A stretch of DNA of 64,000 nt, taken from NCBI GenBank assembly GCA_017509255.1, contig JAFWQA010000007.1:1-64000 (forward strand). Direction: 5' to 3'. The notes beneath the pieces were generated by a model. It had not been told where the DNA came from. It did not search any database and was given only the letters and a program-made list of their open reading frames with translations. Within the stretch, counting starts at the first letter, position 1. Every line of letters begins with the position of its first letter. Below are positions 1-64,000 of the stretch, in pieces. Source of the stretch: Clostridia bacterium (GTDB taxonomy: Bacteria > Bacillota > Clostridia > Christensenellales > Aristaeellaceae). A program made the position numbers and the translations under genes.

Positions 1-2
1 AA

Positions 3-401
3 AAAGAAGATGAACAAGAAGAACAAGAAGAACAAGACAAAGACTCAGAAGAAGAAAAGAAATTAGAAAGAGACCAAGATAATCCCCCTCTCTGTCCCCC
101 AAAGGGGGACAAGGGGCGTTTCGATCAGTTCTGGGCTGCTTATCCGAGGAAGGCAAGTAAGGCAGCTGCCCGGAAAGCCTTTGAGAAGCTGAAGGTGACG
201 GATGAGAAGCTGACCATGCTGCTGGACGCCCTGGCCAGGCAGAGGAAGAGCGATCAGTGGACCAGAGAAAATGGGCGGTATATCCCATATGCCTCTACAT
301 GGCTGAACGGGGCACGCTGGGAGGACGCAGAGCCGGAGATCAGCCGGCCGATGAACCCATTCCTGGAGATGCTGTACGCTGAGCGGGGCGAAACGGTATG
401 A
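3..401 (+). CDS. Replisome-organiser-like protein, C-terminal part (5' end outside window)
   Basis: The reading frame is open from the left edge to a TGA. The visible 132 residues start with a Lys/Glu/Gln-rich linker. A Pro/Gly stretch follows, read through a DNA palindrome, and then a compact C-terminal domain with the motif FDQFWAAYPRK followed by a repeated Lys/Ala helix. That signature (FWxAYPRK, then KxxAxxAFxKL, then a YxPYxxTWLNxxRWED-type end) is common in phage and plasmid replication-initiation or replisome-organiser proteins, where it usually follows an N-terminal winged helix. The N-terminal domain is outside the window, so function rests on the tail alone. It may be the edge of a prophage or integrated element, but no other phage gene is visible. 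No terminator is obvious before the next promoter. Confidence 0.6.
   Translation, partial: KEDEQEEQEEQDKDSEEEKKLERDQDNPPLCPPKGDKGRFDQFWAAYPRKASKAAARKAFEKLKVTDEKLTMLLDALARQRKSDQWTRENGRYIPYASTWLNGARWEDAEPEISRPMNPFLEMLYAERGETV
94..110. repeat. Perfect palindrome inserted in coding sequence
   Basis: GTCCCCC, AAA, GGGGGAC forms a 7-bp perfect stem with a 3-base loop. It is flanked by further C-rich and G-rich runs (84-88 and 113-116) that could extend the stem imperfectly. It is read in frame as Pro/Lys/Gly-rich sequence between the charged linker and the C-terminal domain of the upstream gene. It looks like a small palindromic repeat unit tolerated in a protein linker. Confidence 0.6.
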
Positions 402-415
402 CCCGGGAGGAAAGC

Positions 416-444
416 TTGAAAACTCCCGCCGAAAATGGTAAAAT
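416..444 (+). promoter_or_regulatory. Promoter of DUF4230 operon
   Basis: TTGAAA (416-421), a 17-base spacer and TAAAAT (439-444), about 50 bases before the chosen ATG at 496. Confidence 0.6.
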
Positions 445-495
445 ACTCAAGATATTATGACGTTGAACAGAGCCGGCATACAGGAGGTGGAAAAG

Positions 496-1239
496 ATGTA
501 TCAGCAGATACCGGAGCAGCCGCAGGCGGGACAGCCGCAGGCCGAGCAGCCGAGGAGACGCAGGGCCCGGATCGGGAAGATCGGGAAATTCTGCGAGCGG
601 CATAACTTCCATCCGGGGACCTTCCGCCTGATCATCGTCCTGCTGCTGATCATCGTGGTCCTGGCAGGCGTGCTGCTGGCCAGCAGGCTGGGGAGGACGA
701 CCTACGATTCCAAGACGCTGAGCTTCGGGCTGAAGGACATCGGGGAGCTGGCCACCCAGGCCGGGTACTATACCAACGTGAACGTGATCAACAACCCGAA
801 CCGGACGATCATCGGGATCGAGATCCCCTTTACCTCCAGCAAGGCGCTGACCACCTACAGCGGGGTGATCAAGGCCGGGGTGGACTTTACGAAGATCAAG
901 CCTGACGACAATATCCTGACCAAGACGCTGACGCTGAACATGCCCGCGCCGGAGATCCTGAGCAACGAAGTGGACCTGGACAGCCTGACCGTCTACGACG
1001 AGACGAACAGCACCTTCAACAAATTCCGGATGGAGAACTTCAACCAGTCCCTGATCACCATGAAGGAAAAGGCGGAGGAAAACGCCCGGGCGAACGGGAT
1101 CATGAAGGCCGCGAAGACGAACGCGGAGACCATTATCCGGTCCTTCCTGCTGGGCAGCGAGACCTATAAGGATTACACAGTGAAGTTTGTGTGGGAAGAA
1201 GAAAAAACGGAAGCTGAGGAAGGGAGCGCGGAGCAATGA
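496..1239 (+). CDS. DUF4230 family single-span membrane protein
   Basis: This is a 247-residue protein of unknown function. It has a Pro/Gln-rich and then Arg-rich cytoplasmic N terminus (1-40), one membrane segment (about 44-63) and an extracytoplasmic domain. That domain contains GLKDIGELATQ followed by YYTNVNVI, the typical opening of the DUF4230 domain. The C terminus is acidic. An ATG at 457 is in frame but lies before the ribosome site AGGAGGTGG (482-490), which has ideal spacing to the ATG at 496, so 496 is chosen. Its stop overlaps the start of the next small gene (ATGA), which indicates translational coupling. The biochemical role of the family is not established. Confidence 0.8.
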   Translation: MYQQIPEQPQAGQPQAEQPRRRRARIGKIGKFCERHNFHPGTFRLIIVLLLIIVVLAGVLLASRLGRTTYDSKTLSFGLKDIGELATQAGYYTNVNVINNPNRTIIGIEIPFTSSKALTTYSGVIKAGVDFTKIKPDDNILTKTLTLNMPAPEILSNEVDLDSLTVYDETNSTFNKFRMENFNQSLITMKEKAEENARANGIMKAAKTNAETIIRSFLLGSETYKDYTVKFVWEEEKTEAEEGSAEQ

Positions 1240-1355
1240 GAAGACCTGACAGAAGAAGAGGGGCACTGAGAGCCCTGAAGATCGCCCTTTTTGTGATCCT
1301 GGGAGCTATCATCCTGATCTACGGTTCCCTGATCCTTTTCCCCGACCTGAAATAA
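1236..1355 (+). CDS. Small single-span membrane protein (39 aa)
   Basis: The ATG overlaps the TGA of the DUF4230 gene by 2 bases (ATGA), which suggests coupled translation. The product starts with an Arg-rich stretch (MRRPDRRRGALR), followed by one hydrophobic helix (about residues 15-34) and a short polar end. By the positive-inside rule the N terminus would face the cytoplasm. Its size and its location, directly coupled to a membrane protein and followed by a terminator, suggest an accessory subunit. No family was recognised. Confidence 0.6.
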   Translation: MRRPDRRRGALRALKIALFVILGAIILIYGSLILFPDLK

Positions 1356-1369
1356 GAGAACGGAAACGA

Positions 1370-1396
1370 ATCCCCCTTCCTGCGGAGGGGGATTTT
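1370..1396 (+). terminator. Hairpin terminator after DUF4230 operon
   Basis: ATCCCCC (1370-1376) pairs with GGGGGAT (1387-1393), followed by TTTT. It sits between the 39-residue gene and the HD hydrolase, so the hydrolase may depend on partial readthrough or an unrecognised promoter. Confidence 0.6.
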
Positions 1397-1413
1397 CCGT
1401 ACGGAGGAGAAAG

Positions 1414-2076
1414 ATGGACAAGCGGGAGGAAAGCCTGAGGAAAGCGGTGCGGGAAGCCGCGGCGTTCGCGGAAAAGGTGTTCCGGGAGGACCACAGCGGG
1501 CACGACGTATCGCATACGATGCGGGTATACAGGACGGCGACTGCGCTGGCGGAGGCTGAGGGCGCGGAGGTGCCCGTGGCGCAGCTGGCCGCGCTGCTGC
1601 ACGACGTGGATGACCGGAAGCTGTCCCCGGAGACCAGCGAGAAAAAGGACCGGGCAGCCGCGTTCCTGCGGGAGCAGGGCGTGGACGCGGAGACCGCGGA
1701 GCGGGTGCTGGGGATCATCGGGGAGGTCTCCTTCCGGGGGACGGACTCGGTGACGCCGGAGAGCATCGAGGGAAAATGCGTGCAGGACGCGGACCGGCTG
1801 GACGCCATCGGGGCGGTCGGGATCGCGAGGGCCTTTGCCTACGGCGGCAGCCGCGGGCGGGCGATGTACGACCCGGAGATCCCGCCGGAGAACGGGATGG
1901 ACGCGGAAAGGTACTATGCCAGCGAGTCCACGACCCTGAACCATTTCCATGAAAAGCTGTTTCTGCTGAAGGACATGATGAACACCCGGACAGCCCGGGA
2001 GCTGGCGGCGGAAAGAGACCGCTTCATGCGGGCGTATGTAGACGAGTTCCTGAAGGAGTGGAACGGGCAGGCCTGA
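1414..2076 (+). CDS. HD-domain phosphohydrolase (YedJ-like)
   Basis: This 220-residue protein has the metal-binding signature of the HD superfamily: His30 and His34 in GHDVSH, His63-Asp64 in LLHDVDD, and Asp125/Asp127 in QDADRLDAIGAVGIAR. This spacing matches the soluble HD hydrolases annotated as YedJ or COG1418, which are predicted to hydrolyse phosphoester bonds of nucleotides or similar substrates. There is no signal peptide or membrane segment, so it is cytosolic. The substrate cannot be inferred. The ribosome site is GGAGGAGA, directly before ATG 1414. The gene converges on the DUF4179 gene. Confidence 0.85.
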   Translation: MDKREESLRKAVREAAAFAEKVFREDHSGHDVSHTMRVYRTATALAEAEGAEVPVAQLAALLHDVDDRKLSPETSEKKDRAAAFLREQGVDAETAERVLGIIGEVSFRGTDSVTPESIEGKCVQDADRLDAIGAVGIARAFAYGGSRGRAMYDPEIPPENGMDAERYYASESTTLNHFHEKLFLLKDMMNTRTARELAAERDRFMRAYVDEFLKEWNGQA

Positions 2077-2089
2077 GGGCATGAAAAAT

Positions 2090-2110
2090 GCCGGCGCGTG
2101 ACGCGCCGGC
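2090..2110 (-). terminator. Terminator of sigma/anti-sigma operon
   Basis: GCCGGCGCG (2090-2098), loop TGA, CGCGCCGGC (2102-2110). On the minus strand it is followed by ATTTTTC. It may also act on the convergent HD gene, but there is no T run on the plus strand. Confidence 0.75.
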
Positions 2111-2126
2111 GTGAGAAGGAGGCGGG

Positions 2127-3293
2127 TTATTCGGCGGTGAGGGTCATGGCCTCGTCGGGATGCTCGTCCGAGGCGGAATAGGACGGGATGAGGGTGAGGA
2201 CATCCCCCGGTCTGATACCGGTGAGGACGAGCTCAAAGACACATTCGCCCTCCGTTTCCCCGGGCCAGTTGGCCTCGTCGATGATCTCGGCCGGCTCGCC
2301 GTTGACCGCGGCGGTCCAGCTCCAGATGCTGTCCTGCGTGCTTTCCCAGTCCACCAGGGCCTGCTGCCAGGCAGCCGGACCGAAGACATGGATCTGCCCC
2401 TTCAGGTCGATCTTACCCAGCTCGAAGGAGGCTTCCGCCCGGTACACATCATTGGAGAAGGAACCGGAATAGCGGATGAAATCCGTGTTCCGGGTGAGGG
2501 TGAAGGGGATATCGGTCTCGCCGGGCAGGCGCTCGCCCCGGGTGCGGAAGGTGGTGCCGTCCTGGAAGGAGAGGGTGGTGCCGCTGATCAGGACAAGCTT
2601 GAAGTTCAGCGTATCCTGAACCAGGTCCTCCGGGATCTCACATTCCTTCCAGCCGATCTGGCTGCCGTCCTCATCCACGGTGAAATCGCCGCCGATGATA
2701 TCCAGGTATTCACCGCTGTCCAGGAAGATGCCGTCGTGCAGGAAGTAATCCCGCTCGCTGATCCAGCGCTGTGATTTGCCGTCCAGGAAATCGGCCATTT
2801 TGCGGCCTTCCTCTCCCATGGGGCTGTAATAATCCTTCATGAGGGTGTCCGGCAGTTCCTCCTCCCACTGCTGCTCGCCCTCCGGGGCGCCCTCGTGGTA
2901 TTCGGCCGTGTGATACGGGCCGGACAGGCGGTAGGAGACGAAGACGCGGTTGTTTTCGTAATAGGCCTGATCCACGGTGACGGTGATGCCCTCCTCCGTG
3001 GTGACGGACGCGCCGACCGCCTCCGCCGCTTCATCGATCTGCGGCAGGCGGGTATCCGCCCACTCAAAGAGGCCGGAGAGACGGCCGAAGAGGCCGAGGC
3101 CGGCGGCCAGCGCGGTCATGCACAGGACCGCCAGCAGGACGATGACCAGTATAAGACTGACTGATAATTTCTTTTTCACGATTTTTCCTTCCTTTTCCGC
3201 GGCCTCCGCGATCACCCGCTGCGCCAGGAACGGGTTTTCCTTCAGGCCGGAAAGGGCCCGGTTCATGGAAGACTGAACGTCTTTTTTGCTCAT
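2127..3293 (-). CDS. DUF4179-domain anti-sigma factor-like membrane protein
   Basis: This 388-residue protein has a short cytoplasmic N terminus (about 1-42), one membrane segment (about 43-65) and a large extracytoplasmic region. That region begins as the DUF4179 domain (EAVGASVTTEEGITVTVDQAYYENNRVFVSYRL). Proteins with this architecture encoded directly after an ECF sigma gene act as membrane anti-sigma factors. They bind the sigma factor with the cytosolic part and sense envelope conditions outside. Its ATG overlaps the TGA of the sigma gene (ATGA), which strongly supports co-translation in a fixed ratio. The signal it senses is unknown. Confidence 0.85.
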   Translation of the reverse strand: MSKKDVQSSMNRALSGLKENPFLAQRVIAEAAEKEGKIVKKKLSVSLILVIVLLAVLCMTALAAGLGLFGRLSGLFEWADTRLPQIDEAAEAVGASVTTEEGITVTVDQAYYENNRVFVSYRLSGPYHTAEYHEGAPEGEQQWEEELPDTLMKDYYSPMGEEGRKMADFLDGKSQRWISERDYFLHDGIFLDSGEYLDIIGGDFTVDEDGSQIGWKECEIPEDLVQDTLNFKLVLISGTTLSFQDGTTFRTRGERLPGETDIPFTLTRNTDFIRYSGSFSNDVYRAEASFELGKIDLKGQIHVFGPAAWQQALVDWESTQDSIWSWTAAVNGEPAEIIDEANWPGETEGECVFELVLTGIRPGDVLTLIPSYSASDEHPDEAMTLTAE

Positions 3294-3817
3294 TCCCGCT
3301 CACCTCCTTCGAAGGCGTCGCCGAGCGCTTTGCGCAGGAGCTTTCTCGCGCGGTTCAGCCTGCTGCTGACAGCCTGCTGCGAGACGCGCAGAGTATCCGC
3401 TATTTCGTATGTCGTCATATCCTCAAAGTAATAAAGCAATACCGCTTCCCGAAGGCGGAGGGGCAGGCGCATGACCTCGACGGTCAGGCTGTTGTCATAC
3501 AGGGTCGGCTGCTCCGAGGGTTCCGGCAGCATGTCCGGCGTGATATACCGGTCCGTGTGGCGGAACCAGCCGGTGCGGCACAGATCCCGGCAGCAGTTGA
3601 CCGCGATGCTGGACAGCCAGGCTTTTTCCGAGGCGTCCCCGCGGAACTGCGACAGGCCTCTGTAGGCCTTCAGAAAGGTTTCCTGGACGGCGTCTTCCGC
3701 CAGGGTCTGATCGTGCAGATACGCGTAGCAGAGACGGAGCAGAGAGAGCTGATAGGTCTCTACGAGGCGCGTGATCTCTTCTTCCGGTGTACGGACCGGG
3801 CCCGGTACCGTTTCCAT
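3290..3817 (-). CDS. ECF-type RNA polymerase sigma factor
   Basis: This 175-residue sigma-70 family protein contains only regions 2 and 4, as in ECF sigmas. Region 2 (about 15-85) includes LCYAYLHDQTLAEDAVQETFLKAY. Region 4 (about 115-165) includes LPLRLREAVLLYYFEDMTTYEIADTL and the recognition helix VSQQAVSSRLNRARK. It should direct RNA polymerase to envelope-stress or similar promoters under control of the downstream DUF4179 anti-sigma. The only upstream in-frame codons run into a stop, so ATG 3817 is used although the AAAGGAGGG ribosome site is a little far (about 14 bases). The AT-rich upstream region contains GAAC-type sequence that could be an autoregulated ECF promoter. Confidence 0.9.
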   Translation of the reverse strand: METVPGPVRTPEEEITRLVETYQLSLLRLCYAYLHDQTLAEDAVQETFLKAYRGLSQFRGDASEKAWLSSIAVNCCRDLCRTGWFRHTDRYITPDMLPEPSEQPTLYDNSLTVEVMRLPLRLREAVLLYYFEDMTTYEIADTLRVSQQAVSSRLNRARKLLRKALGDAFEGGERE

Positions 3818-4128
3818 GGTGGCTGTTCAGCCCTCCTTTCACTTAAAGAGACGCTTTTAAAGCGGAGAATGACAATATTTTTTATAATTTTTTTTGTTCA
3901 GGGGACTTTGTGATCGCTTTTACCTGAGACCGGGGGCTTTGCGATCGCCTTCCGGAGCCCTTCGGCCAGCGGCTTTTCCGGACGGTTCTTCCTCCGGTCA
4001 CCCAAAGCATCAGAAGCAGTATAGCAGATGACGGCGGGGAAAAGGGCGGAAGGAAGGAATTGTTACAATTGACGGCATGAAAAAAGCGCCCGGGAAGCGG
4101 GCGCGGGAAGGAAAAGGGAAGGGGCGGA
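3818..4128. other. Intergenic region between sigma gene and XRE-S24 gene (no gene seen)
   Basis: It holds the AT-rich promoter/leader of the ECF sigma operon (about 3840-3905), with GCTTTTAAAGC dyad at 3854-3864, and at its other end the terminator of the XRE-S24 gene. I see no open frame with a ribosome site between them. Confidence 0.5.
4080..4104 (-). terminator. Terminator of XRE-S24 repressor gene
   Basis: GCGCCCG (4086-4092) pairs with CGGGCGC (4098-4104). Read on the minus strand, the hairpin is followed by TTTTTT (4080-4085). Confidence 0.8.
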
Positions 4129-4989
4129 TCAGGTGTCCTCCAGGCGGAACTTTTTCCAGTCCTCCACCTCTTCATCCGTGGGGATGAGGGAATCGTCCAC
4201 CCGGGCGATGACTTCACCGATGAGGAAGACGTGCTCCTCCTCCGTAAAGCGGATGGGCGGGTATTTCAGGTTGAGGGAATAGAGCCCGTCCTTCCGGTAG
4301 ACCTTGATGTACATCTCATTGCCGACGATGAAGGCGCCGACGCGGCCGGGCTTCAGGTCCGCGGGGCTGAGCAGTTCCCGGACGAGAACGACGTCCCCGT
4401 CATGATAATCCGGCTCCATGCTGTCCCCGTTGACAGGGAAGGCGAAGTCCGCCCGGTCCACCTCCGGGGAGGAGACCAGATAGGCGCGGAAAGCCGTTTC
4501 GTCAAACTCGGCAGGGTCGCCGACGCCGGCGGCCAGGGGCCGGTCAATAAAGCGGATGGTCGTCAGCTTGCGGCGGCTCTCGGCCTGCTGGGTCTCCAGC
4601 AGGGAGGAGCTGAGCTGCTCCACGGCGGTTTTATGCCCCGGAGTGAGCCGGCGGAAGGAGGAAAGGAGGCGTGTCTCCCGCTCCGAAAGGGTGTCGGACG
4701 GATCCGGCAGGGAATAGAGCCGGTTCAGCGAGATGCCCAGGGCGCCGCAGATGGACGGGAGCAGATGGATATCCGGCCGGGAACGGCCGCTTTCCCAATT
4801 GCTGACGGCATTGCCGGTAACGCCCAGGAGGGAGGCAAGCTCCTTCTGGTCCAGCCCGCGGCGCAGGCGGGCGGCGCGGATCGTCTCACACAGGGCGGGA
4901 CGGACGCGGGGGGCGGACGGCTGCCGGGAGGAAAGGTCGAAGGGGCGGGATTTGAGCCCGGCGGGGCGGGGGAAGCTGCGCTTTGACAT
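4129..4989 (-). CDS. XRE-family repressor with S24 (LexA/CI-type) peptidase domain
   Basis: This 286-residue protein has an N-terminal helix-turn-helix (about 35-92: RLRRGLDQKELASLLGVTGN, then AVSNWESGRSRPD) and a C-terminal S24 self-cleaving peptidase domain. Ser190 lies in VNGDSMEPDY, Lys229 in YIKVYRKDG, and a likely Ala-Gly cleavage site in LAAGVGD (about 154-155). Such proteins repress stress or mobile-element genes and inactivate themselves on a signal, often RecA filaments. A GTG 18 bases upstream is in frame, but the ribosome site AAAGGAGAG lies inside that extension, so ATG 4989 is the start. It differs from true LexA, which has a winged helix. Its targets are unknown and no phage genes flank it. 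Confidence 0.88.
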   Translation of the reverse strand: MSKRSFPRPAGLKSRPFDLSSRQPSAPRVRPALCETIRAARLRRGLDQKELASLLGVTGNAVSNWESGRSRPDIHLLPSICGALGISLNRLYSLPDPSDTLSERETRLLSSFRRLTPGHKTAVEQLSSSLLETQQAESRRKLTTIRFIDRPLAAGVGDPAEFDETAFRAYLVSSPEVDRADFAFPVNGDSMEPDYHDGDVVLVRELLSPADLKPGRVGAFIVGNEMYIKVYRKDGLYSLNLKYPPIRFTEEEHVFLIGEVIARVDDSLIPTDEEVEDWKKFRLEDT

Positions 4990-5036
4990 AAGGGACTCTC
5001 CTTTCACAGAAGGAAACAGGTTTTTCTGTTAAGGAG

Positions 5037-5056
5037 AGTATAACACAGTAATTGTG
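5037..5056 (-). promoter_or_regulatory. -10 element and adjacent partial dyad upstream of XRE-S24 gene
   Basis: TATACT on the minus strand (5037-5042) sits next to CACA-N5-TGTG (5044-5056). The dyad is a candidate autoregulatory operator of the repressor. The -35 is weak. Confidence 0.4.
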
Positions 5057-5116
5057 GGAAGAAAAGGGGAACAAAAGGATTTTTGATGTAGGTTATTGTG
5101 ACGGGAGAAGGTTGGC

Positions 5117-7105
5117 TTACTCGAAGCAGAAGGATTCGAGGGAGGACATTTCGGTGAGGACGCGGACGGCGGGGAGGACGATGTTGTTCTCCAGCTTGTA
5201 GCTGTAGCCGTTCATGATGATGGCGGCGGTGATGCCGGTCTCCCGCTGGTAGTAGACATTGGAGCTCAGGCCGCTGTAGCGTCCCTGATGCCCGTACCAG
5301 GTGCCGCGGGGGAACTGGCTGAGGCGGACGGTGCTCAGGCCGTAGGGGCTGTCCGCGAGATCGGCCTGGTCGGCCTCCATGAGGCGGACGGTCTCCTCTT
5401 TCAGGACGCGGACGCCGTCCAGCTCGCCGCCGTTGAGCATCATGCGGGCCAGGCGGGTGAGGGACGAGGCGTTGATATACAGCCGGCCGACGGTGTAGCC
5501 GTTGTTGCCGGCGGGATCGGGATAATCCCGGATGCCCGCGCTGATCTCCGACCGGACGGAGATCTGGACACGGCCGTTGGGCGCGAGCAGGTCCTTCGTT
5601 TTCGTGCCGGCGGGCAGGCGCCCGGGATCGTAGGAGGCGGTGAGCCCCAGGGGCGCGAAGACCCGGCTGTTCATAAAGGTCTGCACGCCCTGGCCTGAAA
5701 TGGCCTCGATGAGCGCGCCGAAGAGGGCGCCGTTGTAATCCGCGTAGGCATAGGCGCTGCCGGGGCGGAGCTTTTCATTGAAGAGGGGGTCATAGCCGCC
5801 TTTGCCGATGCGCGCCCAGTCCGGATGATAGGAAGAGGCGTCCGGCGAAAGGGAGGAGGTGTGCGTGAGCAGCATGCGCGCGGTGATCCTGACATTCGGG
5901 AAGGCGGGATTGCGGACGGTGAAGGGCAGGTAGCTGCTGATATCCTCGTCCAGGTCCAGTCTGCCCTCATCGTAAAGGGTCATCAGGCCGATGGCGGTGA
6001 CCCACTTGGTGACGGAGGCGATGCGGTAGCATGTGTCCTCATCCGCTCCGCCGAAGGAATAGGTGAAGAAGACCTGCCCGTCCTTTGAAAGGACTACAGC
6101 GCCGTTGCGGACGCCGCTTTCCTCCACGATGGCGTCCAGGCGGTGGAGCGCCTTCTGCAGGCCGGTCTGCCGCTCCGGATCCGACGGTGCCTGCGCGTAG
6201 AGGACGGAAAGGGTCATCGGGCCGGCGATGCCGTCGGCGGAAAGGTTATGCGCGCGCTGGAAGGCGCGGACGGAGGACCGGGTGCCGGGGCCGTAGTCCC
6301 CGTCCACGGAAAGGGTATAGAAGCCGAGATCCTTCAGGGCCTGCTGCAGCGCGGAGACCAGGGCGCCGCGGCTACCCGGGCGCAGGGTCTGATAATCCTC
6401 CGGCGCCGGCGTCGGGACCGGCGTGGCGGTGGGCGTCGGCGTGGGGGTCGGGGCAGGCGTCGGGGTCGGCGTGATCTGAGACGTTACCGCCGGGGTGACG
6501 GCCGGGGCTTCCGTCGGGGAAACCGGGGAGCCGTACAGAGCGGTGAGGGTCTTCGGGCCGGCAATGCCGTCGGCCGTCAGGCCGCAGCCGCGCTGGAAGG
6601 CGCGGACGGCTTCCGCCGTGCCGCTGCCGTAAACGCCGTCCACCGTCATGCGGTAATAGCCGAGGCGCCGGAGCGCCTGCTGCAGGTCGGAAACGGCACC
6701 GCCCCGGGCGCCGGGGCGCAGTGTGGCGTAGGAAACGGGGGCGGGCGCCGCCGTGGGTGCTGCCGTGGGTGCTGGCGTGGGATCGTCCGGCGCGGGCGTG
6801 ATCTCCGGTTCGGGAGAGGGAGAGGCACCCTCATACAGGGCGGTGAGCGTCATCGGGCCGGCGACGCCGTCCGCGGAGAGACCCTGCGCGCGCTGGAAGG
6901 CGCGGACGGAGGCCTCCGTGCCGGGGCCGTAGACCCCGTCGACCGACATGGAATAAAGCCCGAGACCCTTCAGGGCGGACTGCAGGCGGCTGACCTCTCC
7001 GCCGCGGGCGCCCCTGCGGAGCGTGGGATAAGCGGCAAGCGCGCCGGAAAGGGATAGCGTAAGCAGGACCAGGATCACCAGGAATGCCGTAATACGCCTG
7101 GACAC
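5117..7105 (-). CDS. Secreted protein: three peptidoglycan-binding repeats plus beta-lactamase-fold serine hydrolase
   Basis: This 662-residue exported protein has a signal peptide (1-24). Three PG_binding_1 repeats (about 26-92, 126-192 and 238-304) each carry VDGxYGxGT, xxVRAFQR and ADGxAGPxTL. They are separated by Pro/Thr-rich linkers. A class C beta-lactamase/DD-peptidase-fold domain follows (about 315-650). Its catalytic SxxK is Ser364-Val-Thr-Lys367, with Tyr in YADYNGALFG and GHQGRYSG as the third motif. The repeats should anchor it to the cell wall. The hydrolase could be a DD-carboxypeptidase, an esterase or a D-aminopeptidase, and true beta-lactamase activity is not implied. It is monocistronic, with its own strong promoter. 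Confidence 0.85.
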   Translation of the reverse strand: MSRRITAFLVILVLLTLSLSGALAAYPTLRRGARGGEVSRLQSALKGLGLYSMSVDGVYGPGTEASVRAFQRAQGLSADGVAGPMTLTALYEGASPSPEPEITPAPDDPTPAPTAAPTAAPAPVSYATLRPGARGGAVSDLQQALRRLGYYRMTVDGVYGSGTAEAVRAFQRGCGLTADGIAGPKTLTALYGSPVSPTEAPAVTPAVTSQITPTPTPAPTPTPTPTATPVPTPAPEDYQTLRPGSRGALVSALQQALKDLGFYTLSVDGDYGPGTRSSVRAFQRAHNLSADGIAGPMTLSVLYAQAPSDPERQTGLQKALHRLDAIVEESGVRNGAVVLSKDGQVFFTYSFGGADEDTCYRIASVTKWVTAIGLMTLYDEGRLDLDEDISSYLPFTVRNPAFPNVRITARMLLTHTSSLSPDASSYHPDWARIGKGGYDPLFNEKLRPGSAYAYADYNGALFGALIEAISGQGVQTFMNSRVFAPLGLTASYDPGRLPAGTKTKDLLAPNGRVQISVRSEISAGIRDYPDPAGNNGYTVGRLYINASSLTRLARMMLNGGELDGVRVLKEETVRLMEADQADLADSPYGLSTVRLSQFPRGTWYGHQGRYSGLSSNVYYQRETGITAAIIMNGYSYKLENNIVLPAVRVLTEMSSLESFCFE

Positions 7106-7154
7106 GGTGCGTTCCTCCCCGTAAAAAAGCTGTCATTTTTTCTGTGCTGAATAC

Positions 7155-7183
7155 ATTGTATACAGAGGATCCGGGCATGTCAA
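7155..7183 (-). promoter_or_regulatory. Promoter of PG-binding serine hydrolase gene
   Basis: On the minus strand: TTGACA (7178-7183), a 17-base spacer, TACAAT (7155-7160). It is close to consensus. Confidence 0.8.
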
Positions 7184-7303
7184 GGGAACGGAAGGCTTTG
7201 CCGGGAAAGGGAAAGAAGGATTTTACGGGATTCCGTCGAAAAGATAAAGAAGGTTGTGAAAACCGGATAACAGCCCTCCGGGGCAGAAAACGAGGAACGG
7301 AAT

Positions 7304-7549
7304 ATGTGGAATAATATCGGAACAAGGATGAAGAGCCTGGCCCAGATCGTGTGCTGGATCGGCATCGTGCTCGCCGCGATCGGCTGCCTGGCTTACTGGT
7401 TCGGCGGGAAGGGCTTCTTCCAGGGACTGCTGGTCCTGATCGTGGGCGGACTGAGCGCGTGGATCGGATCCTGGGCGATGTACGGCTTCGGCATCATCGT
7501 GAATCACTACGAAGAGCTGGAAGAAAAGAAGAACGAGCCCGAAGAATAA
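7304..7549 (+). CDS. Small two-span membrane protein (81 aa)
   Basis: The predicted product has two hydrophobic helices (about 10-32 and 38-60) separated by GGKGFFQG, and a strongly charged C-terminal tail (EELEEKKNEPEE). The ribosome site GAGGAACGG lies 5' of ATG 7304 and a perfect terminator follows the stop, so the gene is well supported although short. I do not recognise a named family. Similar short proteins with a Glu/Lys tail are frequent in Clostridia. It lies between two minus-strand genes and is monocistronic. Confidence 0.7.
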   Translation: MWNNIGTRMKSLAQIVCWIGIVLAAIGCLAYWFGGKGFFQGLLVLIVGGLSAWIGSWAMYGFGIIVNHYEELEEKKNEPEE

Positions 7550-7563
7550 GCAAGAGCATGAAG

Positions 7564-7598
7564 ACAGCCGGAGCGGAAACGCTCCGGCTGTGTTTTTT
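7564..7598 (+). terminator. Strong terminator after the 81-aa membrane protein
   Basis: A perfect 12-bp stem (7564-7575 with 7580-7591), a GAAA tetraloop, then GTTTTTT. Confidence 0.9.
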
Positions 7599-7606
7599 GC
7601 GCGTAT

Positions 7607-7637
7607 AAAAAGGGAGGACCCACGGAGGAGCCCTCCC
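7607..7637 (-). terminator. Terminator of first caspase-like gene
   Basis: GGGAGG (7612-7617) pairs with CCTCCC (7632-7637). On the minus strand it is followed by TTTTT (7607-7611). Confidence 0.65.
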
Positions 7638-7654
7638 GGAGGGGAAGACGGGTG

Positions 7655-8737
7655 TTATCTGAACGGGCAGAAGGCCGATTCATCCGGCGCGTTGGACTGG
7701 GCGGTCTGCCCGCTGCTCTGCGCGAGGGCATAGCGCCGGGCGAAGGCAAAGGCCTCGCCAAAGGTGATGCGGCCGTCGAGATCCTCATCCGCGTATCTTT
7801 CGCAGGCGGCGTTCCGGAGGCCGTCCCAGCCGAGGCCGACGCCCAGGGACCAGGAGAAGATGCCGGCCCACCGGCTGTTGCCCGTGAACTCATAGCTCAG
7901 CTCATTCGGGGCGCAGGCCGCCATGACGTAATACCGGCTGAAGGCGCGGGAGGCGGCGTCCGCGTCATTGGCGGAGAGACCGCCGCGGAAGGCGCTGACA
8001 AAGGCGCCGGCAAAGCCGCCGCCATCGCCGGCGGAGAAGTCCGACCCGTTTGACCGGAGTTCCTCGACGATATGGCCGCTGTAGCAGGCATCCACGATGA
8101 CGATCTTGCGCCCGGGGATCCGGTCCAGGACGCGGCGGAGCTCGGAAGGGCGGAGCAGGCCGGAAAAGTGGGAGCGGAAGTCGGTGCCGACCAGGGCGCC
8201 GGTGCCGCCGATGCCGTGGCCGGAATAAAAGAGCAGGGAAACGTCGTATTCATCCGCGTCGGCGAAGGCGCTGAGGATGGCATTGCGGATGCCGATGCCG
8301 GTCAGGTCCCGCGCCACGGTGACGGAATAGGGCGTATCCGGGAAGGCGGAAAGCGCCGCGCGCATGTTGTCCACGTCATAGGAGGGGCCGTCCAGCCGAT
8401 AGCGCGTGCCCGCGTAGCTCTGGCCGATGAGCAGCGCGCGGTAGCGGGTGCCGGCATCCACGTCCCGGCCCGAGCGGAGCAGGTCCATGGCCATGGAGCC
8501 GCGGTCACACCGGAACAGGACGTTCCGCGCGAAGCTGCCGGAAACATCCTCCCCGGGGTTCGTGAGGCCCGCCGGAAGGGTGACGGAGGAAATGGAGGCG
8601 CAGCCGGAAAAGACTTCGTCTTCCAGCTCCGTAAGCCCGGCGGGAAGCGTGATTCCGTCCCCGAGGGCAGAAACGGGGGACAGGCAGAGGATCAACCACA
8701 AAACCAGGATGAGGACCGGCTGTGTCTGCTGTTTCAA
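7655..8737 (-). CDS. Secreted caspase-like (peptidase C14) protein, paralog 1
   Basis: This 360-residue exported protein has a signal peptide (about 1-25). A short region resembling the LRR_5/BspA leucine-rich type follows (ITLPAGLTELEDEVFSGCASISSVTLPAGL). The C14 caspase fold comes next (about 98-300), with catalytic His174 in FYSGHG and Cys218 in IVDACYSG. The end carries an EF-hand-like loop (DEDLDGRITFGE, about 317-328). Bacterial caspase homologs (metacaspases, orthocaspases) usually cleave after basic residues, often with calcium activation, and the EF-hand-like loop fits that. Most characterised ones are cytosolic, while this one should be outside the membrane. It is closely related to the next gene and has its own terminator. 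Confidence 0.85.
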   Translation of the reverse strand: MKQQTQPVLILVLWLILCLSPVSALGDGITLPAGLTELEDEVFSGCASISSVTLPAGLTNPGEDVSGSFARNVLFRCDRGSMAMDLLRSGRDVDAGTRYRALLIGQSYAGTRYRLDGPSYDVDNMRAALSAFPDTPYSVTVARDLTGIGIRNAILSAFADADEYDVSLLFYSGHGIGGTGALVGTDFRSHFSGLLRPSELRRVLDRIPGRKIVIVDACYSGHIVEELRSNGSDFSAGDGGGFAGAFVSAFRGGLSANDADAASRAFSRYYVMAACAPNELSYEFTGNSRWAGIFSWSLGVGLGWDGLRNAACERYADEDLDGRITFGEAFAFARRYALAQSSGQTAQSNAPDESAFCPFR

Positions 8738-8923
8738 AACATCTGGAGCTCCTTCTGTACATATGCGGAAGAATGACCGGAGGAGAATACTCTATTCCGA
8801 AAACATTCAATGTGTAACGGTATTGTAACGCTTTTTGGATCAGAGCGCAAGACCTATGAAAAAATTGCCGCGGCGGGGCAGAAAAAAGCGCCCGGCGGGA
8901 CAGGCCAGGCAGAGGCGGAAGGA
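8738..8923. other. Leader region of first caspase-like gene (no gene seen)
   Basis: AT-rich promoter-proximal sequence on the minus strand, with TTGAAT- and TATTCT-like elements at suboptimal spacing and TATTGTAACG near 8820. No supported open frame. Confidence 0.35.
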
Positions 8924-8955
8924 GAAAAAAAGAGCGCGGGATCTTTCCCGCGCTC
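8924..8955 (-). terminator. Terminator of second caspase-like gene
   Basis: GAGCGCGGG (8932-8940), loop ATCTTT, CCCGCGCTC (8947-8955). The minus strand continues into a run of T (8924-8931). Confidence 0.85.
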
Positions 8956-8969
8956 CGGAAGGCTGATAT

Positions 8970-10070
8970 TTATCTGAAGGGGCAGTAGGTATTGTTGGAC
9001 GGCAGGTTGGACTGCGGGGTCTGGGGAACGCGGGACAGATATTCGTCCTCAAACCGGACGGTCTCATCCCGCGCGTAGGCGAAGGCTTCGCCGAAGGTGA
9101 TCTTGCCGTCCCCGTTGGCGTCCGCGTATCTGCTGCAGAAAGCCTTCGCACGCGCGTCATAGCCCAGGCCGCGCAGCAGGGCGTAGGTGAAAACACCGAA
9201 ATAATTGTAAGAGCCGGTGGAGTAGCTGTAGGATCCCACCTCACTGCTGGTTTCATACGCGGTGCAGGCTGCCATGACGTAATACTTGCTGTAGGCGGCA
9301 GCGTTTTCCTCCTCCGTGAAGTTGGCGGCCGGCGTGGGATCGCGGAAGGCAGAGGCAAAGGCGCCCGCGAAGCCGGAACCGCCGCCGTTTGCCTTGATAT
9401 AGTCCAGCATATTGCCGCTGTAGCAGGCGTCCACGATGACGATCTTCCGGCCGGGGACCTGATCCAGAATGGAACGGAGCTCGGAGGGAGAAACATAGCC
9501 GTAATAGCTGCCGGTATCTGTTCCGACCAGATCCCCGGTACTATCCACACCGTGGCCGGAATAATAGAACAGGGAAACGTCGTACTGGGTGGCGGCGCTG
9601 AAGGTGTTCAGGATGGCGCTGCGGATCCCGTCCGCGGTCAGATCCTGCCTGACCGTGCAGACGAAGGGGGTACCGGTAAACTCGGCCAGGGTCTTTTTCA
9701 TGTTGGCCACGTCGTAGGGGGGACCGTCGAGCTCATTGACGGTTCCTTTATAGGCCTGGGCGATCAGCAGGGCGCGGTACTTCGTGCCCGCCTTGATATC
9801 AAAGCCGCCTTTAAGCAGCTTGAGCATGGGAGAACCCTTGCTGCCTTTGATCCAGACGTTGGCCGCGGTTTTTTTGAAGACATTTGTTCCGATGGACTTG
9901 ACCCCGGAGGGAACGGTGACGTCCGTCACCGAGGCGCAGCCGTAAAAGACCTCATCCTCCAGCTTCGTCAGCCCGGCGGGGAGCTTGATGCCCGCGCCCA
10001 GCGCGGAGGAAGAAAGACTGAGGAAGAGAACCAGAGCCAGCACCAGCGAAAGCGCTTTATTCCGTTTCAT
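8970..10070 (-). CDS. Secreted caspase-like (peptidase C14) protein, paralog 2
   Basis: This 366-residue paralog of the downstream gene has the same order of parts: signal peptide (about 1-26), LRR_5-like segment (IKLPAGLTKLEDEVFYGCAS), then a C14 fold with His173 (YYSGHG) and Cys216 (IVDACYSG). It also ends with an EF-hand-like loop (DANGDGKITFGE) and the same FCPFR/YCPFR tail. The ATG at 10070 starts a proper signal peptide (MKRNKALSLVLALVLFLSL). The open frame extends 99 codons further upstream but runs through the promoter, so the longer start is rejected. Both catalytic residues are present in both copies. The pair may act on partner surface proteins or on each other. Confidence 0.85.
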   Translation of the reverse strand: MKRNKALSLVLALVLFLSLSSSALGAGIKLPAGLTKLEDEVFYGCASVTDVTVPSGVKSIGTNVFKKTAANVWIKGSKGSPMLKLLKGGFDIKAGTKYRALLIAQAYKGTVNELDGPPYDVANMKKTLAEFTGTPFVCTVRQDLTADGIRSAILNTFSAATQYDVSLFYYSGHGVDSTGDLVGTDTGSYYGYVSPSELRSILDQVPGRKIVIVDACYSGNMLDYIKANGGGSGFAGAFASAFRDPTPAANFTEEENAAAYSKYYVMAACTAYETSSEVGSYSYSTGSYNYFGVFTYALLRGLGYDARAKAFCSRYADANGDGKITFGEAFAYARDETVRFEDEYLSRVPQTPQSNLPSNNTYCPFR

Positions 10071-10126
10071 GAGTGAGACCGCCTTTCCGTAATCAAAATA
10101 CGCGGGAAGGAATCCTCTTTCTACAT

Positions 10127-10155
10127 ATAATAACACAAACCAGCCCGCGAGCCAA
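10127..10155 (-). promoter_or_regulatory. Promoter of second caspase-like gene
   Basis: On the minus strand: TTGGCT (10150-10155), 17 bases, TATTAT (10127-10132). Confidence 0.55.
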
Positions 10156-10165
10156 TGAAGATTCT

Positions 10166-10223
10166 GTTGCGAAAGGATAAAAAGAATATTCGCGCAACCG
10201 CAAAAGACAAAAGAATATTCGCG
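10166..10223. repeat. Direct repeat pair with internal palindrome between divergent promoters
   Basis: AAAAGAATATTCGCG occurs at 10180-10194 and 10209-10223 (29-bp period), each copy with the palindrome GAATATTC. GTTGCG (10166-10171) and CGCAAC (10193-10198) add an inverted repeat around the first copy. The site lies between the divergent promoters of the caspase-like gene and the DUF3592-like gene, so it is a candidate shared operator. Confidence 0.5.
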
Positions 10224-10267
10224 AAATAACGAAAAGTCATGGAAATCAAGGGCTCCGGTCAGAAAAT

Positions 10268-10296
10268 GTGACAGAAAAACAAAACGGTGGTATAAT
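10268..10296 (+). promoter_or_regulatory. Promoter of DUF3592-like membrane protein operon
   Basis: GTGACA (10268-10273), 17 bases, TATAAT (10291-10296). Confidence 0.7.
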
Positions 10297-10327
10297 AAAT
10301 CCAAATTCGCGCCAGGGGGGATCCGAC

Positions 10328-10834
10328 ATGGACCGGAAGGTAAAGCTCGACTGGAATGAGAGGTCACTCGTCGGGGTGGTTTTTCTGCCGATGGGGCTGC
10401 TGTTCCTGACAGCCGTCGCCGTCATCACGGCGCTGGGAAGCAAGGTGCCCCGGGAGGCGAAGCTGGCCCTGACGCTGAGCTTCGGGATCATCGGCACAGC
10501 CTTTACCGTGATCGGCGCGGTGCTCCTGATCCTGGAGATCAGGAAAAAGAAGGGGCGCGAGGAGGCGCTCGCCGGCGGGGATTACATCACCGCGAAGGTG
10601 GCGGGGATCCGGCACCACGGCAACGTGGGGGTCAACGGCATGAGTCCCGTATCGGTGGAATGCCACTGGCGGGAGCCGGGCACGGACAACGTGCATGTAT
10701 ACCACAGCCGCTATTACTACAACCTGCCCGAGGTGGAAAAGGGGCAGGAGGTCAAGGTTTATCTGAACCGGATGAACGACAAATACTACTACGTCGATAT
10801 CGACGAACTGCAGCCGAGGATGATCAATCACTGA
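10328..10834 (+). CDS. Two-span membrane protein with DUF3592-like domain
   Basis: This 168-residue protein has two hydrophobic helices (about 15-38 and 48-70) and then a soluble domain. The domain contains ITAKVAGIRHH, VECHWREPGT, HVYHSRYYYNLPEVEKGQEVKVYLN and NDKYYYVDID. The layout, a small beta domain with an x-Y-NP-type segment after two helices, resembles DUF3592 proteins, whose function is unknown. The ribosome site GGGGGG (10315-10320) sets the start at ATG 10328. An in-frame ATG at 10268 falls inside the promoter and is rejected. The next gene starts 22 bases downstream, so the two are probably co-transcribed. Confidence 0.7.
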   Translation: MDRKVKLDWNERSLVGVVFLPMGLLFLTAVAVITALGSKVPREAKLALTLSFGIIGTAFTVIGAVLLILEIRKKKGREEALAGGDYITAKVAGIRHHGNVGVNGMSPVSVECHWREPGTDNVHVYHSRYYYNLPEVEKGQEVKVYLNRMNDKYYYVDIDELQPRMINH

Positions 10835-10856
10835 CGGCCGCGGAGTGAGGGATTCT

Positions 10857-12809
10857 ATGTGGATGAAACGGGCATTGACCGGAACGGCCGCCCTGCTGCT
10901 GTGCGCGGCGCTGGCGGGCAGCGCGTGCCTCCCCGCGTTTGCGGAGGAGACCGTGACCGTGACCGGCGGAACCGCGGAGTACGCGAACGCGGATGAGGCG
11001 GCGGCAGCCCTTGCCACCAGGGAAAGGGAACTGCTCGCCCTGTACGGAAGCGTGACCGATGCCGGAAACAGCGTCTACACCGTTCACACGGAGCAGGACG
11101 GCACGGTGATCCGGTGGGAAGTGACCATGCCCAAAGGGGCGGACCGGGGCGAGACCTCCCTGGTGGTGATCACCAAACCGGAAAAGGAGCTGGAGAGCTC
11201 CGCCGTATACGGCGTGGCGGTCAGGAATATCCTGAACAGCGCCTATTTTACCGGCGCGGTCCGCAAAGAACTGGCCGGAATGGGCTATGTTTTCGCGGCG
11301 GAGGGCGCCTGGCCCGGGGCGAAAGAGGCCTACGCGGGGGTGACTGTGCCCGCCGGGCTGCGCTTTGACAAGTCCAGGGGCGTGACCGCCGTGGCGGAGC
11401 TGCGGGACGGAAGCAGCGTGGCCGTGTCCGGCACCGGACTGCGGGAAGGCGCGGGCGAGGTGTATTTCAGCCCCGCCGACAACGCGCTGGAATACGGCTT
11501 TGTGACGGACGGCAGCGGGGAACGGCGGTTCTACAGCACCGTGCACGTGCCGGGTGCCGGGCTTTATCTGGGCGTCCTGGTCACGAACCGTGCGCTCTTC
11601 ATTGACGGAAAGACCTATGTGTTTGACGAAACCGGACGGATCGAAAACACGGTGGACGGAAACCGCGTGAAGGATCTGGACCCGGGCAATTACTACACGG
11701 ACAGCGTGGAGCCGGAATACAACGGGAAAGCGAACCCCTACCTGTGCACGGGGCACAGATGGGGAGAGATCAGCGTGACCGAGCCGACCTGCGTGCAGGC
11801 GGGGTATCAGTCCCGGCGCTGCAAATACTGCGGCGTATTCCAGACCACCGTGCTGCCCACGGTGCCGCATCAGACGGAATTCGCGGCGGGCATTCCCGCG
11901 GGCTGCGAGGAGCCGGGACAGGCGGAACACTGGGTCTGCTCCGCGTGCGGAAAGCTCTTCACGGACAGCGAAGGCCAGGAGGAGATCCAGGACATCAGCC
12001 TGCTGACGCTGCCGGCGACCGGGCATCAGTGGGGCGAACCGGAATACGCGTGGTCCGAGGACCATTCTGTGACCGCGACCTCGGTCTGCCTGAACAACGC
12101 GGAGCATGTGCTGACGGAGACCGTGCAGGCGGTGCTGGACGACGAGGCCTCCGACCCGGCCGGCGACCCGGCCGTGTACGTGTACCGGGCGGAATTCGTG
12201 AACCCGGTCTTCACGCGGCAGACACTGACGGAGGAGATCCACATAGAACCGGAACCGACCGAGACGCCGGCACCGACGGAAGAGCCTGAACCGACCGAGA
12301 CGCCGGCACCGACGGAAGAGCCTGAACCGACCGAGACGCCGGCACCGACGGAAGAGCCCGAACCGACGGAGACGCCGGAGCCCACAGAGGAGCCTGAACC
12401 GACCGAGACGCCGGAGCCCACAGAGGAGCCTGAACCGACCGAGACGCCGGAGCCGACGGAGGAGCCCGAACCGACGGAGACGCCGGAGCCGACGGAAGAG
12501 CCCGAACCGACCGAGACGCCGGAGCCGACGGAGGAACCGGAACCGACCGAGACGCCCGAGCCGACGGAGGAACCCGAACCGACCGAGACGCCGGAGCCGA
12601 CGGAGGAACCCGAACCGACCGAGACGCCGGAGCCGACGGAAGAGCCTGAACCGACCGAGACGCCTGAGCCGACGGAGGAACCGGAATCCACAGAGACGCC
12701 GGAGACGACCGAAGAGCCGGAAGAAACAGAGGAGCCCGAACCGACAGAACCGGCGGATGAAACGGGATCCGATCCGGAAAAGCCGGCGGACGGAGAAGGG
12801 GACGCCTGA
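10857..12809 (+). CDS. Large secreted surface protein with Cys-pair region and Pro/Thr/Glu repeat tail
   Basis: This 650-residue exported protein has a signal peptide (about 1-28) and an N-terminal domain of unknown type (about 30-290). A segment with Cys pairs follows (about 295-375, including CKYCG and CSACGKLF, each after a GHRWGE/GHQWGE-like motif), of the kind seen in clostridial surface proteins. The tail is about thirteen 12-residue repeats of the type PTEEPEPTETPE (about 464-618) and then an acidic end. There is no LPXTG motif or C-terminal membrane helix, so the wall attachment mode is unclear. The Pro/Thr/Glu repeats probably form an extended stalk or spacer. ATG 10857 is preferred over an in-frame GTG at 10845 because a GGAG..GAGGG ribosome site precedes it. 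Confidence 0.75.
   Translation: MWMKRALTGTAALLLCAALAGSACLPAFAEETVTVTGGTAEYANADEAAAALATRERELLALYGSVTDAGNSVYTVHTEQDGTVIRWEVTMPKGADRGETSLVVITKPEKELESSAVYGVAVRNILNSAYFTGAVRKELAGMGYVFAAEGAWPGAKEAYAGVTVPAGLRFDKSRGVTAVAELRDGSSVAVSGTGLREGAGEVYFSPADNALEYGFVTDGSGERRFYSTVHVPGAGLYLGVLVTNRALFIDGKTYVFDETGRIENTVDGNRVKDLDPGNYYTDSVEPEYNGKANPYLCTGHRWGEISVTEPTCVQAGYQSRRCKYCGVFQTTVLPTVPHQTEFAAGIPAGCEEPGQAEHWVCSACGKLFTDSEGQEEIQDISLLTLPATGHQWGEPEYAWSEDHSVTATSVCLNNAEHVLTETVQAVLDDEASDPAGDPAVYVYRAEFVNPVFTRQTLTEEIHIEPEPTETPAPTEEPEPTETPAPTEEPEPTETPAPTEEPEPTETPEPTEEPEPTETPEPTEEPEPTETPEPTEEPEPTETPEPTEEPEPTETPEPTEEPEPTETPEPTEEPEPTETPEPTEEPEPTETPEPTEEPEPTETPEPTEEPESTETPETTEEPEETEEPEPTEPADETGSDPEKPADGEGDA
12250..12715 (+). 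repeat. 36-bp in-frame tandem repeat array
   Basis: About thirteen units of 36 bp encode 12-residue Pro/Thr/Glu repeats. The first three units encode APTEE and later ones EPTEE, and the last ones are degenerate (ESTETPETTEE). The high identity suggests recent expansion and a length that may vary between strains. Confidence 0.9.
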
Positions 12810-12854
12810 GCGGGGCAAAAACCCCCGGGCCGTTGATTTTACGAAAAAAAACAG

Positions 12855-12883
12855 TTGCAATTTCCTGTGAACTGTGCTAAAAT
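12855..12883 (+). promoter_or_regulatory. Promoter of rpsB-tsf
   Basis: TTGCAA (12855-12860), 17 bases, TAAAAT (12878-12883), about 100 bases before rpsB. Confidence 0.75.
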
Positions 12884-12904
12884 TCTACCGATTACGCACC
12901 TTTT

Positions 12905-12951
12905 CCCTGTGGCTGCTTGTGCCGCACACGCGGTGGCCGGCCACACATGGG
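12905..12951 (+). promoter_or_regulatory. Structured rpsB leader RNA (possible ribosomal protein S2 leader)
   Basis: CCC-TGTGG (12905-12912) can pair with CCACA-N3-GGG (12941-12951). This encloses an inner hairpin CCGC-ACAC-GCGG (12922-12933). A branched stem of this kind just upstream of rpsB is a reasonable candidate for autogenous control by S2. I infer this from pairing only. Confidence 0.4.
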
Positions 12952-12983
12952 AAGAGGGTGGATAAAACAAGGAGGTAACCCCA

Positions 12984-13754
12984 ATGGCAGTCATTTCCAT
13001 GAAACAGCTCCTGGAAGCCGGCGTACACTTCGGTCATCAGACCCGCCGGTGGAACCCGAAGATGGCTCAGTACATCTTCACCGAACGCAACGGTATCTAC
13101 ATCATCGACCTGCAGAAGACCGTCCGCAAGGTGGACGAGGCCTATGCTTTCATCCGCGACATCGCGATGGAAGGCAAGACCGTTCTGTTCGTCGGCACCA
13201 AGAAGCAGGCTCAGGAGTCCATCGAGTCCGAAGCCAAGCGCTGCAACATGTTCTTCGTGAACAACCGCTGGCTGGGCGGCATGCTGACCAACTTCCGCAC
13301 CATCCGCACCCGGATCGAGCGGCTGAACCAGATCGACAAGATGGAGCAGGGCGGCCAGTTTGACGTGCTTCCCAAGAAGGAAGTCAGCAAGCTGCAGCAT
13401 GAGCGTGAAAAGCTGGAAGCCAACCTGGGCGGCATCCGCGAAATGAAGAAGCTCCCCGGCGCCCTGTTTGTGGTCGACCCCCGCAAGGAGCACATCGCCG
13501 TGACCGAAGCCCGCATCCTGGGCATCCCGATCGTCGGCATCGTTGATACCAACTGCGATCCCGATGAGATCGACTACGTGATCCCCGGCAACGATGACGC
13601 CATCCGCGCCGTCAAGCTGATCGCCGGCAAGATGGCCGACGCCATCCTGGAAGGCAAGCAGGGCGAGCAGAACGATGATGAAGCCGCTGAAGCCGCGGCC
13701 GCTGAAGAAGCTCCCGCTGAAGAAGCAGCTCCCGAAGCTCCCGCCGAAGCGTAA
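12984..13754 (+). CDS. rpsB: 30S ribosomal protein S2
   Basis: This 256-residue protein opens with [27 protein letters not shown], the diagnostic start of bacterial S2. It also has [55 protein letters not shown] and [12 protein letters not shown]-terminal Ala/Glu-rich tail (about 230-256) makes it slightly longer than typical. It assembles late into the small subunit at the head-body junction. A GGAGGTAA ribosome site precedes the ATG. The rpsB-tsf order is the usual one. Codon use is more C/G-ending than in neighbours, as expected for a highly expressed gene. Confidence 0.98.
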
Positions 13755-13799
13755 GATTCCGCACGCGCTTACAACTGAATTTGAAAGGATGATTTGAAT

Positions 13800-14726
13800 A
13801 TGGCAGCAGTTACTTCCGCAATGGTGAAGGAACTCCGCGAGCGCACCAGCGCCGGCATGATGGATTGCAAAAAGGCCCTCGTTGAAAGCGACGGCGATAT
13901 GGAAAAGGCCATTGAATGGCTGCGTGAAAAGGGACTGAGCCAGGCTGCCAAGAAGGCCAGCCGCATCGCCGCTGAAGGCGTGGTTGCCCAGTACCTGAGC
14001 GAAGACGGCAAGGTCGGCGCGATCGTCGAGGTCAACTGCGAGACCGACTTCGTTGCCAAGACCGACAACTTCATCAACTTCGCCAACAGCGTTGCCAAGC
14101 ACATCGCCCTGGCCAACCCGGCCGATGTGGACGCCCTGCTGGCTCAGAAGTACGTCGACGACGAGAGCAAGACCATCTCCGACATGATCAGCGACGCGAC
14201 CGTCGCGATCGGCGAGAAGATCAGCGTCCGCCGCTTCGAGCGCTATGAGACCACCGGCGTGATCTCCACCTACATCCATCTGGGCGGCAAGGTCGGCGTT
14301 ATGGTCGAGGTCGCCGATGATGAAGCCGGCGCCGCCAGCGCTGACGTGAAGACCTTTGCTCATGACCTGGCGCTGCAGATCGCCGCTGCCAAGCCCGAGG
14401 CTGTCCGCCGCGAAGAAGTGGACGTTGAGAAGCTGAACAAGGAGAAGGAAATCCTCCGCGCTCAGGCTCTGAACGAGGGCAAGCCCGAGAAGATCGTAGA
14501 GCGTATGGTCGAAGGCCGTATCGAGAAGTACTACAAGGAAGTGTGCCTGCTGGAGCAGCTGTTCGTGAAGGACGGCGAGAAGACGATCAAGAGCCTGATG
14601 GCTGAGATCGCCAAGGCTGCCGGCGCCACTCTGGACGTTGTCAAGTTCGTCCGCTTCGAGCGCGGCGAAGGCATCGAGAAGCGCAAGGATGACCTGGCCG
14701 GCGAAATCGCCGCCATGATGAAGTAA
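13800..14726 (+). CDS. tsf: Translation elongation factor Ts
   Basis: This 308-residue protein recycles EF-Tu by releasing GDP. The N-terminal UBA-like domain (about 1-55: [19 protein letters not shown]) and the core motif [16 protein letters not shown] are diagnostic. The two coiled/core dimerisation domains follow, with [19 protein letters not shown] two codons upstream is in frame, but ATG 13800 with an AAAGGATG ribosome site is preferred. It lies 45 bases after rpsB, with no terminator between them. Confidence 0.98.
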
Positions 14727-14743
14727 TTTACTTCGGATTATTA

Positions 14744-14775
14744 CCGGAGAAGCTGAAAAGCTTCTCCGGTTTTTT
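14744..14775 (+). terminator. Terminator of rpsB-tsf operon
   Basis: CCGGAGAAGCT (14744-14754), GAAA loop, AGCTTCTCCGG (14759-14769), T6. Confidence 0.95.
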
Positions 14776-14804
14776 ACACTCTTTTCCTTCTGTTACAATT
14801 ATGA

Positions 14805-14810
14805 TATAAT
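14805..14810 (+). promoter_or_regulatory. -10 element of pyrH
   Basis: TATAAT, 35 bases before the pyrH ATG and just after the tsf terminator. No good -35 was recognised. Confidence 0.55.
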
Positions 14811-14844
14811 AACAAAAGCAATAAAGTTCCCGGGAGGTTGGACC

Positions 14845-15555
14845 ATGACCGTCTATAAGCGCATTATGCTGAAGCTGAGCGGAGAAGCCCTGAAGGGAGA
14901 CTCCGACCTGTTTGACTTTGACAAGGTGAACCAGATCGCACGCATCATCAAAAAGATCCATGACATGGGCGTGGAGATCGGTATTGTGATCGGCGCCGGC
15001 AATATCTGGCGCGGCCGGCAGGGTCCCGCTGCCTGCATGGACGCCGTGACGGCGGACCAGATGGGCATGCTGGGCACGATGATCAACTGCCTGTGCGTGG
15101 CGGACGCGCTGCGCCGTGCCGGGCTGGACACCGTGGTGGAATCCGCGGTGGATATGAACCGCTTCGCCGAGCCCTTCAACGCGATGAACGCCCGCCACCA
15201 CCTTTCCGTGGGCCGCGTGGTGCTCTTTGCCTGCGGCACGGGCAATCCCTTCTTCTCCACCGACTCGGGCGTTGCCCTGCGCGCGGTGGAAATGAAGGTG
15301 GACGCGGTGCTGATGGCCAAGAACATCGACGGCGTATACACCGCGGACCCCGCGAAGGATCCCACCGCCACCCTGATCAAGGACATCTCCTACACCGACG
15401 CGCTGCAGCGCGGCCTGAAGGTGATGGACGCCGCGGCCTTCGCGCTGTGCGCGGAGAACAAGGTGCCCGTGGTGCGGGTGTTCGGCCTGGACGACCCGGA
15501 GAACCTGATCCGCGTGCTGGAGGGCAGCGACATCGGGACCTTCGTGCACGCCTGA
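14845..15555 (+). CDS. pyrH: UMP kinase (uridylate kinase)
   Basis: This 236-residue amino-acid-kinase-fold enzyme phosphorylates UMP to UDP in pyrimidine nucleotide synthesis. The N-terminal KRIMLKLSGEALKG, GIVIGAGNIWRG, the TADQMGMLGTMINCLCVADAL region and GTGNPFFSTDSGVALRAVEM are characteristic of bacterial hexameric UMP kinase. The GGGAGG ribosome site precedes ATG 14845. In many bacteria pyrH is followed by frr, but here frr is absent and a terminator and a foldase gene follow. Confidence 0.97.
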   Translation: MTVYKRIMLKLSGEALKGDSDLFDFDKVNQIARIIKKIHDMGVEIGIVIGAGNIWRGRQGPAACMDAVTADQMGMLGTMINCLCVADALRRAGLDTVVESAVDMNRFAEPFNAMNARHHLSVGRVVLFACGTGNPFFSTDSGVALRAVEMKVDAVLMAKNIDGVYTADPAKDPTATLIKDISYTDALQRGLKVMDAAAFALCAENKVPVVRVFGLDDPENLIRVLEGSDIGTFVHA

Positions 15556-15577
15556 GACTGACCGAAGCAATTTTAAA

Positions 15578-15601
15578 GCCGCCCTTCGCGGGGCGGCTTT
15601 T
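15578..15601 (+). terminator. Terminator after pyrH
   Basis: GCCGCCC (15578-15584), loop TTCGCG, GGGCGGC (15591-15597), then TTTT. Confidence 0.85.
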
Positions 15602-15646
15602 CTCATGCTTCAGGGAAGCCGAATATTTACAAAGTGTTCACACAAC

Positions 15647-15670
15647 CGCCTTGCCCGAAGGCGTTTTTTT
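15647..15670 (+). terminator. Second hairpin with T7, overlapping the prsA promoter
   Basis: CGCCTT (15647-15652) pairs with AAGGCG (15658-15663) and is followed by seven T. The stem contains the -35 hexamer of the next promoter, so terminator and promoter share DNA. Confidence 0.6.
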
Positions 15671-15679
15671 CGCTATAAT
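15651..15679 (+). promoter_or_regulatory. Promoter of prsA-like gene
   Basis: TTGCCC (15651-15656), 17 bases, TATAAT (15674-15679). Confidence 0.7.
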
Positions 15680-15719
15680 GAGCGGGAAAAAAGCCCGGTC
15701 CGAAAGGAGATTATTACAG

Positions 15720-17222
15720 ATGAAAAAACTGATCGCGCTGATCCTGGCACTGGCGCTGGCGGCAGGCCTGGTCCCCGCGCTGGCGGACGAGGAAGCAGCG
15801 GTGGAAACAGCTGCCGCCGAAACGGAAGCGGCCGCAGTCGCGGAGCGCAAGCTGCTTGCGACCGTCAACGGGGAAGAAATCTGGAACGACAACAGAAGCT
15901 TCGCCCAGCTGAAGAATTATTATCTCAACTATTTCGCACAGTATTACGGACTTGACGTTTACGAGGATGCCGCCCTCGCGGCCACCCTGGACAGCGTCGC
16001 CCTGGATTTCGCGATCAGCGAAGCCCTCTTCAGCCAGAAGGGCAGGGAGCTGAACGTGACCCTGCTGACCGACGAGGAAAAGACCGAGATCGAGACGCAG
16101 GCCCGGGCAGACTGGGACGGGGCGATCAGCAGCTATCTGACGCAGAACGGCATCACCGAGGAATCCACGGAGGAGGAAAGGGCCGACAAAGAGGCCGAGG
16201 CGGTCGAGTACTATAAAGCGCAGTACGGCTACACGTCCGCGGAGGACATCGTGGAGGAATACCTTGCCAGCGAAGAGGCCGCCAAGCTGCATGAGGAAGT
16301 GCAGAAGCTGGAGATCGGCGACGTCCCCGTGAGCGAGGAAGAAATCATCAACCTTTTCAATGAAATGGTGGATGAGGACAGGGACAGCTATGAAGGAAAT
16401 ATCGGGGAATACGAATACAACAGGTATTACCAGCAGACCCCGATCTACTACGTTCCCGAAGGCTACCGCGGCGTGATCCATATCCTGATCAAGCCCGAGC
16501 AGAGCCTGCTGGACACCTACAGCGGCCTGGCCGCGCGGCTGGAGGAGCAGGACGAGCAGGCACTGGCCGACGAGACGCCCGAAGCGGAAGCCGCCGAGAC
16601 CCCCGCGCCCGACGTGGAAGCGGCTCCGGCCGAACCCACCGAGGAGCCGGTGACCCGGGAGCAGGTGGACGCCGCCCGTCAGGCTGTGATGGACAGCGTG
16701 AAGGACAAGGTGGAGGAGATCGTGCGGAAATTCAATGAGGGCACGCCCTTTGCCGACCTGATCGCCGAATACGGCGAGGATCCCGGCATGAAGGATGCCG
16801 TGAACCTGTCTGAGGGCTATCTTGTGCACGCGGAGAGCATCGCGTGGGACCTGCCCTTCCGCGACGCCGCCATGAGCATTGAGAACGTGGGCGGGATCAG
16901 CGAGCCGGTTCTGGGCGCCAACGGCGTGCACATCGTCTATTACCTGCGCGACGTGCCCGCCGGCGCGGTGGACATGACCGCGGAGATCCGCACCCGGCTG
17001 GAAAGCCAGCTGAAGAGCGACAAGGAAAACGCGGCCTACGACGAGATGGTCAAAAGGTGGAGAGACGCGGCTGACATTCAGTACACCGCGGACGGCCAGG
17101 CGATCATCGACCTGGCGGCGGAGCTGAACGCCGAAGACGAGGAGTACGAGGAGGAAGTCCCGGCGGAGGACGCTGAGGCGCCCGCCGAGGAAGCCGCCGT
17201 ACCCGCGGGAGAGAATCCCTGA
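15720..17222 (+). CDS. PrsA/SurA-like parvulin-type peptidyl-prolyl isomerase
   Basis: This 500-residue exported foldase has a signal peptide (1-24, MKKLIALILALALAAGLVPALA) without a lipobox Cys, unlike classical PrsA lipoproteins. A SurA_N-like helical region (about 45-240) precedes a PpiC rotamase domain. The domain starts with GVIHILIKPEQ (about residue 250) and continues with FADLIAEYGEDPG, ISEPVLGANGVHIVYYL. Between the first strand and the rest is a Glu/Pro-rich insertion of about 60 residues. A Glu/Ala-rich tail ends the protein. It should help fold exported proteins between membrane and wall. The AAAGGAGA ribosome site defines ATG 15720. The open frame upstream runs through pyrH in another frame and is not coding. 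Confidence 0.85.
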   Translation: MKKLIALILALALAAGLVPALADEEAAVETAAAETEAAAVAERKLLATVNGEEIWNDNRSFAQLKNYYLNYFAQYYGLDVYEDAALAATLDSVALDFAISEALFSQKGRELNVTLLTDEEKTEIETQARADWDGAISSYLTQNGITEESTEEERADKEAEAVEYYKAQYGYTSAEDIVEEYLASEEAAKLHEEVQKLEIGDVPVSEEEIINLFNEMVDEDRDSYEGNIGEYEYNRYYQQTPIYYVPEGYRGVIHILIKPEQSLLDTYSGLAARLEEQDEQALADETPEAEAAETPAPDVEAAPAEPTEEPVTREQVDAARQAVMDSVKDKVEEIVRKFNEGTPFADLIAEYGEDPGMKDAVNLSEGYLVHAESIAWDLPFRDAAMSIENVGGISEPVLGANGVHIVYYLRDVPAGAVDMTAEIRTRLESQLKSDKENAAYDEMVKRWRDAADIQYTADGQAIIDLAAELNAEDEEYEEEVPAEDAEAPAEEAAVPAGENP

Positions 17223-17241
17223 CATAAAAGGCATACAAAAA

Positions 17242-17265
17242 CCGCCCGGGAAGTATCCCGGGCGG
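17242..17265. terminator. Bidirectional terminator between prsA-like gene and typA
   Basis: CCGCCCGGGA (17242-17251), AGTA, TCCCGGGCGG (17256-17265). The minus strand continues in TTTTT, and the plus side is followed by AT-rich sequence. Confidence 0.9.
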
Positions 17266-17278
17266 ATATTATTTGCTG

Positions 17279-19114
17279 TCAGGCCATTTCTTCCGTCTTG
17301 CCCTTGCTCCTGGCTTTGGCGCGCAGGGAGTGATCCAGCTGGCGCTTGCGCATGCGCAGATTACGGGGCGTGATCTCCAGCAGCTCATCGTCGTCGATAA
17401 ACTCCAGGCATTCCTCCAGCGTCAGGGGATGGACGGAGATCAGGCGCATGGCGTCCTCTGAAGCGGAGGCGTTGCGCATGTTGGTGACGTGCTTCTGCTT
17501 GCACACGTTGACCACCAGGTCGCCGGGGCGGGCGTTCTGGCCGCAGATCTGGCCCATGTAGACGTTCTCGCCGGCGCCGATGAACAGGGAGCCGCGCTCC
17601 TGGGAGTAGAACAGGCCGTAGCTGGTGGTGACGCCGGTTTCAAAGCAGATCAGCGCGCCGGCATTGCGGTGCGGGATATCGCCCTTGACGGGCTCATAGC
17701 GCTCGAAGACGGAGGACATGATGCCCTCGCCGCGGGTGTCGGTCATGAACTCGCTGCGGTAGCCGAAGAGGCCGCGGGAGGGAACCAGGAATTCCATGCG
17801 GACGCGGTCGGAGCCGCTCATTTCCTCCAGCGTGCCGCGGCGGCGGCCGATCTTTTCAATGACCGCGCCGGCGGTGGCCTGGGGCGTATCCACGACCAGG
17901 CGCTCCACGGGCTCGCACTTGACGCCGTCGATCACCTTGAAGATGACCTGGGGCTTCGATACGGCGAACTCATAGCCCTGGCGGCGCATGTTCTCGATCA
18001 GGATGGACAGATGGAGCTCGCCGCGGCCGCAGACCTCAAAGGAGTCCGTACTCTGGGTATCGTTGACCCGGAGGGATACGTCCGTCTGCAGCTCGCGCAT
18101 GAGGCGGGCGCGCAGGTGGCGGCTGGTGACGTACTGGCCCTCGCGGCCGGCGAAGGGGCTGTCGTTGACGGAGAAGGTCATGGTGACGGTGGGCTCGCTG
18201 ATTTTGACGAAGGGCAGGCCCTCCACCTTTTCCGGATCGCAGACGGTGTCGCCGATGGACAGATCCTCGGCGCCGTAGAGGGCAACGATGTCGCCCATTT
18301 TGACTTCGGTGGCGTTGACGCGCTTCAGGCCGTCATACATGAACAGGCCGCCCAGCCGCCAGACGGGGCTGGTCTTGCCGGTCTCGACATTGGTGTGCAC
18401 CACGTTCATGCCCTCGGTGAAGGTCCCGCGCACCACGCGGCCGACGCCGATGCGGCCCACATATTCGCTGTAGTCGATGGTGGAGATCAGCACCTGGGCG
18501 GGGCCCTCCGCGTCGCCTTCGGGCGCCGGGATGTACTTCAGGATCGCGTCGAACAGGGGACGGAGGTCCGTGCCGGGATCGTTCAGATCCAGCGTGGCGG
18601 TACCCTTGCGGGCGGAAACGTAGAGGATCGGGTTCTCGATGGTGGTCTCGTCGGCCTCCAGATCGATCAGCAGGTCCAGGATCTCGTTCACGACCTCATC
18701 GCAGCGGGCGTCGGGGCGGTCGACCTTGTTGATGACGATCAGCACCTTCAGCTTCAGCTCCAGCGCCTTCTTCAGCACGAAGCGGGTCTGGGGCATCGGG
18801 CCCTCAAAGCTGTCCACCAGCAGCAGCACACCGTCCACCATCTTCAGCACGCGCTCCACCTCGCCGCCGAAGTCGGCGTGGCCGGGGGTGTCGACGATGT
18901 TGATCTTGGTGTTGTTGTAGTGCACCGCGGTGTTCTTGGACAGGATGGTGATGCCGCGCTCACGCTCCAGGTCGTTGGAGTCCATGACGCGGTCCACGGT
19001 CTGCTGGTTCTCACGGTAGACGCCGCCCTGCTTGAGCATCTGGTCGACCAGGGTGGTCTTGCCGTGGTCAACGTGGGCGATGATGGCAATATTACGAATA
19101 TCTTCACGAATCAT
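17279..19114 (-). CDS. typA: Ribosome-associated translational GTPase TypA/BipA
   Basis: This 611-residue GTPase has G1 [16 protein letters not shown]2 RERGITI, G3 [16 protein letters not shown] and G4 NKVDRPDAR. Beta-barrel and EF-G-like domains III and V follow. The BipA-specific C-terminal domain contains [16 protein letters not shown] and [31 protein letters not shown]. It binds the ribosome A-site region and helps subunit assembly and stress adaptation. It follows prfC with a 56-base gap and no terminator, so both probably share the prfC promoter. Confidence 0.97.
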
Positions 19115-19170
19115 GAATCGAATTTCCTCCTTAAAGGGATACCGGTGTGTGAAAGGACAAGCAGCCTTTT

Positions 19171-20787
19171 TTATCTGTCCGAGGTTTCAGCAAGGACGAG
19201 GCCCTCATTGTTCTCGCAGGCGAGGCGGATGCTCCATTCGTTTTCGAAGAGGAGCACGTCCCGGCCGTGGCTGTCCTTGGCCCTGCCGGAGGTGGAGGTC
19301 AGCTTCAGGTCCTCCACGGGCTTCGGGGTCTTTGTGACCCAGCGGACGAAACGGAAGGGCATGCCTTCCATGACGATCTCCGTTTGGTACTCGGTTTTCA
19401 GCCGGTGCTCCAGCACTTCAAACTGCAGCATGCCGACGACGCCGACCATGAATTCCTCGCGGCCCGTTTCCGTGCGCACGAAGGTCTGGATCGCACCCTC
19501 CTCGGCGAGCTGGTTGATGCCCTTCTGGAACTGCTTACGTTTCATGCTGTCCATGGGGCGGACACGGTTGAAGAACTCCGGCGCGAAGACCGGGATGTCG
19601 GCGTAGCGCATTTTGGGTCCGGTGGAAAGCGTGTCCCCCAGCCGGTATATTCCGGGGTCGAACAGGCCGATGATGTCGCCTGCCCATGCCTCCTCCACCG
19701 CTTCGCGCTCGTCCGCCATGAACTGCTGCGGCTGCTTGAGCGCCACGGGTTTGTTGGTGCCGGAATGCCAGACCTCCATGCCCTTTTCAAAGGCGCCGGA
19801 CACGATGCGCATGAAGGCGAGCCGGTCGCGGTGGGCCGGGTTCATGTTGGCCTGGATCTTGAAGATAAAGCCGGAGAAATAAGGCTCCTCGGGCCGGATC
19901 AGCCCCATATCGCTTTCCCTGGGCAGGGGAGGCGGCGTGAAGGAAAGGAAGCGGTCCAGGAAAGGCTCCACGCCGAAGTTGGTGACGGCGGAGCCGAAGA
20001 ACATGGGCGTCAGCTCGCCGGCGTTGACCTTTTCCAGATCAAAGGGATCGCCCGCTTCATCCAGCAGCTCGATCTCCTCGGCCAGCCTGTCCCGGTAATG
20101 CTTGTCCAGCGCCTTTTCCAGCGCGGGATCGTCGATCGCGATATCGGTCTTTTCCACAAAGGTCTTGCCGTGATCGCCGCCGGTGTAGAGCTCCACGGTT
20201 TTGGTATCCCGGTGGTACACGCCCTGGAAATCCCCGTCCACGCCGATGGGCCAGTTGATCGGGCAGGAGCGGATGCCGAGCACCTGCTCCAGCTCCTCCA
20301 TCAGGGCAAAGGGGTCCTTGGCGGCACGGTCCATCTTATTCACGAAGGTGAAGATCGGGATGTTGCGCATACGGCAGACCTTGAACAGCTTGATGGTCTG
20401 GGCTTCCACGCCGCGGGCCGCGTCCAGAAGCATGACGGCCGCGTCGGCCGCCACCAGCACGCGGTAGGTATCCTCCGAGAAGTCCTGGTGGCCGGGCGTG
20501 TCCAGAATGTTGATCCGGTATCCGTCATAGACGAACTGCATCGCAGAGGAGGTGACGGAAATGCCGCGCTGCTTTTCGATCTCCATCCAGTCGGAGGTCG
20601 CGTGCTTGTCGGTCTTCCGGGCCTTGACGCTGCCGGCGCTGCGGATGGCTCCGCCGTAGAGCAGAAGCTTTTCCGTCAGGGTGGTTTTACCGGCGTCAGG
20701 GTGCGAAATGATCGCGAAAGTGCGCCGCTTTTCCACCTGTTCGTGAAGCAGCTCCCGGAAAGCCGGGGTATCGTTGGCTGGCAGCAT
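19171..20787 (-). CDS. prfC: Peptide chain release factor 3
   Basis: This 538-residue translational GTPase removes RF1/RF2 from the ribosome after peptide release. RF3 hallmarks are IISHPDAGKTTLTEKLLLYGGAI, the switch region KQRGISVTSSAMQF, DTPGHQDFSEDTYRVL, NKMDRAAKDP and the C-terminal VGVVGMLQFEVLEHRLKTEY. The GCAAGGAGGG ribosome site precedes ATG 20787. Transcription starts from a good upstream promoter and should continue into typA. Confidence 0.96.
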   Translation of the reverse strand: MLPANDTPAFRELLHEQVEKRRTFAIISHPDAGKTTLTEKLLLYGGAIRSAGSVKARKTDKHATSDWMEIEKQRGISVTSSAMQFVYDGYRINILDTPGHQDFSEDTYRVLVAADAAVMLLDAARGVEAQTIKLFKVCRMRNIPIFTFVNKMDRAAKDPFALMEELEQVLGIRSCPINWPIGVDGDFQGVYHRDTKTVELYTGGDHGKTFVEKTDIAIDDPALEKALDKHYRDRLAEEIELLDEAGDPFDLEKVNAGELTPMFFGSAVTNFGVEPFLDRFLSFTPPPLPRESDMGLIRPEEPYFSGFIFKIQANMNPAHRDRLAFMRIVSGAFEKGMEVWHSGTNKPVALKQPQQFMADEREAVEEAWAGDIIGLFDPGIYRLGDTLSTGPKMRYADIPVFAPEFFNRVRPMDSMKRKQFQKGINQLAEEGAIQTFVRTETGREEFMVGVVGMLQFEVLEHRLKTEYQTEIVMEGMPFRFVRWVTKTPKPVEDLKLTSTSGRAKDSHGRDVLLFENEWSIRLACENNEGLVLAETSDR

Positions 20788-20825
20788 GAAATCCCTCCTT
20801 GCGTAAAATCACAACAACTGCTGAT

Positions 20826-20853
20826 TCTATAACGAACAGGGGGATGTTGTCAA
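20826..20853 (-). promoter_or_regulatory. Promoter of prfC-typA
   Basis: On the minus strand: TTGACA (20848-20853), 16 bases, TATAGA (20826-20831). Confidence 0.7.
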
Positions 20854-20905
20854 CTTTTTCCTACTATTATATGGGAACAGGATCGGCGGGACTTCTGAAC
20901 GCAAC

Positions 20906-20930
20906 AAAAAAGCGATCCGGATGGATCGCT
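20906..20930 (-). terminator. Terminator of tRNA-Gln/tRNA-Glu transcript
   Basis: AGCGATCC (20911-20918), loop GGAT, GGATCGCT (20923-20930). On the minus strand it is followed by TTTTT. Confidence 0.85.
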
Positions 20931-20935
20931 CTGAG

Positions 20936-21008
20936 CAGCTCCGACGGGATTCGAACCCGTGTTTTCGCCTTGAGAGGGCGGCGTCCTAGGCCTCTAGACA
21001 ACGGAGCC
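20936..21008 (-). tRNA. tRNA-Glu (anticodon CTC)
   Basis: The 73-nt cloverleaf starts GGCTCCG and its T arm reads ACGGGTTCGAATCCCGT. Anticodon loop is CTCTCAA with anticodon CTC, reading GAG. The acceptor closes with a G1-U72 wobble. The outermost anticodon-stem pair appears as C27-A43 instead of a Watson-Crick pair. CCA is not encoded. Confidence 0.92.
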
Positions 21009-21022
21009 AAAGATAAAAAAAG

Positions 21023-21093
21023 CTGGGGAACTAGGATTCGAACCTAGACAATACGAGTCAGAGTCGCAGGTGCTGCCGTTACACCATTCCCCA
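21023..21093 (-). tRNA. tRNA-Gln (anticodon CTG)
   Basis: The 71-nt cloverleaf has 5' TGGGGAATGGTGTAACGGC, anticodon loop CTCTGAC (anticodon CTG, reading CAG) and T arm CTAGGTTCGAATCCTAG. The unpaired-type U1-A72 acceptor end is typical of tRNA-Gln. CCA is not encoded. It lies 14 bases upstream of tRNA-Glu, in one transcript. Confidence 0.93.
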
Positions 21094-21120
21094 TCACGCA
21101 GTTTTTCAACTGCGAGAGTC

Positions 21121-21149
21121 ATTGTAGCAAAACAGGATATAATTGTCAA
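21121..21149 (-). promoter_or_regulatory. Strong promoter of the tRNA pair
   Basis: On the minus strand: TTGACA (21144-21149), 17 bases, TACAAT (21121-21126). It starts just after the stop codon of the aldolase gene. A hairpin (about 21097-21114) lies between it and tRNA-Gln. Confidence 0.85.
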
Positions 21150-21152
21150 GGA

Positions 21153-22184
21153 TTATTTTTTTAACTCTTTGACCGCTTTGATGAGGGCGTCCACGTGGGA
21201 ATCCGGCGTGCACCAGGAGGTGCAGACGCGGACGGCCGTGGAGCTGTCATTCACGCGCTCCCAGGGGGAGAAGATAAAGCTTTCCTCCAGCGTCTCAAGC
21301 TGCTCATCCGTAAAGATGGGGAAGAGCTGGTTGGTGGGGGAATCCACCAGGAGCGGGATGCCGGCCTTGAGCAGGGCGGCGCGGATCCGATCCGCCTGGC
21401 CGACCGCCTTTTTCGCCAGGTCAAAATACAGGTTGTTCTTCATCAGCTCCGAGAACTGGATGCCGATCAGCCGGCCCTTGGCGAGCATGGCGCCGGCACG
21501 CTTCATCATGTAGCGGAAATCCTTTTTCAGCGCCGGGTTGTTGATGACCACCGCTTCTCCCAGCAGGGCGCCCTGCTTGGTGCCGCCGACGGTGAAGACG
21601 TCGGTGTATTTGGGCAGGTCCGCGGGGGTGATATTGGTGAAGGGCGTGGAGAGGCCGTAGCCCAGGCGCGCGCCGTCCACATAGAGATAGATGCCGCTGG
21701 ACCTGCAGGCCTTGTACAGATCCCTCAGCTCGGTGAGGTTATACACCGTGCCGTATTCGGTGGAGAGGGAAATATAGACCATGCCGGGGCGGACGGTGTG
21801 CTCATCGTCCTCCTGCAGGGCTGTGATGACGCGGACCTGGGCGGCGGTGATCTTGCCGTCCTTGTGCGTGAGACCCATCACCTTGTGGCCGGTGGCCTCG
21901 ATGGCGCCGGTCTCATGCTGGTTGATGTGGCCGGAGACGGGGCAGAGCACGCCCTCGTAGGGACGGAGGATCGAAGAAATCACGACCGAGTTGGTCTGCG
22001 TGCCGCCGACCAGGAAATGCACGTCCGAATCCGGGCAGGAGAAAACGCGGCGGATCTCCGCGGCAGCCTCCTCACAGAAGGGATCGCGGCCGTAGCCGGG
22101 CGTCTGCTGCTCGTTGACTTCCGCGAGCTTCTTCAGGATATTCGGGTGACAGCCCTCCAGGTAATCCGATGCAAGATTGATCAT
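21153..22184 (-). CDS. Low-specificity L-threonine aldolase-like PLP enzyme
   Basis: This 343-residue fold-type I PLP protein belongs to the beta-eliminating lyase/threonine aldolase family (PF01212). Such enzymes split threonine or allo-threonine into glycine and acetaldehyde. Supporting motifs are an N-terminal LASDYLEGCHPNIL with GYGRDPFCEEAA, GGTQTNSVVI at the cofactor phosphate site, LYVDGARLGYGL (the Asp that contacts the pyridine ring) and the Schiff-base Lys in FTVGGTKQGALLGE. It is a little divergent from classical LtaE, so the exact substrate is uncertain. It is the third gene of a glnS-gltX operon, 48 bases after gltX. Confidence 0.85.
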   Translation of the reverse strand: MINLASDYLEGCHPNILKKLAEVNEQQTPGYGRDPFCEEAAAEIRRVFSCPDSDVHFLVGGTQTNSVVISSILRPYEGVLCPVSGHINQHETGAIEATGHKVMGLTHKDGKITAAQVRVITALQEDDEHTVRPGMVYISLSTEYGTVYNLTELRDLYKACRSSGIYLYVDGARLGYGLSTPFTNITPADLPKYTDVFTVGGTKQGALLGEAVVINNPALKKDFRYMMKRAGAMLAKGRLIGIQFSELMKNNLYFDLAKKAVGQADRIRAALLKAGIPLLVDSPTNQLFPIFTDEQLETLEESFIFSPWERVNDSSTAVRVCTSWCTPDSHVDALIKAVKELKK

Positions 22185-22232
22185 GGGTACTCCTTCAGGA
22201 AAAGAAAAATTGATACGAAAGCCCTTTTGAGG

Positions 22233-23678
22233 TCAGCTCAGGCGGGCGAGGCCGTCCTTCACGCGGCGGAGGGTCTCTTCCTTGCCCAGCAGCCAGGCGA
22301 TCTCGATGGCGCCGCCGGGGGTGTTCGCCTGCCCGCTGATGGCGATGCGCAGCGGCCAGAGCACCGCGCCGTTCTTTTTGCCGGCGGCGGCGATGGCGGC
22401 CATCACGGTGTCATGGATCGCGGTTTCGGACCAGCCCTCAATGCCCTCGAGCACGGGCAGGATCATCTCCAGATTCTCTTTGGAGACGGCGGCATCGGTC
22501 TTCATCTTTTTGTGGGTGTACAGCTCCACGTCATAATCCGGGAGCTGCCCCAGGAAAGCGACCATTTCCGGCACGCGGCTGAAGATCTCGGTGCGGTCCT
22601 GCATGAGCTGGGCCAGGCGCGGATAGTTGATGCCCTTGCCGGCCAGCACCCGGTCGAACCAGGGGGTGACCTTTTCCAGATAGGCTTCGGGACTCATCTT
22701 CCGGATATACTCGGCGTTAAACCAGGTGAGCTTGTTGATATCGAAGATCCCAGGGGACTTGTTGATCCGGCGGACGTCAAAGGCTTTGATCAGCTCATCC
22801 ATGGTGAAGAGCTCCTGCTCCGTGCCGGGGTTCCAGCCGACCAGCGCCAGATAGTTGACGATGGCTTCAGTCAGGTAGCCCTTGTCGATGAAGTCGGAAT
22901 AGAAGGCGTCGCCGTCGCGCTTGGAGAGCTTGCGGTGCTCGTCCCGCATGACGGGAGGCAGATGGATGTACTGCGGGATCTCCCAGCCGAAGGCTTCATA
23001 GAGCAGATTGTACTTCGGGGTGGAGGACAGGTATTCCAGACCGCGCATGACGTGGGTGATGCCCATCAGGTGGTCGTCAATGACGTTGGCGAAGTTATAG
23101 GTGGGCATGCCGTCCTGCTTGATGAGGACCATGTCGTCCAGGGAGTCATTCGGGAAGGTCATTTCGCCGAAGACGAGGTCCGTGTAGGTGCTCTCGCCCT
23201 CCGTGGGGGCGTTCAGCCGGATGACGTAGGGGACGCCGGCGTCCAGTTTGGCCTGGACTTCTTCCTTCGAGAGGGACAGGCAGTGCTTGTCATACTTGAA
23301 GACCTCTCCGCGGGCTTCCGCGGCGGCGCGGCGCTCCTCCAGCTCCTCCTTGGTGCAGAAGCAGTAGTAGGCGGCGCCCTTTTCGACCAGCTGCCGGGCG
23401 TAGGGCAGATAGAGGTCCTTGCGCTCTGACTGGATGTAGGGGCCGTAATCGCCGCCGACGTCGGGACCTTCATCCCAGGTCATGCCGCAGCCGCGCAGGG
23501 TGTCATAGATCACCTCGGTGGCGCCGGGGACATAACGCTCCAGGTCCGTATCCTCGATACGGAGAATGAAGGTGCCGTTGTTCTGGCGGGCAAAGCAGTA
23601 GGCGTAAAGAGCTGTGCGCAGGCCGCCGAGATGCATGAAGCCGGTCGGGCTGGGCGCGAAACGGGTACGAACTGTCAT
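22233..23678 (-). CDS. gltX: Glutamyl-tRNA synthetase
   Basis: This 481-residue class Ib synthetase charges tRNA-Glu. It has RFAPSPTGFMHLGGLRTALY (HIGH-type motif at HLGG, about 16-19), the Cys-containing YYCFCTKEELEERR and the KMSKS-type KLSKRDGDAFY. The helical anticodon-binding domain ends the protein. Because a glnS gene is adjacent, it may be the discriminating type, but that needs testing. It lies 36 bases downstream of glnS in the same operon. Confidence 0.95.
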   Translation of the reverse strand: MTVRTRFAPSPTGFMHLGGLRTALYAYCFARQNNGTFILRIEDTDLERYVPGATEVIYDTLRGCGMTWDEGPDVGGDYGPYIQSERKDLYLPYARQLVEKGAAYYCFCTKEELEERRAAAEARGEVFKYDKHCLSLSKEEVQAKLDAGVPYVIRLNAPTEGESTYTDLVFGEMTFPNDSLDDMVLIKQDGMPTYNFANVIDDHLMGITHVMRGLEYLSSTPKYNLLYEAFGWEIPQYIHLPPVMRDEHRKLSKRDGDAFYSDFIDKGYLTEAIVNYLALVGWNPGTEQELFTMDELIKAFDVRRINKSPGIFDINKLTWFNAEYIRKMSPEAYLEKVTPWFDRVLAGKGINYPRLAQLMQDRTEIFSRVPEMVAFLGQLPDYDVELYTHKKMKTDAAVSKENLEMILPVLEGIEGWSETAIHDTVMAAIAAAGKKNGAVLWPLRIAISGQANTPGGAIEIAWLLGKEETLRRVKDGLARLS

Positions 23679-23714
23679 GATATATTCCTCCTGTGAACGG
23701 GAAAAAATCTCAGA

Positions 23715-25403
23715 TCATCTGGTTTGTCTGGCGAAGGTGTCCTTCAGGCCGACGGTGCGGTTGAAGACGGGGAGCTCCGGCGTGCTGTCCGGATCCTTGC
23801 AGAAGTAGCCGGTACGCAGGAACTGGAAGGAGCTGCCGGTCTCGGCGTCGGCCAGGCACTTTTCGGCATAGCCGCGGCGGACGGTCAGGCTGTCCGGATT
23901 CAGGCGGGAGATGAAGTCCTTCTTGTCGGCACCTTCCTCCTCCTCGTCCCCGAGGTCATCCACGAGGAGCGGCTCATAGAGGCGGGCTTCGACCGGGATG
24001 CTTCCCTCAGCGGGGACCCAGTGCAGCGTTTTGCCCTTGATCTTCCTGTCGGCGCCTTCGCTGCCGGAGAAGGAATCCAGGTCGACGGTGCAGCGGACCT
24101 CGGTGACATTGCCGTTTTCATCCTTGACGCATTCATCGCAGCGGACGATGTAGGCCCCCTTCAGGCGGACCTCATTGCCGGGGAACATGCGCTGGTACTT
24201 TTTGACCGGGACCTCCATGAAGTCGTCCCGCTCGATCCAGATCTCCCGGGAGAAGGGAAGCTCGCGGACGCCCATTTCCGGATGGTCCGGATGGTTTTCC
24301 AGCGTGACGGTCTTCGTTTCGCCATCGGGCCAGTTGGTCAGAACGACCTTGAGCGGGTCCAGCACGGCCATGACGCGGGGCGCGGTATTGCCCAGGTCAT
24401 CGCGCACACAGTGCTCCAGCACGGCAAAATCAACGACGGAATCCGCCTTGCTCATGCCGATGAGATCCACAAAATTGCGGATGGAGGCGGGGGTGTAGCC
24501 CCGGCGGCGCATGGCGCTCAGGGTGGGCATGCGGGGATCGTCCCAGCCGGCCACATAATGGCCCTCCACCAGCTGGCGGAGATAGCGCTTGCTCATGACG
24601 GTGCGCGTCATGTTCAGGCGGGAGAACTCGATCTGCCGCGGACGCGCGGGCAGGAGGTTCGCGCTCTTTTCCACCACCCAGTCATACAGGGGGCGGTGGA
24701 TCTCATACTCCAGGGAACACATGGAGTGGCTGATGCCTTCCAGGGCGTCGCCGATGGGATGGGCAAAGTCGTACATCGGGTAGATGCACCACTTGCTGCC
24801 GGTGCGCCAGTGCTCCTTGTACAGGATGCGGTACATGGCCGGGTCGCGCATGACGATGTTGGGGGAGGCCATGTCGATCTTCGCGCGGAGGGTCAGGCTG
24901 CCTTCCGGGAACTCGCCGGCACGCATGCGGCGGAAAAGATCCAGGCTTTCCTCAGCGGGGCGGTCCCGCCAGGGGCTGTTCTTTCCGGGCTCGGTGAGGG
25001 TGCCGCGGTATTCGCGCATCTCGTCCTTGCTCAGCTCGTCCACATAGGCCAGGCCGCGGCGGATCCAGTCCTCGGCGATCTCATAGCACTTGTCATAGTA
25101 ATCGGAGGCATAGAACTCCCCGCCGGTCCAGTGGAAGCCGAGCCAGTGGATGTCCTTTTTGATCGCGTTGACGTATTCCGTGTCCTCTTTGGCGGGGTTG
25201 GTGTCGTCAAAGCGCAGATTGCATTTGCCGCCGTATTTCTCCGCCGTCAGGAAGTCCATGATCAGGGCCTTGCAGTGGCCGATGTGCATGTATCCGTTCG
25301 GTTCCGGAGGGAAGCGGGTATGTATTTCGGTATAACGGCCTTCAGCCAGGTCCTGATCGATCGCGTCCCAGATAAAATTGGAGCGGGAGGCTGCCTCTTC
25401 CAT
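23715..25403 (-). CDS. glnS: Glutaminyl-tRNA synthetase
   Basis: This 562-residue enzyme charges tRNA-Gln directly with glutamine. It shows TRFPPEPNGYMHIGHCKA (HIGH at about 40-43), the RFDDTNPAKEDTEYVNAI segment, YPMYDFAHPIGDALEGISHSMCSLEYE, and the VMSKRYLRQLV KMSKS-type loop. The C-terminal beta-barrel anticodon-binding domains follow. ATG 25403 has the ribosome site GAAAGGACGG. The frame extends 27 codons upstream through the promoter and is rejected. GlnRS is patchy in Firmicutes, many of which use GatCAB instead, and its clustering with gltX and both cognate tRNAs is notable. Confidence 0.96.
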   Translation of the reverse strand: MEEAASRSNFIWDAIDQDLAEGRYTEIHTRFPPEPNGYMHIGHCKALIMDFLTAEKYGGKCNLRFDDTNPAKEDTEYVNAIKKDIHWLGFHWTGGEFYASDYYDKCYEIAEDWIRRGLAYVDELSKDEMREYRGTLTEPGKNSPWRDRPAEESLDLFRRMRAGEFPEGSLTLRAKIDMASPNIVMRDPAMYRILYKEHWRTGSKWCIYPMYDFAHPIGDALEGISHSMCSLEYEIHRPLYDWVVEKSANLLPARPRQIEFSRLNMTRTVMSKRYLRQLVEGHYVAGWDDPRMPTLSAMRRRGYTPASIRNFVDLIGMSKADSVVDFAVLEHCVRDDLGNTAPRVMAVLDPLKVVLTNWPDGETKTVTLENHPDHPEMGVRELPFSREIWIERDDFMEVPVKKYQRMFPGNEVRLKGAYIVRCDECVKDENGNVTEVRCTVDLDSFSGSEGADRKIKGKTLHWVPAEGSIPVEARLYEPLLVDDLGDEEEEGADKKDFISRLNPDSLTVRRGYAEKCLADAETGSSFQFLRTGYFCKDPDSTPELPVFNRTVGLKDTFARQTR

Positions 25404-25455
25404 AGGATTAACCGTCCTTTCACAGGGCCGAGTTTCGTCAGCCCGATTAAATTTT

Positions 25456-25484
25456 ATTATATAGGAAAGGGAAGAAGGGGTCAA
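25456..25484 (-). promoter_or_regulatory. Promoter of glnS-gltX-aldolase operon
   Basis: On the minus strand: TTGACC (25479-25484), 17 bases, TATAAT (25456-25461). The short leader leaves no room for a T-box. Confidence 0.8.
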
Positions 25485-25514
25485 GGATTTCCGAAAGGAG
25501 GGCAGACGGGAAAG

Positions 25515-25546
25515 AAAAAACCGGGCCTTTCCGAAGAAATGCCCGG
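25515..25546 (-). terminator. Terminator of Ig-like protein gene
   Basis: CCGGGC (25521-25526) pairs with GCCCGG (25541-25546). The minus strand continues in TTTTTT (25515-25520). Confidence 0.75.
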
Positions 25547-25567
25547 CGGGGAAGACGTGTCCGGAGG

Positions 25568-26869
25568 TCAGTTGACCTTGATCTTTATCTTGGCGGTCAG
25601 GCCGTTTTCCGTCTTGACCGTGACGGTGACGGTACCCTTTTTGACGCCCTTGACAACACCTTTGGAGGTGACGGTGGCGATCTTTTTGTTGCTGCTGGTC
25701 CAGGTCAGCTTGCTTTCCGCCTTCGCGGGCGCCAGCGTGGCGTTCAGCTTCAGGGTCTTGCCCTGCTTCAGCGTGACGGTGCCCTTCCTGTCCAGGGTGA
25801 TCTTGGTGGGCTTCGGCGGATCGACCGTGATCTTGCAGGTGGCCTTCTTGCCGTCAGCGCGCTTGCAGGTGACGGTGACGGTGCCCTTCTTCAGCGCCTT
25901 GACGACGCCGGTGGAAGAGACTGTGGCGATCTTTTTGTTGCTGCTGGTCCAGGTGAATTTCTCCGCGGAGCTGACCAGGTCATTCGTGGGCTTGAGGGTC
26001 AGCGATTTGCCGATGACCAGAGTCGCTTTGGACTTGGAAAGCGTGTATTTGGCCGAGGAGGTTTTGCCGGTCAGCGTGATGTTCAGGGTGAAGGAAGCGC
26101 GTTTGGCTCCGATCGCGTAGCAGGTCTTGCCGTCCACCTTACGGGATTTGTGGCTATAGGTGCTGACAAGAAGCTGCACCTTTTTGCCCGCGGCATGCTT
26201 GGAAAGATTGATGTAGCTGCTCTTTCCCAGCGAGGTGAAGTAGGTGGAAGCGTTCATGGGCGGAGTGATGAAAGCCAGGCTGCTGTCCGAGATCCAGGTC
26301 AGGGCGTCCGTCTTGATCTGCAGGAAGTAGTCATCCCGCAGGGTCAGGTTGAGGGTCTTATCCTTGGTGCCCTTCAGGTTCACGGTGTAGACTTTGGAAT
26401 TTGTGCCGGGCTTGTCGGAATTCTTTTTGACGGTGACGTCCACCTTGACGACGTAGGCGCTTTCATAGAAGTTACTGCCTATTCTCCAGATGGAGGAAAT
26501 ACCGTAGGTATGCTTTCCCGCTTTGGCAGTAAAGTTCCAAAGAGGAACGGCGGTTACATCCAGATAGGTCCATTTGCCGTTGACCTTCTCGTAAATACCG
26601 TACAGATCTGTGGTGGACGCCGGCTGCCAGCAGAGGTAGACACGGGTGTTGACCGTGGTAGCCTTCAGGCCGGAGGGCGGATCGATCCAGCTGACGTAGG
26701 AAAGGCCTTTGGCGACCGGCGCGCCGGCATTGCCGTTCAGGACGGCGGCGGCTATGGGCTCGGGCAGGCGTTCCGTTTCCTGACTGATGAAGATCATATC
26801 CTCCGCAAGGGAAAGGGAACAGCTGAACAGCAGGATCAGGGCAAGAAGCATGGAAAGGCACTTTTTCAT
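25568..26869 (-). CDS. Secreted Ig-like (BIG_2) domain protein
   Basis: This 433-residue exported protein has a signal peptide (1-22). A fibronectin-III-like region follows (about 60-150, PPSGLKATTVNTRVYLCWQP), then a middle domain (about 155-270). Two BIG_2 Ig-like domains end the protein (about 275-355 and 357-433), each with WTSSNKKIATV and GVVKxxKKGTVTVT. Such domains form adhesive or spacer modules on bacterial surfaces. No wall anchor or catalytic domain is visible. It is monocistronic, with its own promoter and terminator. Confidence 0.85.
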   Translation of the reverse strand: MKKCLSMLLALILLFSCSLSLAEDMIFISQETERLPEPIAAAVLNGNAGAPVAKGLSYVSWIDPPSGLKATTVNTRVYLCWQPASTTDLYGIYEKVNGKWTYLDVTAVPLWNFTAKAGKHTYGISSIWRIGSNFYESAYVVKVDVTVKKNSDKPGTNSKVYTVNLKGTKDKTLNLTLRDDYFLQIKTDALTWISDSSLAFITPPMNASTYFTSLGKSSYINLSKHAAGKKVQLLVSTYSHKSRKVDGKTCYAIGAKRASFTLNITLTGKTSSAKYTLSKSKATLVIGKSLTLKPTNDLVSSAEKFTWTSSNKKIATVSSTGVVKALKKGTVTVTCKRADGKKATCKITVDPPKPTKITLDRKGTVTLKQGKTLKLNATLAPAKAESKLTWTSSNKKIATVTSKGVVKGVKKGTVTVTVKTENGLTAKIKIKVN

Positions 26870-26926
26870 GTCGGCGGTCTCCAGTCATTTTTCACGGTCA
26901 GTACAGTCAAAACCCAACTGTAATAA

Positions 26927-26955
26927 AATGTAATGTAATTTACAGCAAAAGTCAA
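26927..26955 (-). promoter_or_regulatory. Promoter of Ig-like protein gene
   Basis: On the minus strand: TTGACT (26950-26955), 17 bases, TACATT (26927-26932). Confidence 0.55.
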
Positions 26956-27065
26956 TTTGCAATATGAAGAATTACGGATACAAATTTCCTAAAAAATTAT
27001 TAATTTTGTTACAATTGTGCGAAAAAAATCATACAAAACACCTTTTCAAAAAGCACATTATCGTG

Positions 27066-27071
27066 TATAAT
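27066..27071 (+). promoter_or_regulatory. -10 element of ireB
   Basis: TATAAT, with a weak TTTTCA 17 bases upstream (27043-27048), in an AT-rich intergenic region. Confidence 0.55.
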
Positions 27072-27104
27072 CATACAGAAAGCTATACCAAGGAGTGATT
27101 TGCA

Positions 27105-27359
27105 GTGAGCGAACCCTTCAGCACGATGAAGTTCAACCCCATTCAGGAAACGGGGAACGAAGCGCATGATATCATCGTCTATGTTTATCAGGCGCTGCAG
27201 GCCAAGGGCTACGACCCCATCACACAGCTGGTTGGCTACCTGATTTCCGGCGACCCCACCTACATCACCAGTTACAATTCAGCGCGCAGCATGATCTGCC
27301 GGCTGGAGAGGGACGAGATCCTTGAGGAGCTTGTCCGGACCTACCTCGGAAAAAAGTGA
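27105..27359 (+). CDS. ireB: IreB family regulatory phosphoprotein
   Basis: This 84-residue protein carries the conserved family core: [49 protein letters not shown] and [10 protein letters not shown]-like end. In Enterococcus, IreB is a small cytosolic protein phosphorylated by the PASTA kinase IreK and linked to cephalosporin resistance. The protein opens with SEPFSTMKF, which includes candidate Thr phosphosites. The start is GTG with an AAGGAGTG ribosome site. In most Firmicutes it sits next to ruvX and a DUF1292 gene, but here it is alone, with a terminator directly after. Confidence 0.93.
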
Positions 27360-27368
27360 CGGAAACGC

Positions 27369-27398
27369 CGGTGTCAGGGTGACACCGCTTTTCCTTTT
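27369..27398 (+). terminator. Terminator of ireB
   Basis: CGGTGTCA (27369-27376), GGG, TGACACCG (27380-27387), then a T-rich run. Confidence 0.85.
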
Positions 27399-27455
27399 TG
27401 GAGAAGCGGGTATTACGGCACGCTCAGGCGCGCCGGGGAAAGGATGGATCAAGGA

Positions 27456-29609
27456 ATGAAAAAGCGTTTGCTGACCGCGGTTCTGGCCCTGTGCCTGGCA
27501 GCCGCGGCTTTGATGCCCGCGGCGTTCGCCGCGGACGTGTTCCGCTTCGCGGAGAAGAGCCTGGACCTCTTTGAGGGAGAAAACGGGTATGTGGACCTGG
27601 TGCGCGAGGGAAAACAGGCAGAGGACGGAGTCATCACCTGGACCAGCAGCAGGCCGTCCGTCGCGACCGTGGATGAGAACGGGATCATCACGGCTGTCAG
27701 CCTGGGGAACGCCAATATCGTGGCCCGGATCACGATCGGCAACAGGCGCTGGGACGCCCAGCTGCGCGTGAACGTGAAGCGCCGGGTGGAGAGCGTTGCC
27801 CTGAACACGGAGAGGCTGGCCGTTTTTGAGCGGAACGATCCCGACATCATGCCGCTGCTGGCGGAAAACGCGGAGCCGGCGCCCGCGGACGCCCTGAACC
27901 CCGATGAGGTTCCCGCCGCGGAGCCCGGGACGGAGCCGCTGCCCCGGGTGCTGGTTTTCCTGACGGGGCGGAGCACGGACTTCCGGACGGCTGTGGAGCC
28001 CAGGGACGCGAGCGACCGGGCGGTGGTATACACCTCCTCCGATCCCGAAATATTCAAGATCAACAACGCCAACGGGCGCGCCCTGAAAGCCGGCGAATGC
28101 GAGCTGACCGTCGCCAGCCGACAGAACCCCGAGGTGACCGAGCAGTGGCACATCCTGGTGCTGCAGCCGGTGACCGGCGTGAAGGTGACCTCCGATACGA
28201 AGCAGACCTTCGTCGGGGACTCGCTGCAGCTGGGCGTGACCTATCAGCCGGAAAACGCCGGGCTGAAGGCCGTGACCTGGACCTCCGGAAACCCGAAGGT
28301 CGCCGCCGTGGATGAATACGGCACGGTGATCGGCCTCAAGAGAGGCGCCGTGACCATCACCGCCAAGGCGAAGGACGGCTCCGGCAAGGCCGGCAGCATC
28401 AACATCACCGTGGCGCAGCAGGCCGAAGAAGTACAGATCAAGCAGACCGAGCTGAACCTGGCCGCGGGCGAGCGCGCGAACCTGAACGTGACCGTGCTGC
28501 CGAGCGACGCCAACGACAAGCACGTGACCTGGGTCTCCTCCGACGAAGGCGTGGCGACCGTGGACAAGACCGGCCGGGTGACCGCCGTAGGCCGCGGCCA
28601 GTGCATGATCACCGCCATCAGCGTTTCCAACGCGGGAGCCGCGGCGGCGGTGCCGGTGAACGTGATCCAGAAGGCGAAGGAGATCCGTTTCCTGAGCGAC
28701 AAGCCGAGCGTGAAGGTGAATGAGACCGTGCAGCTGGAGTGGACGGTGCTGCCTGAGGATACGGACATCAAGGCCGTGACCTGGACGAGCGCTAATCCCC
28801 GCGTGGCCACCGTGGATGCCAACGGCCTGGTGACCGGCCTGCAGCGCGGCACCGTGAAGATCACCGCGAAGACGACGGACGGCTCCAACCGGACCGCGGC
28901 CATCAACGTATCCGTGATCCAGCCGGTGACCGGCATCCACCTGAAGTGGCAGGATGAGTTCCACATCCAGATCGGGAACACCTCCACGGTGACCGCCATC
29001 GTGGAGCCGACCAACGCGAACAACCAGAACGTGATCTGGTCCATCGACGACGAGATGCTGGCCTCCGTGCGGGGCAGCAAGAACGTCGGCTACGTGACCG
29101 GGCGCGGCCACGGCTACGCCGTGATCACGGCTGTGACCGAGGAGGGCGGATTTGCCGCCCAGGGCGTGCTGCGCGTGACGGACTACAACCGGACCGCCGT
29201 CGTGGATGACATTTACATCGAGAACGAAAAGATCCGGCTTGTTTTCCGCAACCGCAATGATTTCGCGCTGAAGGAGATCTACTTTGAGGTGGAGCTGCTG
29301 GATGCCGACGGCAAACCGCTGCCCTGCAACAAGGACGGGAGCAACGTTTTCCACGGGAAATACCCGCTGGAGCTGCTGCCGGAGGGAAGGACACAGCACA
29401 ACCAGTTCAAATTTACCGACTATGTGCAGCCCGAGCAGCGCATCGGCATGGCGACGGTGTACATCACCGGCTGGAAGGATGAGACGGGATATACCTGGAA
29501 CATCGGCAGCAGGAAGGAAATGCCCACCCTGTACACGCGCCAGAACCTGCCCACCTCCACCCCCGCGCCGGATCAGCCGACTCCGACGCCCAAGCCCCCC
29601 AAGAATTAA
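27456..29609 (+). CDS. Large secreted multi-BIG_2 Ig-like protein
   Basis: This 717-residue exported protein has a signal peptide (MKKRLLTAVLALCLAAAALM) and about six BIG_2-type repeats across residues 25-575. Typical marks are VTWTSxNPKVAxVDxxGxVxGLxRGxVTITA and TTDGSN/KDGSG turns. The second repeat carries an acidic Ala/Pro-rich insertion. A C-terminal domain of about 100 residues without a recognised family follows (YIENEKIRLVFRNRNDFALK), then a Pro/Thr tail. It is probably a surface adhesin or scaffold. ATG 27456 is preferred because the signal peptide starts there and GAAAGGATG precedes it at usable spacing, although ATG 27444 is also in frame. It lies 27 bases before mnmG and may be co-transcribed. 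Confidence 0.82.
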   Translation: MKKRLLTAVLALCLAAAALMPAAFAADVFRFAEKSLDLFEGENGYVDLVREGKQAEDGVITWTSSRPSVATVDENGIITAVSLGNANIVARITIGNRRWDAQLRVNVKRRVESVALNTERLAVFERNDPDIMPLLAENAEPAPADALNPDEVPAAEPGTEPLPRVLVFLTGRSTDFRTAVEPRDASDRAVVYTSSDPEIFKINNANGRALKAGECELTVASRQNPEVTEQWHILVLQPVTGVKVTSDTKQTFVGDSLQLGVTYQPENAGLKAVTWTSGNPKVAAVDEYGTVIGLKRGAVTITAKAKDGSGKAGSINITVAQQAEEVQIKQTELNLAAGERANLNVTVLPSDANDKHVTWVSSDEGVATVDKTGRVTAVGRGQCMITAISVSNAGAAAAVPVNVIQKAKEIRFLSDKPSVKVNETVQLEWTVLPEDTDIKAVTWTSANPRVATVDANGLVTGLQRGTVKITAKTTDGSNRTAAINVSVIQPVTGIHLKWQDEFHIQIGNTSTVTAIVEPTNANNQNVIWSIDDEMLASVRGSKNVGYVTGRGHGYAVITAVTEEGGFAAQGVLRVTDYNRTAVVDDIYIENEKIRLVFRNRNDFALKEIYFEVELLDADGKPLPCNKDGSNVFHGKYPLELLPEGRTQHNQFKFTDYVQPEQRIGMATVYITGWKDETGYTWNIGSRKEMPTLYTRQNLPTSTPAPDQPTPTPKPPKN

Positions 29610-29636
29610 CAATCCGGACAGAAGGGATATGAAACC

Positions 29637-31514
<1,878 letters not shown>

Positions 31515-31554
31515 GTGAAGGCGGCCCCTCACCCCCATCCATAAATGAATGATG

Positions 31555-31585
31555 AAAAAGCCCGCTGCGAAAGCAGCGGGCTTTT
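31555..31585. terminator. Bidirectional terminator between mnmG and the adenylation-ACP-AONS gene
   Basis: GCCCGCTGC (31560-31568), GAAA, GCAGCGGGC (31573-31581), with TTTT on the plus side and A5 (T5 on the minus strand) on the other. Confidence 0.9.
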
Positions 31586-31615
31586 GTGACATCAGAAAGG
31601 GCTCAGCGAAGCCGG

Positions 31616-34600
31616 TCAGTCGTAGTCGCGGCGGGGGAGCTCGATGCCGAAGTCTTTGGCGGTCTGTTCCAGGATATCCAGCGCGCGCTCGATCTGCTCG
31701 GGCTTATGCTCGCTGATCACGCAGAAGCGGAGGCGGGCCTTGCCCTTGGGAACCGCGGGATACATGGCCGGGGGAACGCTGACGCCGCGCTTTTTGAGCT
31801 CATTGGAGAGCAGCCAGGCATCCTCATCCTTGCCGACGAGGACCGGCAGGACGGCCGTTTCGCCGGCCAGACAGATATCCAGATGGCGGCGGCGGGCGCT
31901 GTCCGCGAAGGCCTTGATGGCGGTGCGGAGGTTCTCCATGATCTGCGGGTTGGAGCGCAGCTGGCGGATGGCCTCCAGGGAGCCGGCGGCCAGCGCGGGG
32001 CTCATGCCGACGCTGAAGACGAAGCCGGGCATGTTGTAGCGCAGGTACTCGATCAGGCTGCGTTTGCCGGCCAGATAGCCGCCGCAGGTGCCGAGGCCCT
32101 TGGACAGGGTGCCGTATTTGATATCGATATCGTAGCCGTCCAGGCCGAAGTATTCGTCCACACCGCCGCCGGTTTTGCCGATGACGCAGGCGCTGTGCGC
32201 CTCATCCACCATCAGGAAGCAGCCGTACTGCTTCTTGAGCCGGACGAACTCCGGCACGGGGGCGATGTCGCCGTCCATGCTGTAGACGCCCTCGATGACG
32301 ATGAGCACCTTCTCGTAGAAGTTCCGCTGCGCCTTGAGGATGTTCTCCAGCGCGGCGTAGTCATTATGCGGGAAGGGGCGCGCCGTGGAGCCGGAAAGCT
32401 TGCAGCCCTGCTCGATGGAGTTGTGGGCCAGCGCGTCGTAGAGGATCATGTCGTTCTTGCCGCAGAAGTTGCCGATGAAGGTGACGTTGGTGGAATGCCC
32501 GCCGACGCAGACGATGGCGTCCTCGGTGTGCTTCCAGTCCGCCAGCTCCTTTTCCAGCTCGCGGTGGATCATTTTTTCACCGGCCAGGAGGCGGCTGCCG
32601 CTGGCGCTGGTGCCGTATTTGTCGATGGCGGCCTTGGCGGCTTCCTTGACTTCCTTGCGGCCGCTCATGCCGACGTAGTTGTAGCTGCCGAACTCCAGGA
32701 TCTCTTTGCCGTCCACAATGCCGGTATCCAGCAGGGGGGACTCGTGGCAGATGAAGTAGGGGTTGTCGCCGCCGGCGGCCAGGTCCTCCTCACGCTTGAG
32801 GAAGGTCATGTATTCGGGGGTGTCCTCGAAGCGGGTGATCGGGATGACCGGCTCCCGCTCGGCGGGGGCGGCGGCAGCGGAAGCTTCGGGCGCCTGGGTC
32901 AGACGCTCGATCACGTGGGCCATATCGTTCACGGTGGCGCAGTTGCCGTATTCCTCGGCGGGAATGGTGATGCCCCATTCCTCCTCGATCTTCAGGGCCA
33001 TGCTGAGCACCTGCAGGCTGTCGCCCTGCAGATCCTCAATGAAGTTGGCCGTATCGGAGATCTCGCTTTCCGGGATCTCCAGCGTATCGGCATAGAGCTT
33101 GCGGATCTTCGCTTTGATGTCCTCGCGGGCGGACTCCCTGCTTTCGGAGGGAAGGGAAACGGCCACCTCGCTGCCGGCGGACTGCGTGTGCAGGTCCAGC
33201 TCGCGGTAGTTCATTTCCTTTTCGTCATACATGCGCTTGAGCTCGATGCGCTTGACCTTGATGCCGCTGACCAGGGGCAGGGGATCCGGCGTGACGAGCA
33301 CGCGGTTGAGCTGCGTGTACAGGGGCAGGCGCACGTTGACCGCGGCAACGCGGCCGGCCAGGGAATTCAGGAAGGCGGTATCGCCGTAATTGTCCCCCAC
33401 GTTCAGCACGAGGGCCACGTCCTCATTGCTGTCCCGCTTGTTGCGGCGCAGGCCGACCACGCAGGCCTGCTCCACGCCCGGCAGGCCGGAGAAGGCATCC
33501 TCCAGATCGTCCGGATAGATGTTTTCGCCGGATTCGTTGACGATGACGTCCTTCAGGCGGCCGCGGATGTAGATACGGCCGGATTTGTCCATGCGGACGA
33601 TGTCCCCGGTGGGATACCAGCCGCCGTCCATCGTGTCCGGAGGCAGGATGGCGCCTTCTTTGACACGGGCGGAGTGGATGCTCTTTCCGCGGATCTGGAG
33701 CTCGCCGACGCCCTCGGCGGCATGGTCGCCCACAAGGCGGTATTCAATGGTCTCAAAGGGCTTGCCGACGCTGCCGCCGAGGCGGTGGCCCAGGCGGACG
33801 CTGGTCTCAAAGCCCGTGATGGCGGTCTCCGTCATGCCGTAGCCGGTGATGGTGCAGTAGCCCACGGAGTTCAGGGCGCGCAGGGTCGAGGTCGGGGTAT
33901 GGCTGCCGCCGAGAATGATGCACTCCACGTCCGTGCCCAGCATATTCTTTGTGACGGAGGCGAAGAGCTTCTTTTCGGCGAAGCGGAGCGCCTTGTCGGG
34001 AGCGATCAGCTGGGCGCCGAGGGAGATCGCGCTCATGACATGGAACAGGCCGCGTTTGACGGCGGGCTGTTTTTTGATATTCTTTTTCAGCGCCTTGGCC
34101 AGGCTGGTGCCGACCAGCGGGACCACCACGATCAGGTGGGGTTTGAGGCGCTGGCAGGTTTTGAGGATGGAATCGGGCGTGCGATCCTGCAGGAAGAGGT
34201 TCGCCATGCCCATGAAGCCGCCCCAGATGACGTTGGCCATGAAGCCGAACACATGGTGGAAGGGCAGGAAGGCCAGGAAACGGCGGGTCTCGTCACCGAT
34301 GACGCGCTTGGCTTCCCGGTGGACCAGCTCGCTGTTGAGGGCCTGGGCGCACAGCGCCGCGTGGTCATAGGCGAAGATGCGGCTGCGGCCGGTGGTGCCG
34401 CTGGTGCAGATGGCGACGTGATCGCCCCAGACCGGAGTGAAAGCGCCCTTGCGGACGGCCGTGACAACATGGCTGAAGTCGATCTGGCGGTAGTCCGCGG
34501 GAAGACGCCGGGGCTTTCTGGTGATGAGCATGCGGCAGCCCGCCTCATCCATCAGGCTCTGGATCATCGGATCCGCGGCGGAAGCGTCCAGCAGCAGCAC

Positions 34601-34885
34601 GCTGTGCCCGCTGCGCATGGTGCCCCAGAAGAGGCTCGGCCATTCCACACAGGTATCGACCGAGATCGCGATCCAGCCGCCGTCGGGAGAGAGCTCCTTC
34701 AGGTAAGCCGCGCAGTCATCCGCTTTATCCGTCATCTCCGTGAAGGAGAGGGAACGCTCGGCATCGCCCTCCAGCCACATGGCGGCGGGCAGGTCACCGT
34801 AGCCCCGGATGACGGAGAAAAGGGTCTCCAGCGTTTTGTCGGCATTCAGCCTCTCAACGGAAGCCGACACATTCAGTTGACTCAT
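31616..34885 (-). CDS. Fused adenylation enzyme / acyl carrier protein / alpha-oxoamine synthase
   Basis: A single 1089-residue protein with three catalytic parts. (1) An ANL-superfamily adenylation domain (about 1-560): CTSGTTGRSR (160-169), YGMTET (349-354), YPTGDI (424-429), GRLKDVI and a C-terminal catalytic Lys in SGIKVKR (about 543). (2) An acyl carrier domain (about 588-662), with the phosphopantetheine Ser623 in LQGDSLQVLS. (3) An alpha-oxoamine-synthase PLP domain (about 695-1085) with DALAHNSIEQG, MVDEAHSACVIG and the Schiff-base Lys929 in YGTLSKGLGTCGG. By family logic it would activate a carboxylic acid with ATP, load it on the carrier and condense it, with decarboxylation, with an amino acid to give an alpha-aminoketone. 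The chain length and amino acid cannot be read from sequence. It is monocistronic, with its own promoter. An Ala/Glu/Pro linker joins the last two domains. Confidence 0.88.
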   Translation of the reverse strand: MSQLNVSASVERLNADKTLETLFSVIRGYGDLPAAMWLEGDAERSLSFTEMTDKADDCAAYLKELSPDGGWIAISVDTCVEWPSLFWGTMRSGHSVLLLDASAADPMIQSLMDEAGCRMLITRKPRRLPADYRQIDFSHVVTAVRKGAFTPVWGDHVAICTSGTTGRSRIFAYDHAALCAQALNSELVHREAKRVIGDETRRFLAFLPFHHVFGFMANVIWGGFMGMANLFLQDRTPDSILKTCQRLKPHLIVVVPLVGTSLAKALKKNIKKQPAVKRGLFHVMSAISLGAQLIAPDKALRFAEKKLFASVTKNMLGTDVECIILGGSHTPTSTLRALNSVGYCTITGYGMTETAITGFETSVRLGHRLGGSVGKPFETIEYRLVGDHAAEGVGELQIRGKSIHSARVKEGAILPPDTMDGGWYPTGDIVRMDKSGRIYIRGRLKDVIVNESGENIYPDDLEDAFSGLPGVEQACVVGLRRNKRDSNEDVALVLNVGDNYGDTAFLNSLAGRVAAVNVRLPLYTQLNRVLVTPDPLPLVSGIKVKRIELKRMYDEKEMNYRELDLHTQSAGSEVAVSLPSESRESAREDIKAKIRKLYADTLEIPESEISDTANFIEDLQGDSLQVLSMALKIEEEWGITIPAEEYGNCATVNDMAHVIERLTQAPEASAAAAPAEREPVIPITRFEDTPEYMTFLKREEDLAAGGDNPYFICHESPLLDTGIVDGKEILEFGSYNYVGMSGRKEVKEAAKAAIDKYGTSASGSRLLAGEKMIHRELEKELADWKHTEDAIVCVGGHSTNVTFIGNFCGKNDMILYDALAHNSIEQGCKLSGSTARPFPHNDYAALENILKAQRNFYEKVLIVIEGVYSMDGDIAPVPEFVRLKKQYGCFLMVDEAHSACVIGKTGGGVDEYFGLDGYDIDIKYGTLSKGLGTCGGYLAGKRSLIEYLRYNMPGFVFSVGMSPALAAGSLEAIRQLRSNPQIMENLRTAIKAFADSARRRHLDICLAGETAVLPVLVGKDEDAWLLSNELKKRGVSVPPAMYPAVPKGKARLRFCVISEHKPEQIERALDILEQTAKDFGIELPRRDYD

Positions 34886-35016
34886 ATGTATCCTCCTGAA
34901 AACATTGTCCGGCAGCGTGAAGGCTGCCTGAGCAGAGTGCCTGTGACCGGTTTCCGGAGGAGATAATGGCGTATAAAATCAGCATGGGTCTCCGGGTGAC
35001 CAAATCACATCAGCCT

Positions 35017-35045
35017 ATTATATCACCGGGATAACAAATACACAA
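35017..35045 (-). promoter_or_regulatory. Promoter of adenylation-ACP-AONS gene
   Basis: On the minus strand: TTGTGT (35040-35045), 17 bases, TATAAT (35017-35022). Predicted leader about 120 nt. Confidence 0.6.
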
Positions 35046-35118
35046 ACATTCGCCGAAAAAAGCGCAAAAAAGTTTGTAAAATGCCCCCGAAAAGCTTCCT
35101 TTTTTGTCGAAAAAATGG

Positions 35119-35124
35119 TATAAT
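35119..35124 (+). promoter_or_regulatory. -10 element of gyrB-gyrA
   Basis: TATAAT in a T/A-rich stretch about 120 bases upstream of gyrB. The -35 region is poor, as often seen for supercoiling-sensitive gyrase promoters. Confidence 0.55.
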
Positions 35125-35198
35125 AAAAACGTTCGGGAGCCTTTATTTTTCAAGGCCTGAAGGCACTTACAAAATGACCTGAAAATGACCTTTTTTGA

Positions 35199-37223
<2,025 letters not shown>

Positions 37224-37295
37224 TCCCGGAAAGCTTACGGCGCAGAAGAAAGCATACAGAACAGACGGAAAGAAAGTCAGAAGGATTAAAGAGCA

Positions 37296-39842
37296 ATGAT
37301 CAATGATAAGCTGATACCAGTCAACCTGGAACAGGAGATGAAAAAGAGCTTCATCTCCTACGCGATGGCCGTCATCGTGGACCGCGCCCTGCCGGACGTG
37401 AGGGACGGACTGAAGCCCGTTCACCGCCGCATCCTGTACGATATGTCCGAAGAGCTGGGCATGACGCCGGACAAACCCACCCGCAAGAGCGCGCGTGTGG
37501 TCGGCGACGTGCTCGGTAAATTCCACCCCCACGGCGACTCCTCCGTGTACGACGCGATGGTCCGCCTGGCGCAGCCCTTCAACATCCGCTATCCGCTGGT
37601 GGAGGGCCAGGGCAACTTCGGCTCCATCGACGGCGACGGCGCCGCCGCCATGCGTTATACCGAAGCCCGGCTGCAGAAGCTGACCATGCACATGCTGGAC
37701 GGCATCGACAAGGACACCGTGGACTTCTACCCCAACTTTGACGAGACGCTGCAGCAGCCCTCCGTGCTGCCCGCCCGCTTCCCGAACCTGCTGGTGAACG
37801 GCTCCAGCGGCATCGCGGTCGGCATGGCGACCAATATCCCGCCGCACAACCTGACCGAGGTGATCAACGGCGTCATCTGCATGATCGACAACCCCGACTG
37901 CACCATCGACGACCTGATGCAGCACATCAAGGGGCCGGACTTCCCGACGGGCGGCTTGATCATGGGCCGCTCCGGTATCCGGGAGGCCTATTACACCGGC
38001 CACGGACGCATTACCGTACGCGCGAAGACGAACATCGAGGAGATGCCCGGCAACCGCAGCCGCATCATCGTGACGGAGATCCCGTACCAGGTGAACAAGG
38101 CCGTGCTGGTGAAGAAGATCGCCGACCTGGTGCACGAAAAGCGCGTGGAGGGCATCAGCGACATCCGCGACGAGTCCAACGACCGCCAGGGCATGCGCAT
38201 CGTGATCGAACTGAAGAAGGACATCCAGCCGCAGGTTGTGCTGAACACCCTGTACAAGCACACCTCCCTGCAGGAGAACTTCGGCGCCAACATGCTCGCC
38301 CTGGTGGACGGCAAGCCCAGGATCCTGAACCTGCGGGATATGATCTACTACTATCTGGAGCACCAGAAGGACGTGGTGACCCGGAGGACGAGGTTCGACC
38401 TGAACAAGGCGCAGAACCGCGCGCACATTTTGGAAGGCCTGCTCAAGGCGCTGGACCACATCGACGAGATCGTGGCTATCATCCGCGCCAGCAAGGACAC
38501 GCAGACCGCCAAGGACGCCCTGATGCTGCGCTTTGAGTTCAGCGACAGGCAGGCGCAGGCGATCCTGGACATGCGGCTGGCCCGCCTGACCGGACTGGAG
38601 CGCGAGCGCCTGCAGGAGGAATATCAGGAGCTGGAAAAGACCATTGAGCGGCTGACCGCCATCCTGGCGGATGAGAAGCTGCTGATGGGCGTGATCCGGG
38701 ACGAGATCAGCGAGATCCGCGACAAGTTCGGCGACGAGCGCCGCAGCGAGCTGACCATCGCCGAGGATGACATCGATATCGAGGACCTGATCCAGGAGGA
38801 GAACATGGTCGTGACCCTCACCCATGAGGGCTACGTGAAGCGCGTATCCTCCTCCGTGTACCGCGCGCAGCACCGCGGCGGACGCGGCGTGAGCGGCATG
38901 AACGTGAAGGAGACCGACTACACGGCCCAGATGTTCGTGGTGAGCACGCACCAGGAGATCATGTTCTTTACCAACCTCGGGCGCGTGTACAGCCTGAAGT
39001 GCTACCAGATCCCCGAGGCCGGCAGGCAGGCCCGTGGCACCGCGATCATCAACCTGCTGCAGATCTCCGGCGGGGAGAAGGTATCCACTATGCTGCCGAT
39101 GCCCAGAGAGAGCGGCGAAGAGTTCAACCTGGTGATGGCGACCCGCAGCGGCATGATCAAGAAGACTGCGCTGAATGAGTTCCGCAACCTGAGGAAGAAC
39201 GGCCTGATCGCCATCGCGCTGCGCGAGGGCGACGAGCTGATCGGCGTGCGGCTGAGCGTGGGCACCGACGATATGCTGCTGAGCAGCCGGATGGGCAAGA
39301 GCATCCGCTTCAACGAGAAGCATGTGCGCAACCTGGGCCGCAACAGCCTGGGCGTGCGCTCCATGCGGCTGAAGCCCGGCGACGAGGTGATCGACATCGC
39401 CGTGATCGAACCGGACACCACCGTGCTGGCCGTGACCGAGAACGGCTACGGCAAGCGGACCGATCCCGAGGAATACCGGGAGCAGGGCCGCGGCGGACAG
39501 GGCGTGCGCGCCATGAACCTGACCGAAAAGACCGGAAACCTGGCCGCGCTGCTGTTTGTGCACGAGGATGAGGACATCCTGCTGATCACCGACGACGGCA
39601 CGATCATCCGGGCCCGCGCGGCGGATATCCGCGTATGCGGCCGCGCCACGCAGGGCGTGCGCATCATGCGCCTGGCTGAGGGCAGCAAGGTGGTCGGCGT
39701 ATGCCGCGCCGAGAAGGAGGACGAGGAAGAGGAGACCGAAGCCCTTCCCGTGACCGAAGGCGAAGCGGCGGAGGATACCGGGCTGGACATGGAGATCCCC
39801 GAGACCGCCCCGGAAACAAAGCCGGAGGAGCCCGAGATCTGA
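37296..39842 (+). CDS. gyrA: DNA gyrase subunit A
   Basis: This 848-residue breakage-reunion subunit shows [43 protein letters not shown], and the active-site Tyr in [12 protein letters not shown] six-blade beta-pinwheel C terminus carries the gyrase box [10 protein letters not shown], which separates it from ParC. The Ser/Asp positions of the quinolone region read [14 protein letters not shown]. The C terminus is a strongly acidic tail. It is followed by a clear terminator. Confidence 0.97.
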
Positions 39843-39856
39843 GAAACTGAATGAAG

Positions 39857-39897
39857 GATCCGACGGAGCCTGATACGCTCCGCCGGATCTTTTTTTG
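39857..39897 (+). terminator. Terminator of gyrB-gyrA
   Basis: A 13-bp stem with one mismatch (39857-39869 with 39877-39889), then eight T. Confidence 0.9.
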
Positions 39898-39978
39898 TAC
39901 CCGCTTCCGGCCGGAGAGACGCCGCGGCGCAGTCCTCTGAAGGGGAGCGGGCTTTGTAAATCTGCAATCACAAAAGAA

Positions 39979-40050
39979 TTTGTAACGTTTTGTAACTTTT
40001 TTTCGTGAAAGTATAGAAATGGGAGAGACAGAGTGTTATAATTTGTAACG
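39979..40050 (+). promoter_or_regulatory. Promoter region with repeated TTTGTAAC motifs upstream of RCC1-like gene
   Basis: TTTGTAAC occurs at 39979-39986, 39989-39996 and 40042-40049. The last copy abuts the -10 TATAAT (40037-40042). The copies are candidate activator or repressor sites. Confidence 0.45.
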
Positions 40051-40091
40051 GGAGCTGAAGCTCCATTCTCGTTCACTTGAGGTTTTTACAG

Positions 40092-41255
40092 ATGAAAAGA
40101 ATGCTGTGCGCGATCCTGGGTATCCTTTTACTTTCAGCGGTTGAAGCCGCGGCAGAGGAGGCGCCCGGATTCGGCTTTATTAATATGAGGGACACGGCGC
40201 TGCAGGAAGAACCGGGAGGGGAGACGCTGTACAGCCTGCCGCGGGACACCTGTGTGTGGATCCGGGACAGCGTGACGGACCCGGAAGGAAATGAGTGGCT
40301 GGCGGTGAACACCGGGCTGTGGAAACAGCCGGGAGAGGACCTGACCGGGTGGGTATGCGCGGAACAGGTGGACAGCGGCGAGGAGGTATGGCACGACGTC
40401 GTTTCCGTTTCCGCGGACGAGTGCGGCATGATCGCCCTGAAGGCGGACGGGACCGCGGAGACGGCCGGGCGGATCTATCCGCCGCTGGACCCCATGTACG
40501 GCCCGACAGCCAGGAGATGGACCTACCGGTGCGGTACGATCATGCAGGTGCAGGCCTGGGTGGGCGGATACGCCGCGCGGATGGAGGACGGCAGTGTGAC
40601 CAATACCGCCGTGGGGATCCCCTATTATCCCTCCGGCAAGGAATTCCGGCTGCTGGCGGAGCACTCCTGCCAGTTCGGGATCTCGGCGAAGAATGAGCTG
40701 ACGGATATGTGCGAGCCCGCGACAAGGCTGACCTGGTACTGGCCGGAAAACGCGCCGAGCCGGAAGACCATTTCCCGGGTGGTCAGCCTGGACTGCCAGC
40801 ACGGCTGGCTGGCCATGCTGACGGACAGCGGGGAGCTGCTGGCGGCAAAGTGCTGGGAAAGCAGCGGGGAGGAACCGGTGTGGAGCCAGTGGCGGGATAT
40901 GGAGACCTTTCACATGAAGGACAACAGCCGGTGGGCCGGGGACAGCGCCGCCTGCGAATGGATGATGGCGGGCGTGAAAAAGGACGGGACCGCGCAGGCC
41001 TGGCCGGAAATGCTGGAAAACGTCCTTACGGGCTGGACCGACCTTGCCGACATCCAGCTCGGGACAGGGTATGCGCTGGGGCTGAAAAAGGACGGGACGG
41101 CTGTCTCGGCCGGGCTGCCCGGCACGCAGGCGCCGGACGTGTCCGGCTGGAGGAATGTGACCGCCATCGCGGCCGGACGCGGCTTCTGCGTCGGGATCAC
41201 GGAAAGCGGCGGGCTTGTGTTTGCCGGGGAGGCCAGGATCAGCCGGAAACAGTAA
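40092..41255 (+). CDS. Secreted RCC1-like repeat protein
   Basis: This 387-residue exported protein has a signal peptide (about 1-22). An SH3b-like N-terminal segment follows (about 28-85, FGFINMRDTALQEEPGG). Repeats of the RCC1/BLIP type come after it, with VSADECGMIALKADGTAE, IQLGTGYALGLKKDGTAV and IAAGRGFCVGITESGGLV. Repeats of this kind form a beta-propeller used for protein binding. No catalytic motif is visible. The ribosome site is GAGG (40079-40082). An upstream TTG in the same frame is rejected. It is monocistronic and convergent with the oxidoreductase operon. Confidence 0.72.
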   Translation: MKRMLCAILGILLLSAVEAAAEEAPGFGFINMRDTALQEEPGGETLYSLPRDTCVWIRDSVTDPEGNEWLAVNTGLWKQPGEDLTGWVCAEQVDSGEEVWHDVVSVSADECGMIALKADGTAETAGRIYPPLDPMYGPTARRWTYRCGTIMQVQAWVGGYAARMEDGSVTNTAVGIPYYPSGKEFRLLAEHSCQFGISAKNELTDMCEPATRLTWYWPENAPSRKTISRVVSLDCQHGWLAMLTDSGELLAAKCWESSGEEPVWSQWRDMETFHMKDNSRWAGDSAACEWMMAGVKKDGTAQAWPEMLENVLTGWTDLADIQLGTGYALGLKKDGTAVSAGLPGTQAPDVSGWRNVTAIAAGRGFCVGITESGGLVFAGEARISRKQ

Positions 41256-41269
41256 ACAGACATACAAAA

Positions 41270-41300
41270 ACCGCTTCAGGCGAGACGCCTGAAGCGGTTT
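41270..41300. terminator. Bidirectional terminator between RCC1-like gene and vor operon
   Basis: A 14-bp perfect stem (41270-41283 with 41287-41300) with loop AGA, bounded by A-rich and T-rich runs on both sides. Confidence 0.93.
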
Positions 41301-41315
41301 TGCGTACGGATAAGG

Positions 41316-41852
41316 TTATTTGACGCACTCGGCGCCCTTTTCCATTGCCTGGCGGTTGATGGGGAGCAGGTGCTCCTTTTTGGGGCCGAAGGTGGCCTTG
41401 AGCGCTTCCATCGCGGAATCGATGGAAACCACCCCGGTCTTGGCCAGGATCGCGCCGAGCATGACCATATTGGCGGTGCGGGAGTTGCCCAGCGCCTCGG
41501 CAATGCCGTTGCAGTCCACGGGGATGGCCGTGATATCGTCCCGGTCGGGAGTGATATCGATCAGGGAGGAGTTGTACAGCATGATGCCGCCCTTTTCCAT
41601 GGCGGGGGTGAACTTGATCATGCTGGGCTTGTTCATGATCACGGCGATCGGGATCTCCGTGACCAGCGGGGAGCCGATGGGCTCATCGCTGATAACGACC
41701 GCGCAGTTGGCTTCGCCGCCGCGCATCTCGGGGCCGTAGGAGGGCATCCAGGAAACGTTCATGCCTTCATGCATGGCCGCCTTGGCAAGCAGCTGGCCGA
41801 TCAGCAGCACGCCCTGTCCGCCGAAACCGGCAATGAGGAATTGAGCTTCCAT
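41316..41852 (-). CDS. 2-oxoacid:ferredoxin oxidoreductase, gamma subunit
   Basis: This 178-residue protein has the POR_N-gamma fold: FLIAGFGGQGVLLIGQLLAKAA at the start, SYGPEMRGGEANCAVVISDEPIGSPLV and the MVMLGAILAKTG segment. With the alpha, beta and ferredoxin-like subunits it makes a four-part enzyme that oxidatively decarboxylates 2-oxoacids to acyl-CoA and reduces ferredoxin. Subunit order (delta-alpha-beta-gamma) and sequence resemble VorDBAC/KorDABC enzymes for branched-chain 2-oxoacids or 2-oxoglutarate. The substrate is not certain. It starts one base after the beta-subunit stop. Confidence 0.9.
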   Translation of the reverse strand: MEAQFLIAGFGGQGVLLIGQLLAKAAMHEGMNVSWMPSYGPEMRGGEANCAVVISDEPIGSPLVTEIPIAVIMNKPSMIKFTPAMEKGGIMLYNSSLIDITPDRDDITAIPVDCNGIAEALGNSRTANMVMLGAILAKTGVVSIDSAMEALKATFGPKKEHLLPINRQAMEKGAECVK

Positions 41853-41853
41853 A

Positions 41854-42591
<738 letters not shown>

Positions 42592-42593
42592 GA

Positions 42594-43670
42594 TTATTTC
42601 CCCTCCTTTGCCAGATTTTCGACCTGGGTGATGATCTCGCGCACGGTCGGCACGATGCCGCCGGTGCGGCCGAAGAAGTGAACGGGCTTTTTGCCGTCCA
42701 CAGCCAGGCGGACGTCATCCACCATCTGACCCATGCTCATTTCCACGGTCAGGAAGGCTTTGGCGTGCTCCGCGGCCCTGGCGATGGGAGCGTTCGGGAA
42801 GGGCCAGAGGGTGATGGGCCGGATCAGGCCGGCCTTGATGCCCTCCTCGCGCAGCTTGCGCATGGCGCTGCGGGCGATGCGGGCGGTGGTGCCGTAGGCG
42901 ACGATGACGTAATCCGCGTCATCGGTCATTTCCTCCTGCCAGCGGCATTCGGCGCTTTCCATAACGGCATACTTCTCATACAGGTGATTCACGTGCTTTT
43001 CCAGCACGGAGGGATCGATGTACAGGGAGTTGATGACGGCGCGGTCACGTCCGCAGCCTTCCTTCCAGCCGGTGGCTGCCCAGGTCTTCTCGGGCAGGGA
43101 CTCGTCCTTATGATAGTCCGGCATTTCGACGGGCTCCATCATCTGGCCGATCAGGCCGTCGCCCATGACGAGCACGGGATTGCGGTACTTGTCCGCCAGG
43201 TCAAAGGCGAGCTGGGTCAGCTCGACCGCCTCCTGCACGGAGGAGGGAGCCAGCACGAGCATGCGGTAGTCGCCGTGGCCGCCGCCGCGGGTGGACTGAT
43301 AGTAGTCGCTCTGGGCGGGCTGAATGGAACCCAGGCCGGGGCCGCCGCGAACCATGTTGACGATCACGCAGGGAAGCTCCGCACCGACGATATAGCTGAT
43401 GCCCTCCTGCTTCAGGGAAATTCCGGGGCTGGAGGAGGAGGTCATGACGCGGGCGCCGGCACCGGCCGCGCCGTAGACCATATTGATGGCGGCGACTTCG
43501 CTCTCCGCCTGCAGGAAGCAGCCGCCTTCGATCTTCGGCAGCCGCTTGGACATGTACTCGGGGATCTGATTCTGGGGGGTAATGGGATAGCCGAAGAAGA
43601 AGCGGCATCCGGCCTGGATGGCAGCTTCCGCAATGGCTTCATTGCCCTTCATGAGCATTTTCTGACCCAT
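42594..43670 (-). CDS. 2-oxoacid:ferredoxin oxidoreductase, alpha subunit
   Basis: This 358-residue protein has [67 protein letters not shown], and [17 protein letters not shown], as in VorB/KorA subunits. It provides the CoA/substrate-binding half of the active site. The order and motifs, in particular [13 protein letters not shown], favour 3-methyl-2-oxobutanoate (valine-derived) oxidoreductase over pyruvate oxidoreductase. Phenylglyoxylate or 2-oxoglutarate specificity cannot be excluded. Confidence 0.92.
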
Positions 43671-43686
43671 GGATACGCTTCCTCCT

Positions 43687-43890
43687 TTATTTTTCTACGG
43701 TAATGACCGCATCGGGACACATCCGGGCGCAAAAAGCGCAGCCGATACATTGGCCCTGATCGGTGATGGCAATGGGATGATATCCCTTGGCGTTGATCTC
43801 CTTGCTGAGCTCAAGAAGATGCCGGGGACATACATCGGCACACAGACCGCAGCCTTTACAGGTTTCCCGGGCAATGGTCAGTTTCGCCAC
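43687..43890 (-). CDS. 2-oxoacid:ferredoxin oxidoreductase, 2x[4Fe-4S] delta subunit
   Basis: This 67-residue ferredoxin-like subunit has two complete cluster motifs, CKGCGLCADVCP and CIGCAFCARMCP. It passes electrons from the TPP site to external ferredoxin. The start is GTG with an AAGGAGG ribosome site, the first gene of the operon. The stop lies 16 bases before the alpha-subunit ATG. Confidence 0.93.
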   Translation of the reverse strand: MAKLTIARETCKGCGLCADVCPRHLLELSKEINAKGYHPIAITDQGQCIGCAFCARMCPDAVITVEK

Positions 43891-43923
43891 GTTCGATACG
43901 CCTCCTTCTTGATATTAAACAGT

Positions 43924-43953
43924 ATTATATGCTTCCCATCCCGGAACCGTCAA
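43924..43953 (-). promoter_or_regulatory. Promoter of 2-oxoacid:ferredoxin oxidoreductase operon
   Basis: On the minus strand: TTGACG (43948-43953), 18 bases, TATAAT (43924-43929). Confidence 0.75.
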
Positions 43954-43966
43954 TGACAGGAACATG

Positions 43967-44013
43967 AAAAAAGCAGCAGGGAAACGGCATGAACCGTTTC
44001 CCTGCTGCTTTTT
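43967..44013. terminator. Bidirectional terminator of the opp operon
   Basis: A 16-bp perfect stem (43972-43987 with 43994-44009), loop CATGAA, flanked by A and T runs. It ends the minus-strand opp-DUF3899 transcript. Confidence 0.93.
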
Positions 44014-44015
44014 TT

Positions 44016-44441
44016 TCAGCGAAGAGCCAGCGTCAGGAAGAGGCCCCCGAGCAGCAGCCAGAAGATCCCGCTGACGGGAACGGCCGCCGTGATGGGATGG
44101 CGCTTTTCTGCCTTCTCCTGCTTATATTCATAATAGTTTTCATGCTTTCTCAGGCCGAGGAAGGGAAGAAGGGCCCGTCCCAGACCGCGCATGCCGTAGG
44201 CCAGCATATCGAAAAAGCCGGTGGTGCTGACCCACACCAGGATACCGACGCCCAGCAGGATCACTCCCGCCACGAAGGCCCCGTCGGAGAGGCATGCCAG
44301 CGTGCGGTCCCCCTTCAGGTCAGCATACGCGAAGCCGGAGCGGTAGCGGTAGACCAGGAAGGTGATCAGCGCGCCGACGGCGAACGGGATGACCCAGGAG
44401 AGCAGGACTGAACCGCGTTTTTCCGGTAACTTTGTATTCAC
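44016..44441 (-). CDS. DUF3899 family membrane protein linked to opp operon
   Basis: This 141-residue protein has three hydrophobic helices (about 12-32, 48-70, 118-139). Its core, [20 protein letters not shown] followed by [12 protein letters not shown] and [12 protein letters not shown], matches the DUF3899 family, often found beside peptide ABC transporter genes in clostridia. Its role is unknown. The GTG start overlaps the oppF TGA (GTGA), preceded by GGAG, so translation is coupled to the final part of oppF. If ribosomes end at the oppF TAG, this gene could be poorly translated. Confidence 0.8.
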
Positions 44442-45655
44442 GGCTGCTCCATTTCTGCGGAGAGGCCGAGCTCTTCGCGGTAGCGGGCGAATTCCGCGTC
44501 GTTGCACTGCACATAATGGCCGGGCAGCACCTCCCGCAGGGTGGGCTTATCCACGGAATAGTCGTGGGCCGCCAGCGGGTTGTAGGTGATGCGGGTGCGG
44601 ATCTTTTCGGTGCGCGGATCCGGCAGGGGGATGGAGGAAAGCAGGGAGCGGGTATAGGGATGCAGCGGATGGGCAAAGAGCTCATCCGAATCCGCCAGCT
44701 CCACCATTTTGCCGAAGTACATGACGCCGATCCGGTCCGAGAAATACTTGACGACGGAGAGGTCATGGGCAATAAAGAGGATCGTCAGGCCCAGCTGATC
44801 CCGCAGGTCGTTGAGCAGGTTGATGACCTGCGCCTGGATGGAAACGTCCAGCGCGCTGACGGGCTCATCCGCGATCAGCATATCCGGCTTCATGATAACG
44901 GAGCGGGCGATGCCGATGCGCTGCTTCTAGCCGCCGGAGAATTCATGCGGGTAGCGCCCGGCATGCTCGCGGGTCAGACCGACCATTTCCAGGATCTCAT
45001 AGACCTTCCGGTCGATATATTCCTTGTCCCTGACGCCCTGGATGATCAGGCCCTCGGCGATGATCTCCCGCACGGTCATGCGGGGGTTCAGGGAGGCGAC
45101 CGGATCCTGGAAAATCATCTGGATCTGGTTGATCAGCCGGGTGTTTTTGGTGATGCGGAGCTTTTCGGCACATTTTTTCCGCAGGGCTTCCTTCGCGGCT
45201 GCATCGGGTGCCTGGGCGATCTTTTCGTCATACTCCCGGCGGATCCGCTCCATTTCTTCCTTCGCGAATTCCTCGTCGGAGTGCCTGTGGTCATGCCTCG
45301 CGCTCTGGATATCGCGCTTCGCCTGTTCGATCTCTTCCTTCAGACGGGCGATCTCCGCCGGATCGGAGGCGTCTTTCAGCGCCTTTTTCGCGGCCCTGAT
45401 CTTTTCGTTATAGGACAGCGTGCCGGCGCAGATCCGTTTGCCGCGGAAATAAATGCTGCCGGAGGTGATGTCGTAGATGCGCAGGATGGAGCGCCCGGTG
45501 GTGGTTTTGCCGCAGCCGGATTCTCCGACGAGGCCGAAGACCTCGCCCTTTTTGATGTCAAAGGAGACGTCGTCCACAGCCTTGAGCCTGCCGAAATACT
45601 GGCAGAGGTGCTCTACACGGAGCAGGGTCTCCCGCTGTTCGGTTTTATCAGACAT
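44438..45655 (-). pseudogene. oppF: oppF-type ABC transporter ATPase with in-frame TAG in the signature motif
   Basis: The frame is one 405-residue OppF-type ATPase interrupted by TAG at 44927-44929 (codon 243). It has Walker A GESGCGKT (44-51), a charged coiled-coil-like insertion (about 75-170) and the Q-loop FQDP (182-185). The signature reads FSGG[13 protein letters not shown], followed by Walker B MLIADEP and the remaining ATPase. Gln is expected at the stop, and CAG to TAG is one transition. The alternatives are a nonsense mutation, a base-call error, or readthrough/recoding. The rest of the frame is intact and its stop is coupled to the DUF3899 start, so decay, if real, is recent. Its start overlaps the oppD end by 8 bases. 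Confidence 0.8.
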
Positions 45656-47825
45656 TCTGAGCGCCTCCTTCCGTCTGCAGCTTCTTCGTCATGCGTTCGA
45701 TCCGGTCCGTGATGACCTTCGGCGTTTCCACCTTCGGGGCGTCCGGATGCAGGAGCCAGGTCGCGGCATAGTGGGTGTCCGAAATGCGGAACATCGGCGG
45801 CTGCTGCTCGAAGTCGATCTCCATGGCGTATTTGTTGCGGTCCGCGAAGGCGTCGCCGACGGGCGGATAGATCATGTTGGGCGGGGTGCCGGGGATCGCC
45901 TCCAGCTTCTCCTTGGTATCGAGGTCGGGCATGGAGGAGAGCAGCGCCCAGGTGTAGGGATGGCGGGGATCGTAGAAGATATCGTCCGCCGTGCCGAATT
46001 CGACGATCTTGCCGGCATACATGACGGCAATGTCATCCGCCATGTTGGCCACGACGCCCAGGTCGTGGGTGATGAAGATGACGGAGAGATGGCGCTCGGC
46101 CTTCAGGCGGTTGATCAGCTCCAGGATCTGGGACTGGATGGTCACGTCCAGCGCCGTGGTGGGCTCGTCACAGATCAGGATATCCGGGTCAGCCGCCAGG
46201 GCGATGGCGATGACGATGCGCTGGCGCATGCCGCCGGAGAACTCGAAGGGATACTGATAGAAGCGTTCACGGGGCTCGTGGATGCCGACCTCCTCCATCA
46301 GCTTGATGGCGCGTTCGCGGGCCATGGCCTTGGTGATGTTGGCCACCGCGAGGGAGGACTGGTTCTTGAGGTAATCCACGATGCTGACGCTGCGGCCGCG
46401 GATATCCACGTTTCCGGAAGCGTCAATAAAGCTGCCGTAATGCTCCTTCAGACGGTTGACGACGGTGAGGATATTGCCCTTCAGATCGTCCAGGTCATAG
46501 ACGTTCTTGGGAAGGACCTTCCAGGTGACGGATTTGCCCCGGGCGATCAGGCGATCGCGTTTGGCGGTCTGCCGGGCGAAGCGGGCTTCCTCCTTCGGGT
46601 TCATCCGGATGTGTTTGAAATATTCCTCGACGGCGCTGGTCAGGCTGCCCTCAAAGGCATAGGCCGCGGTATCCTTGGTGATCTCCAGCCGGTCGATGGA
46701 GGTTTTGACCTTTCTGGAGAGGGTCTTGATCTTCTTCATCCTTTCCGGATCCTTTTCAAAGTCACCGGAATAGAATTCCGCGGCGCTCTCCAGGTCCGGG
46801 ATCAGGTCACGCTTGGCTTCCAGCGCGTTCCGGAAGGAATGTTCCACGCCCTTGTCCATATAGGTGAGGAATTCATCCATGAAGCCGGAGTTGAGCTCCT
46901 GCAGGGCTTTCTCGTTGAGAGCGGAGATATCCTGCCCGTTCAGATGTTCGCCCGGGTGCTGCATGTGATAGTAGCCGATACGGAAGAAGTTGGGCTTCTC
47001 CCGGTTCAGTACCTCGTTGAGGAAGGCTTCCGTATCCTTCAGCAGGGTGACGGTCTCCTCCGGCAGGTTCTGCCCCGCGGGAGTGACCTTGACATTACCC
47101 GAGAGGGAAGAGAAACGGGAAGAGAGCTCATCCATCCGGCCTTCCATACCGCCGGTGAGGAAGGGATCGCGGATCCGGCGCAGGCGGGAGGAAAAATCCT
47201 TCAGCTTGGCACGGGTGTCGACCCGCTGCTTTTTCTCCGAAAGGAACAGCGTGTCCTCTATGGCGGCCAGAAGGTCCTGGGCCTGGCCGGAGGCCTCGTT
47301 ATAGTCGTTCTCCAGCTTGTTGCCCTCCGTGCAGAAGCGGCTGAAGGTGGAGATCATGCCGTTGATCTTTTCATCCTCGCCCGGCGCGGCTGCCAGCATG
47401 TTTTTGCGCAGGGTCTCCAGCATGGTTTTGAAGTTGTGCCGGGCTTCCTTGCGGCTGGTCTTGTTCTTGAGCAGCATGGCCTCCGTGATCTGACGGCCGA
47501 TCCTGACGATCGGGTTCAGGGAGGAGAGGGGATCCTGGAAGATCATGGAGATCTTGTCGCCGCGGATCTTCTGCATATCCTCCTCGGGAATGCGGAGCAG
47601 ATCCATGCCGTCATAGAAGATCTCGCCGCCCTCCGTGATGGCGTTGCCGGCCTGGATACCCATGATGGCGCGGGAGGTGACGGATTTGCCGGAGCCGGAT
47701 TCGCCGACGATGGCCAGCGTGCGGCCCTTTTCCAGATTGAAGGAGATATCCCGGACCGCTTTCAGTACGCCGGAGTTGGTGCGGAAGGCGATTTTCAGGT
47801 TTTTAACTTCCAATATATTCTGCAT
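45648..47825 (-). CDS. oppD: Peptide/solute ABC transporter ATPase (OppD type) with a very large insertion
   Basis: This 725-residue protein is about twice the usual OppD length (about 330-350). Walker A is GESGSGKS (41-48) and Q-loop FQDP (96-99). A helical, highly charged insertion follows (about 122-495). After it come the signature FSGGMRQR (529-536), Walker B ILICDEP (about 549-555), the D-loop and the H-loop FITHD. The oligopeptide-type C-terminal extension ends it, but without a clear four-Cys cluster. The insertion sits between the Q-loop and the signature, in the helical subdomain that faces the permeases. It starts 3 bases after oppC. Confidence 0.9.
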
Positions 47826-47828
47826 AGC

Positions 47829-49415
47829 TTATTCCTCCACACCGCGCAGGGACGGATTGAACGCGTCGCGCAGTCCGTTGCCAAACAGATTGAAGCAGAT
47901 CATCAGCAGGGCCAGGACCGTCGCGGGCACGATCATCAGATGGGGATAGTTGGTCCAGATGGTGCTGGCGTCCGCCAGCAGGGTGCCCAGGGACGTGACC
48001 TCCGCGCTGCCGAGCTTGACGATGCCCAGATAGGACAGCATGCTCTCACTGCCGATGACGCCCGGGATGACCAGCGCGCTGGAAGTGATGATAGTGCCCA
48101 GCGTGTTCGGGAAGATGTGCTTCCAGATGATGCGCCGGTCACGGGCGCCCAGCGTGCGGGCCGCCATGACGTATTCCTGATTCTTGAAACGGTAGAACTG
48201 CGTTCTGACCCGGTACGCCGTGCCGATCCAGCCTGTTACCACATAGGCGAACAGCAGGCTTGGCACAGGCCCCACCTTTGTTGCCAGATGGATCTGGAAC
48301 AGGGTGGCCACGATGATGAAGGGAACGCCGCTGAGAATGTCGGAAACACGCTCCAGCGTGATATCCACCCAACCGCCGTAATAGCCCTCCACCGCGCCGT
48401 ACATGGCACCGAGGATGAAGTTGATCACGGAAACGCAGATGGCGACCAGCAGGCTCAGTTTGATACCGCCGGCCAGCCGCAGCGCCAGGTCGTAGCCCTG
48501 GGAGTCCGTGCCGAAGAGATAGCTCGGCTCAAAGCCGTTTTTGTAGATATAATAGTTATAGTAAAGCACGCGGACCTTGTACTGCGCTGTTTCAAGGCTT
48601 CCGCCGCCTGTGTATTCGTAGAAAATCAGATTCCCGTCGGCATCGCGCTTGTAGTTATCCTCCAGCACCATGCCGGGAGCATATTCGAGTTCCTTTGCCT
48701 TGCCGCCGCCGGCTGTGGAAACGGGAACACTCTTTTTGGTCTTGTACCAGTTGTTGGCATCCGAGGGATCCGTGTTGTAATTGTTGTCCTCCACCAGCGG
48801 ATAGAGGATGTGCAGGTCATGCTCCCGCTCATAGGCGCGGATCTTTTCATATTCGCTCTGCATGATGGAGCGGTACATGAAGCCGACCTCGAGATAGACG
48901 TCGATATGGCCGGAGTAGGTACGGGTCACCTTTTTGGCGGCGGTGACCTTTTCCACGGGATCGTCGATGCGGAGCATGGGCTGGTATTTGCTTGCCAGGC
49001 CCTCCTCAAGGGTCGCGCCGTGTCCGTCCCAGTCCTCCGCGCCAATGCCGATGCCGACAGCGCGGACAAGACCCTTTTCGGAGAAGTTCCGGTCCACACC
49101 GCCGTCAGCGATGCCGAGCGGGCGGGTCAGGAGGAAGCGGGGCGCCTTTTTGGCGTAGTAGCTGTCCATGAAGCGGTTGTTGTATCTCGTCTGCAGAACG
49201 GGCATCAGGAAAGCGTACAGCACGATGCAGATGATGATCACGGCCGCGATGACGGAGGCGCGGTTCTTGCGGAAGCGGTACCACGCGTCCTTGAAATAGC
49301 TGACGGGCTTGTCCTCAAAAACCTTGTCCTTGATCCGCTCGCCCTCATGCACGAAGCGGAACTTGGATTTATCGACGGCGGGAACGCCGGCCTGATACAT
49401 TTCATTCACTGCCAT
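47829..49415 (-). CDS. oppC: Peptide/solute ABC transporter permease (OppC type) with extracytoplasmic insertion
   Basis: This 528-residue permease is much longer than typical OppC (about 300). Residues 1-52 are cytosolic and one membrane helix follows (about 53-74). A hydrophilic insertion of about 220 residues (about 78-297) should lie outside the membrane. The normal OppC core then starts with LFGTDSQGYDLALRLAGG (about 300) and has five more helices and the EAA-type loop AARTLGARDRRIIWKHIFPN. ATG 49415 (ribosome site GGGGGAACGG) starts one base after the oppB stop. An extended frame from 49472 is rejected. Confidence 0.92.
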   Translation of the reverse strand: MAVNEMYQAGVPAVDKSKFRFVHEGERIKDKVFEDKPVSYFKDAWYRFRKNRASVIAAVIIICIVLYAFLMPVLQTRYNNRFMDSYYAKKAPRFLLTRPLGIADGGVDRNFSEKGLVRAVGIGIGAEDWDGHGATLEEGLASKYQPMLRIDDPVEKVTAAKKVTRTYSGHIDVYLEVGFMYRSIMQSEYEKIRAYEREHDLHILYPLVEDNNYNTDPSDANNWYKTKKSVPVSTAGGGKAKELEYAPGMVLEDNYKRDADGNLIFYEYTGGGSLETAQYKVRVLYYNYYIYKNGFEPSYLFGTDSQGYDLALRLAGGIKLSLLVAICVSVINFILGAMYGAVEGYYGGWVDITLERVSDILSGVPFIIVATLFQIHLATKVGPVPSLLFAYVVTGWIGTAYRVRTQFYRFKNQEYVMAARTLGARDRRIIWKHIFPNTLGTIITSSALVIPGVIGSESMLSYLGIVKLGSAEVTSLGTLLADASTIWTNYPHLMIVPATVLALLMICFNLFGNGLRDAFNPSLRGVEE

Positions 49416-49416
49416 A

Positions 49417-50376
49417 TTACCGTTCCCCCATTCTGATTCTCGGATCAATGAAGCCGTAGCTGATATCCACAAGGATATTGGCCAGCAGGCCGATGAACGT
49501 GTAGAAGATACCGTCCATCATGAAGACGTCGTAGTCGAAGAGATTGATCGACTGGATATAAAGCTGCCCCACGCCGGGGATGGAGAAGATCTTTTCAATG
49601 ATCATGGAGCCGCCCAGGACGCCGATGAAGGCAGAAATCAGCATCGGCAGGATGGGGACCATGGCGTTTTTCAGCGCGTGGCGCGTGGTGGCCTGCGCTT
49701 TGGTCAGGCCCTTGGTGCGGGCCAGAAGCATATAGTCCGAGGTGAGCGTTTCGGTCAGCTCCGCGCGCGTGAAGCGGCAGAGCTGGGCGATCTCACCGAA
49801 GGAAAGGGAGATGATGGGCGGGATCATGCTGACGAACATCTTCCAGGTCGTCCAGGAGCCGCCCGCATCCGCCAGAGAGTATACCTGCAGCGGAAGCCAG
49901 CCCAGCTTGAAGAAAAAGAAATACTGCACCAGGAAGGCGTAAACATAGCTGGGGATGGAAACAAAAAGCATGACCATCGTGCTGATGAAGGAATCCTGCC
50001 ACTTGTTTTTCTTGATCGCGGCATAGATCCCCAGCAGGATGCCGATCGGGATGGCAAAAACAAGGGAATAGGTATTGACCAGCACCGTAGGCAGCAGACG
50101 CCCGGTCAGCACGTCCCACGCGGGCTGACGGAAGGCGATGTACCAGGAGGTGCCGAAGTCCCATTCGGTAACAATGTTCTTCAGATAGATGCCGTACTGC
50201 ACCATCAGCGGTTTATTGTAGCCCAGGGCTTCCCAGCGGGAAGCGATAGCGGCTGCCTGCACCTTGTCGGTGGGCAGCTCACGGGGCAGCATCCGGATCA
50301 GGACGAATTCCATCGTCATGATAATGAATAGTGTGAAGAACATCAGCAACACACGTTTCAGGACATATTTGGCCAT
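49417..50376 (-). CDS. oppB: Peptide/solute ABC transporter permease (OppB type)
   Basis: This 319-residue permease has the N-terminal helix KRVLLMFFTLFIIMTMEFVL and the extracellular GYNKPLMVQYGIYLKNIV. Further membrane helices follow, with the EAA-type cytoplasmic loop LARTKGLTKAQATTRHALKNA that contacts the ATPase subunits. It is of standard length, in contrast to the neighbouring subunits. It follows oppA after a 166-base spacer containing two hairpins. Confidence 0.93.
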   Translation of the reverse strand: MAKYVLKRVLLMFFTLFIIMTMEFVLIRMLPRELPTDKVQAAAIASRWEALGYNKPLMVQYGIYLKNIVTEWDFGTSWYIAFRQPAWDVLTGRLLPTVLVNTYSLVFAIPIGILLGIYAAIKKNKWQDSFISTMVMLFVSIPSYVYAFLVQYFFFFKLGWLPLQVYSLADAGGSWTTWKMFVSMIPPIISLSFGEIAQLCRFTRAELTETLTSDYMLLARTKGLTKAQATTRHALKNAMVPILPMLISAFIGVLGGSMIIEKIFSIPGVGQLYIQSINLFDYDVFMMDGIFYTFIGLLANILVDISYGFIDPRIRMGER

Positions 50377-50455
50377 ATCAAGTTCCCCTTTGCCCGGTCC
50401 CTTCGCCTGTTTCCGGAAGGGCCGGAATGATCAGAATAAACAACCTTGAAAAAAA

Positions 50456-50481
50456 GCATAGAGGGGCGGAAAATCCGCCCC
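50456..50481 (-). terminator. Attenuator-like hairpin between oppA and oppB
   Basis: GGGGCGGA (50463-50470), AAA, TCCGCCCC (50474-50481). On the minus strand a T7 run follows after a few bases, so it may terminate part of the oppA transcripts and lower oppB-F expression. Confidence 0.55.
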
Positions 50482-50497
50482 GTATGGGACGCGCGAT

Positions 50498-50525
50498 GCC
50501 CGCGGCCGCGCAGGCGGCCGCGGGC
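50498..50525 (-). terminator. Very stable GC hairpin at the 3' end of oppA
   Basis: A 12-bp perfect stem (50498-50509 with 50514-50525), loop of four bases, without a T run. It probably protects oppA mRNA from 3' exonucleases, giving more binding protein than permease. Confidence 0.6.
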
Positions 50526-50542
50526 TTGCGCTAGGTCAGGTA

Positions 50543-53002
50543 TTATTCGTAGCTCAGCTCGCCGTTCTGGCTGGCAACAAACTCTGCCCACTCGGCATCG
50601 TTGTAGTTGTAGTCCATCAGTTCCAGTCCGCCGAAGCCGTACATGATGTTGTAGTCCTCGGTGTAGTACTTGGCCTGATAGGCGAGCATCTCGCAGGCGG
50701 TGGAGCCGGCCAGCGGAATACGGTAGTACTTCTTCAGGTACTGCTCTTCCATGGCGGCGGTGATCTCCAGCTTGGTCTGGAAGTCAGCGTCGGTGTACTT
50801 GCCGGAGCCGATCAGAGAGCCGGACCATTCCTGCCAGGTCATTTCAACTTCTTCGCCGCCGACCGTCAGCTTCAGAGTCTCGGTCTTGGGATCCCAGCAG
50901 CCCGCTTCGTGGATGCTGTACTGATCCGGATCGCAGTAGACCTGGAAGTTGCGGAAGGGATAGAAGGCAGCGCCGCCCCATGCGCCGTAGCCGATGGCGT
51001 ATTCGCCCTTGGCCACATCGCCGTAACGGTCATTGATGTTGCCGATCTGCTCGAAGGTGATGGTTCCGAAGCCGGAGCCTTCCATCGCAGCGTTGACCTG
51101 CTTGTTGATGATCTCGATGATCTTGGAGTCGGAGGCCTGGATCGCGCCCTTGGCCCAGCCGATACGGACGGTGATGGGATCGCCGGCGGTGTAGAGGCCG
51201 TCCGCAACCAGCTCATCACAGGCCTGCTTCATCAGAGCCTTCGCCTCGGTGAGGTTGTAGCCGTTGATGGAGAGGTAAGCGTCACGCAGGGTGGCGTAGG
51301 GAGTTCCTTCACCGTATTCCACGCCGTACAGGTTGCAGATGGCCTGCATGGCGGGCTCGCTGTTGCGGTAGGAGGAAGTGGGATCGTTGTAGACATCGTA
51401 GAAGTAGAGGTTGTTCATGATCGCGTAGGCGGGCTTGAAGCCGGCGGTGGCGGTCACGTATTCCGCACGGTCGATGGCAAGGCTCATGCCCTTGCGGAAG
51501 TTGATGTTGGACAGAACCACGGAGTTCTGGTTGCCCTTGCTCTCATCCATGACCTTCAGATTTTCGAGGCCGCAGTTGAAGAAGAAGGACATGGTGTAGG
51601 TCTCGTCAACCTTGTACAGCTGATCGGAGGTGGCGTAGGTGACCAGGTCATCACCGTCGGGAGACCATGTGGTCAGATCGCCCTTCAGGAAGGCCTGCTT
51701 GGCAGCGGCGTCTTCCATGACGTCGATCACAACGCTGGTGGTCTTGTAGCGCTGGATGTGCTCGCCGTCCACTTCATAGGGAGTGATGGCCAGCAGGGAG
51801 CCGTCATCCTGCTTCTCATAGCCGTACCAGTTCTCGTTCTGCACGAAGACGATCTGCTTGCCTTCCTGCAGGGAGTCGATCTTGTAGGGGCCGTAGCTCA
51901 TGGAGGTTTCCTTGGAGGTGCCGTAGTTGGTGGTCACCAGCGTGCCGGTGGTGTCCTTTCCGGCTTCGTACAGATCCTCGTACACCAGCCAGGTGGAGGT
52001 GCAGGAGGTCAGGAAGTAGTTGCGGTCCAGATAGGTCTGGCACACATAGCGGATGGTGTAGTCATCGACCTTGTAGCAGCCGACAGTTTCGTCGTATTCA
52101 GCCAGAGCGCCTTCACCGGCGTAGGCAAACATTGCTTCCTTGCAGAAGCCGGCGAAATCTTCGGAAGCGGCGTCAATGCCGAACAGAGCGGCCAGCTTGC
52201 CCATGGCGGCGTCGAAGGTGGCGCGGTTGTCAGCGGTCAGCTGGATGTAGCCGTAAGGATTGGCTTCCTTGCGCAGGGCTTCGATCTCCTCGTCAGCGCC
52301 AACGCCGTAGTTTTTGTTCAGATCGGCAAAGCTCATGGAGTACAGAGTCCAGTCGGAGCTGTCCACAGCCGTGTAGATGATGCCGTCCGCAATGCCCTTT
52401 TCAGCATCGTAGGAATAGTCCGGCGTATCATCGTAAGCGGGAACGATGGGCTCGTAAACGGGAGAACCGGCATTGTAGTACTTGCTGCCGCCTGCCACAG
52501 CGGACTCGCCGGCGTAGTACAGGTTCGCACGGTAGTTGCGCATCTTGGGATCCAGCAGCTGCTTCATGGAGTAGATGTAGGTATCCGCGTTGATGGGCTC
52601 GCCGTTTTCCCACTTGGCGTTGGGATTCAGCTTGATCTCATAAACGAAACCGGCATCGGTGGTCTCAGCGGTCTTGCCTTCCTGCAGGGTGACGGCGTAC
52701 TTGGTCAGGTCATCCTGATGCTCGGCGGTCACGTCTTCAATGGACTCGGCCATTTCAAAGACCCACTGATAGATCCCGTTTTCGGAATCCTGCACCTGCA
52801 TGGTGCAGAAGGGGGAAGAAATGTAGCTGTTGATGGAGTCATCAGCGCTGGTTTCCCAGGTATGAGGGTTCCAGTTATTGCCCAGAGCGGAGGAGTACGT
52901 ATGGTAGGTATACGTAGGTGCCGCAGCGGCATCGTCAGCCAGCGCAGCGCAGGCGGAAGCCAGCATGCACACGGCCAGCAACAGGGTCAGGAACTTTTTC
53001 AC
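50543..53002 (-). CDS. oppA: Oligopeptide/solute ABC transporter substrate-binding protein (OppA type), long form
   Basis: This 819-residue extracytoplasmic binding protein belongs to SBP family 5 and is far longer than usual (about 540-600). It has a signal peptide (VKKFLTLLLAVCMLASACAALA), with only a weak lipobox around LASAC. The body shows TWETSADDSINSYI, NPNAKWENGEPINADTYIYSMKQLLDP, and NINFRKGMSLAIDRAEYVTA, typical of the family. The C terminus is Tyr/Asp/Glu-rich. The start is GTG with the strong ribosome site GAAGGAGGTAA, and an ATG 36 bases upstream is rejected. The ligand is unknown. High expression is suggested by codon use and the hairpin after the gene. Confidence 0.92.
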   Translation of the reverse strand: MKKFLTLLLAVCMLASACAALADDAAAAPTYTYHTYSSALGNNWNPHTWETSADDSINSYISSPFCTMQVQDSENGIYQWVFEMAESIEDVTAEHQDDLTKYAVTLQEGKTAETTDAGFVYEIKLNPNAKWENGEPINADTYIYSMKQLLDPKMRNYRANLYYAGESAVAGGSKYYNAGSPVYEPIVPAYDDTPDYSYDAEKGIADGIIYTAVDSSDWTLYSMSFADLNKNYGVGADEEIEALRKEANPYGYIQLTADNRATFDAAMGKLAALFGIDAASEDFAGFCKEAMFAYAGEGALAEYDETVGCYKVDDYTIRYVCQTYLDRNYFLTSCTSTWLVYEDLYEAGKDTTGTLVTTNYGTSKETSMSYGPYKIDSLQEGKQIVFVQNENWYGYEKQDDGSLLAITPYEVDGEHIQRYKTTSVVIDVMEDAAAKQAFLKGDLTTWSPDGDDLVTYATSDQLYKVDETYTMSFFFNCGLENLKVMDESKGNQNSVVLSNINFRKGMSLAIDRAEYVTATAGFKPAYAIMNNLYFYDVYNDPTSSYRNSEPAMQAICNLYGVEYGEGTPYATLRDAYLSINGYNLTEAKALMKQACDELVADGLYTAGDPITVRIGWAKGAIQASDSKIIEIINKQVNAAMEGSGFGTITFEQIGNINDRYGDVAKGEYAIGYGAWGGAAFYPFRNFQVYCDPDQYSIHEAGCWDPKTETLKLTVGGEEVEMTWQEWSGSLIGSGKYTDADFQTKLEITAAMEEQYLKKYYRIPLAGSTACEMLAYQAKYYTEDYNIMYGFGGLELMDYNYNDAEWAEFVASQNGELSYE

Positions 53003-53490
53003 AGTGGTTACCTCCTTCAAATTTGCGGTTTCCCGCATTTCTCTTAAAACGGCTGCTGCCGTTTCATAGACAACAAAAACAACTTAAAAATCAGGGATCA
53101 CCTGAGATGACGCAGATTCAACTGTCAGTATTTTCGCTACTCACAGCGCGCTTCTCAAAAAAGATATGTATTATATTAACATAACTTATGCCAAAAATCT
53201 ATATTTTTTTCGCATCTTCGCCGTATATCGCATAAAGGATACTGGATACAATTCAAAAACAGGCTTTCCGGAGGAAAAAAACAGGGGAAAAAGGGAGGAG
53301 TGGAGAATAATTTTAAATTTACGGGGCAGCGGGATCCGGGGTTTTTTCACCGGGCCCGCACATGTTTTTCACATTGCGGAGGTATGATCCGCAAGGCGCG
53401 CTACGGGCAGGCGGACAGGAAAGTACCGCAGGCCCGGCGGACGGGCCGGGAGCCCCGGGGAAAGAAACGGACAGGCGGAGGACGGACAGG
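53003..53490. other. Divergent intergenic region between oppA and rqcH (no confident gene)
   Basis: The oppA side is AT-rich and carries a minus-strand -10 (TATAAT, 53170-53175), giving a leader of about 160 bases. The rqcH side is GC-rich, without a convincing promoter or independent open frame. A frame beginning at 53362 merely extends rqcH upstream without a well-placed ribosome site. Confidence 0.45.
53170..53175 (-). promoter_or_regulatory. -10 element of opp operon
   Basis: TATAAT on the minus strand. A TTGGCA lies upstream at short spacing (53189-53194). Confidence 0.45.
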
Positions 53491-55233
53491 ATGCCGATGG
53501 ACGGGATCACCGTGGGGTTTGCGGCCAGGGAGCTGGACGAAGCGCTCGCGGGGGGAAGGATCGACCGGATCACACAGCCGGAAAAGGATACGGTGGTGAT
53601 GGTGATCCGGGCCAACAACGAGAATAAGGCGCTGCTGCTGTGCGCGTCGCCGAACAACGCGCGGTGCCACCTGACGGCGAGCAGGTTTTCCAACCCGCTG
53701 GAGCCGCCGGCGCTGTGCATGCTGCTGCGGAAGCAGCTGACCGGCGGGCGGATCCTGGGCGTGGAGCAGGTCGGGGGAGACCGGATCGTTCATATTAATA
53801 TAGAAGTGACCGGTGAGCTGGGCGACCGGGAGAACCGCCGGCTGGTGCTGGAGATCATGGGCCGGCATTCCAACCTGATGCTGCTGGACGGGAACGGAAG
53901 GATCCTGGAGGCGGCGAGACACGTGAACGCGGAGATGAGCCGCGTGCGCCTGATCCAGCCCGGCATGGCTTACGAGGCGCCGCCGGCGCAGGACAGGCTT
54001 TCCCCGGAGGGGCTGACGGGCGAAGCGCTGCTGGAGAAGATCCGGGAGCAGGGGGATATTCCCTTCCGCAAGGCGCTGGCCGGGGCGGTGACCGGGCTGA
54101 GCTTCCCGGCGGCGCAGGAGATCGCCCGGCGGGTGCTGGCCCCGGGCGAGGAAAACCCGGAGGACCCCGCCGAGGCCTGCGAAAGAGTGGCCGGGCTGCT
54201 GGAAAGGCTGCCCCGGATGAAATCGCCGCGCGTCCTGTACGCGGACGACGGGGAGGCGGTGGACGTTTTCCCCTTCCCGTACCTGAGCCGGGATCCGGAC
54301 AGGCAGAAGGAGTTCCGTACGCTGAGCGAGGCACTGGAGGCCTATTACGGCACGCGGGACATGCAGGACCGGCTGAAGCAGAAGAGCGCCACCATGGTGC
54401 GGCTGCTGAAGGGGCATGTGGAGCGCTGCGAAAAGAAGCTGGCGCTGCAGGAGGAGGAGCTTGCCAACGCCGCCCGGATGGAGGAATACCGGGTGATGGG
54501 CGAGGTGCTCAACGCCCACCTGTACGAGCTGAAGAAGGGTATGGAAGAGGCTGTGCTGCCCAACTGGTACGACCCCGACGGCGGGACGGTCACCGTGCCG
54601 CTGGATATCCGGCTGACGCCGAGCCAGAACGCGCAGCGATACTTCAAAAAGTACCAGAAGGCCAGGTCCGCGCGAAAGACCGCCGCCGAGCAGAAGGAAA
54701 AAACGCTGGCCGAGCTGGATTTCCTGGAAGGGATGCTGCTGGACACCGACAAGTGCGTCGGGGAGAGCGAACTGGAGGAGATCCGGGCGGAGCTGGTGCG
54801 CGCGGGATACATGAAGCGGGTGACCAACCGCCGGCAGCAGAGGGCGCTGCCTCAGAGCAAGCCTTATCTGTACCGGTCCGCAGACGGCATCGAGATCGCC
54901 GTGGGCAAGAACGCCGCACAGAACGACCGCCTGACACTGGGCGCGAAGCCGGACGAGATGTGGCTGCACGTCAAGGATATGCCCGGCAGCCACGTGATCG
55001 TGCGGGCGGAGGGGGAGATCCCCCAGGAGACGCTGAAGCAGGCGGCGCAGCTGGCCGCCTGGTACAGCAAGGGGCAGAGAAGCTCCTCCGTGCCGGTGGA
55101 CTACACCCGGAGAAGGTATGTGAAAAAGCCGTCCGGGGCGCCGGCGGGACAGGTGATCTATACGCATCAGAAAACGGCCTTCATGACCGTGGAGGAATCC
55201 GACATCCGGGGGATCAGCCTGATCGAATCGTAA
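53491..55233 (+). CDS. rqcH: Ribosome quality control protein RqcH (NFACT family)
   Basis: This 580-residue bacterial Rqc2 homolog binds obstructed 50S subunits and recruits tRNA-Ala to add C-terminal Ala tails to stalled peptides. NFACT-N begins with GITVGFAARELDEALAGGRIDRITQPEKD, which includes the DR motif. The middle has a coiled-coil region (about 280-440). NFACT-R shows GIEIAVGKNAAQNDRLTL and WLHVKDMPGSHVIVR. ATG 53491 has GGAGGA at good spacing. A longer frame from 53362 lacks family similarity. A MacB-like exporter gene starts 32 bases downstream, so an operon is likely. Confidence 0.93.
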   Translation: MPMDGITVGFAARELDEALAGGRIDRITQPEKDTVVMVIRANNENKALLLCASPNNARCHLTASRFSNPLEPPALCMLLRKQLTGGRILGVEQVGGDRIVHINIEVTGELGDRENRRLVLEIMGRHSNLMLLDGNGRILEAARHVNAEMSRVRLIQPGMAYEAPPAQDRLSPEGLTGEALLEKIREQGDIPFRKALAGAVTGLSFPAAQEIARRVLAPGEENPEDPAEACERVAGLLERLPRMKSPRVLYADDGEAVDVFPFPYLSRDPDRQKEFRTLSEALEAYYGTRDMQDRLKQKSATMVRLLKGHVERCEKKLALQEEELANAARMEEYRVMGEVLNAHLYELKKGMEEAVLPNWYDPDGGTVTVPLDIRLTPSQNAQRYFKKYQKARSARKTAAEQKEKTLAELDFLEGMLLDTDKCVGESELEEIRAELVRAGYMKRVTNRRQQRALPQSKPYLYRSADGIEIAVGKNAAQNDRLTLGAKPDEMWLHVKDMPGSHVIVRAEGEIPQETLKQAAQLAAWYSKGQRSSSVPVDYTRRRYVKKPSGAPAGQVIYTHQKTAFMTVEESDIRGISLIES

Positions 55234-55265
55234 CGGCCTGACGGAAGGCCGGGAAGGAGCATTCA

Positions 55266-58259
55266 TTGCTGGAGCTGAAAAATATCGTCAAGATCTATCC
55301 TGGCGGGGGCGAGGATGTGGAGGCCCTGCGGGGCGTGAGCCTGCGCTTCCGAAAGAGCGAATTCGTTTCTATCCTCGGGCCCTCCGGCTGCGGGAAGACG
55401 ACGCTGCTGAATATCATGGGCGGGCTGGACCAGTACACCGAGGGCGATCTGGCGATCAACGGGAGGTCCACAAAGGACTTCAGCGACCGGGACTGGGACG
55501 CCTACCGCAACCATTCGGTGGGCTTCGTGTTCCAGACCTACAACCTGATCCCGCACCAGAGCGTGCTGCAGAACGTGGAGATCGCGCTGACGCTGTCCGG
55601 CGTGAGCAAGCGGGAGCGTCGGCGCCGCGCGGTGGAAGCCCTGGAGCAGGTGGGACTGAAGGACCAGATGCGGAAGCGCCCGGCAGAGATGAGCGGCGGA
55701 CAGATGCAGCGCGTGGCGATCGCCCGCGCGATCGTGAACGATCCGGACATCGTGATGGCGGACGAGCCCACCGGAGCGCTGGACACCGAGACCAGCCTGC
55801 AGGTGATGGACATCCTGAAAAAGATCGCGCAGGACCGGCTGGTGATCATGGTGACGCACAACCCGGACCTGGCGGAGCGGTATTCCACCCGCATCATCCG
55901 GATGCTGGACGGGAAGATCACCGACGACTCCGGCGCGCCGACGGACGAGGAGATGGAAGCGGAGGCAGCGGAGGCCCGGAAAAAGGCGGAGGAAGCGGAG
56001 GAACTGAAGCGCCCGTCCATGTCCCTGCGCACGGCCTTCGGCCTGAGCCTGAAAAACCTGTTTACCAAGAAGGGCAGGACGATCCTGACCAGCTTTGCCG
56101 GCTCCATCGGCATCATCGGCATCGCGCTGATCTATGCCGTGTCCCACGGGATGACCGCCTACATCAACACGGTGCAGGAGGATACGCTGAGCTCCTATCC
56201 GCTGATGCTGCAGGCGCAGCACGTGGATTCCTCCTCCCTGCTGACGACATTCCTGGGCAAGGCGAAATCCATGGAGGAGCACGGGGACGACGGCGTGTAC
56301 CGCAAAGCCATAATCTATGAGATGATGAACGCGCTGACCTCCGCGGAGCAGCACGAGAATGACCTGCGTTCCTTCAAGGCCTGGCTGGAAAAGGAACGGG
56401 CGGACCGGGACAGCGTGCTGCACGACGCGGTGAGCGCCGTGCAGTATACCTATGACGCCAGCCTGACCGTCTACACCCGGAACGTGGACGGGAAGATCAT
56501 CGCCTCCGACCTGCAGCAGCTGATGCAGACCATGATGGGCGAGTACCTGCAGACGGACTTTACCGGGCTGTTCGCCCTGCGCGACGAAACCATGAACACG
56601 ACTCAGAGCGCCATGATGAACAGTCTGTCGCTCTGGCGCGAAATGCTGCCGGGCGACAACGGCAGACTGATCAGCCCGCTGCTGGAGAAGCAGTACGACG
56701 TGGTGTACGGCAGCTGGCCGGACCGGTACGACGAAGCGGTGCTGGTGCTGGACGAGGACGGCGAGCTGTCTGACATGGCGCTGTACGCCCTGGGACTGCT
56801 GCCCAAGGAGGACATCGACAGCATCATGAAGTCCGTCTTCGCGCGGGAAGAGATCAGATACGAAAACAAAAAATGGACCTATGAGGAGATCTGCGGGACG
56901 GATTACCGCGTGGTGCCCGCCTCGGAATGCTACGCGAAGGACGAGGCCACAGGCCTGTATACCGACCTGCGGCAGACGGACGCCGGACTGCAGTATCTGT
57001 ACGACAACGGGCTGCGGATCCGGATCAGCGGCGTGATCCGCCCGTCTGCCGACGCCGTGGCGACGATGATGAACGGCGGCATCGCCTATACGAGCGCGCT
57101 GACGGAATACATGACGGAGGCGGTGGAACGGTCCGAGGCGGTACAGGCGCAGAAGGCGTCCCCCGGGACGGACATCTTTACCGGGCTGCCCTTCGGCGGG
57201 CAGGAGCTGCAGGACGAGGCCGCGAAGGCAAAGACCTTCCGCGAATATATCGCCTCCCTGGATGAGGACGGCAAGGCGCAGGCCTGGATCAGGATCCGCA
57301 GCAATCCGACGGACGAGGAGATCCGGGCCGCGGCGGAGGAGCAGCTGGCCGCGCTGGCTGAGGAGGAGCTGCATGAGCTGATCGTGAAGGGCATCGCCGC
57401 GCAGACCGGCATGAGTGAAAGCATGATCCGGGCTTATCTGGACAAGCTGGATCCGGAGCAGCTGAAGAGCATGGTGCTGCAGGCCACGGTGGAAAGGATC
57501 CGGGGCCAGTATGAGCGGCAGATCCGGGATCAGCTGGCTGCCGCGGAGCCCGCGGAGCTGGCGGCGGAGCTGGACGCGGCGGTGAAGGACTATACCGACG
57601 AGCGCTGCGCGGAGCTGTACGGCACGGTGCTGACCTTCTCCGGGAGCACCTATGAAAAGAACCTGAAGACCCTGGGCGTGACCGACCCGGACGCGCCGGC
57701 GACCATCAACCTGTATGCCGCCACCTTCGCGGACAAGGACCGGATCGAGAAGGCCATCGCGGAGTACAACCGGTCCGTGGACGATCTTTCCGCCATTACG
57801 TATACGGATTACGTGGGGCTGATCATGTCCTCCGTGACAACGATCATCGACGCGATCACCTATGTGCTGATCGCCTTTGTGGCGATCTCCCTGATCGTTT
57901 CCTCCATCATGATCGGCGTGATCACGCTGATCTCCGTGCAGGAGCGGACGAAGGAGATCGGCATCCTGCGCTCCCTGGGCGCTTCCAAGCGGAACGTATC
58001 CAGCATGTTCAACGCGGAGACGGTGATCATCGGGTTTGCCTCCGGGCTGCTGGGCGTGACCGTGACGTGGCTGCTGTGCATCCCGATCAACCTGATCCTG
58101 CACCGGCTGACGGGGATCTCCGGACTGAGCGCGCAGCTGCCTGTATCCACGGCGGCAGTGCTGGTGACCATCAGCATGCTGCTGACGCTGATCGCCGGGA
58201 TCATCCCTTCCCGCAGCGCGGCGAAGAAGGACCCTGTGGTGGCGCTGCGCACGGAGTGA
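55266..58259 (+). CDS. MacB-like ABC transporter: fused ATPase and FtsX-type permease
   Basis: This 997-residue protein combines an ATPase domain (about 1-225) with a permease. The ATPase has Walker A GPSGCGKT, Q-loop FQTYNLIP, signature MSGGQMQR and Walker B IVMADEPTGALD. A charged linker precedes the first membrane helix (about 278-300). A very long extracytoplasmic region follows (about 300-850), and then three FtsX-domain helices ending with VQERTKEIGILRSLGAS. MacB-type proteins act by mechanotransmission on extracytoplasmic substrates such as lipoproteins or peptides, rather than by classical transport through the membrane. The start is TTG with GGAAGGAGC. There is no separate adaptor gene. 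Confidence 0.9.
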   Translation: MLELKNIVKIYPGGGEDVEALRGVSLRFRKSEFVSILGPSGCGKTTLLNIMGGLDQYTEGDLAINGRSTKDFSDRDWDAYRNHSVGFVFQTYNLIPHQSVLQNVEIALTLSGVSKRERRRRAVEALEQVGLKDQMRKRPAEMSGGQMQRVAIARAIVNDPDIVMADEPTGALDTETSLQVMDILKKIAQDRLVIMVTHNPDLAERYSTRIIRMLDGKITDDSGAPTDEEMEAEAAEARKKAEEAEELKRPSMSLRTAFGLSLKNLFTKKGRTILTSFAGSIGIIGIALIYAVSHGMTAYINTVQEDTLSSYPLMLQAQHVDSSSLLTTFLGKAKSMEEHGDDGVYRKAIIYEMMNALTSAEQHENDLRSFKAWLEKERADRDSVLHDAVSAVQYTYDASLTVYTRNVDGKIIASDLQQLMQTMMGEYLQTDFTGLFALRDETMNTTQSAMMNSLSLWREMLPGDNGRLISPLLEKQYDVVYGSWPDRYDEAVLVLDEDGELSDMALYALGLLPKEDIDSIMKSVFAREEIRYENKKWTYEEICGTDYRVVPASECYAKDEATGLYTDLRQTDAGLQYLYDNGLRIRISGVIRPSADAVATMMNGGIAYTSALTEYMTEAVERSEAVQAQKASPGTDIFTGLPFGGQELQDEAAKAKTFREYIASLDEDGKAQAWIRIRSNPTDEEIRAAAEEQLAALAEEELHELIVKGIAAQTGMSESMIRAYLDKLDPEQLKSMVLQATVERIRGQYERQIRDQLAAAEPAELAAELDAAVKDYTDERCAELYGTVLTFSGSTYEKNLKTLGVTDPDAPATINLYAATFADKDRIEKAIAEYNRSVDDLSAITYTDYVGLIMSSVTTIIDAITYVLIAFVAISLIVSSIMIGVITLISVQERTKEIGILRSLGASKRNVSSMFNAETVIIGFASGLLGVTVTWLLCIPINLILHRLTGISGLSAQLPVSTAAVLVTISMLLTLIAGIIPSRSAAKKDPVVALRTE

Positions 58260-58280
58260 GCGGTTTCCGGAGGAAAATAA

Positions 58281-58310
58281 AAAAGGAACGGTTTACATGC
58301 CGTTCCTTTT
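58281..58310. terminator. Bidirectional terminator between MacB-like gene and xylanase
   Basis: AAAAGGAACGG (58281-58291), loop of 8, CCGTTCCTTTT (58300-58310). Confidence 0.88.
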
Positions 58311-58328
58311 ATTATGCCCAGAAGGGGA

Positions 58329-59558
58329 TCAGTCCGCCATGAGCGCGTCGTACATGGCGTCGAAGGAGGTCTTGATCTCGTTTTTGACGGTCAGGATGCC
58401 GCCGAGGGTGCTGTTGAGCTTCCAGGAATAGGTGTCCCAGGGATTCTGCTGGACGTCGTTGACGCCCCAGATGGTGACGCAGGTCAGCGCGTTGTGCCCG
58501 AGCTGCTTATTGATGCCGGCAAGCATGTCGAACATCTTCCCGTAGAAGACGGCGTGGTCCGCGATATGCGCTTCCTCATAATTGCGCAGGGCCATCTCGG
58601 TGATGTGCACCTCCATGCCCAGCTTATCAAAGGCGACGATGCTGTCGCGGGTGTTGGTGATCAGGTAATCTCCGAGGCAGCCGTCCTGGACGCCGTAGCC
58701 GCCCATGTAGCCCTGCATGCCGATGCCGTCGATCAGCTTGCGGTCATTGCCGTTTTCGTCCTGCGCGAAGGAGTTGATGCTTTCCACCAGGTACTTCGCG
58801 GCGCCGCGCTTGTCGGCATAGAGCATGTTGTAATCGTTGTAGAACAGGCCGATATCCGCGCCCAGCGCCTCCACGGCATTGCGGGCGTAGAGGAAGGAAT
58901 ATTCCACATAGTCCGGGCCGACGTATTCATAGAAGGGGTTCGGCGCGCCGTTGCGCACGGTGCGGATGTGGCGCGGGTCGTCCGCCTTGTATTCGCCGGC
59001 GTTGTCGCCCATGGCCTCGTTGACCACGTCCCAGCAGTAGATGACGCCGGGGAACTCGGTCTCGAAGTGGGTGACGACCTGGGTGATGTAGCTCTCCATG
59101 CGGGCGAGAAGCACCTCGCGGGAGGCGATGGGCTGCTTTTCGTCATAGCCCTCGTGGAAGAACCAGGGGGTCATATAGGCGTCCCAGGTCAGCACATGGC
59201 CGCGGACGCCGATGTTGTGCGCCTGCGCGAAGCGGATCATCCGGTCCGCCACGGTCCAGTCCATGTGGGGCATGCCGTCCCCGGCGGCGAGGGTGGCCGG
59301 CTGGTTCAGCAGGGAATAGGCCTTGGTCTCATTGGTGCAGGTAGTGGTGTTGAAGTGGCCGAACAGGAAGTTTTTGTAAGACGCGCTGCTCATCTGGTTC
59401 GGGGACAGACAGATGCCGATCCTGAAGCCGTGCTTTTCCGCCAGCGTATAAAGGGGCTCGGGATAATCCTCAGCGGTCCGGGCGCTGACGTCGGCCAGGA
59501 CCGGGACGCAGGAAGCCAGCAGGAGCAGGCAGAGCAGGAGACAGAGAATGCTTTTCAT
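58329..59558 (-). CDS. Secreted GH10 endo-1,4-beta-xylanase, probable lipoprotein
   Basis: This 409-residue glycoside hydrolase of family 10 cuts the beta-1,4-xylan backbone. The GH10 domain (about 40-405) has RGHVLTWDAYMTPWFF, the acid/base Glu in YCWDVVNEAMGDN, and the nucleophile Glu in VHITEMALR. The N terminus MKSILCLLLCLLLLASC ends in a good lipobox (LASC, Cys17), so it may be membrane-anchored. Cleavage after VLA is an alternative. ATG 59558 has GGGAGGAA. No carbohydrate-binding module is present and no other xylan gene is adjacent. The substitution of Asp for the usual His after LTW deserves checking. Confidence 0.9.
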   Translation of the reverse strand: MKSILCLLLCLLLLASCVPVLADVSARTAEDYPEPLYTLAEKHGFRIGICLSPNQMSSASYKNFLFGHFNTTTCTNETKAYSLLNQPATLAAGDGMPHMDWTVADRMIRFAQAHNIGVRGHVLTWDAYMTPWFFHEGYDEKQPIASREVLLARMESYITQVVTHFETEFPGVIYCWDVVNEAMGDNAGEYKADDPRHIRTVRNGAPNPFYEYVGPDYVEYSFLYARNAVEALGADIGLFYNDYNMLYADKRGAAKYLVESINSFAQDENGNDRKLIDGIGMQGYMGGYGVQDGCLGDYLITNTRDSIVAFDKLGMEVHITEMALRNYEEAHIADHAVFYGKMFDMLAGINKQLGHNALTCVTIWGVNDVQQNPWDTYSWKLNSTLGGILTVKNEIKTSFDAMYDALMAD

Positions 59559-59594
59559 GAAGGTATTCCTCCCAGGTAAAAAATTGCTTCCCCT

Positions 59595-59623
59595 ATTGTA
59601 CGTACATTTGGTACGGGTGTCAA
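59595..59623 (-). promoter_or_regulatory. Xylanase promoter with dyad operator in the spacer
   Basis: On the minus strand: TTGACA (59618-59623), 17 bases, TACAAT (59595-59600). CGTAC-N5-GTACG (59601-59615) fills the spacer, and TGTACGTACA (59597-59606) is a second palindrome over the -10. This layout suits a repressor. Confidence 0.75.
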
Positions 59624-59638
59624 TCGGCAAACCGGGAC

Positions 59639-59666
59639 AAAAAATCTCCGGACGGGGGGTCCGGAG
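59639..59666 (-). terminator. Terminator of baiN-exonuclease-kinase operon
   Basis: CTCCGGAC (59646-59653), GGGGG, GTCCGGAG (59659-59666). The minus strand continues in TTTTTT. Confidence 0.85.
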
Positions 59667-59685
59667 AAGGGGAAATACAGGGATA

Positions 59686-61332
59686 TCAATTTTCTTCCAG
59701 CGTGCAGCCGCCGATGAATTCCCGCAGCAGGGAAAGCGGCGGGATCTCGTCCAGGACCTCCGGATCGATATCCGGCAGGTAGTTCAGCGTCTTGATCAGG
59801 CGGCGGGCGAGCAGGTAGTTCGGGGAGGACGGCGGTACCTCGCGGAGCATGCCGTAGACATAGGGCTTGAGGATCGGGAGCTCATAGTGCAGCGCGGTGT
59901 TGAACATGCTGTCCGCATTTTCCTGGAAGGCGAAGATCCACTTTTCCTCGCCCTGGCGGACGCTGGGCCACATGGACAGGGTCTGCTCCGGCGGCGTGCC
60001 GCGGAACTGGCTGTCGCGCACCAGGCGGCGCAGCAGGCGGACATCCGTGGTGCGGATGCGGTTGTGGTCGTCCAGGTTCAGGCAGGTGAGCGCGCTGGCA
60101 AAGATCTTGTAGATCTCATCCTCCGGGAAGAGGGAGGAGATCTTCGGGTTCAGCGCGTGGATGCCCTCCAGGATCAGCACCTCGTTGGGCCGCAGGGAAA
60201 CGGGCTCGTCGCCCTCCAGCCGCTTGCCCGAAACAAAATCGAAACGGGGCAGGGTGACCGATTCCCCGCTGATCAGCGCGTTGACCTTTTCCGCCATGAG
60301 CGCGGTGTCCAGGATGTCCGGGGACTCCAGGTCCCGGGTGCCGTCCTCCTGAAGGGGGACCTCATCCCGGTTGATGAAGAAGTCGTCCATGGAGATGCGG
60401 CGGGAGGGACAGCCGTGTACCTGCAGGTGGATGGCCAGCCGGCCGGCAAAGGTGGTTTTACCGCTGGAGGACGGGCCCGCCAGCAGCACGATGTGCTTAT
60501 ATTTTGAAGCGATCTTTTCCGCGATCTCATCCAGCGCGCTTTCATGCAGCGCCTCGTTGACGCGGATGAAGTTGCGCAGCTGCTTCTTTTCGATCATATA
60601 GGTGACGTCCGTCACGTTTTTGATGCCCAGGATATCGCACCACCGGGCGCTCTGATTGAAGATGGCCAGATGCTTGGGCCGGTAGATGTAGGGAGCCGCG
60701 TGGTCAAAGTCCGACCCGGCGGGCAGCTGGAGCACGAAGCCGCCGCGAAGCTCAAAGAGGGTGAAGACCCTTGTGTAGCCGGTGGAGACGGTCATGGCGC
60801 CGTAGAAGTACTCCCACATGCCGTCGATGCAGTACATATTGAAATAGGGAACAGGGCGGTGCATCAGCAGCTCCACCTTGTCGGGCTGCTGCTCGTCGGT
60901 GAAGTAGTCGATGGCGTCCTCCCGGGTCCACTGCTTTTTCTCGAAGGGGATGTCCAGGTCGATCAGGCGGCGCATTTCATTTTCGATCTTCACGATATCC
61001 TGGCGGTGAAGGTCGCGGCCGGGCAGGCGGACGAAAACGCCGTAGCCCACGGAATACTCGATGCGGACCTGCTCATAGGGGAAGAGGTGGCGGAGAGCGA
61101 GCAGCATCACAAAGCGCAGGGAGCGCTCATAAACGCGGCGGCCTTCCTCATGCTCCAGCGTGAGGGGGGTCAGCTCACAGTCCGTACGGATCTTGTCGTT
61201 CAGCTCGGCAACCACGCCACCGCTCAGCGCGGCGAGCGTGCCGACGGGAAAGGCGTCAAGCGCCCTGAGGCATTCCTCCACGGTGGTATCCTGGGGCAGC
61301 TCAGCCTGCCTGTTTCCGGAACGGATAATCAT
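59686..61332 (-). CDS. Uridine-kinase-like nucleoside kinase with TGS-type N-terminal domain
   Basis: This 548-residue protein has an N-terminal TGS-like region (about 1-60: EECLRALDAFPVGTLAALSGGVVAELN), a ThrRS-like second domain (about 60-240) and a C-terminal P-loop kinase of the uridine kinase/phosphoribulokinase family. The kinase has Walker A GPSSSGKT (286-293), SMDDFFINRDEVPLQEDG and a LILEGIHALNP segment. The fusion is found across Firmicutes and is annotated as a nucleoside kinase, but its real substrate is not established. It ends an operon, 20 bases after the exonuclease gene. Confidence 0.85.
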   Translation of the reverse strand: MIIRSGNRQAELPQDTTVEECLRALDAFPVGTLAALSGGVVAELNDKIRTDCELTPLTLEHEEGRRVYERSLRFVMLLALRHLFPYEQVRIEYSVGYGVFVRLPGRDLHRQDIVKIENEMRRLIDLDIPFEKKQWTREDAIDYFTDEQQPDKVELLMHRPVPYFNMYCIDGMWEYFYGAMTVSTGYTRVFTLFELRGGFVLQLPAGSDFDHAAPYIYRPKHLAIFNQSARWCDILGIKNVTDVTYMIEKKQLRNFIRVNEALHESALDEIAEKIASKYKHIVLLAGPSSSGKTTFAGRLAIHLQVHGCPSRRISMDDFFINRDEVPLQEDGTRDLESPDILDTALMAEKVNALISGESVTLPRFDFVSGKRLEGDEPVSLRPNEVLILEGIHALNPKISSLFPEDEIYKIFASALTCLNLDDHNRIRTTDVRLLRRLVRDSQFRGTPPEQTLSMWPSVRQGEEKWIFAFQENADSMFNTALHYELPILKPYVYGMLREVPPSSPNYLLARRLIKTLNYLPDIDPEVLDEIPPLSLLREFIGGCTLEEN

Positions 61333-61352
61333 GCGACGGCCTCCTTGTTGAT

Positions 61353-62357
61353 TTAATTGTCGAAGGGCATGCTGTTCAGGTCGGCGCGGAGAAGCTCCTC
61401 ATCCGGGTCCGGCAGGGCCAGGCCTCCTTCCTCCAGCGCTTCCGCGCGCTGACGTGCCTGGAACTGCTTGGTATGGACGTAGGCGACGTTCGCGGCCGTC
61501 GCGGGGGAGGTGACCCGCCGCATGACGCGCTTGCCGTCGTCATCGATCCGGAAGTTCAGGCGGATCAGGATCCGTCCGTGGTTTTTGCACTTGGCTATGG
61601 CAATATACTTATCCGCGCTCTGCTTAACATATTCGCCGTCCAGGGTCAGAATCCTGCCGCAGCGCGGGCAGACGGGATGAAGCGCGGACTCGCTTTCCAG
61701 CGCGTCCCGCATGGAATCAAAGGCTTCGCCCTCTGTTTTTTCTCTGGTTTTCCGCCGGGCGTGGATCAGCTTTTTCGGCGTCTGGACGTACTGAAGCACG
61801 GCGGAGGGATCCGGCAGGGTCTGAAAGACCAGCGCCGTATACCACGCGTCGTTCAGGGCATTGTGGAAGGCCATGGAATCGTCCGGCTCGATATCCATCA
61901 TCTCCATGGCGGATTTGAGGGAGGAGCGGTCCTTGAGCTGATGGACGTCGCTGAAAAGCTTCTGGATATCGCAAAGCGGCGCGAGGGGGATGTCCCCGCA
62001 CTCAAAGAAATCGATGTTCTGCTGGAGGACGCTGACGTCGTCGCAGCCCCAGGTGAGCAGGGTGTAATCCTGCCCGCACCAGTCGGAGAACTGCTGCAGG
62101 GCTTCCCGGAAGGCGGGGGCACCGGCCAGCTCCTCCGCTCCGAGGCCGGTCATCCGGCGGATGCGCGGATGGATGCGGATGTAATGCGTGGGCGCGATCG
62201 GGATGGACACGGAATCCGTGATCTTCAGATCCTCATCCAGGCGGACCGCGCCGATCTGGATCATTTCGAAGATCAGCCTGTCCCCGACCTTGCGGTAGAC
62301 GCTGCTCTGGAAGGACATGGGCTGATTCCACTCCAGGTCCAGGATAATATAGTGCAT
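61353..62357 (-). CDS. DnaQ-like 3'-5' exonuclease with C-terminal zinc-ribbon-like domain
   Basis: This 334-residue protein starts YIILDLEWNQP, which gives the DEDDh motif I (Asp7, Glu9). ALNDAWYTA carries the last Asp, with His in MAFHNALNDA. The core exonuclease spans about 1-190. The C-terminal part has CPRCGRILT and later CKNHG, likely a zinc-binding module. It is related to ERI-like or KapD-like exonucleases that trim RNA or DNA ends, and the substrate is not known. Its ATG overlaps the flavoprotein stop by one base (TGATG). Confidence 0.85.
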   Translation of the reverse strand: MHYIILDLEWNQPMSFQSSVYRKVGDRLIFEMIQIGAVRLDEDLKITDSVSIPIAPTHYIRIHPRIRRMTGLGAEELAGAPAFREALQQFSDWCGQDYTLLTWGCDDVSVLQQNIDFFECGDIPLAPLCDIQKLFSDVHQLKDRSSLKSAMEMMDIEPDDSMAFHNALNDAWYTALVFQTLPDPSAVLQYVQTPKKLIHARRKTREKTEGEAFDSMRDALESESALHPVCPRCGRILTLDGEYVKQSADKYIAIAKCKNHGRILIRLNFRIDDDGKRVMRRVTSPATAANVAYVHTKQFQARQRAEALEEGGLALPDPDEELLRADLNSMPFDN

Positions 62358-63610
62358 CAGATATCAGAGGCTCCTTCTTTTGCCTGCCCGCGGAGGGCAG
62401 CGGAATAACCGGCGAGGGCGCCGGTGGAAAAGGCGATCTGCAGATTGTAGCCGCCCGTGTGGGCGTCCGTGTCGATGAGCTCCCCGGCGAAGTACAGCCC
62501 GGGGAGAAGTCTGCTCTCCATGGTGGCGGGATCGATCTCCTTCACGCTGACGCCGCCGCGGGTGACGACCGCCTCCTCCACAGGGCGGGGATCCCGGACC
62601 GGGACGGGCAGCGACTTCAGTCCCTGCAGCAGGGCTTCCCGCTGGGCAGACGTGATCTGGCTGCAGATGAGGTCTTCCGGCAGGCCGAGGACCGACGGGA
62701 AGACCGCCGCGAAGGCGGCAGGCAGCAGGGAGGGGAGCACGTTCCGGAGCTGTTTTTTGCCGGCGGCCTCAAACTCCCGGCGGAGGCGCGCGTCCAGCTG
62801 ATCCCGCGTCAGGCCGGGCTTGAGGTCCAGCGTGAGGACGGCGGAGGACAGATCCTCCGGCAGGTGGCAGCTGGCCTCCAGCGCCAGCGGGCCGGAAATG
62901 CCGAAGTGGGTGAACAGGAGCTCACCCAGCTCCGTATAAAGCGTTTTTTTACCCTGCTTCAGCGTCAGGGTCACATTCCGCAGGGAGAGGCCCTGCAGCT
63001 TTTTCGGCCAGTCCGCGGAGGTCTCCAGGCCCACGAGGACGGGACGCGGGGAAGCGACCGTGTGGCCGAGAGCGGAGGCAAAGCGGTATCCGTCCCCGGT
63101 GGAGCCGGTGGAGGGATAGCTGAAGCCGCCCGTGGCCAGAATGACCCCGTCCGCGGGCAGGAAGGAGCCGTCCTCCAGCGTAACGCCGGAGACCGCTCCG
63201 TTTTCCGCGCGGATGCCGGATACGCGCGTGTTCAGGCGGAGCCTCACATCCTCCCGGGAAAGCAGGGAGAGCAGGGCGCGGGTCACGTCGCTCGCCTTTT
63301 CCGAGGAGGGGAAGACCCGGCGGCCGCGCTGCACGGTGACCGGGCAGCCGGCGCTCTCCAGCAGGGTCATCATGTCCTGCGGGGAGAAGAAGCTCAGCGC
63401 GCTGTAAAGGAAGCGGGGATTGCGGGCGACCTCCCGGAGAAACTCGTCCCGGGTACAGTCGTTGGTCACGTTGCAGCGGCCCTTGCCCGTGATGTAGATC
63501 TTTTTGCCGGCTTTTTCATTGCGCTCCAGCAGAAGGACGGAAGCCCCCGCCCGGGACGCCTGCAGGGCAGCCATAAGGCCGGCCGCGCCGGCACCGACAA
63601 CGATCAGCAT
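62357..63610 (-). CDS. BaiN/HI0933-type NAD(P)/FAD-dependent oxidoreductase
   Basis: This 417-residue flavoprotein begins with the dinucleotide motif VVGAGAAGLMAALQASRAGASVLLLE and the family-specific EKAGKKIYITGKGRCNVTN. It has LATGGFSYPSTGSTGDGYRFA and a C-terminal FAD motif GLYFAGELIDTDAHTGGYNLQIAFSTG split over its end. The family includes BaiN, proposed in bile-acid dehydroxylation, but most members are housekeeping proteins of unknown substrate, so no bile-acid role is implied. It is the first gene of a three-gene operon with the exonuclease and kinase. Confidence 0.92.
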   Translation of the reverse strand: MLIVVGAGAAGLMAALQASRAGASVLLLERNEKAGKKIYITGKGRCNVTNDCTRDEFLREVARNPRFLYSALSFFSPQDMMTLLESAGCPVTVQRGRRVFPSSEKASDVTRALLSLLSREDVRLRLNTRVSGIRAENGAVSGVTLEDGSFLPADGVILATGGFSYPSTGSTGDGYRFASALGHTVASPRPVLVGLETSADWPKKLQGLSLRNVTLTLKQGKKTLYTELGELLFTHFGISGPLALEASCHLPEDLSSAVLTLDLKPGLTRDQLDARLRREFEAAGKKQLRNVLPSLLPAAFAAVFPSVLGLPEDLICSQITSAQREALLQGLKSLPVPVRDPRPVEEAVVTRGGVSVKEIDPATMESRLLPGLYFAGELIDTDAHTGGYNLQIAFSTGALAGYSAALRGQAKEGASDI

Positions 63611-63660
63611 CGGGATCCTGTTTCCCCTTTCCTATATGATCAGGAAGTTCACAGCAAAAG

Positions 63661-63689
63661 AGTATACGTGTTTCAAAAACTTTTTGCAA
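63661..63689 (-). promoter_or_regulatory. Promoter of baiN-exonuclease-kinase operon
   Basis: On the minus strand: TTGCAA (63684-63689), 17 bases, TATACT (63661-63666). Confidence 0.75.
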
Positions 63690-63708
63690 GGAATATCCAA
63701 AAAAGGTC

Positions 63709-63743
63709 TTGACTTTAGCTCGATAAAGTGTTAGTGTACTAAC
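63709..63743 (+). promoter_or_regulatory. Promoter with two adjacent dyads upstream of solute-binding protein gene
   Basis: TTGACT (63709-63714), 17 bases, TAGTGT (63732-63737). Dyad 1: ACTTTA-N6-TAAAGT (63712-63729). Dyad 2: GTTAGT-N2-ACTAAC (63730-63743) over the -10. Either could bind a repressor. Confidence 0.6.
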
Positions 63744-63757
63744 GTGATTTTTTCAGG

Positions 63758-63774
63758 ACGGCTTCGACGGAGCC
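63758..63774 (+). promoter_or_regulatory. Small hairpin just before the ribosome site
   Basis: CGGCT-N7-AGCCG ends three bases before the GAGGAGGGGG ribosome site, so it could influence translation of the solute-binding protein. Confidence 0.3.
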
Positions 63775-63794
63775 GATGAGGAGGGGGACTGAAC

Positions 63795-64000
63795 ATGAAA
63801 AACAAGAAGCTGGTTGCCATTATCTGCTGTGCCGCAGTCATAGCCCTGCTGGCCGCGGCCTATTTCATTTTCTTCAACAAGCCTGCCAAGATCAACGGCG
63901 GGAAATTCACGATGGGCATCGATCCGGAATATCCACCCTTCAGCTACATCGGCGATGACGGCGAATACACCGGGTTTGACGTGGAGATCTGCAAGGCGGC
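63795..64000 (+). CDS. Amino-acid ABC transporter substrate-binding protein (3' end outside window)
   Basis: The first 68 residues are visible. An N-terminal membrane or signal segment (about 5-27, KLVAIICCAAVIALLAAAYF) contains two Cys but no standard lipobox. FTMGIDPEYPPFSYIGDDG followed by YTGFDVEICKA is the typical start of SBP family 3 (polar amino acid binding proteins). Such proteins deliver amino acids to an ATPase/permease pair, which is likely to lie just to the right of the window. The GAGGAGGGGG ribosome site is strong. The frame is open at the window edge. Confidence 0.85.
   Translation, partial: MKNKKLVAIICCAAVIALLAAAYFIFFNKPAKINGGKFTMGIDPEYPPFSYIGDDGEYTGFDVEICKA

What the first reader, a model, noticed from the sequence alone, without database searches (positions are those of the whole stretch)
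31616..34885. Stand-alone adenylation-ACP-AONS fusion predicted to make an alpha-aminoketone from a free acid
One gene encodes an ATP-dependent acid-activating domain, an acyl carrier domain with an intact Ser623, and an alpha-oxoamine synthase with an intact PLP lysine (Lys929). ACP-AONS fusions are known in prodiginine pathways (PigH type) and other natural-product pathways. Stand-alone members of the AONS superfamily make sphinganine precursors, aminoketone autoinducers (CqsA) and the biotin precursor. Here a free acid can be loaded without a CoA ligase or PKS, so this gene alone may make a lipid-like or signalling aminoketone. No reductase, thioesterase or phosphopantetheinyl transferase is nearby.
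Basis: partly seen in the sequence, partly recalled or inferred. Interest (0 to 1): 0.78.

Follow-up and report, generated by a model that had tools for sequence, protein, structure and literature searches.

The report
One-protein sphingolipid-base synthase in gut Clostridia
A Clostridia-type gut bacterium carries one large gene that probably loads a free fatty acid and joins it to serine to start a sphingolipid-like lipid, a class best known from animals and Bacteroides.

Summary
An intact 1089-aa minus-strand gene (34885 to 31616) encodes an AMP-binding domain, an ACP (Ser623) and an alpha-oxoamine synthase (AONS, Lys929). The fusion is in 33 of 45 genomes of its genus. All 80 loci kept (of 145) from a named-genome scan, which overlaps that genus, carry it.

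The AONS is not a glycine acetyltransferase. It forms a clade (100/100) with PKS-linked AONSs, sister to serine palmitoyltransferases (99/95). A PKS-linked enzyme in print, PfSgaB (not in my tree), is a serine-specific SPT.

"No reductase" is true only locally. In 32 of 80 named loci an SDR is immediately upstream on the same strand. The window's own genome has it on another contig, as do 42 of 45 genus genomes at 403 bits or more. Its nearest curated family is 3-ketosphinganine reductase in 2 of 3 tested, always below cut-off. In the family, 14 of 14 AONS-bearing genomes have it, against 1 of 7 without.

Best reading: a fused acyl-ACP synthetase/ACP/SPT that makes a 3-keto sphingoid base. Six Bacteroidales-labelled genomes carry it and show no SPT over cut-off. 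The A-CP-AONS layout was listed in 2013 without function. Acid, amino acid and product are inferred.

The parts
31616..34885 (-). AMP-binding / ACP / alpha-oxoamine synthase fusion gene, 1089 aa
   Evidence: ORF and translation; Pfam; fusion in 33 of 45 genus genomes and 80 of 80 kept named loci
33677..34807 (-). AMP-binding (adenylation) domain, Pfam match residues 27-403; A10-type lysine K543 lies further on
   Evidence: PF00501 129 bits; C160, T161, G163, T165 and K543 invariant in 43 fusions
32912..33109 (-). acyl carrier domain, residues 593-658, Ser623 in GDSL
   Evidence: PF00550 45.5 bits; G621-D622-S623-L624 invariant in 43 fusions
31673..32704 (-). alpha-oxoamine synthase domain, Pfam match residues 728-1071; H821, D894, H897, Lys929, R1053
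   Evidence: PF00155 158 bits; active-site table; tree; Foldseek best hit SPT 8guh
34892..34897 (-). AGGAGG ribosome-binding site of the fusion gene
   Evidence: sequence upstream of the ATG

Best explanation
The gene encodes a single-polypeptide sphingoid-base synthase. The N-terminal domain adenylates a free fatty acid (ATP) and loads it on the phosphopantetheine of Ser623. The C-terminal PLP domain condenses the acyl-ACP with an amino acid, most likely L-serine, with loss of CO2, giving 3-ketosphinganine or a close analogue. A separately encoded SDR, on another contig here (G000:C3:25313-26116) but immediately upstream in relatives, reduces the ketone to a sphinganine-like base. Shown here by computation: domains, catalytic residues, AONS clade, SDR linkage and co-occurrence. 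Inferred: fatty acid as substrate, acyl transfer inside one chain, serine as amino acid, product, and every later step.
For: Domains and invariant Ser623/Lys929. Careful tree: fusions with PKS-linked AONS 100/100, sister to SPT 99/95; Kbl, ALAS and BioF outside. Residues that hold PLP and the carboxylate (H821, S869, D894, H897, T926, S928, K929, R1053) in 26 of 26 fusion rows. PKS-linked PfSgaB has SPT activity, almost only with L-serine, and its cluster has a KDSR-like SDR (PMC12134224 sections 8-9). SDR immediately upstream on the same strand in 32 of 80 named loci, 10 with a 4-base overlap. SDR at 403 bits or more in 42 of 45 genus genomes, own included. In family f1 SDR in 14 of 14 AONS-bearing and 1 of 7 AONS-less genomes (Fisher 1.3e-4, not corrected for descent). 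Own SDR: best NCBIfam NF049977 3-ketodihydrosphingosine reductase, 229 bits; S-Y-K present. Six Bacteroidales-labelled genomes with the fusion: 0 of 6 has an SPT over cut-off, 5 of 6 a KDSR-like SDR at 292-317 bits. AasR-AcpR-SPT does the same job as three proteins (PMC9386255). PF01648 gene in the genome.
Against: No chemistry was tested. The AONS misses every SPT cut-off (300 of 640 bits for the best). The SDR misses the KDSR cut-off (229 of 400), with other SDR families about 30 bits behind; in one of three partner SDRs tested (L118) another SDR family is ahead by 2 bits. That cut-off is strict: it is reached in 0 of 14 control genomes, Bacteroides ihuae among them. Family f21 fusions (G110, G124 and the partial G091) and G188 lack the SDR at 1e-60. 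G069, and the incomplete G007 and G067, have the SDR without a matching AONS. 48 of 80 named loci have no such SDR next to the fusion, the window's genus among them (5 of 80 loci hold under 1 kb upstream). Asn52 of S. multivorum SPT, near the serine hydroxyl, is Tyr735 here; the GSR motif shared with SPT is also in one ALAS. Later sphingolipid genes were not searched for by family. The acid is not read from sequence: the A domain's best solved relative is FadD13 over residues 318-484 only.
Confidence: 0.66

Rival explanations
1. Same enzyme logic, but the amino acid is alanine or glycine (a 1-deoxy type base or plain aminoketone), or the acid is not a long fatty acid, so the product is a small natural product rather than a sphingolipid.
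For: AONS scores highest against BioF (345 of 426 bits) and reaches no SPT cut-off; the Asn52 equivalent is Tyr735; A-domain substrate unknown.
Against: PKS-linked PfSgaB is almost exclusively serine-specific (PMC12134224); the partner SDR leans to KDSR; no PKS KS-AT stretch in the window or in 20 genus flanks.
Confidence: 0.22
2. The base is the lipid anchor or carrier of a surface polysaccharide, as proposed for the rkp-1 genes of Sinorhizobium meliloti, not a free membrane sphingolipid.
For: S. meliloti and Shinella relatives lie in PKS + AONS + SDR + capsule-gene clusters; a review says rkp-1 products help make a specific lipid carrier (passages of PMC4881576).
Against: The only gene conserved beside the fusion in the genus is mnmG-like (15 of 20 flanks plus the window); capsule genes were not searched by family. 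Own SDR is 30% identical to the RkpH-like SDR against 43% to a Bacteroidales KDSR-like SDR. The chemistry would still be that of a sphingoid base.
Confidence: 0.2
3. A quorum-sensing type aminoketone made without reduction (CqsA-like).
For: Same superfamily; the gene stands alone between convergent mnmG and divergent gyrB.
Against: CqsA matches are far weaker than SPT (about 2e-23 against 1e-62); conserved reductase partner.
Confidence: 0.05

Closest known systems
PfSgaAB(C) of Pseudomonas fluorescens MYb115 (PKS + alpha-oxoamine synthase + KDSR homologue; PMC12134224)
   Same: AONS in one clade with PKS-linked AONSs, among them a Pseudomonas plasmid cluster with PKS, AONS and an SDR five genes on (L236; that it is an sgaAB homologue is my inference); acyl group on a carrier protein; SDR partner.
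   Different: No PKS here: a free acid is activated by an adenylation domain and the three domains are one chain. Own SDR is 25% identical to the L236 SDR.
AasR + AcpR + SPT of Caulobacter and E. coli B (PMC9386255)
   Same: Same three activities: acyl-ACP synthetase, dedicated ACP, SPT.
   Different: Separate proteins there. The A domain here matches E. coli B AasR only over 165 columns at 24%, so it looks separately recruited; the presumptive reductase there is an epimerase-type gene.
Bacteroides SPT (BT_0870) and KDSR (BT_0972; PMC9278070)
   Same: Likely the same two chemical steps; own SDR's best curated family is NF049977, whose link to BT_0972 is my inference.
   Different: Bacteroides SPT is a stand-alone enzyme (acyl-CoA use recalled); the fusion scores 300 of 640 bits against NF047600.
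A-CP-PLP2 proteins of Microscilla marina (A1ZVW4) and Blastopirellula marina (A3ZWL3) (PMC3870968, table 2)
   Same: Same domain layout in one chain.
   Different: Listed there from Pfam scans without function; not compared by sequence here because no sequence was at hand.
CP-PLP2 proteins such as PigH and saxitoxin types
   Same: Carrier domain fused to AONS.
   Different: No adenylation domain in that layout (CP-PLP2 and CP-CP-PLP2 rows of PMC3870968); names and acyl sources are recalled.

Membership tests
alpha-oxoamine synthase superfamily | fold-type I PLP domain with catalytic Lys, stacking His, Asp to N1 | tested here: met
   PF00155 158 bits; H821, D894, K929 in 26 of 26 fusion rows; Foldseek best hit 8guh E 1.7e-27
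canonical serine palmitoyltransferase (NF047600 / NF047599 / NF047603) | score over the curated cut-off | tested here: not met
   300 of 640, 274 of 500, 232 of 670 bits
PKS-linked AONS clade (SgaB/RkpG-like) | one clade with PKS-linked AONSs, apart from SPT, Kbl, ALAS, BioF | tested here: met
   100/100 support. PfSgaB itself was not in the tree; 8 rows with a PKS in the chain or beside it were
functional SPT (works like) | condenses L-serine with a fatty acyl thioester | not testable with these tools
   needs an enzyme assay; a PKS-linked relative does so in print (PMC12134224)
glycine C-acetyltransferase / BioF / ALAS | score over cut-off and grouping with the family | tested here: not met
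   all below cut-off; outside the clade of the fusions
AasR acyl-ACP synthetase | homology along the chain to AasR | tested here: not met
   one 165-column match at 24% to E. coli B AasR
3-ketosphinganine reductase NF049977 (partner SDR) | score over the curated cut-off of 400 bits | tested here: not met
   229 bits own SDR, 194 bits L091, 173 bits L118; over cut-off in 0 of 14 control genomes
3-ketosphinganine reductase NF049977 (partner SDR) | glycine-rich NAD(P) motif and S-Y-K catalytic residues | tested here: met
   GASSGLG, SS, YTASK in own SDR; S135, Y148, K152 invariant in 20 rows

The most novel reading that the evidence does not exclude
A whole lineage of gut and rumen Clostridia makes sphingoid bases with one fused enzyme that takes free (dietary or host) fatty acids straight into sphingolipid synthesis, bypassing CoA; the fused gene moved into gut Bacteroidales, where it stands in for the missing canonical SPT beside a KDSR-like reductase.
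Probability: 0.45. Interest if true: 0.82.

Novelty: new variant of a known kind. Interest (0 to 1): 0.64.

Why it matters
SPT presence is used as the sign of sphingolipid-making bacteria (said so in passages of PMC12134224). These proteins are below every SPT cut-off tested and could be filed as BioF, Kbl or 'aminotransferase', so producers may be missed in metagenomes. If the reading is right, gut and rumen Clostridia could turn free fatty acids into sphingoid bases with one protein, and studies of bacterial sphingolipids in animals would have to count them. It would also give a compact single-chain SPT module for enzymology.

Tried and rejected
Rejected: artefact of gene calling. Rejected: Gly C-acetyltransferase, BioF or ALAS as identity. 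Rejected: AasR-type A domain. Considered: descent of the loading half from the gut fatty-acid-amide (OaaA/OaaC) pathway; in the ORF lists around the two A-ACP didomains of G056 and around single A domains of other Clostridia (L270-L274) I saw no condensation, ACP or AONS neighbour, but no family search was made and no Oaa sequence was at hand, so nothing was shown. Considered: RkpH as the SDR; own SDR is nearer to a Bacteroidales KDSR-like SDR. Considered: condensation-like protein and zinc-ribbon protein near the fusion (clusters 13 and 12, 5 of 20 genus flanks) as pathway genes; opposite strand in each, often with another gene between; the first has no Pfam or NCBIfam hit at 1e-3, the second was not searched. 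SDR surroundings in 20 stretches from 19 genomes (SDR called in 18) gave no further lipid gene that I could name. Structure model is moderate (pLDDT 75.6, pTM 0.49), so no docking or tunnel reading was tried.

Rows dropped: L227 before the first tree (a stop in the extracted stretch); before the careful tree also L218 (very long branch), L226 (near-copy of L237) and ten rows close to others; L275 was added. L218 (G188) is a fusion whose AONS aligns without the PLP lysine.

Papers: PMC9386255 (abstract, sections 13, 15), PMC12134224 (abstract, sections 8, 9, passages), PMC3870968 (sections 7, 8, passages), PMC13142362 (abstract, introduction); passages only of PMC9278070, PMC10196870, PMC4881576, PMC3908369, PMC12816596. 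All others only as search listings.
Full report
OBSERVATION. The ORF 31616..34885 exists, on the minus strand, 1089 aa. Pfam finds AMP-binding 27-403, PP-binding 593-658 and Aminotran_1_2 728-1071. The start has an AGGAGG six bases upstream. The opposite strand is open for 1126 aa, but it is the minus-strand protein that is conserved. The neighbours are mnmG/gidA (29637-31514, +, convergent, 101 bp away) and gyrB, gyrA (35211-37223 and 37296-39842, +, divergent, 325 bp away). The gene thus stands alone here. Its GC3 is 0.87, its neighbours' 0.85-0.91.

DISTRIBUTION. The assembly G000 is 2.5 Mb in 62 contigs, 74% complete; the fusion is its only full match and its only AONS. With the A-ACP part as query, 33 of 45 genus genomes match, each at an open frame of 1086 aa or more, plus one weak A-domain hit. 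Of the other 12, eight have a stand-alone AONS of 411-444 aa at 62-64% identity (G014, G018, G019, G026, G027, G032, G033; G062) and four show none (G007, G025, G061, G067; 58-77% complete). A scan of named genomes with the 28-row alignment A1 gave 145 relatives, of which the best 80 were kept; many are the same genomes as in the genus set. All 80 hold a fused ORF of 1045-1173 aa, some cut at contig ends. 30 of the 80 titles name an animal gut site or faeces (goat, sheep, cattle, buffalo, yak, deer, horse); the rest name none. Labels are mostly Clostridia or Clostridiales, some Christensenella or Christensenellaceae, six Bacteroidales or Bacteroidia. That the order is Christensenellales is my inference. 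In an even sample of 247 order genomes 19 match at 1e-90: 13 fusions in the own family, G019 with stand-alone AONS, fusions in family f21 (G110, G124, and G091 cut by a contig end), a distant fusion in G188 (f30), and two A-ACP didomains in G056. In an even sample of 392 class genomes there are 7 matches: the window's own, five single A domains and one AONS (G608, 44%), which lies beside a PKS (KS-AT-DH-KR by Pfam).

WHAT THE AONS IS. No NCBIfam AONS equivalog reaches its cut-off: BioF 345 of 426, SPT 300 of 640, Kbl 292 of 460, ALAS 233 of 339 bits. Best solved relatives are Sphingobacterium SPT (1e-62), Thermus AOS (1e-60) and E. coli Kbl (4e-58). Among plasmid records the closest that I inspected are AONSs inside or near a PKS: Planktothrix PKS C-terminal domain 49.9%, Methylobacterium 45% (KS-AT match 5 kb upstream), Streptomyces KS-AT-ACP-AONS 45%, Paraburkholderia 45%, Pseudomonas 44%, Shinella 43%, S. 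meliloti 42%. In the careful tree of 43 rows the fusions with the genus stand-alone AONSs form one clade (100/99), joined to the PKS-linked rows (100/100), sister to the SPT rows (99/95); Kbl, ALAS and BioF lie outside. A quick tree of 54 rows agrees, SPT sister at 94. The stand-alone AONSs fall inside the fusions, so fusions alone are not one clade. Residues that hold PLP and the substrate carboxylate in S. multivorum SPT (PMC10196870 passages) are kept in 26 of 26 fusion rows; Gly80-Ser81-Arg82 is GSR as in both SPT rows and in Priestia ALAS, while the five PKS-linked rows shown have ASR or AAR; Asn52 is Tyr735. Foldseek of the model puts SPT 8guh first (1.7e-27), with Thermus AOS at 2.4e-27, so fold alone does not decide.

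WHY SPHINGOID BASE. PfSgaB, the AONS of the Pseudomonas PKS cluster sgaAB, is a demonstrated SPT with almost exclusive use of L-serine, and its cluster holds a KDSR-like SDR (PMC12134224, sections 8 and 9). The Pseudomonas plasmid cluster in my tree (L236) has PKS, AONS and, five genes on, an SDR, with the same locus-tag spacing as in that paper; that it is an sgaAB homologue is my inference. In 32 of 80 named fusion loci an SDR is the immediately upstream gene on the same strand, 10 with a 4-base overlap and 3 with gaps of 357-442 bp. A profile from 20 of these 32 (A2) finds the SDR at 403 bits or more in 42 of 45 genus genomes, the window's own included (G000:C3:25313-26116); the other three are G025 (fragments), G061 and G028. 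In the genus it is not next to the fusion; in G064 it lies about 6 kb away. In the order sample, SDRs of 330 bits or more occur in 15 of 247 genomes, 14 of them with AONS; in the own family in 14 of 14 with AONS and 1 of 7 without (G069, whose only AONS match is Kbl, 632 bits). Six more SDRs of 205-220 bits sit in fusion-less genomes, and f21 and G188 fusions lack the SDR at 1e-60. The genomes with stand-alone AONS keep the SDR. The best NCBIfam family of the own SDR is NF049977, 3-ketodihydrosphingosine reductase, 229 of 400 bits, with the next families at 199 and 196. For L091 it is also first (194), for L118 second by 2 bits (173 against 175). Its cut-off is reached in 0 of 14 control genomes. 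So this naming is a lean, not a proof.

BACTEROIDALES. Six loci are from Bacteroidales- or Bacteroidia-labelled MAGs (L112, L120, L127, L136, L137, L140). For L112 one neighbour was tested: its five best plasmid matches are Bacteroidales. The gene's GC follows its flanks in the six. Four of the six fusions were placed in the careful tree and five in the quick one; they lie together inside the Clostridial fusions, which suggests transfer. None of the six genomes has an SPT over cut-off. They hold one or two further AONS each; of these two were named: one is Kbl (671 bits), one is unassigned. Five of six have a KDSR-like SDR at 292-317 bits; G292 has only 108. A missing SPT in MAGs may also be incompleteness.

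THE LOADING HALF. The A domain is an ANL enzyme whose best solved hits are FadD13 and 2-succinylbenzoate-CoA ligases over residues 315-494. It is not AasR. The genome has a PF01648 gene, 58 bits, that could arm the ACP. The scheme equals AasR-AcpR-SPT of Caulobacter and E. coli B, where acyl-AcpR is the preferred SPT substrate (PMC9386255, abstract), but seems assembled from other parts and is fused.

NOVELTY. The layout A-CP-PLP2 was listed in 2013 for Microscilla and Blastopirellula, and an AMP-binding enzyme of Synechococcus carries such a PLP domain, without function (PMC3870968). My searches showed no paper on such a fusion in Clostridia or on sphingolipids made by them, in the listed titles and abstracts; the library holds open-licence papers only. 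So: a new variant of a known kind.

LIMITS. 

Noticed in passing
window 31586..34966, + strand: A 1126-aa open frame runs antisense through the whole fusion gene; long antisense frames recur in this 61% GC window and are probably a codon-usage effect.
   Followed up: partly
window 34911..34928: Perfect 6-bp inverted repeat (GGCAGC/GCTGCC) upstream of the fusion gene's AGGAGG; could be a small leader hairpin.
   Followed up: no
L218:8419-11613 (G188): A distant A-ACP-AONS fusion whose AONS aligns with Gly where the PLP lysine should be; possibly a degenerate or repurposed AONS domain.
   Followed up: partly
L072:2369-3637 and L072:1568-2260: A condensation-like protein (HSVTDG motif) and a zinc-ribbon membrane protein lie near the fusion in several genus genomes; the first has no Pfam or NCBIfam hit at 1e-3.
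   Followed up: partly
L043:9129-11135 and L044:8860-10893 (G056): Two A-ACP didomain proteins without AONS in one genome of family f21; function unknown.
   Followed up: partly
L234:4356-9179 (Streptomyces anthocyanicus plasmid): KS-AT-ACP-AONS single protein beside an MMPL transporter gene; looks like a compact PKS-type base synthase.
   Followed up: partly
L275:2572-10550 (G608): A PKS (KS-AT-DH-KR) followed by an AONS (44% to the window's) in another Clostridia family, a likely sgaAB-type pair.
   Followed up: partly
L196, L202, L206, L215: A protein of about 765-796 aa with an XRE-like start and, in the window's genome, an AMP-binding match lies on the same stretch as the SDR in 4 of 20 fetched stretches.
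   Followed up: no
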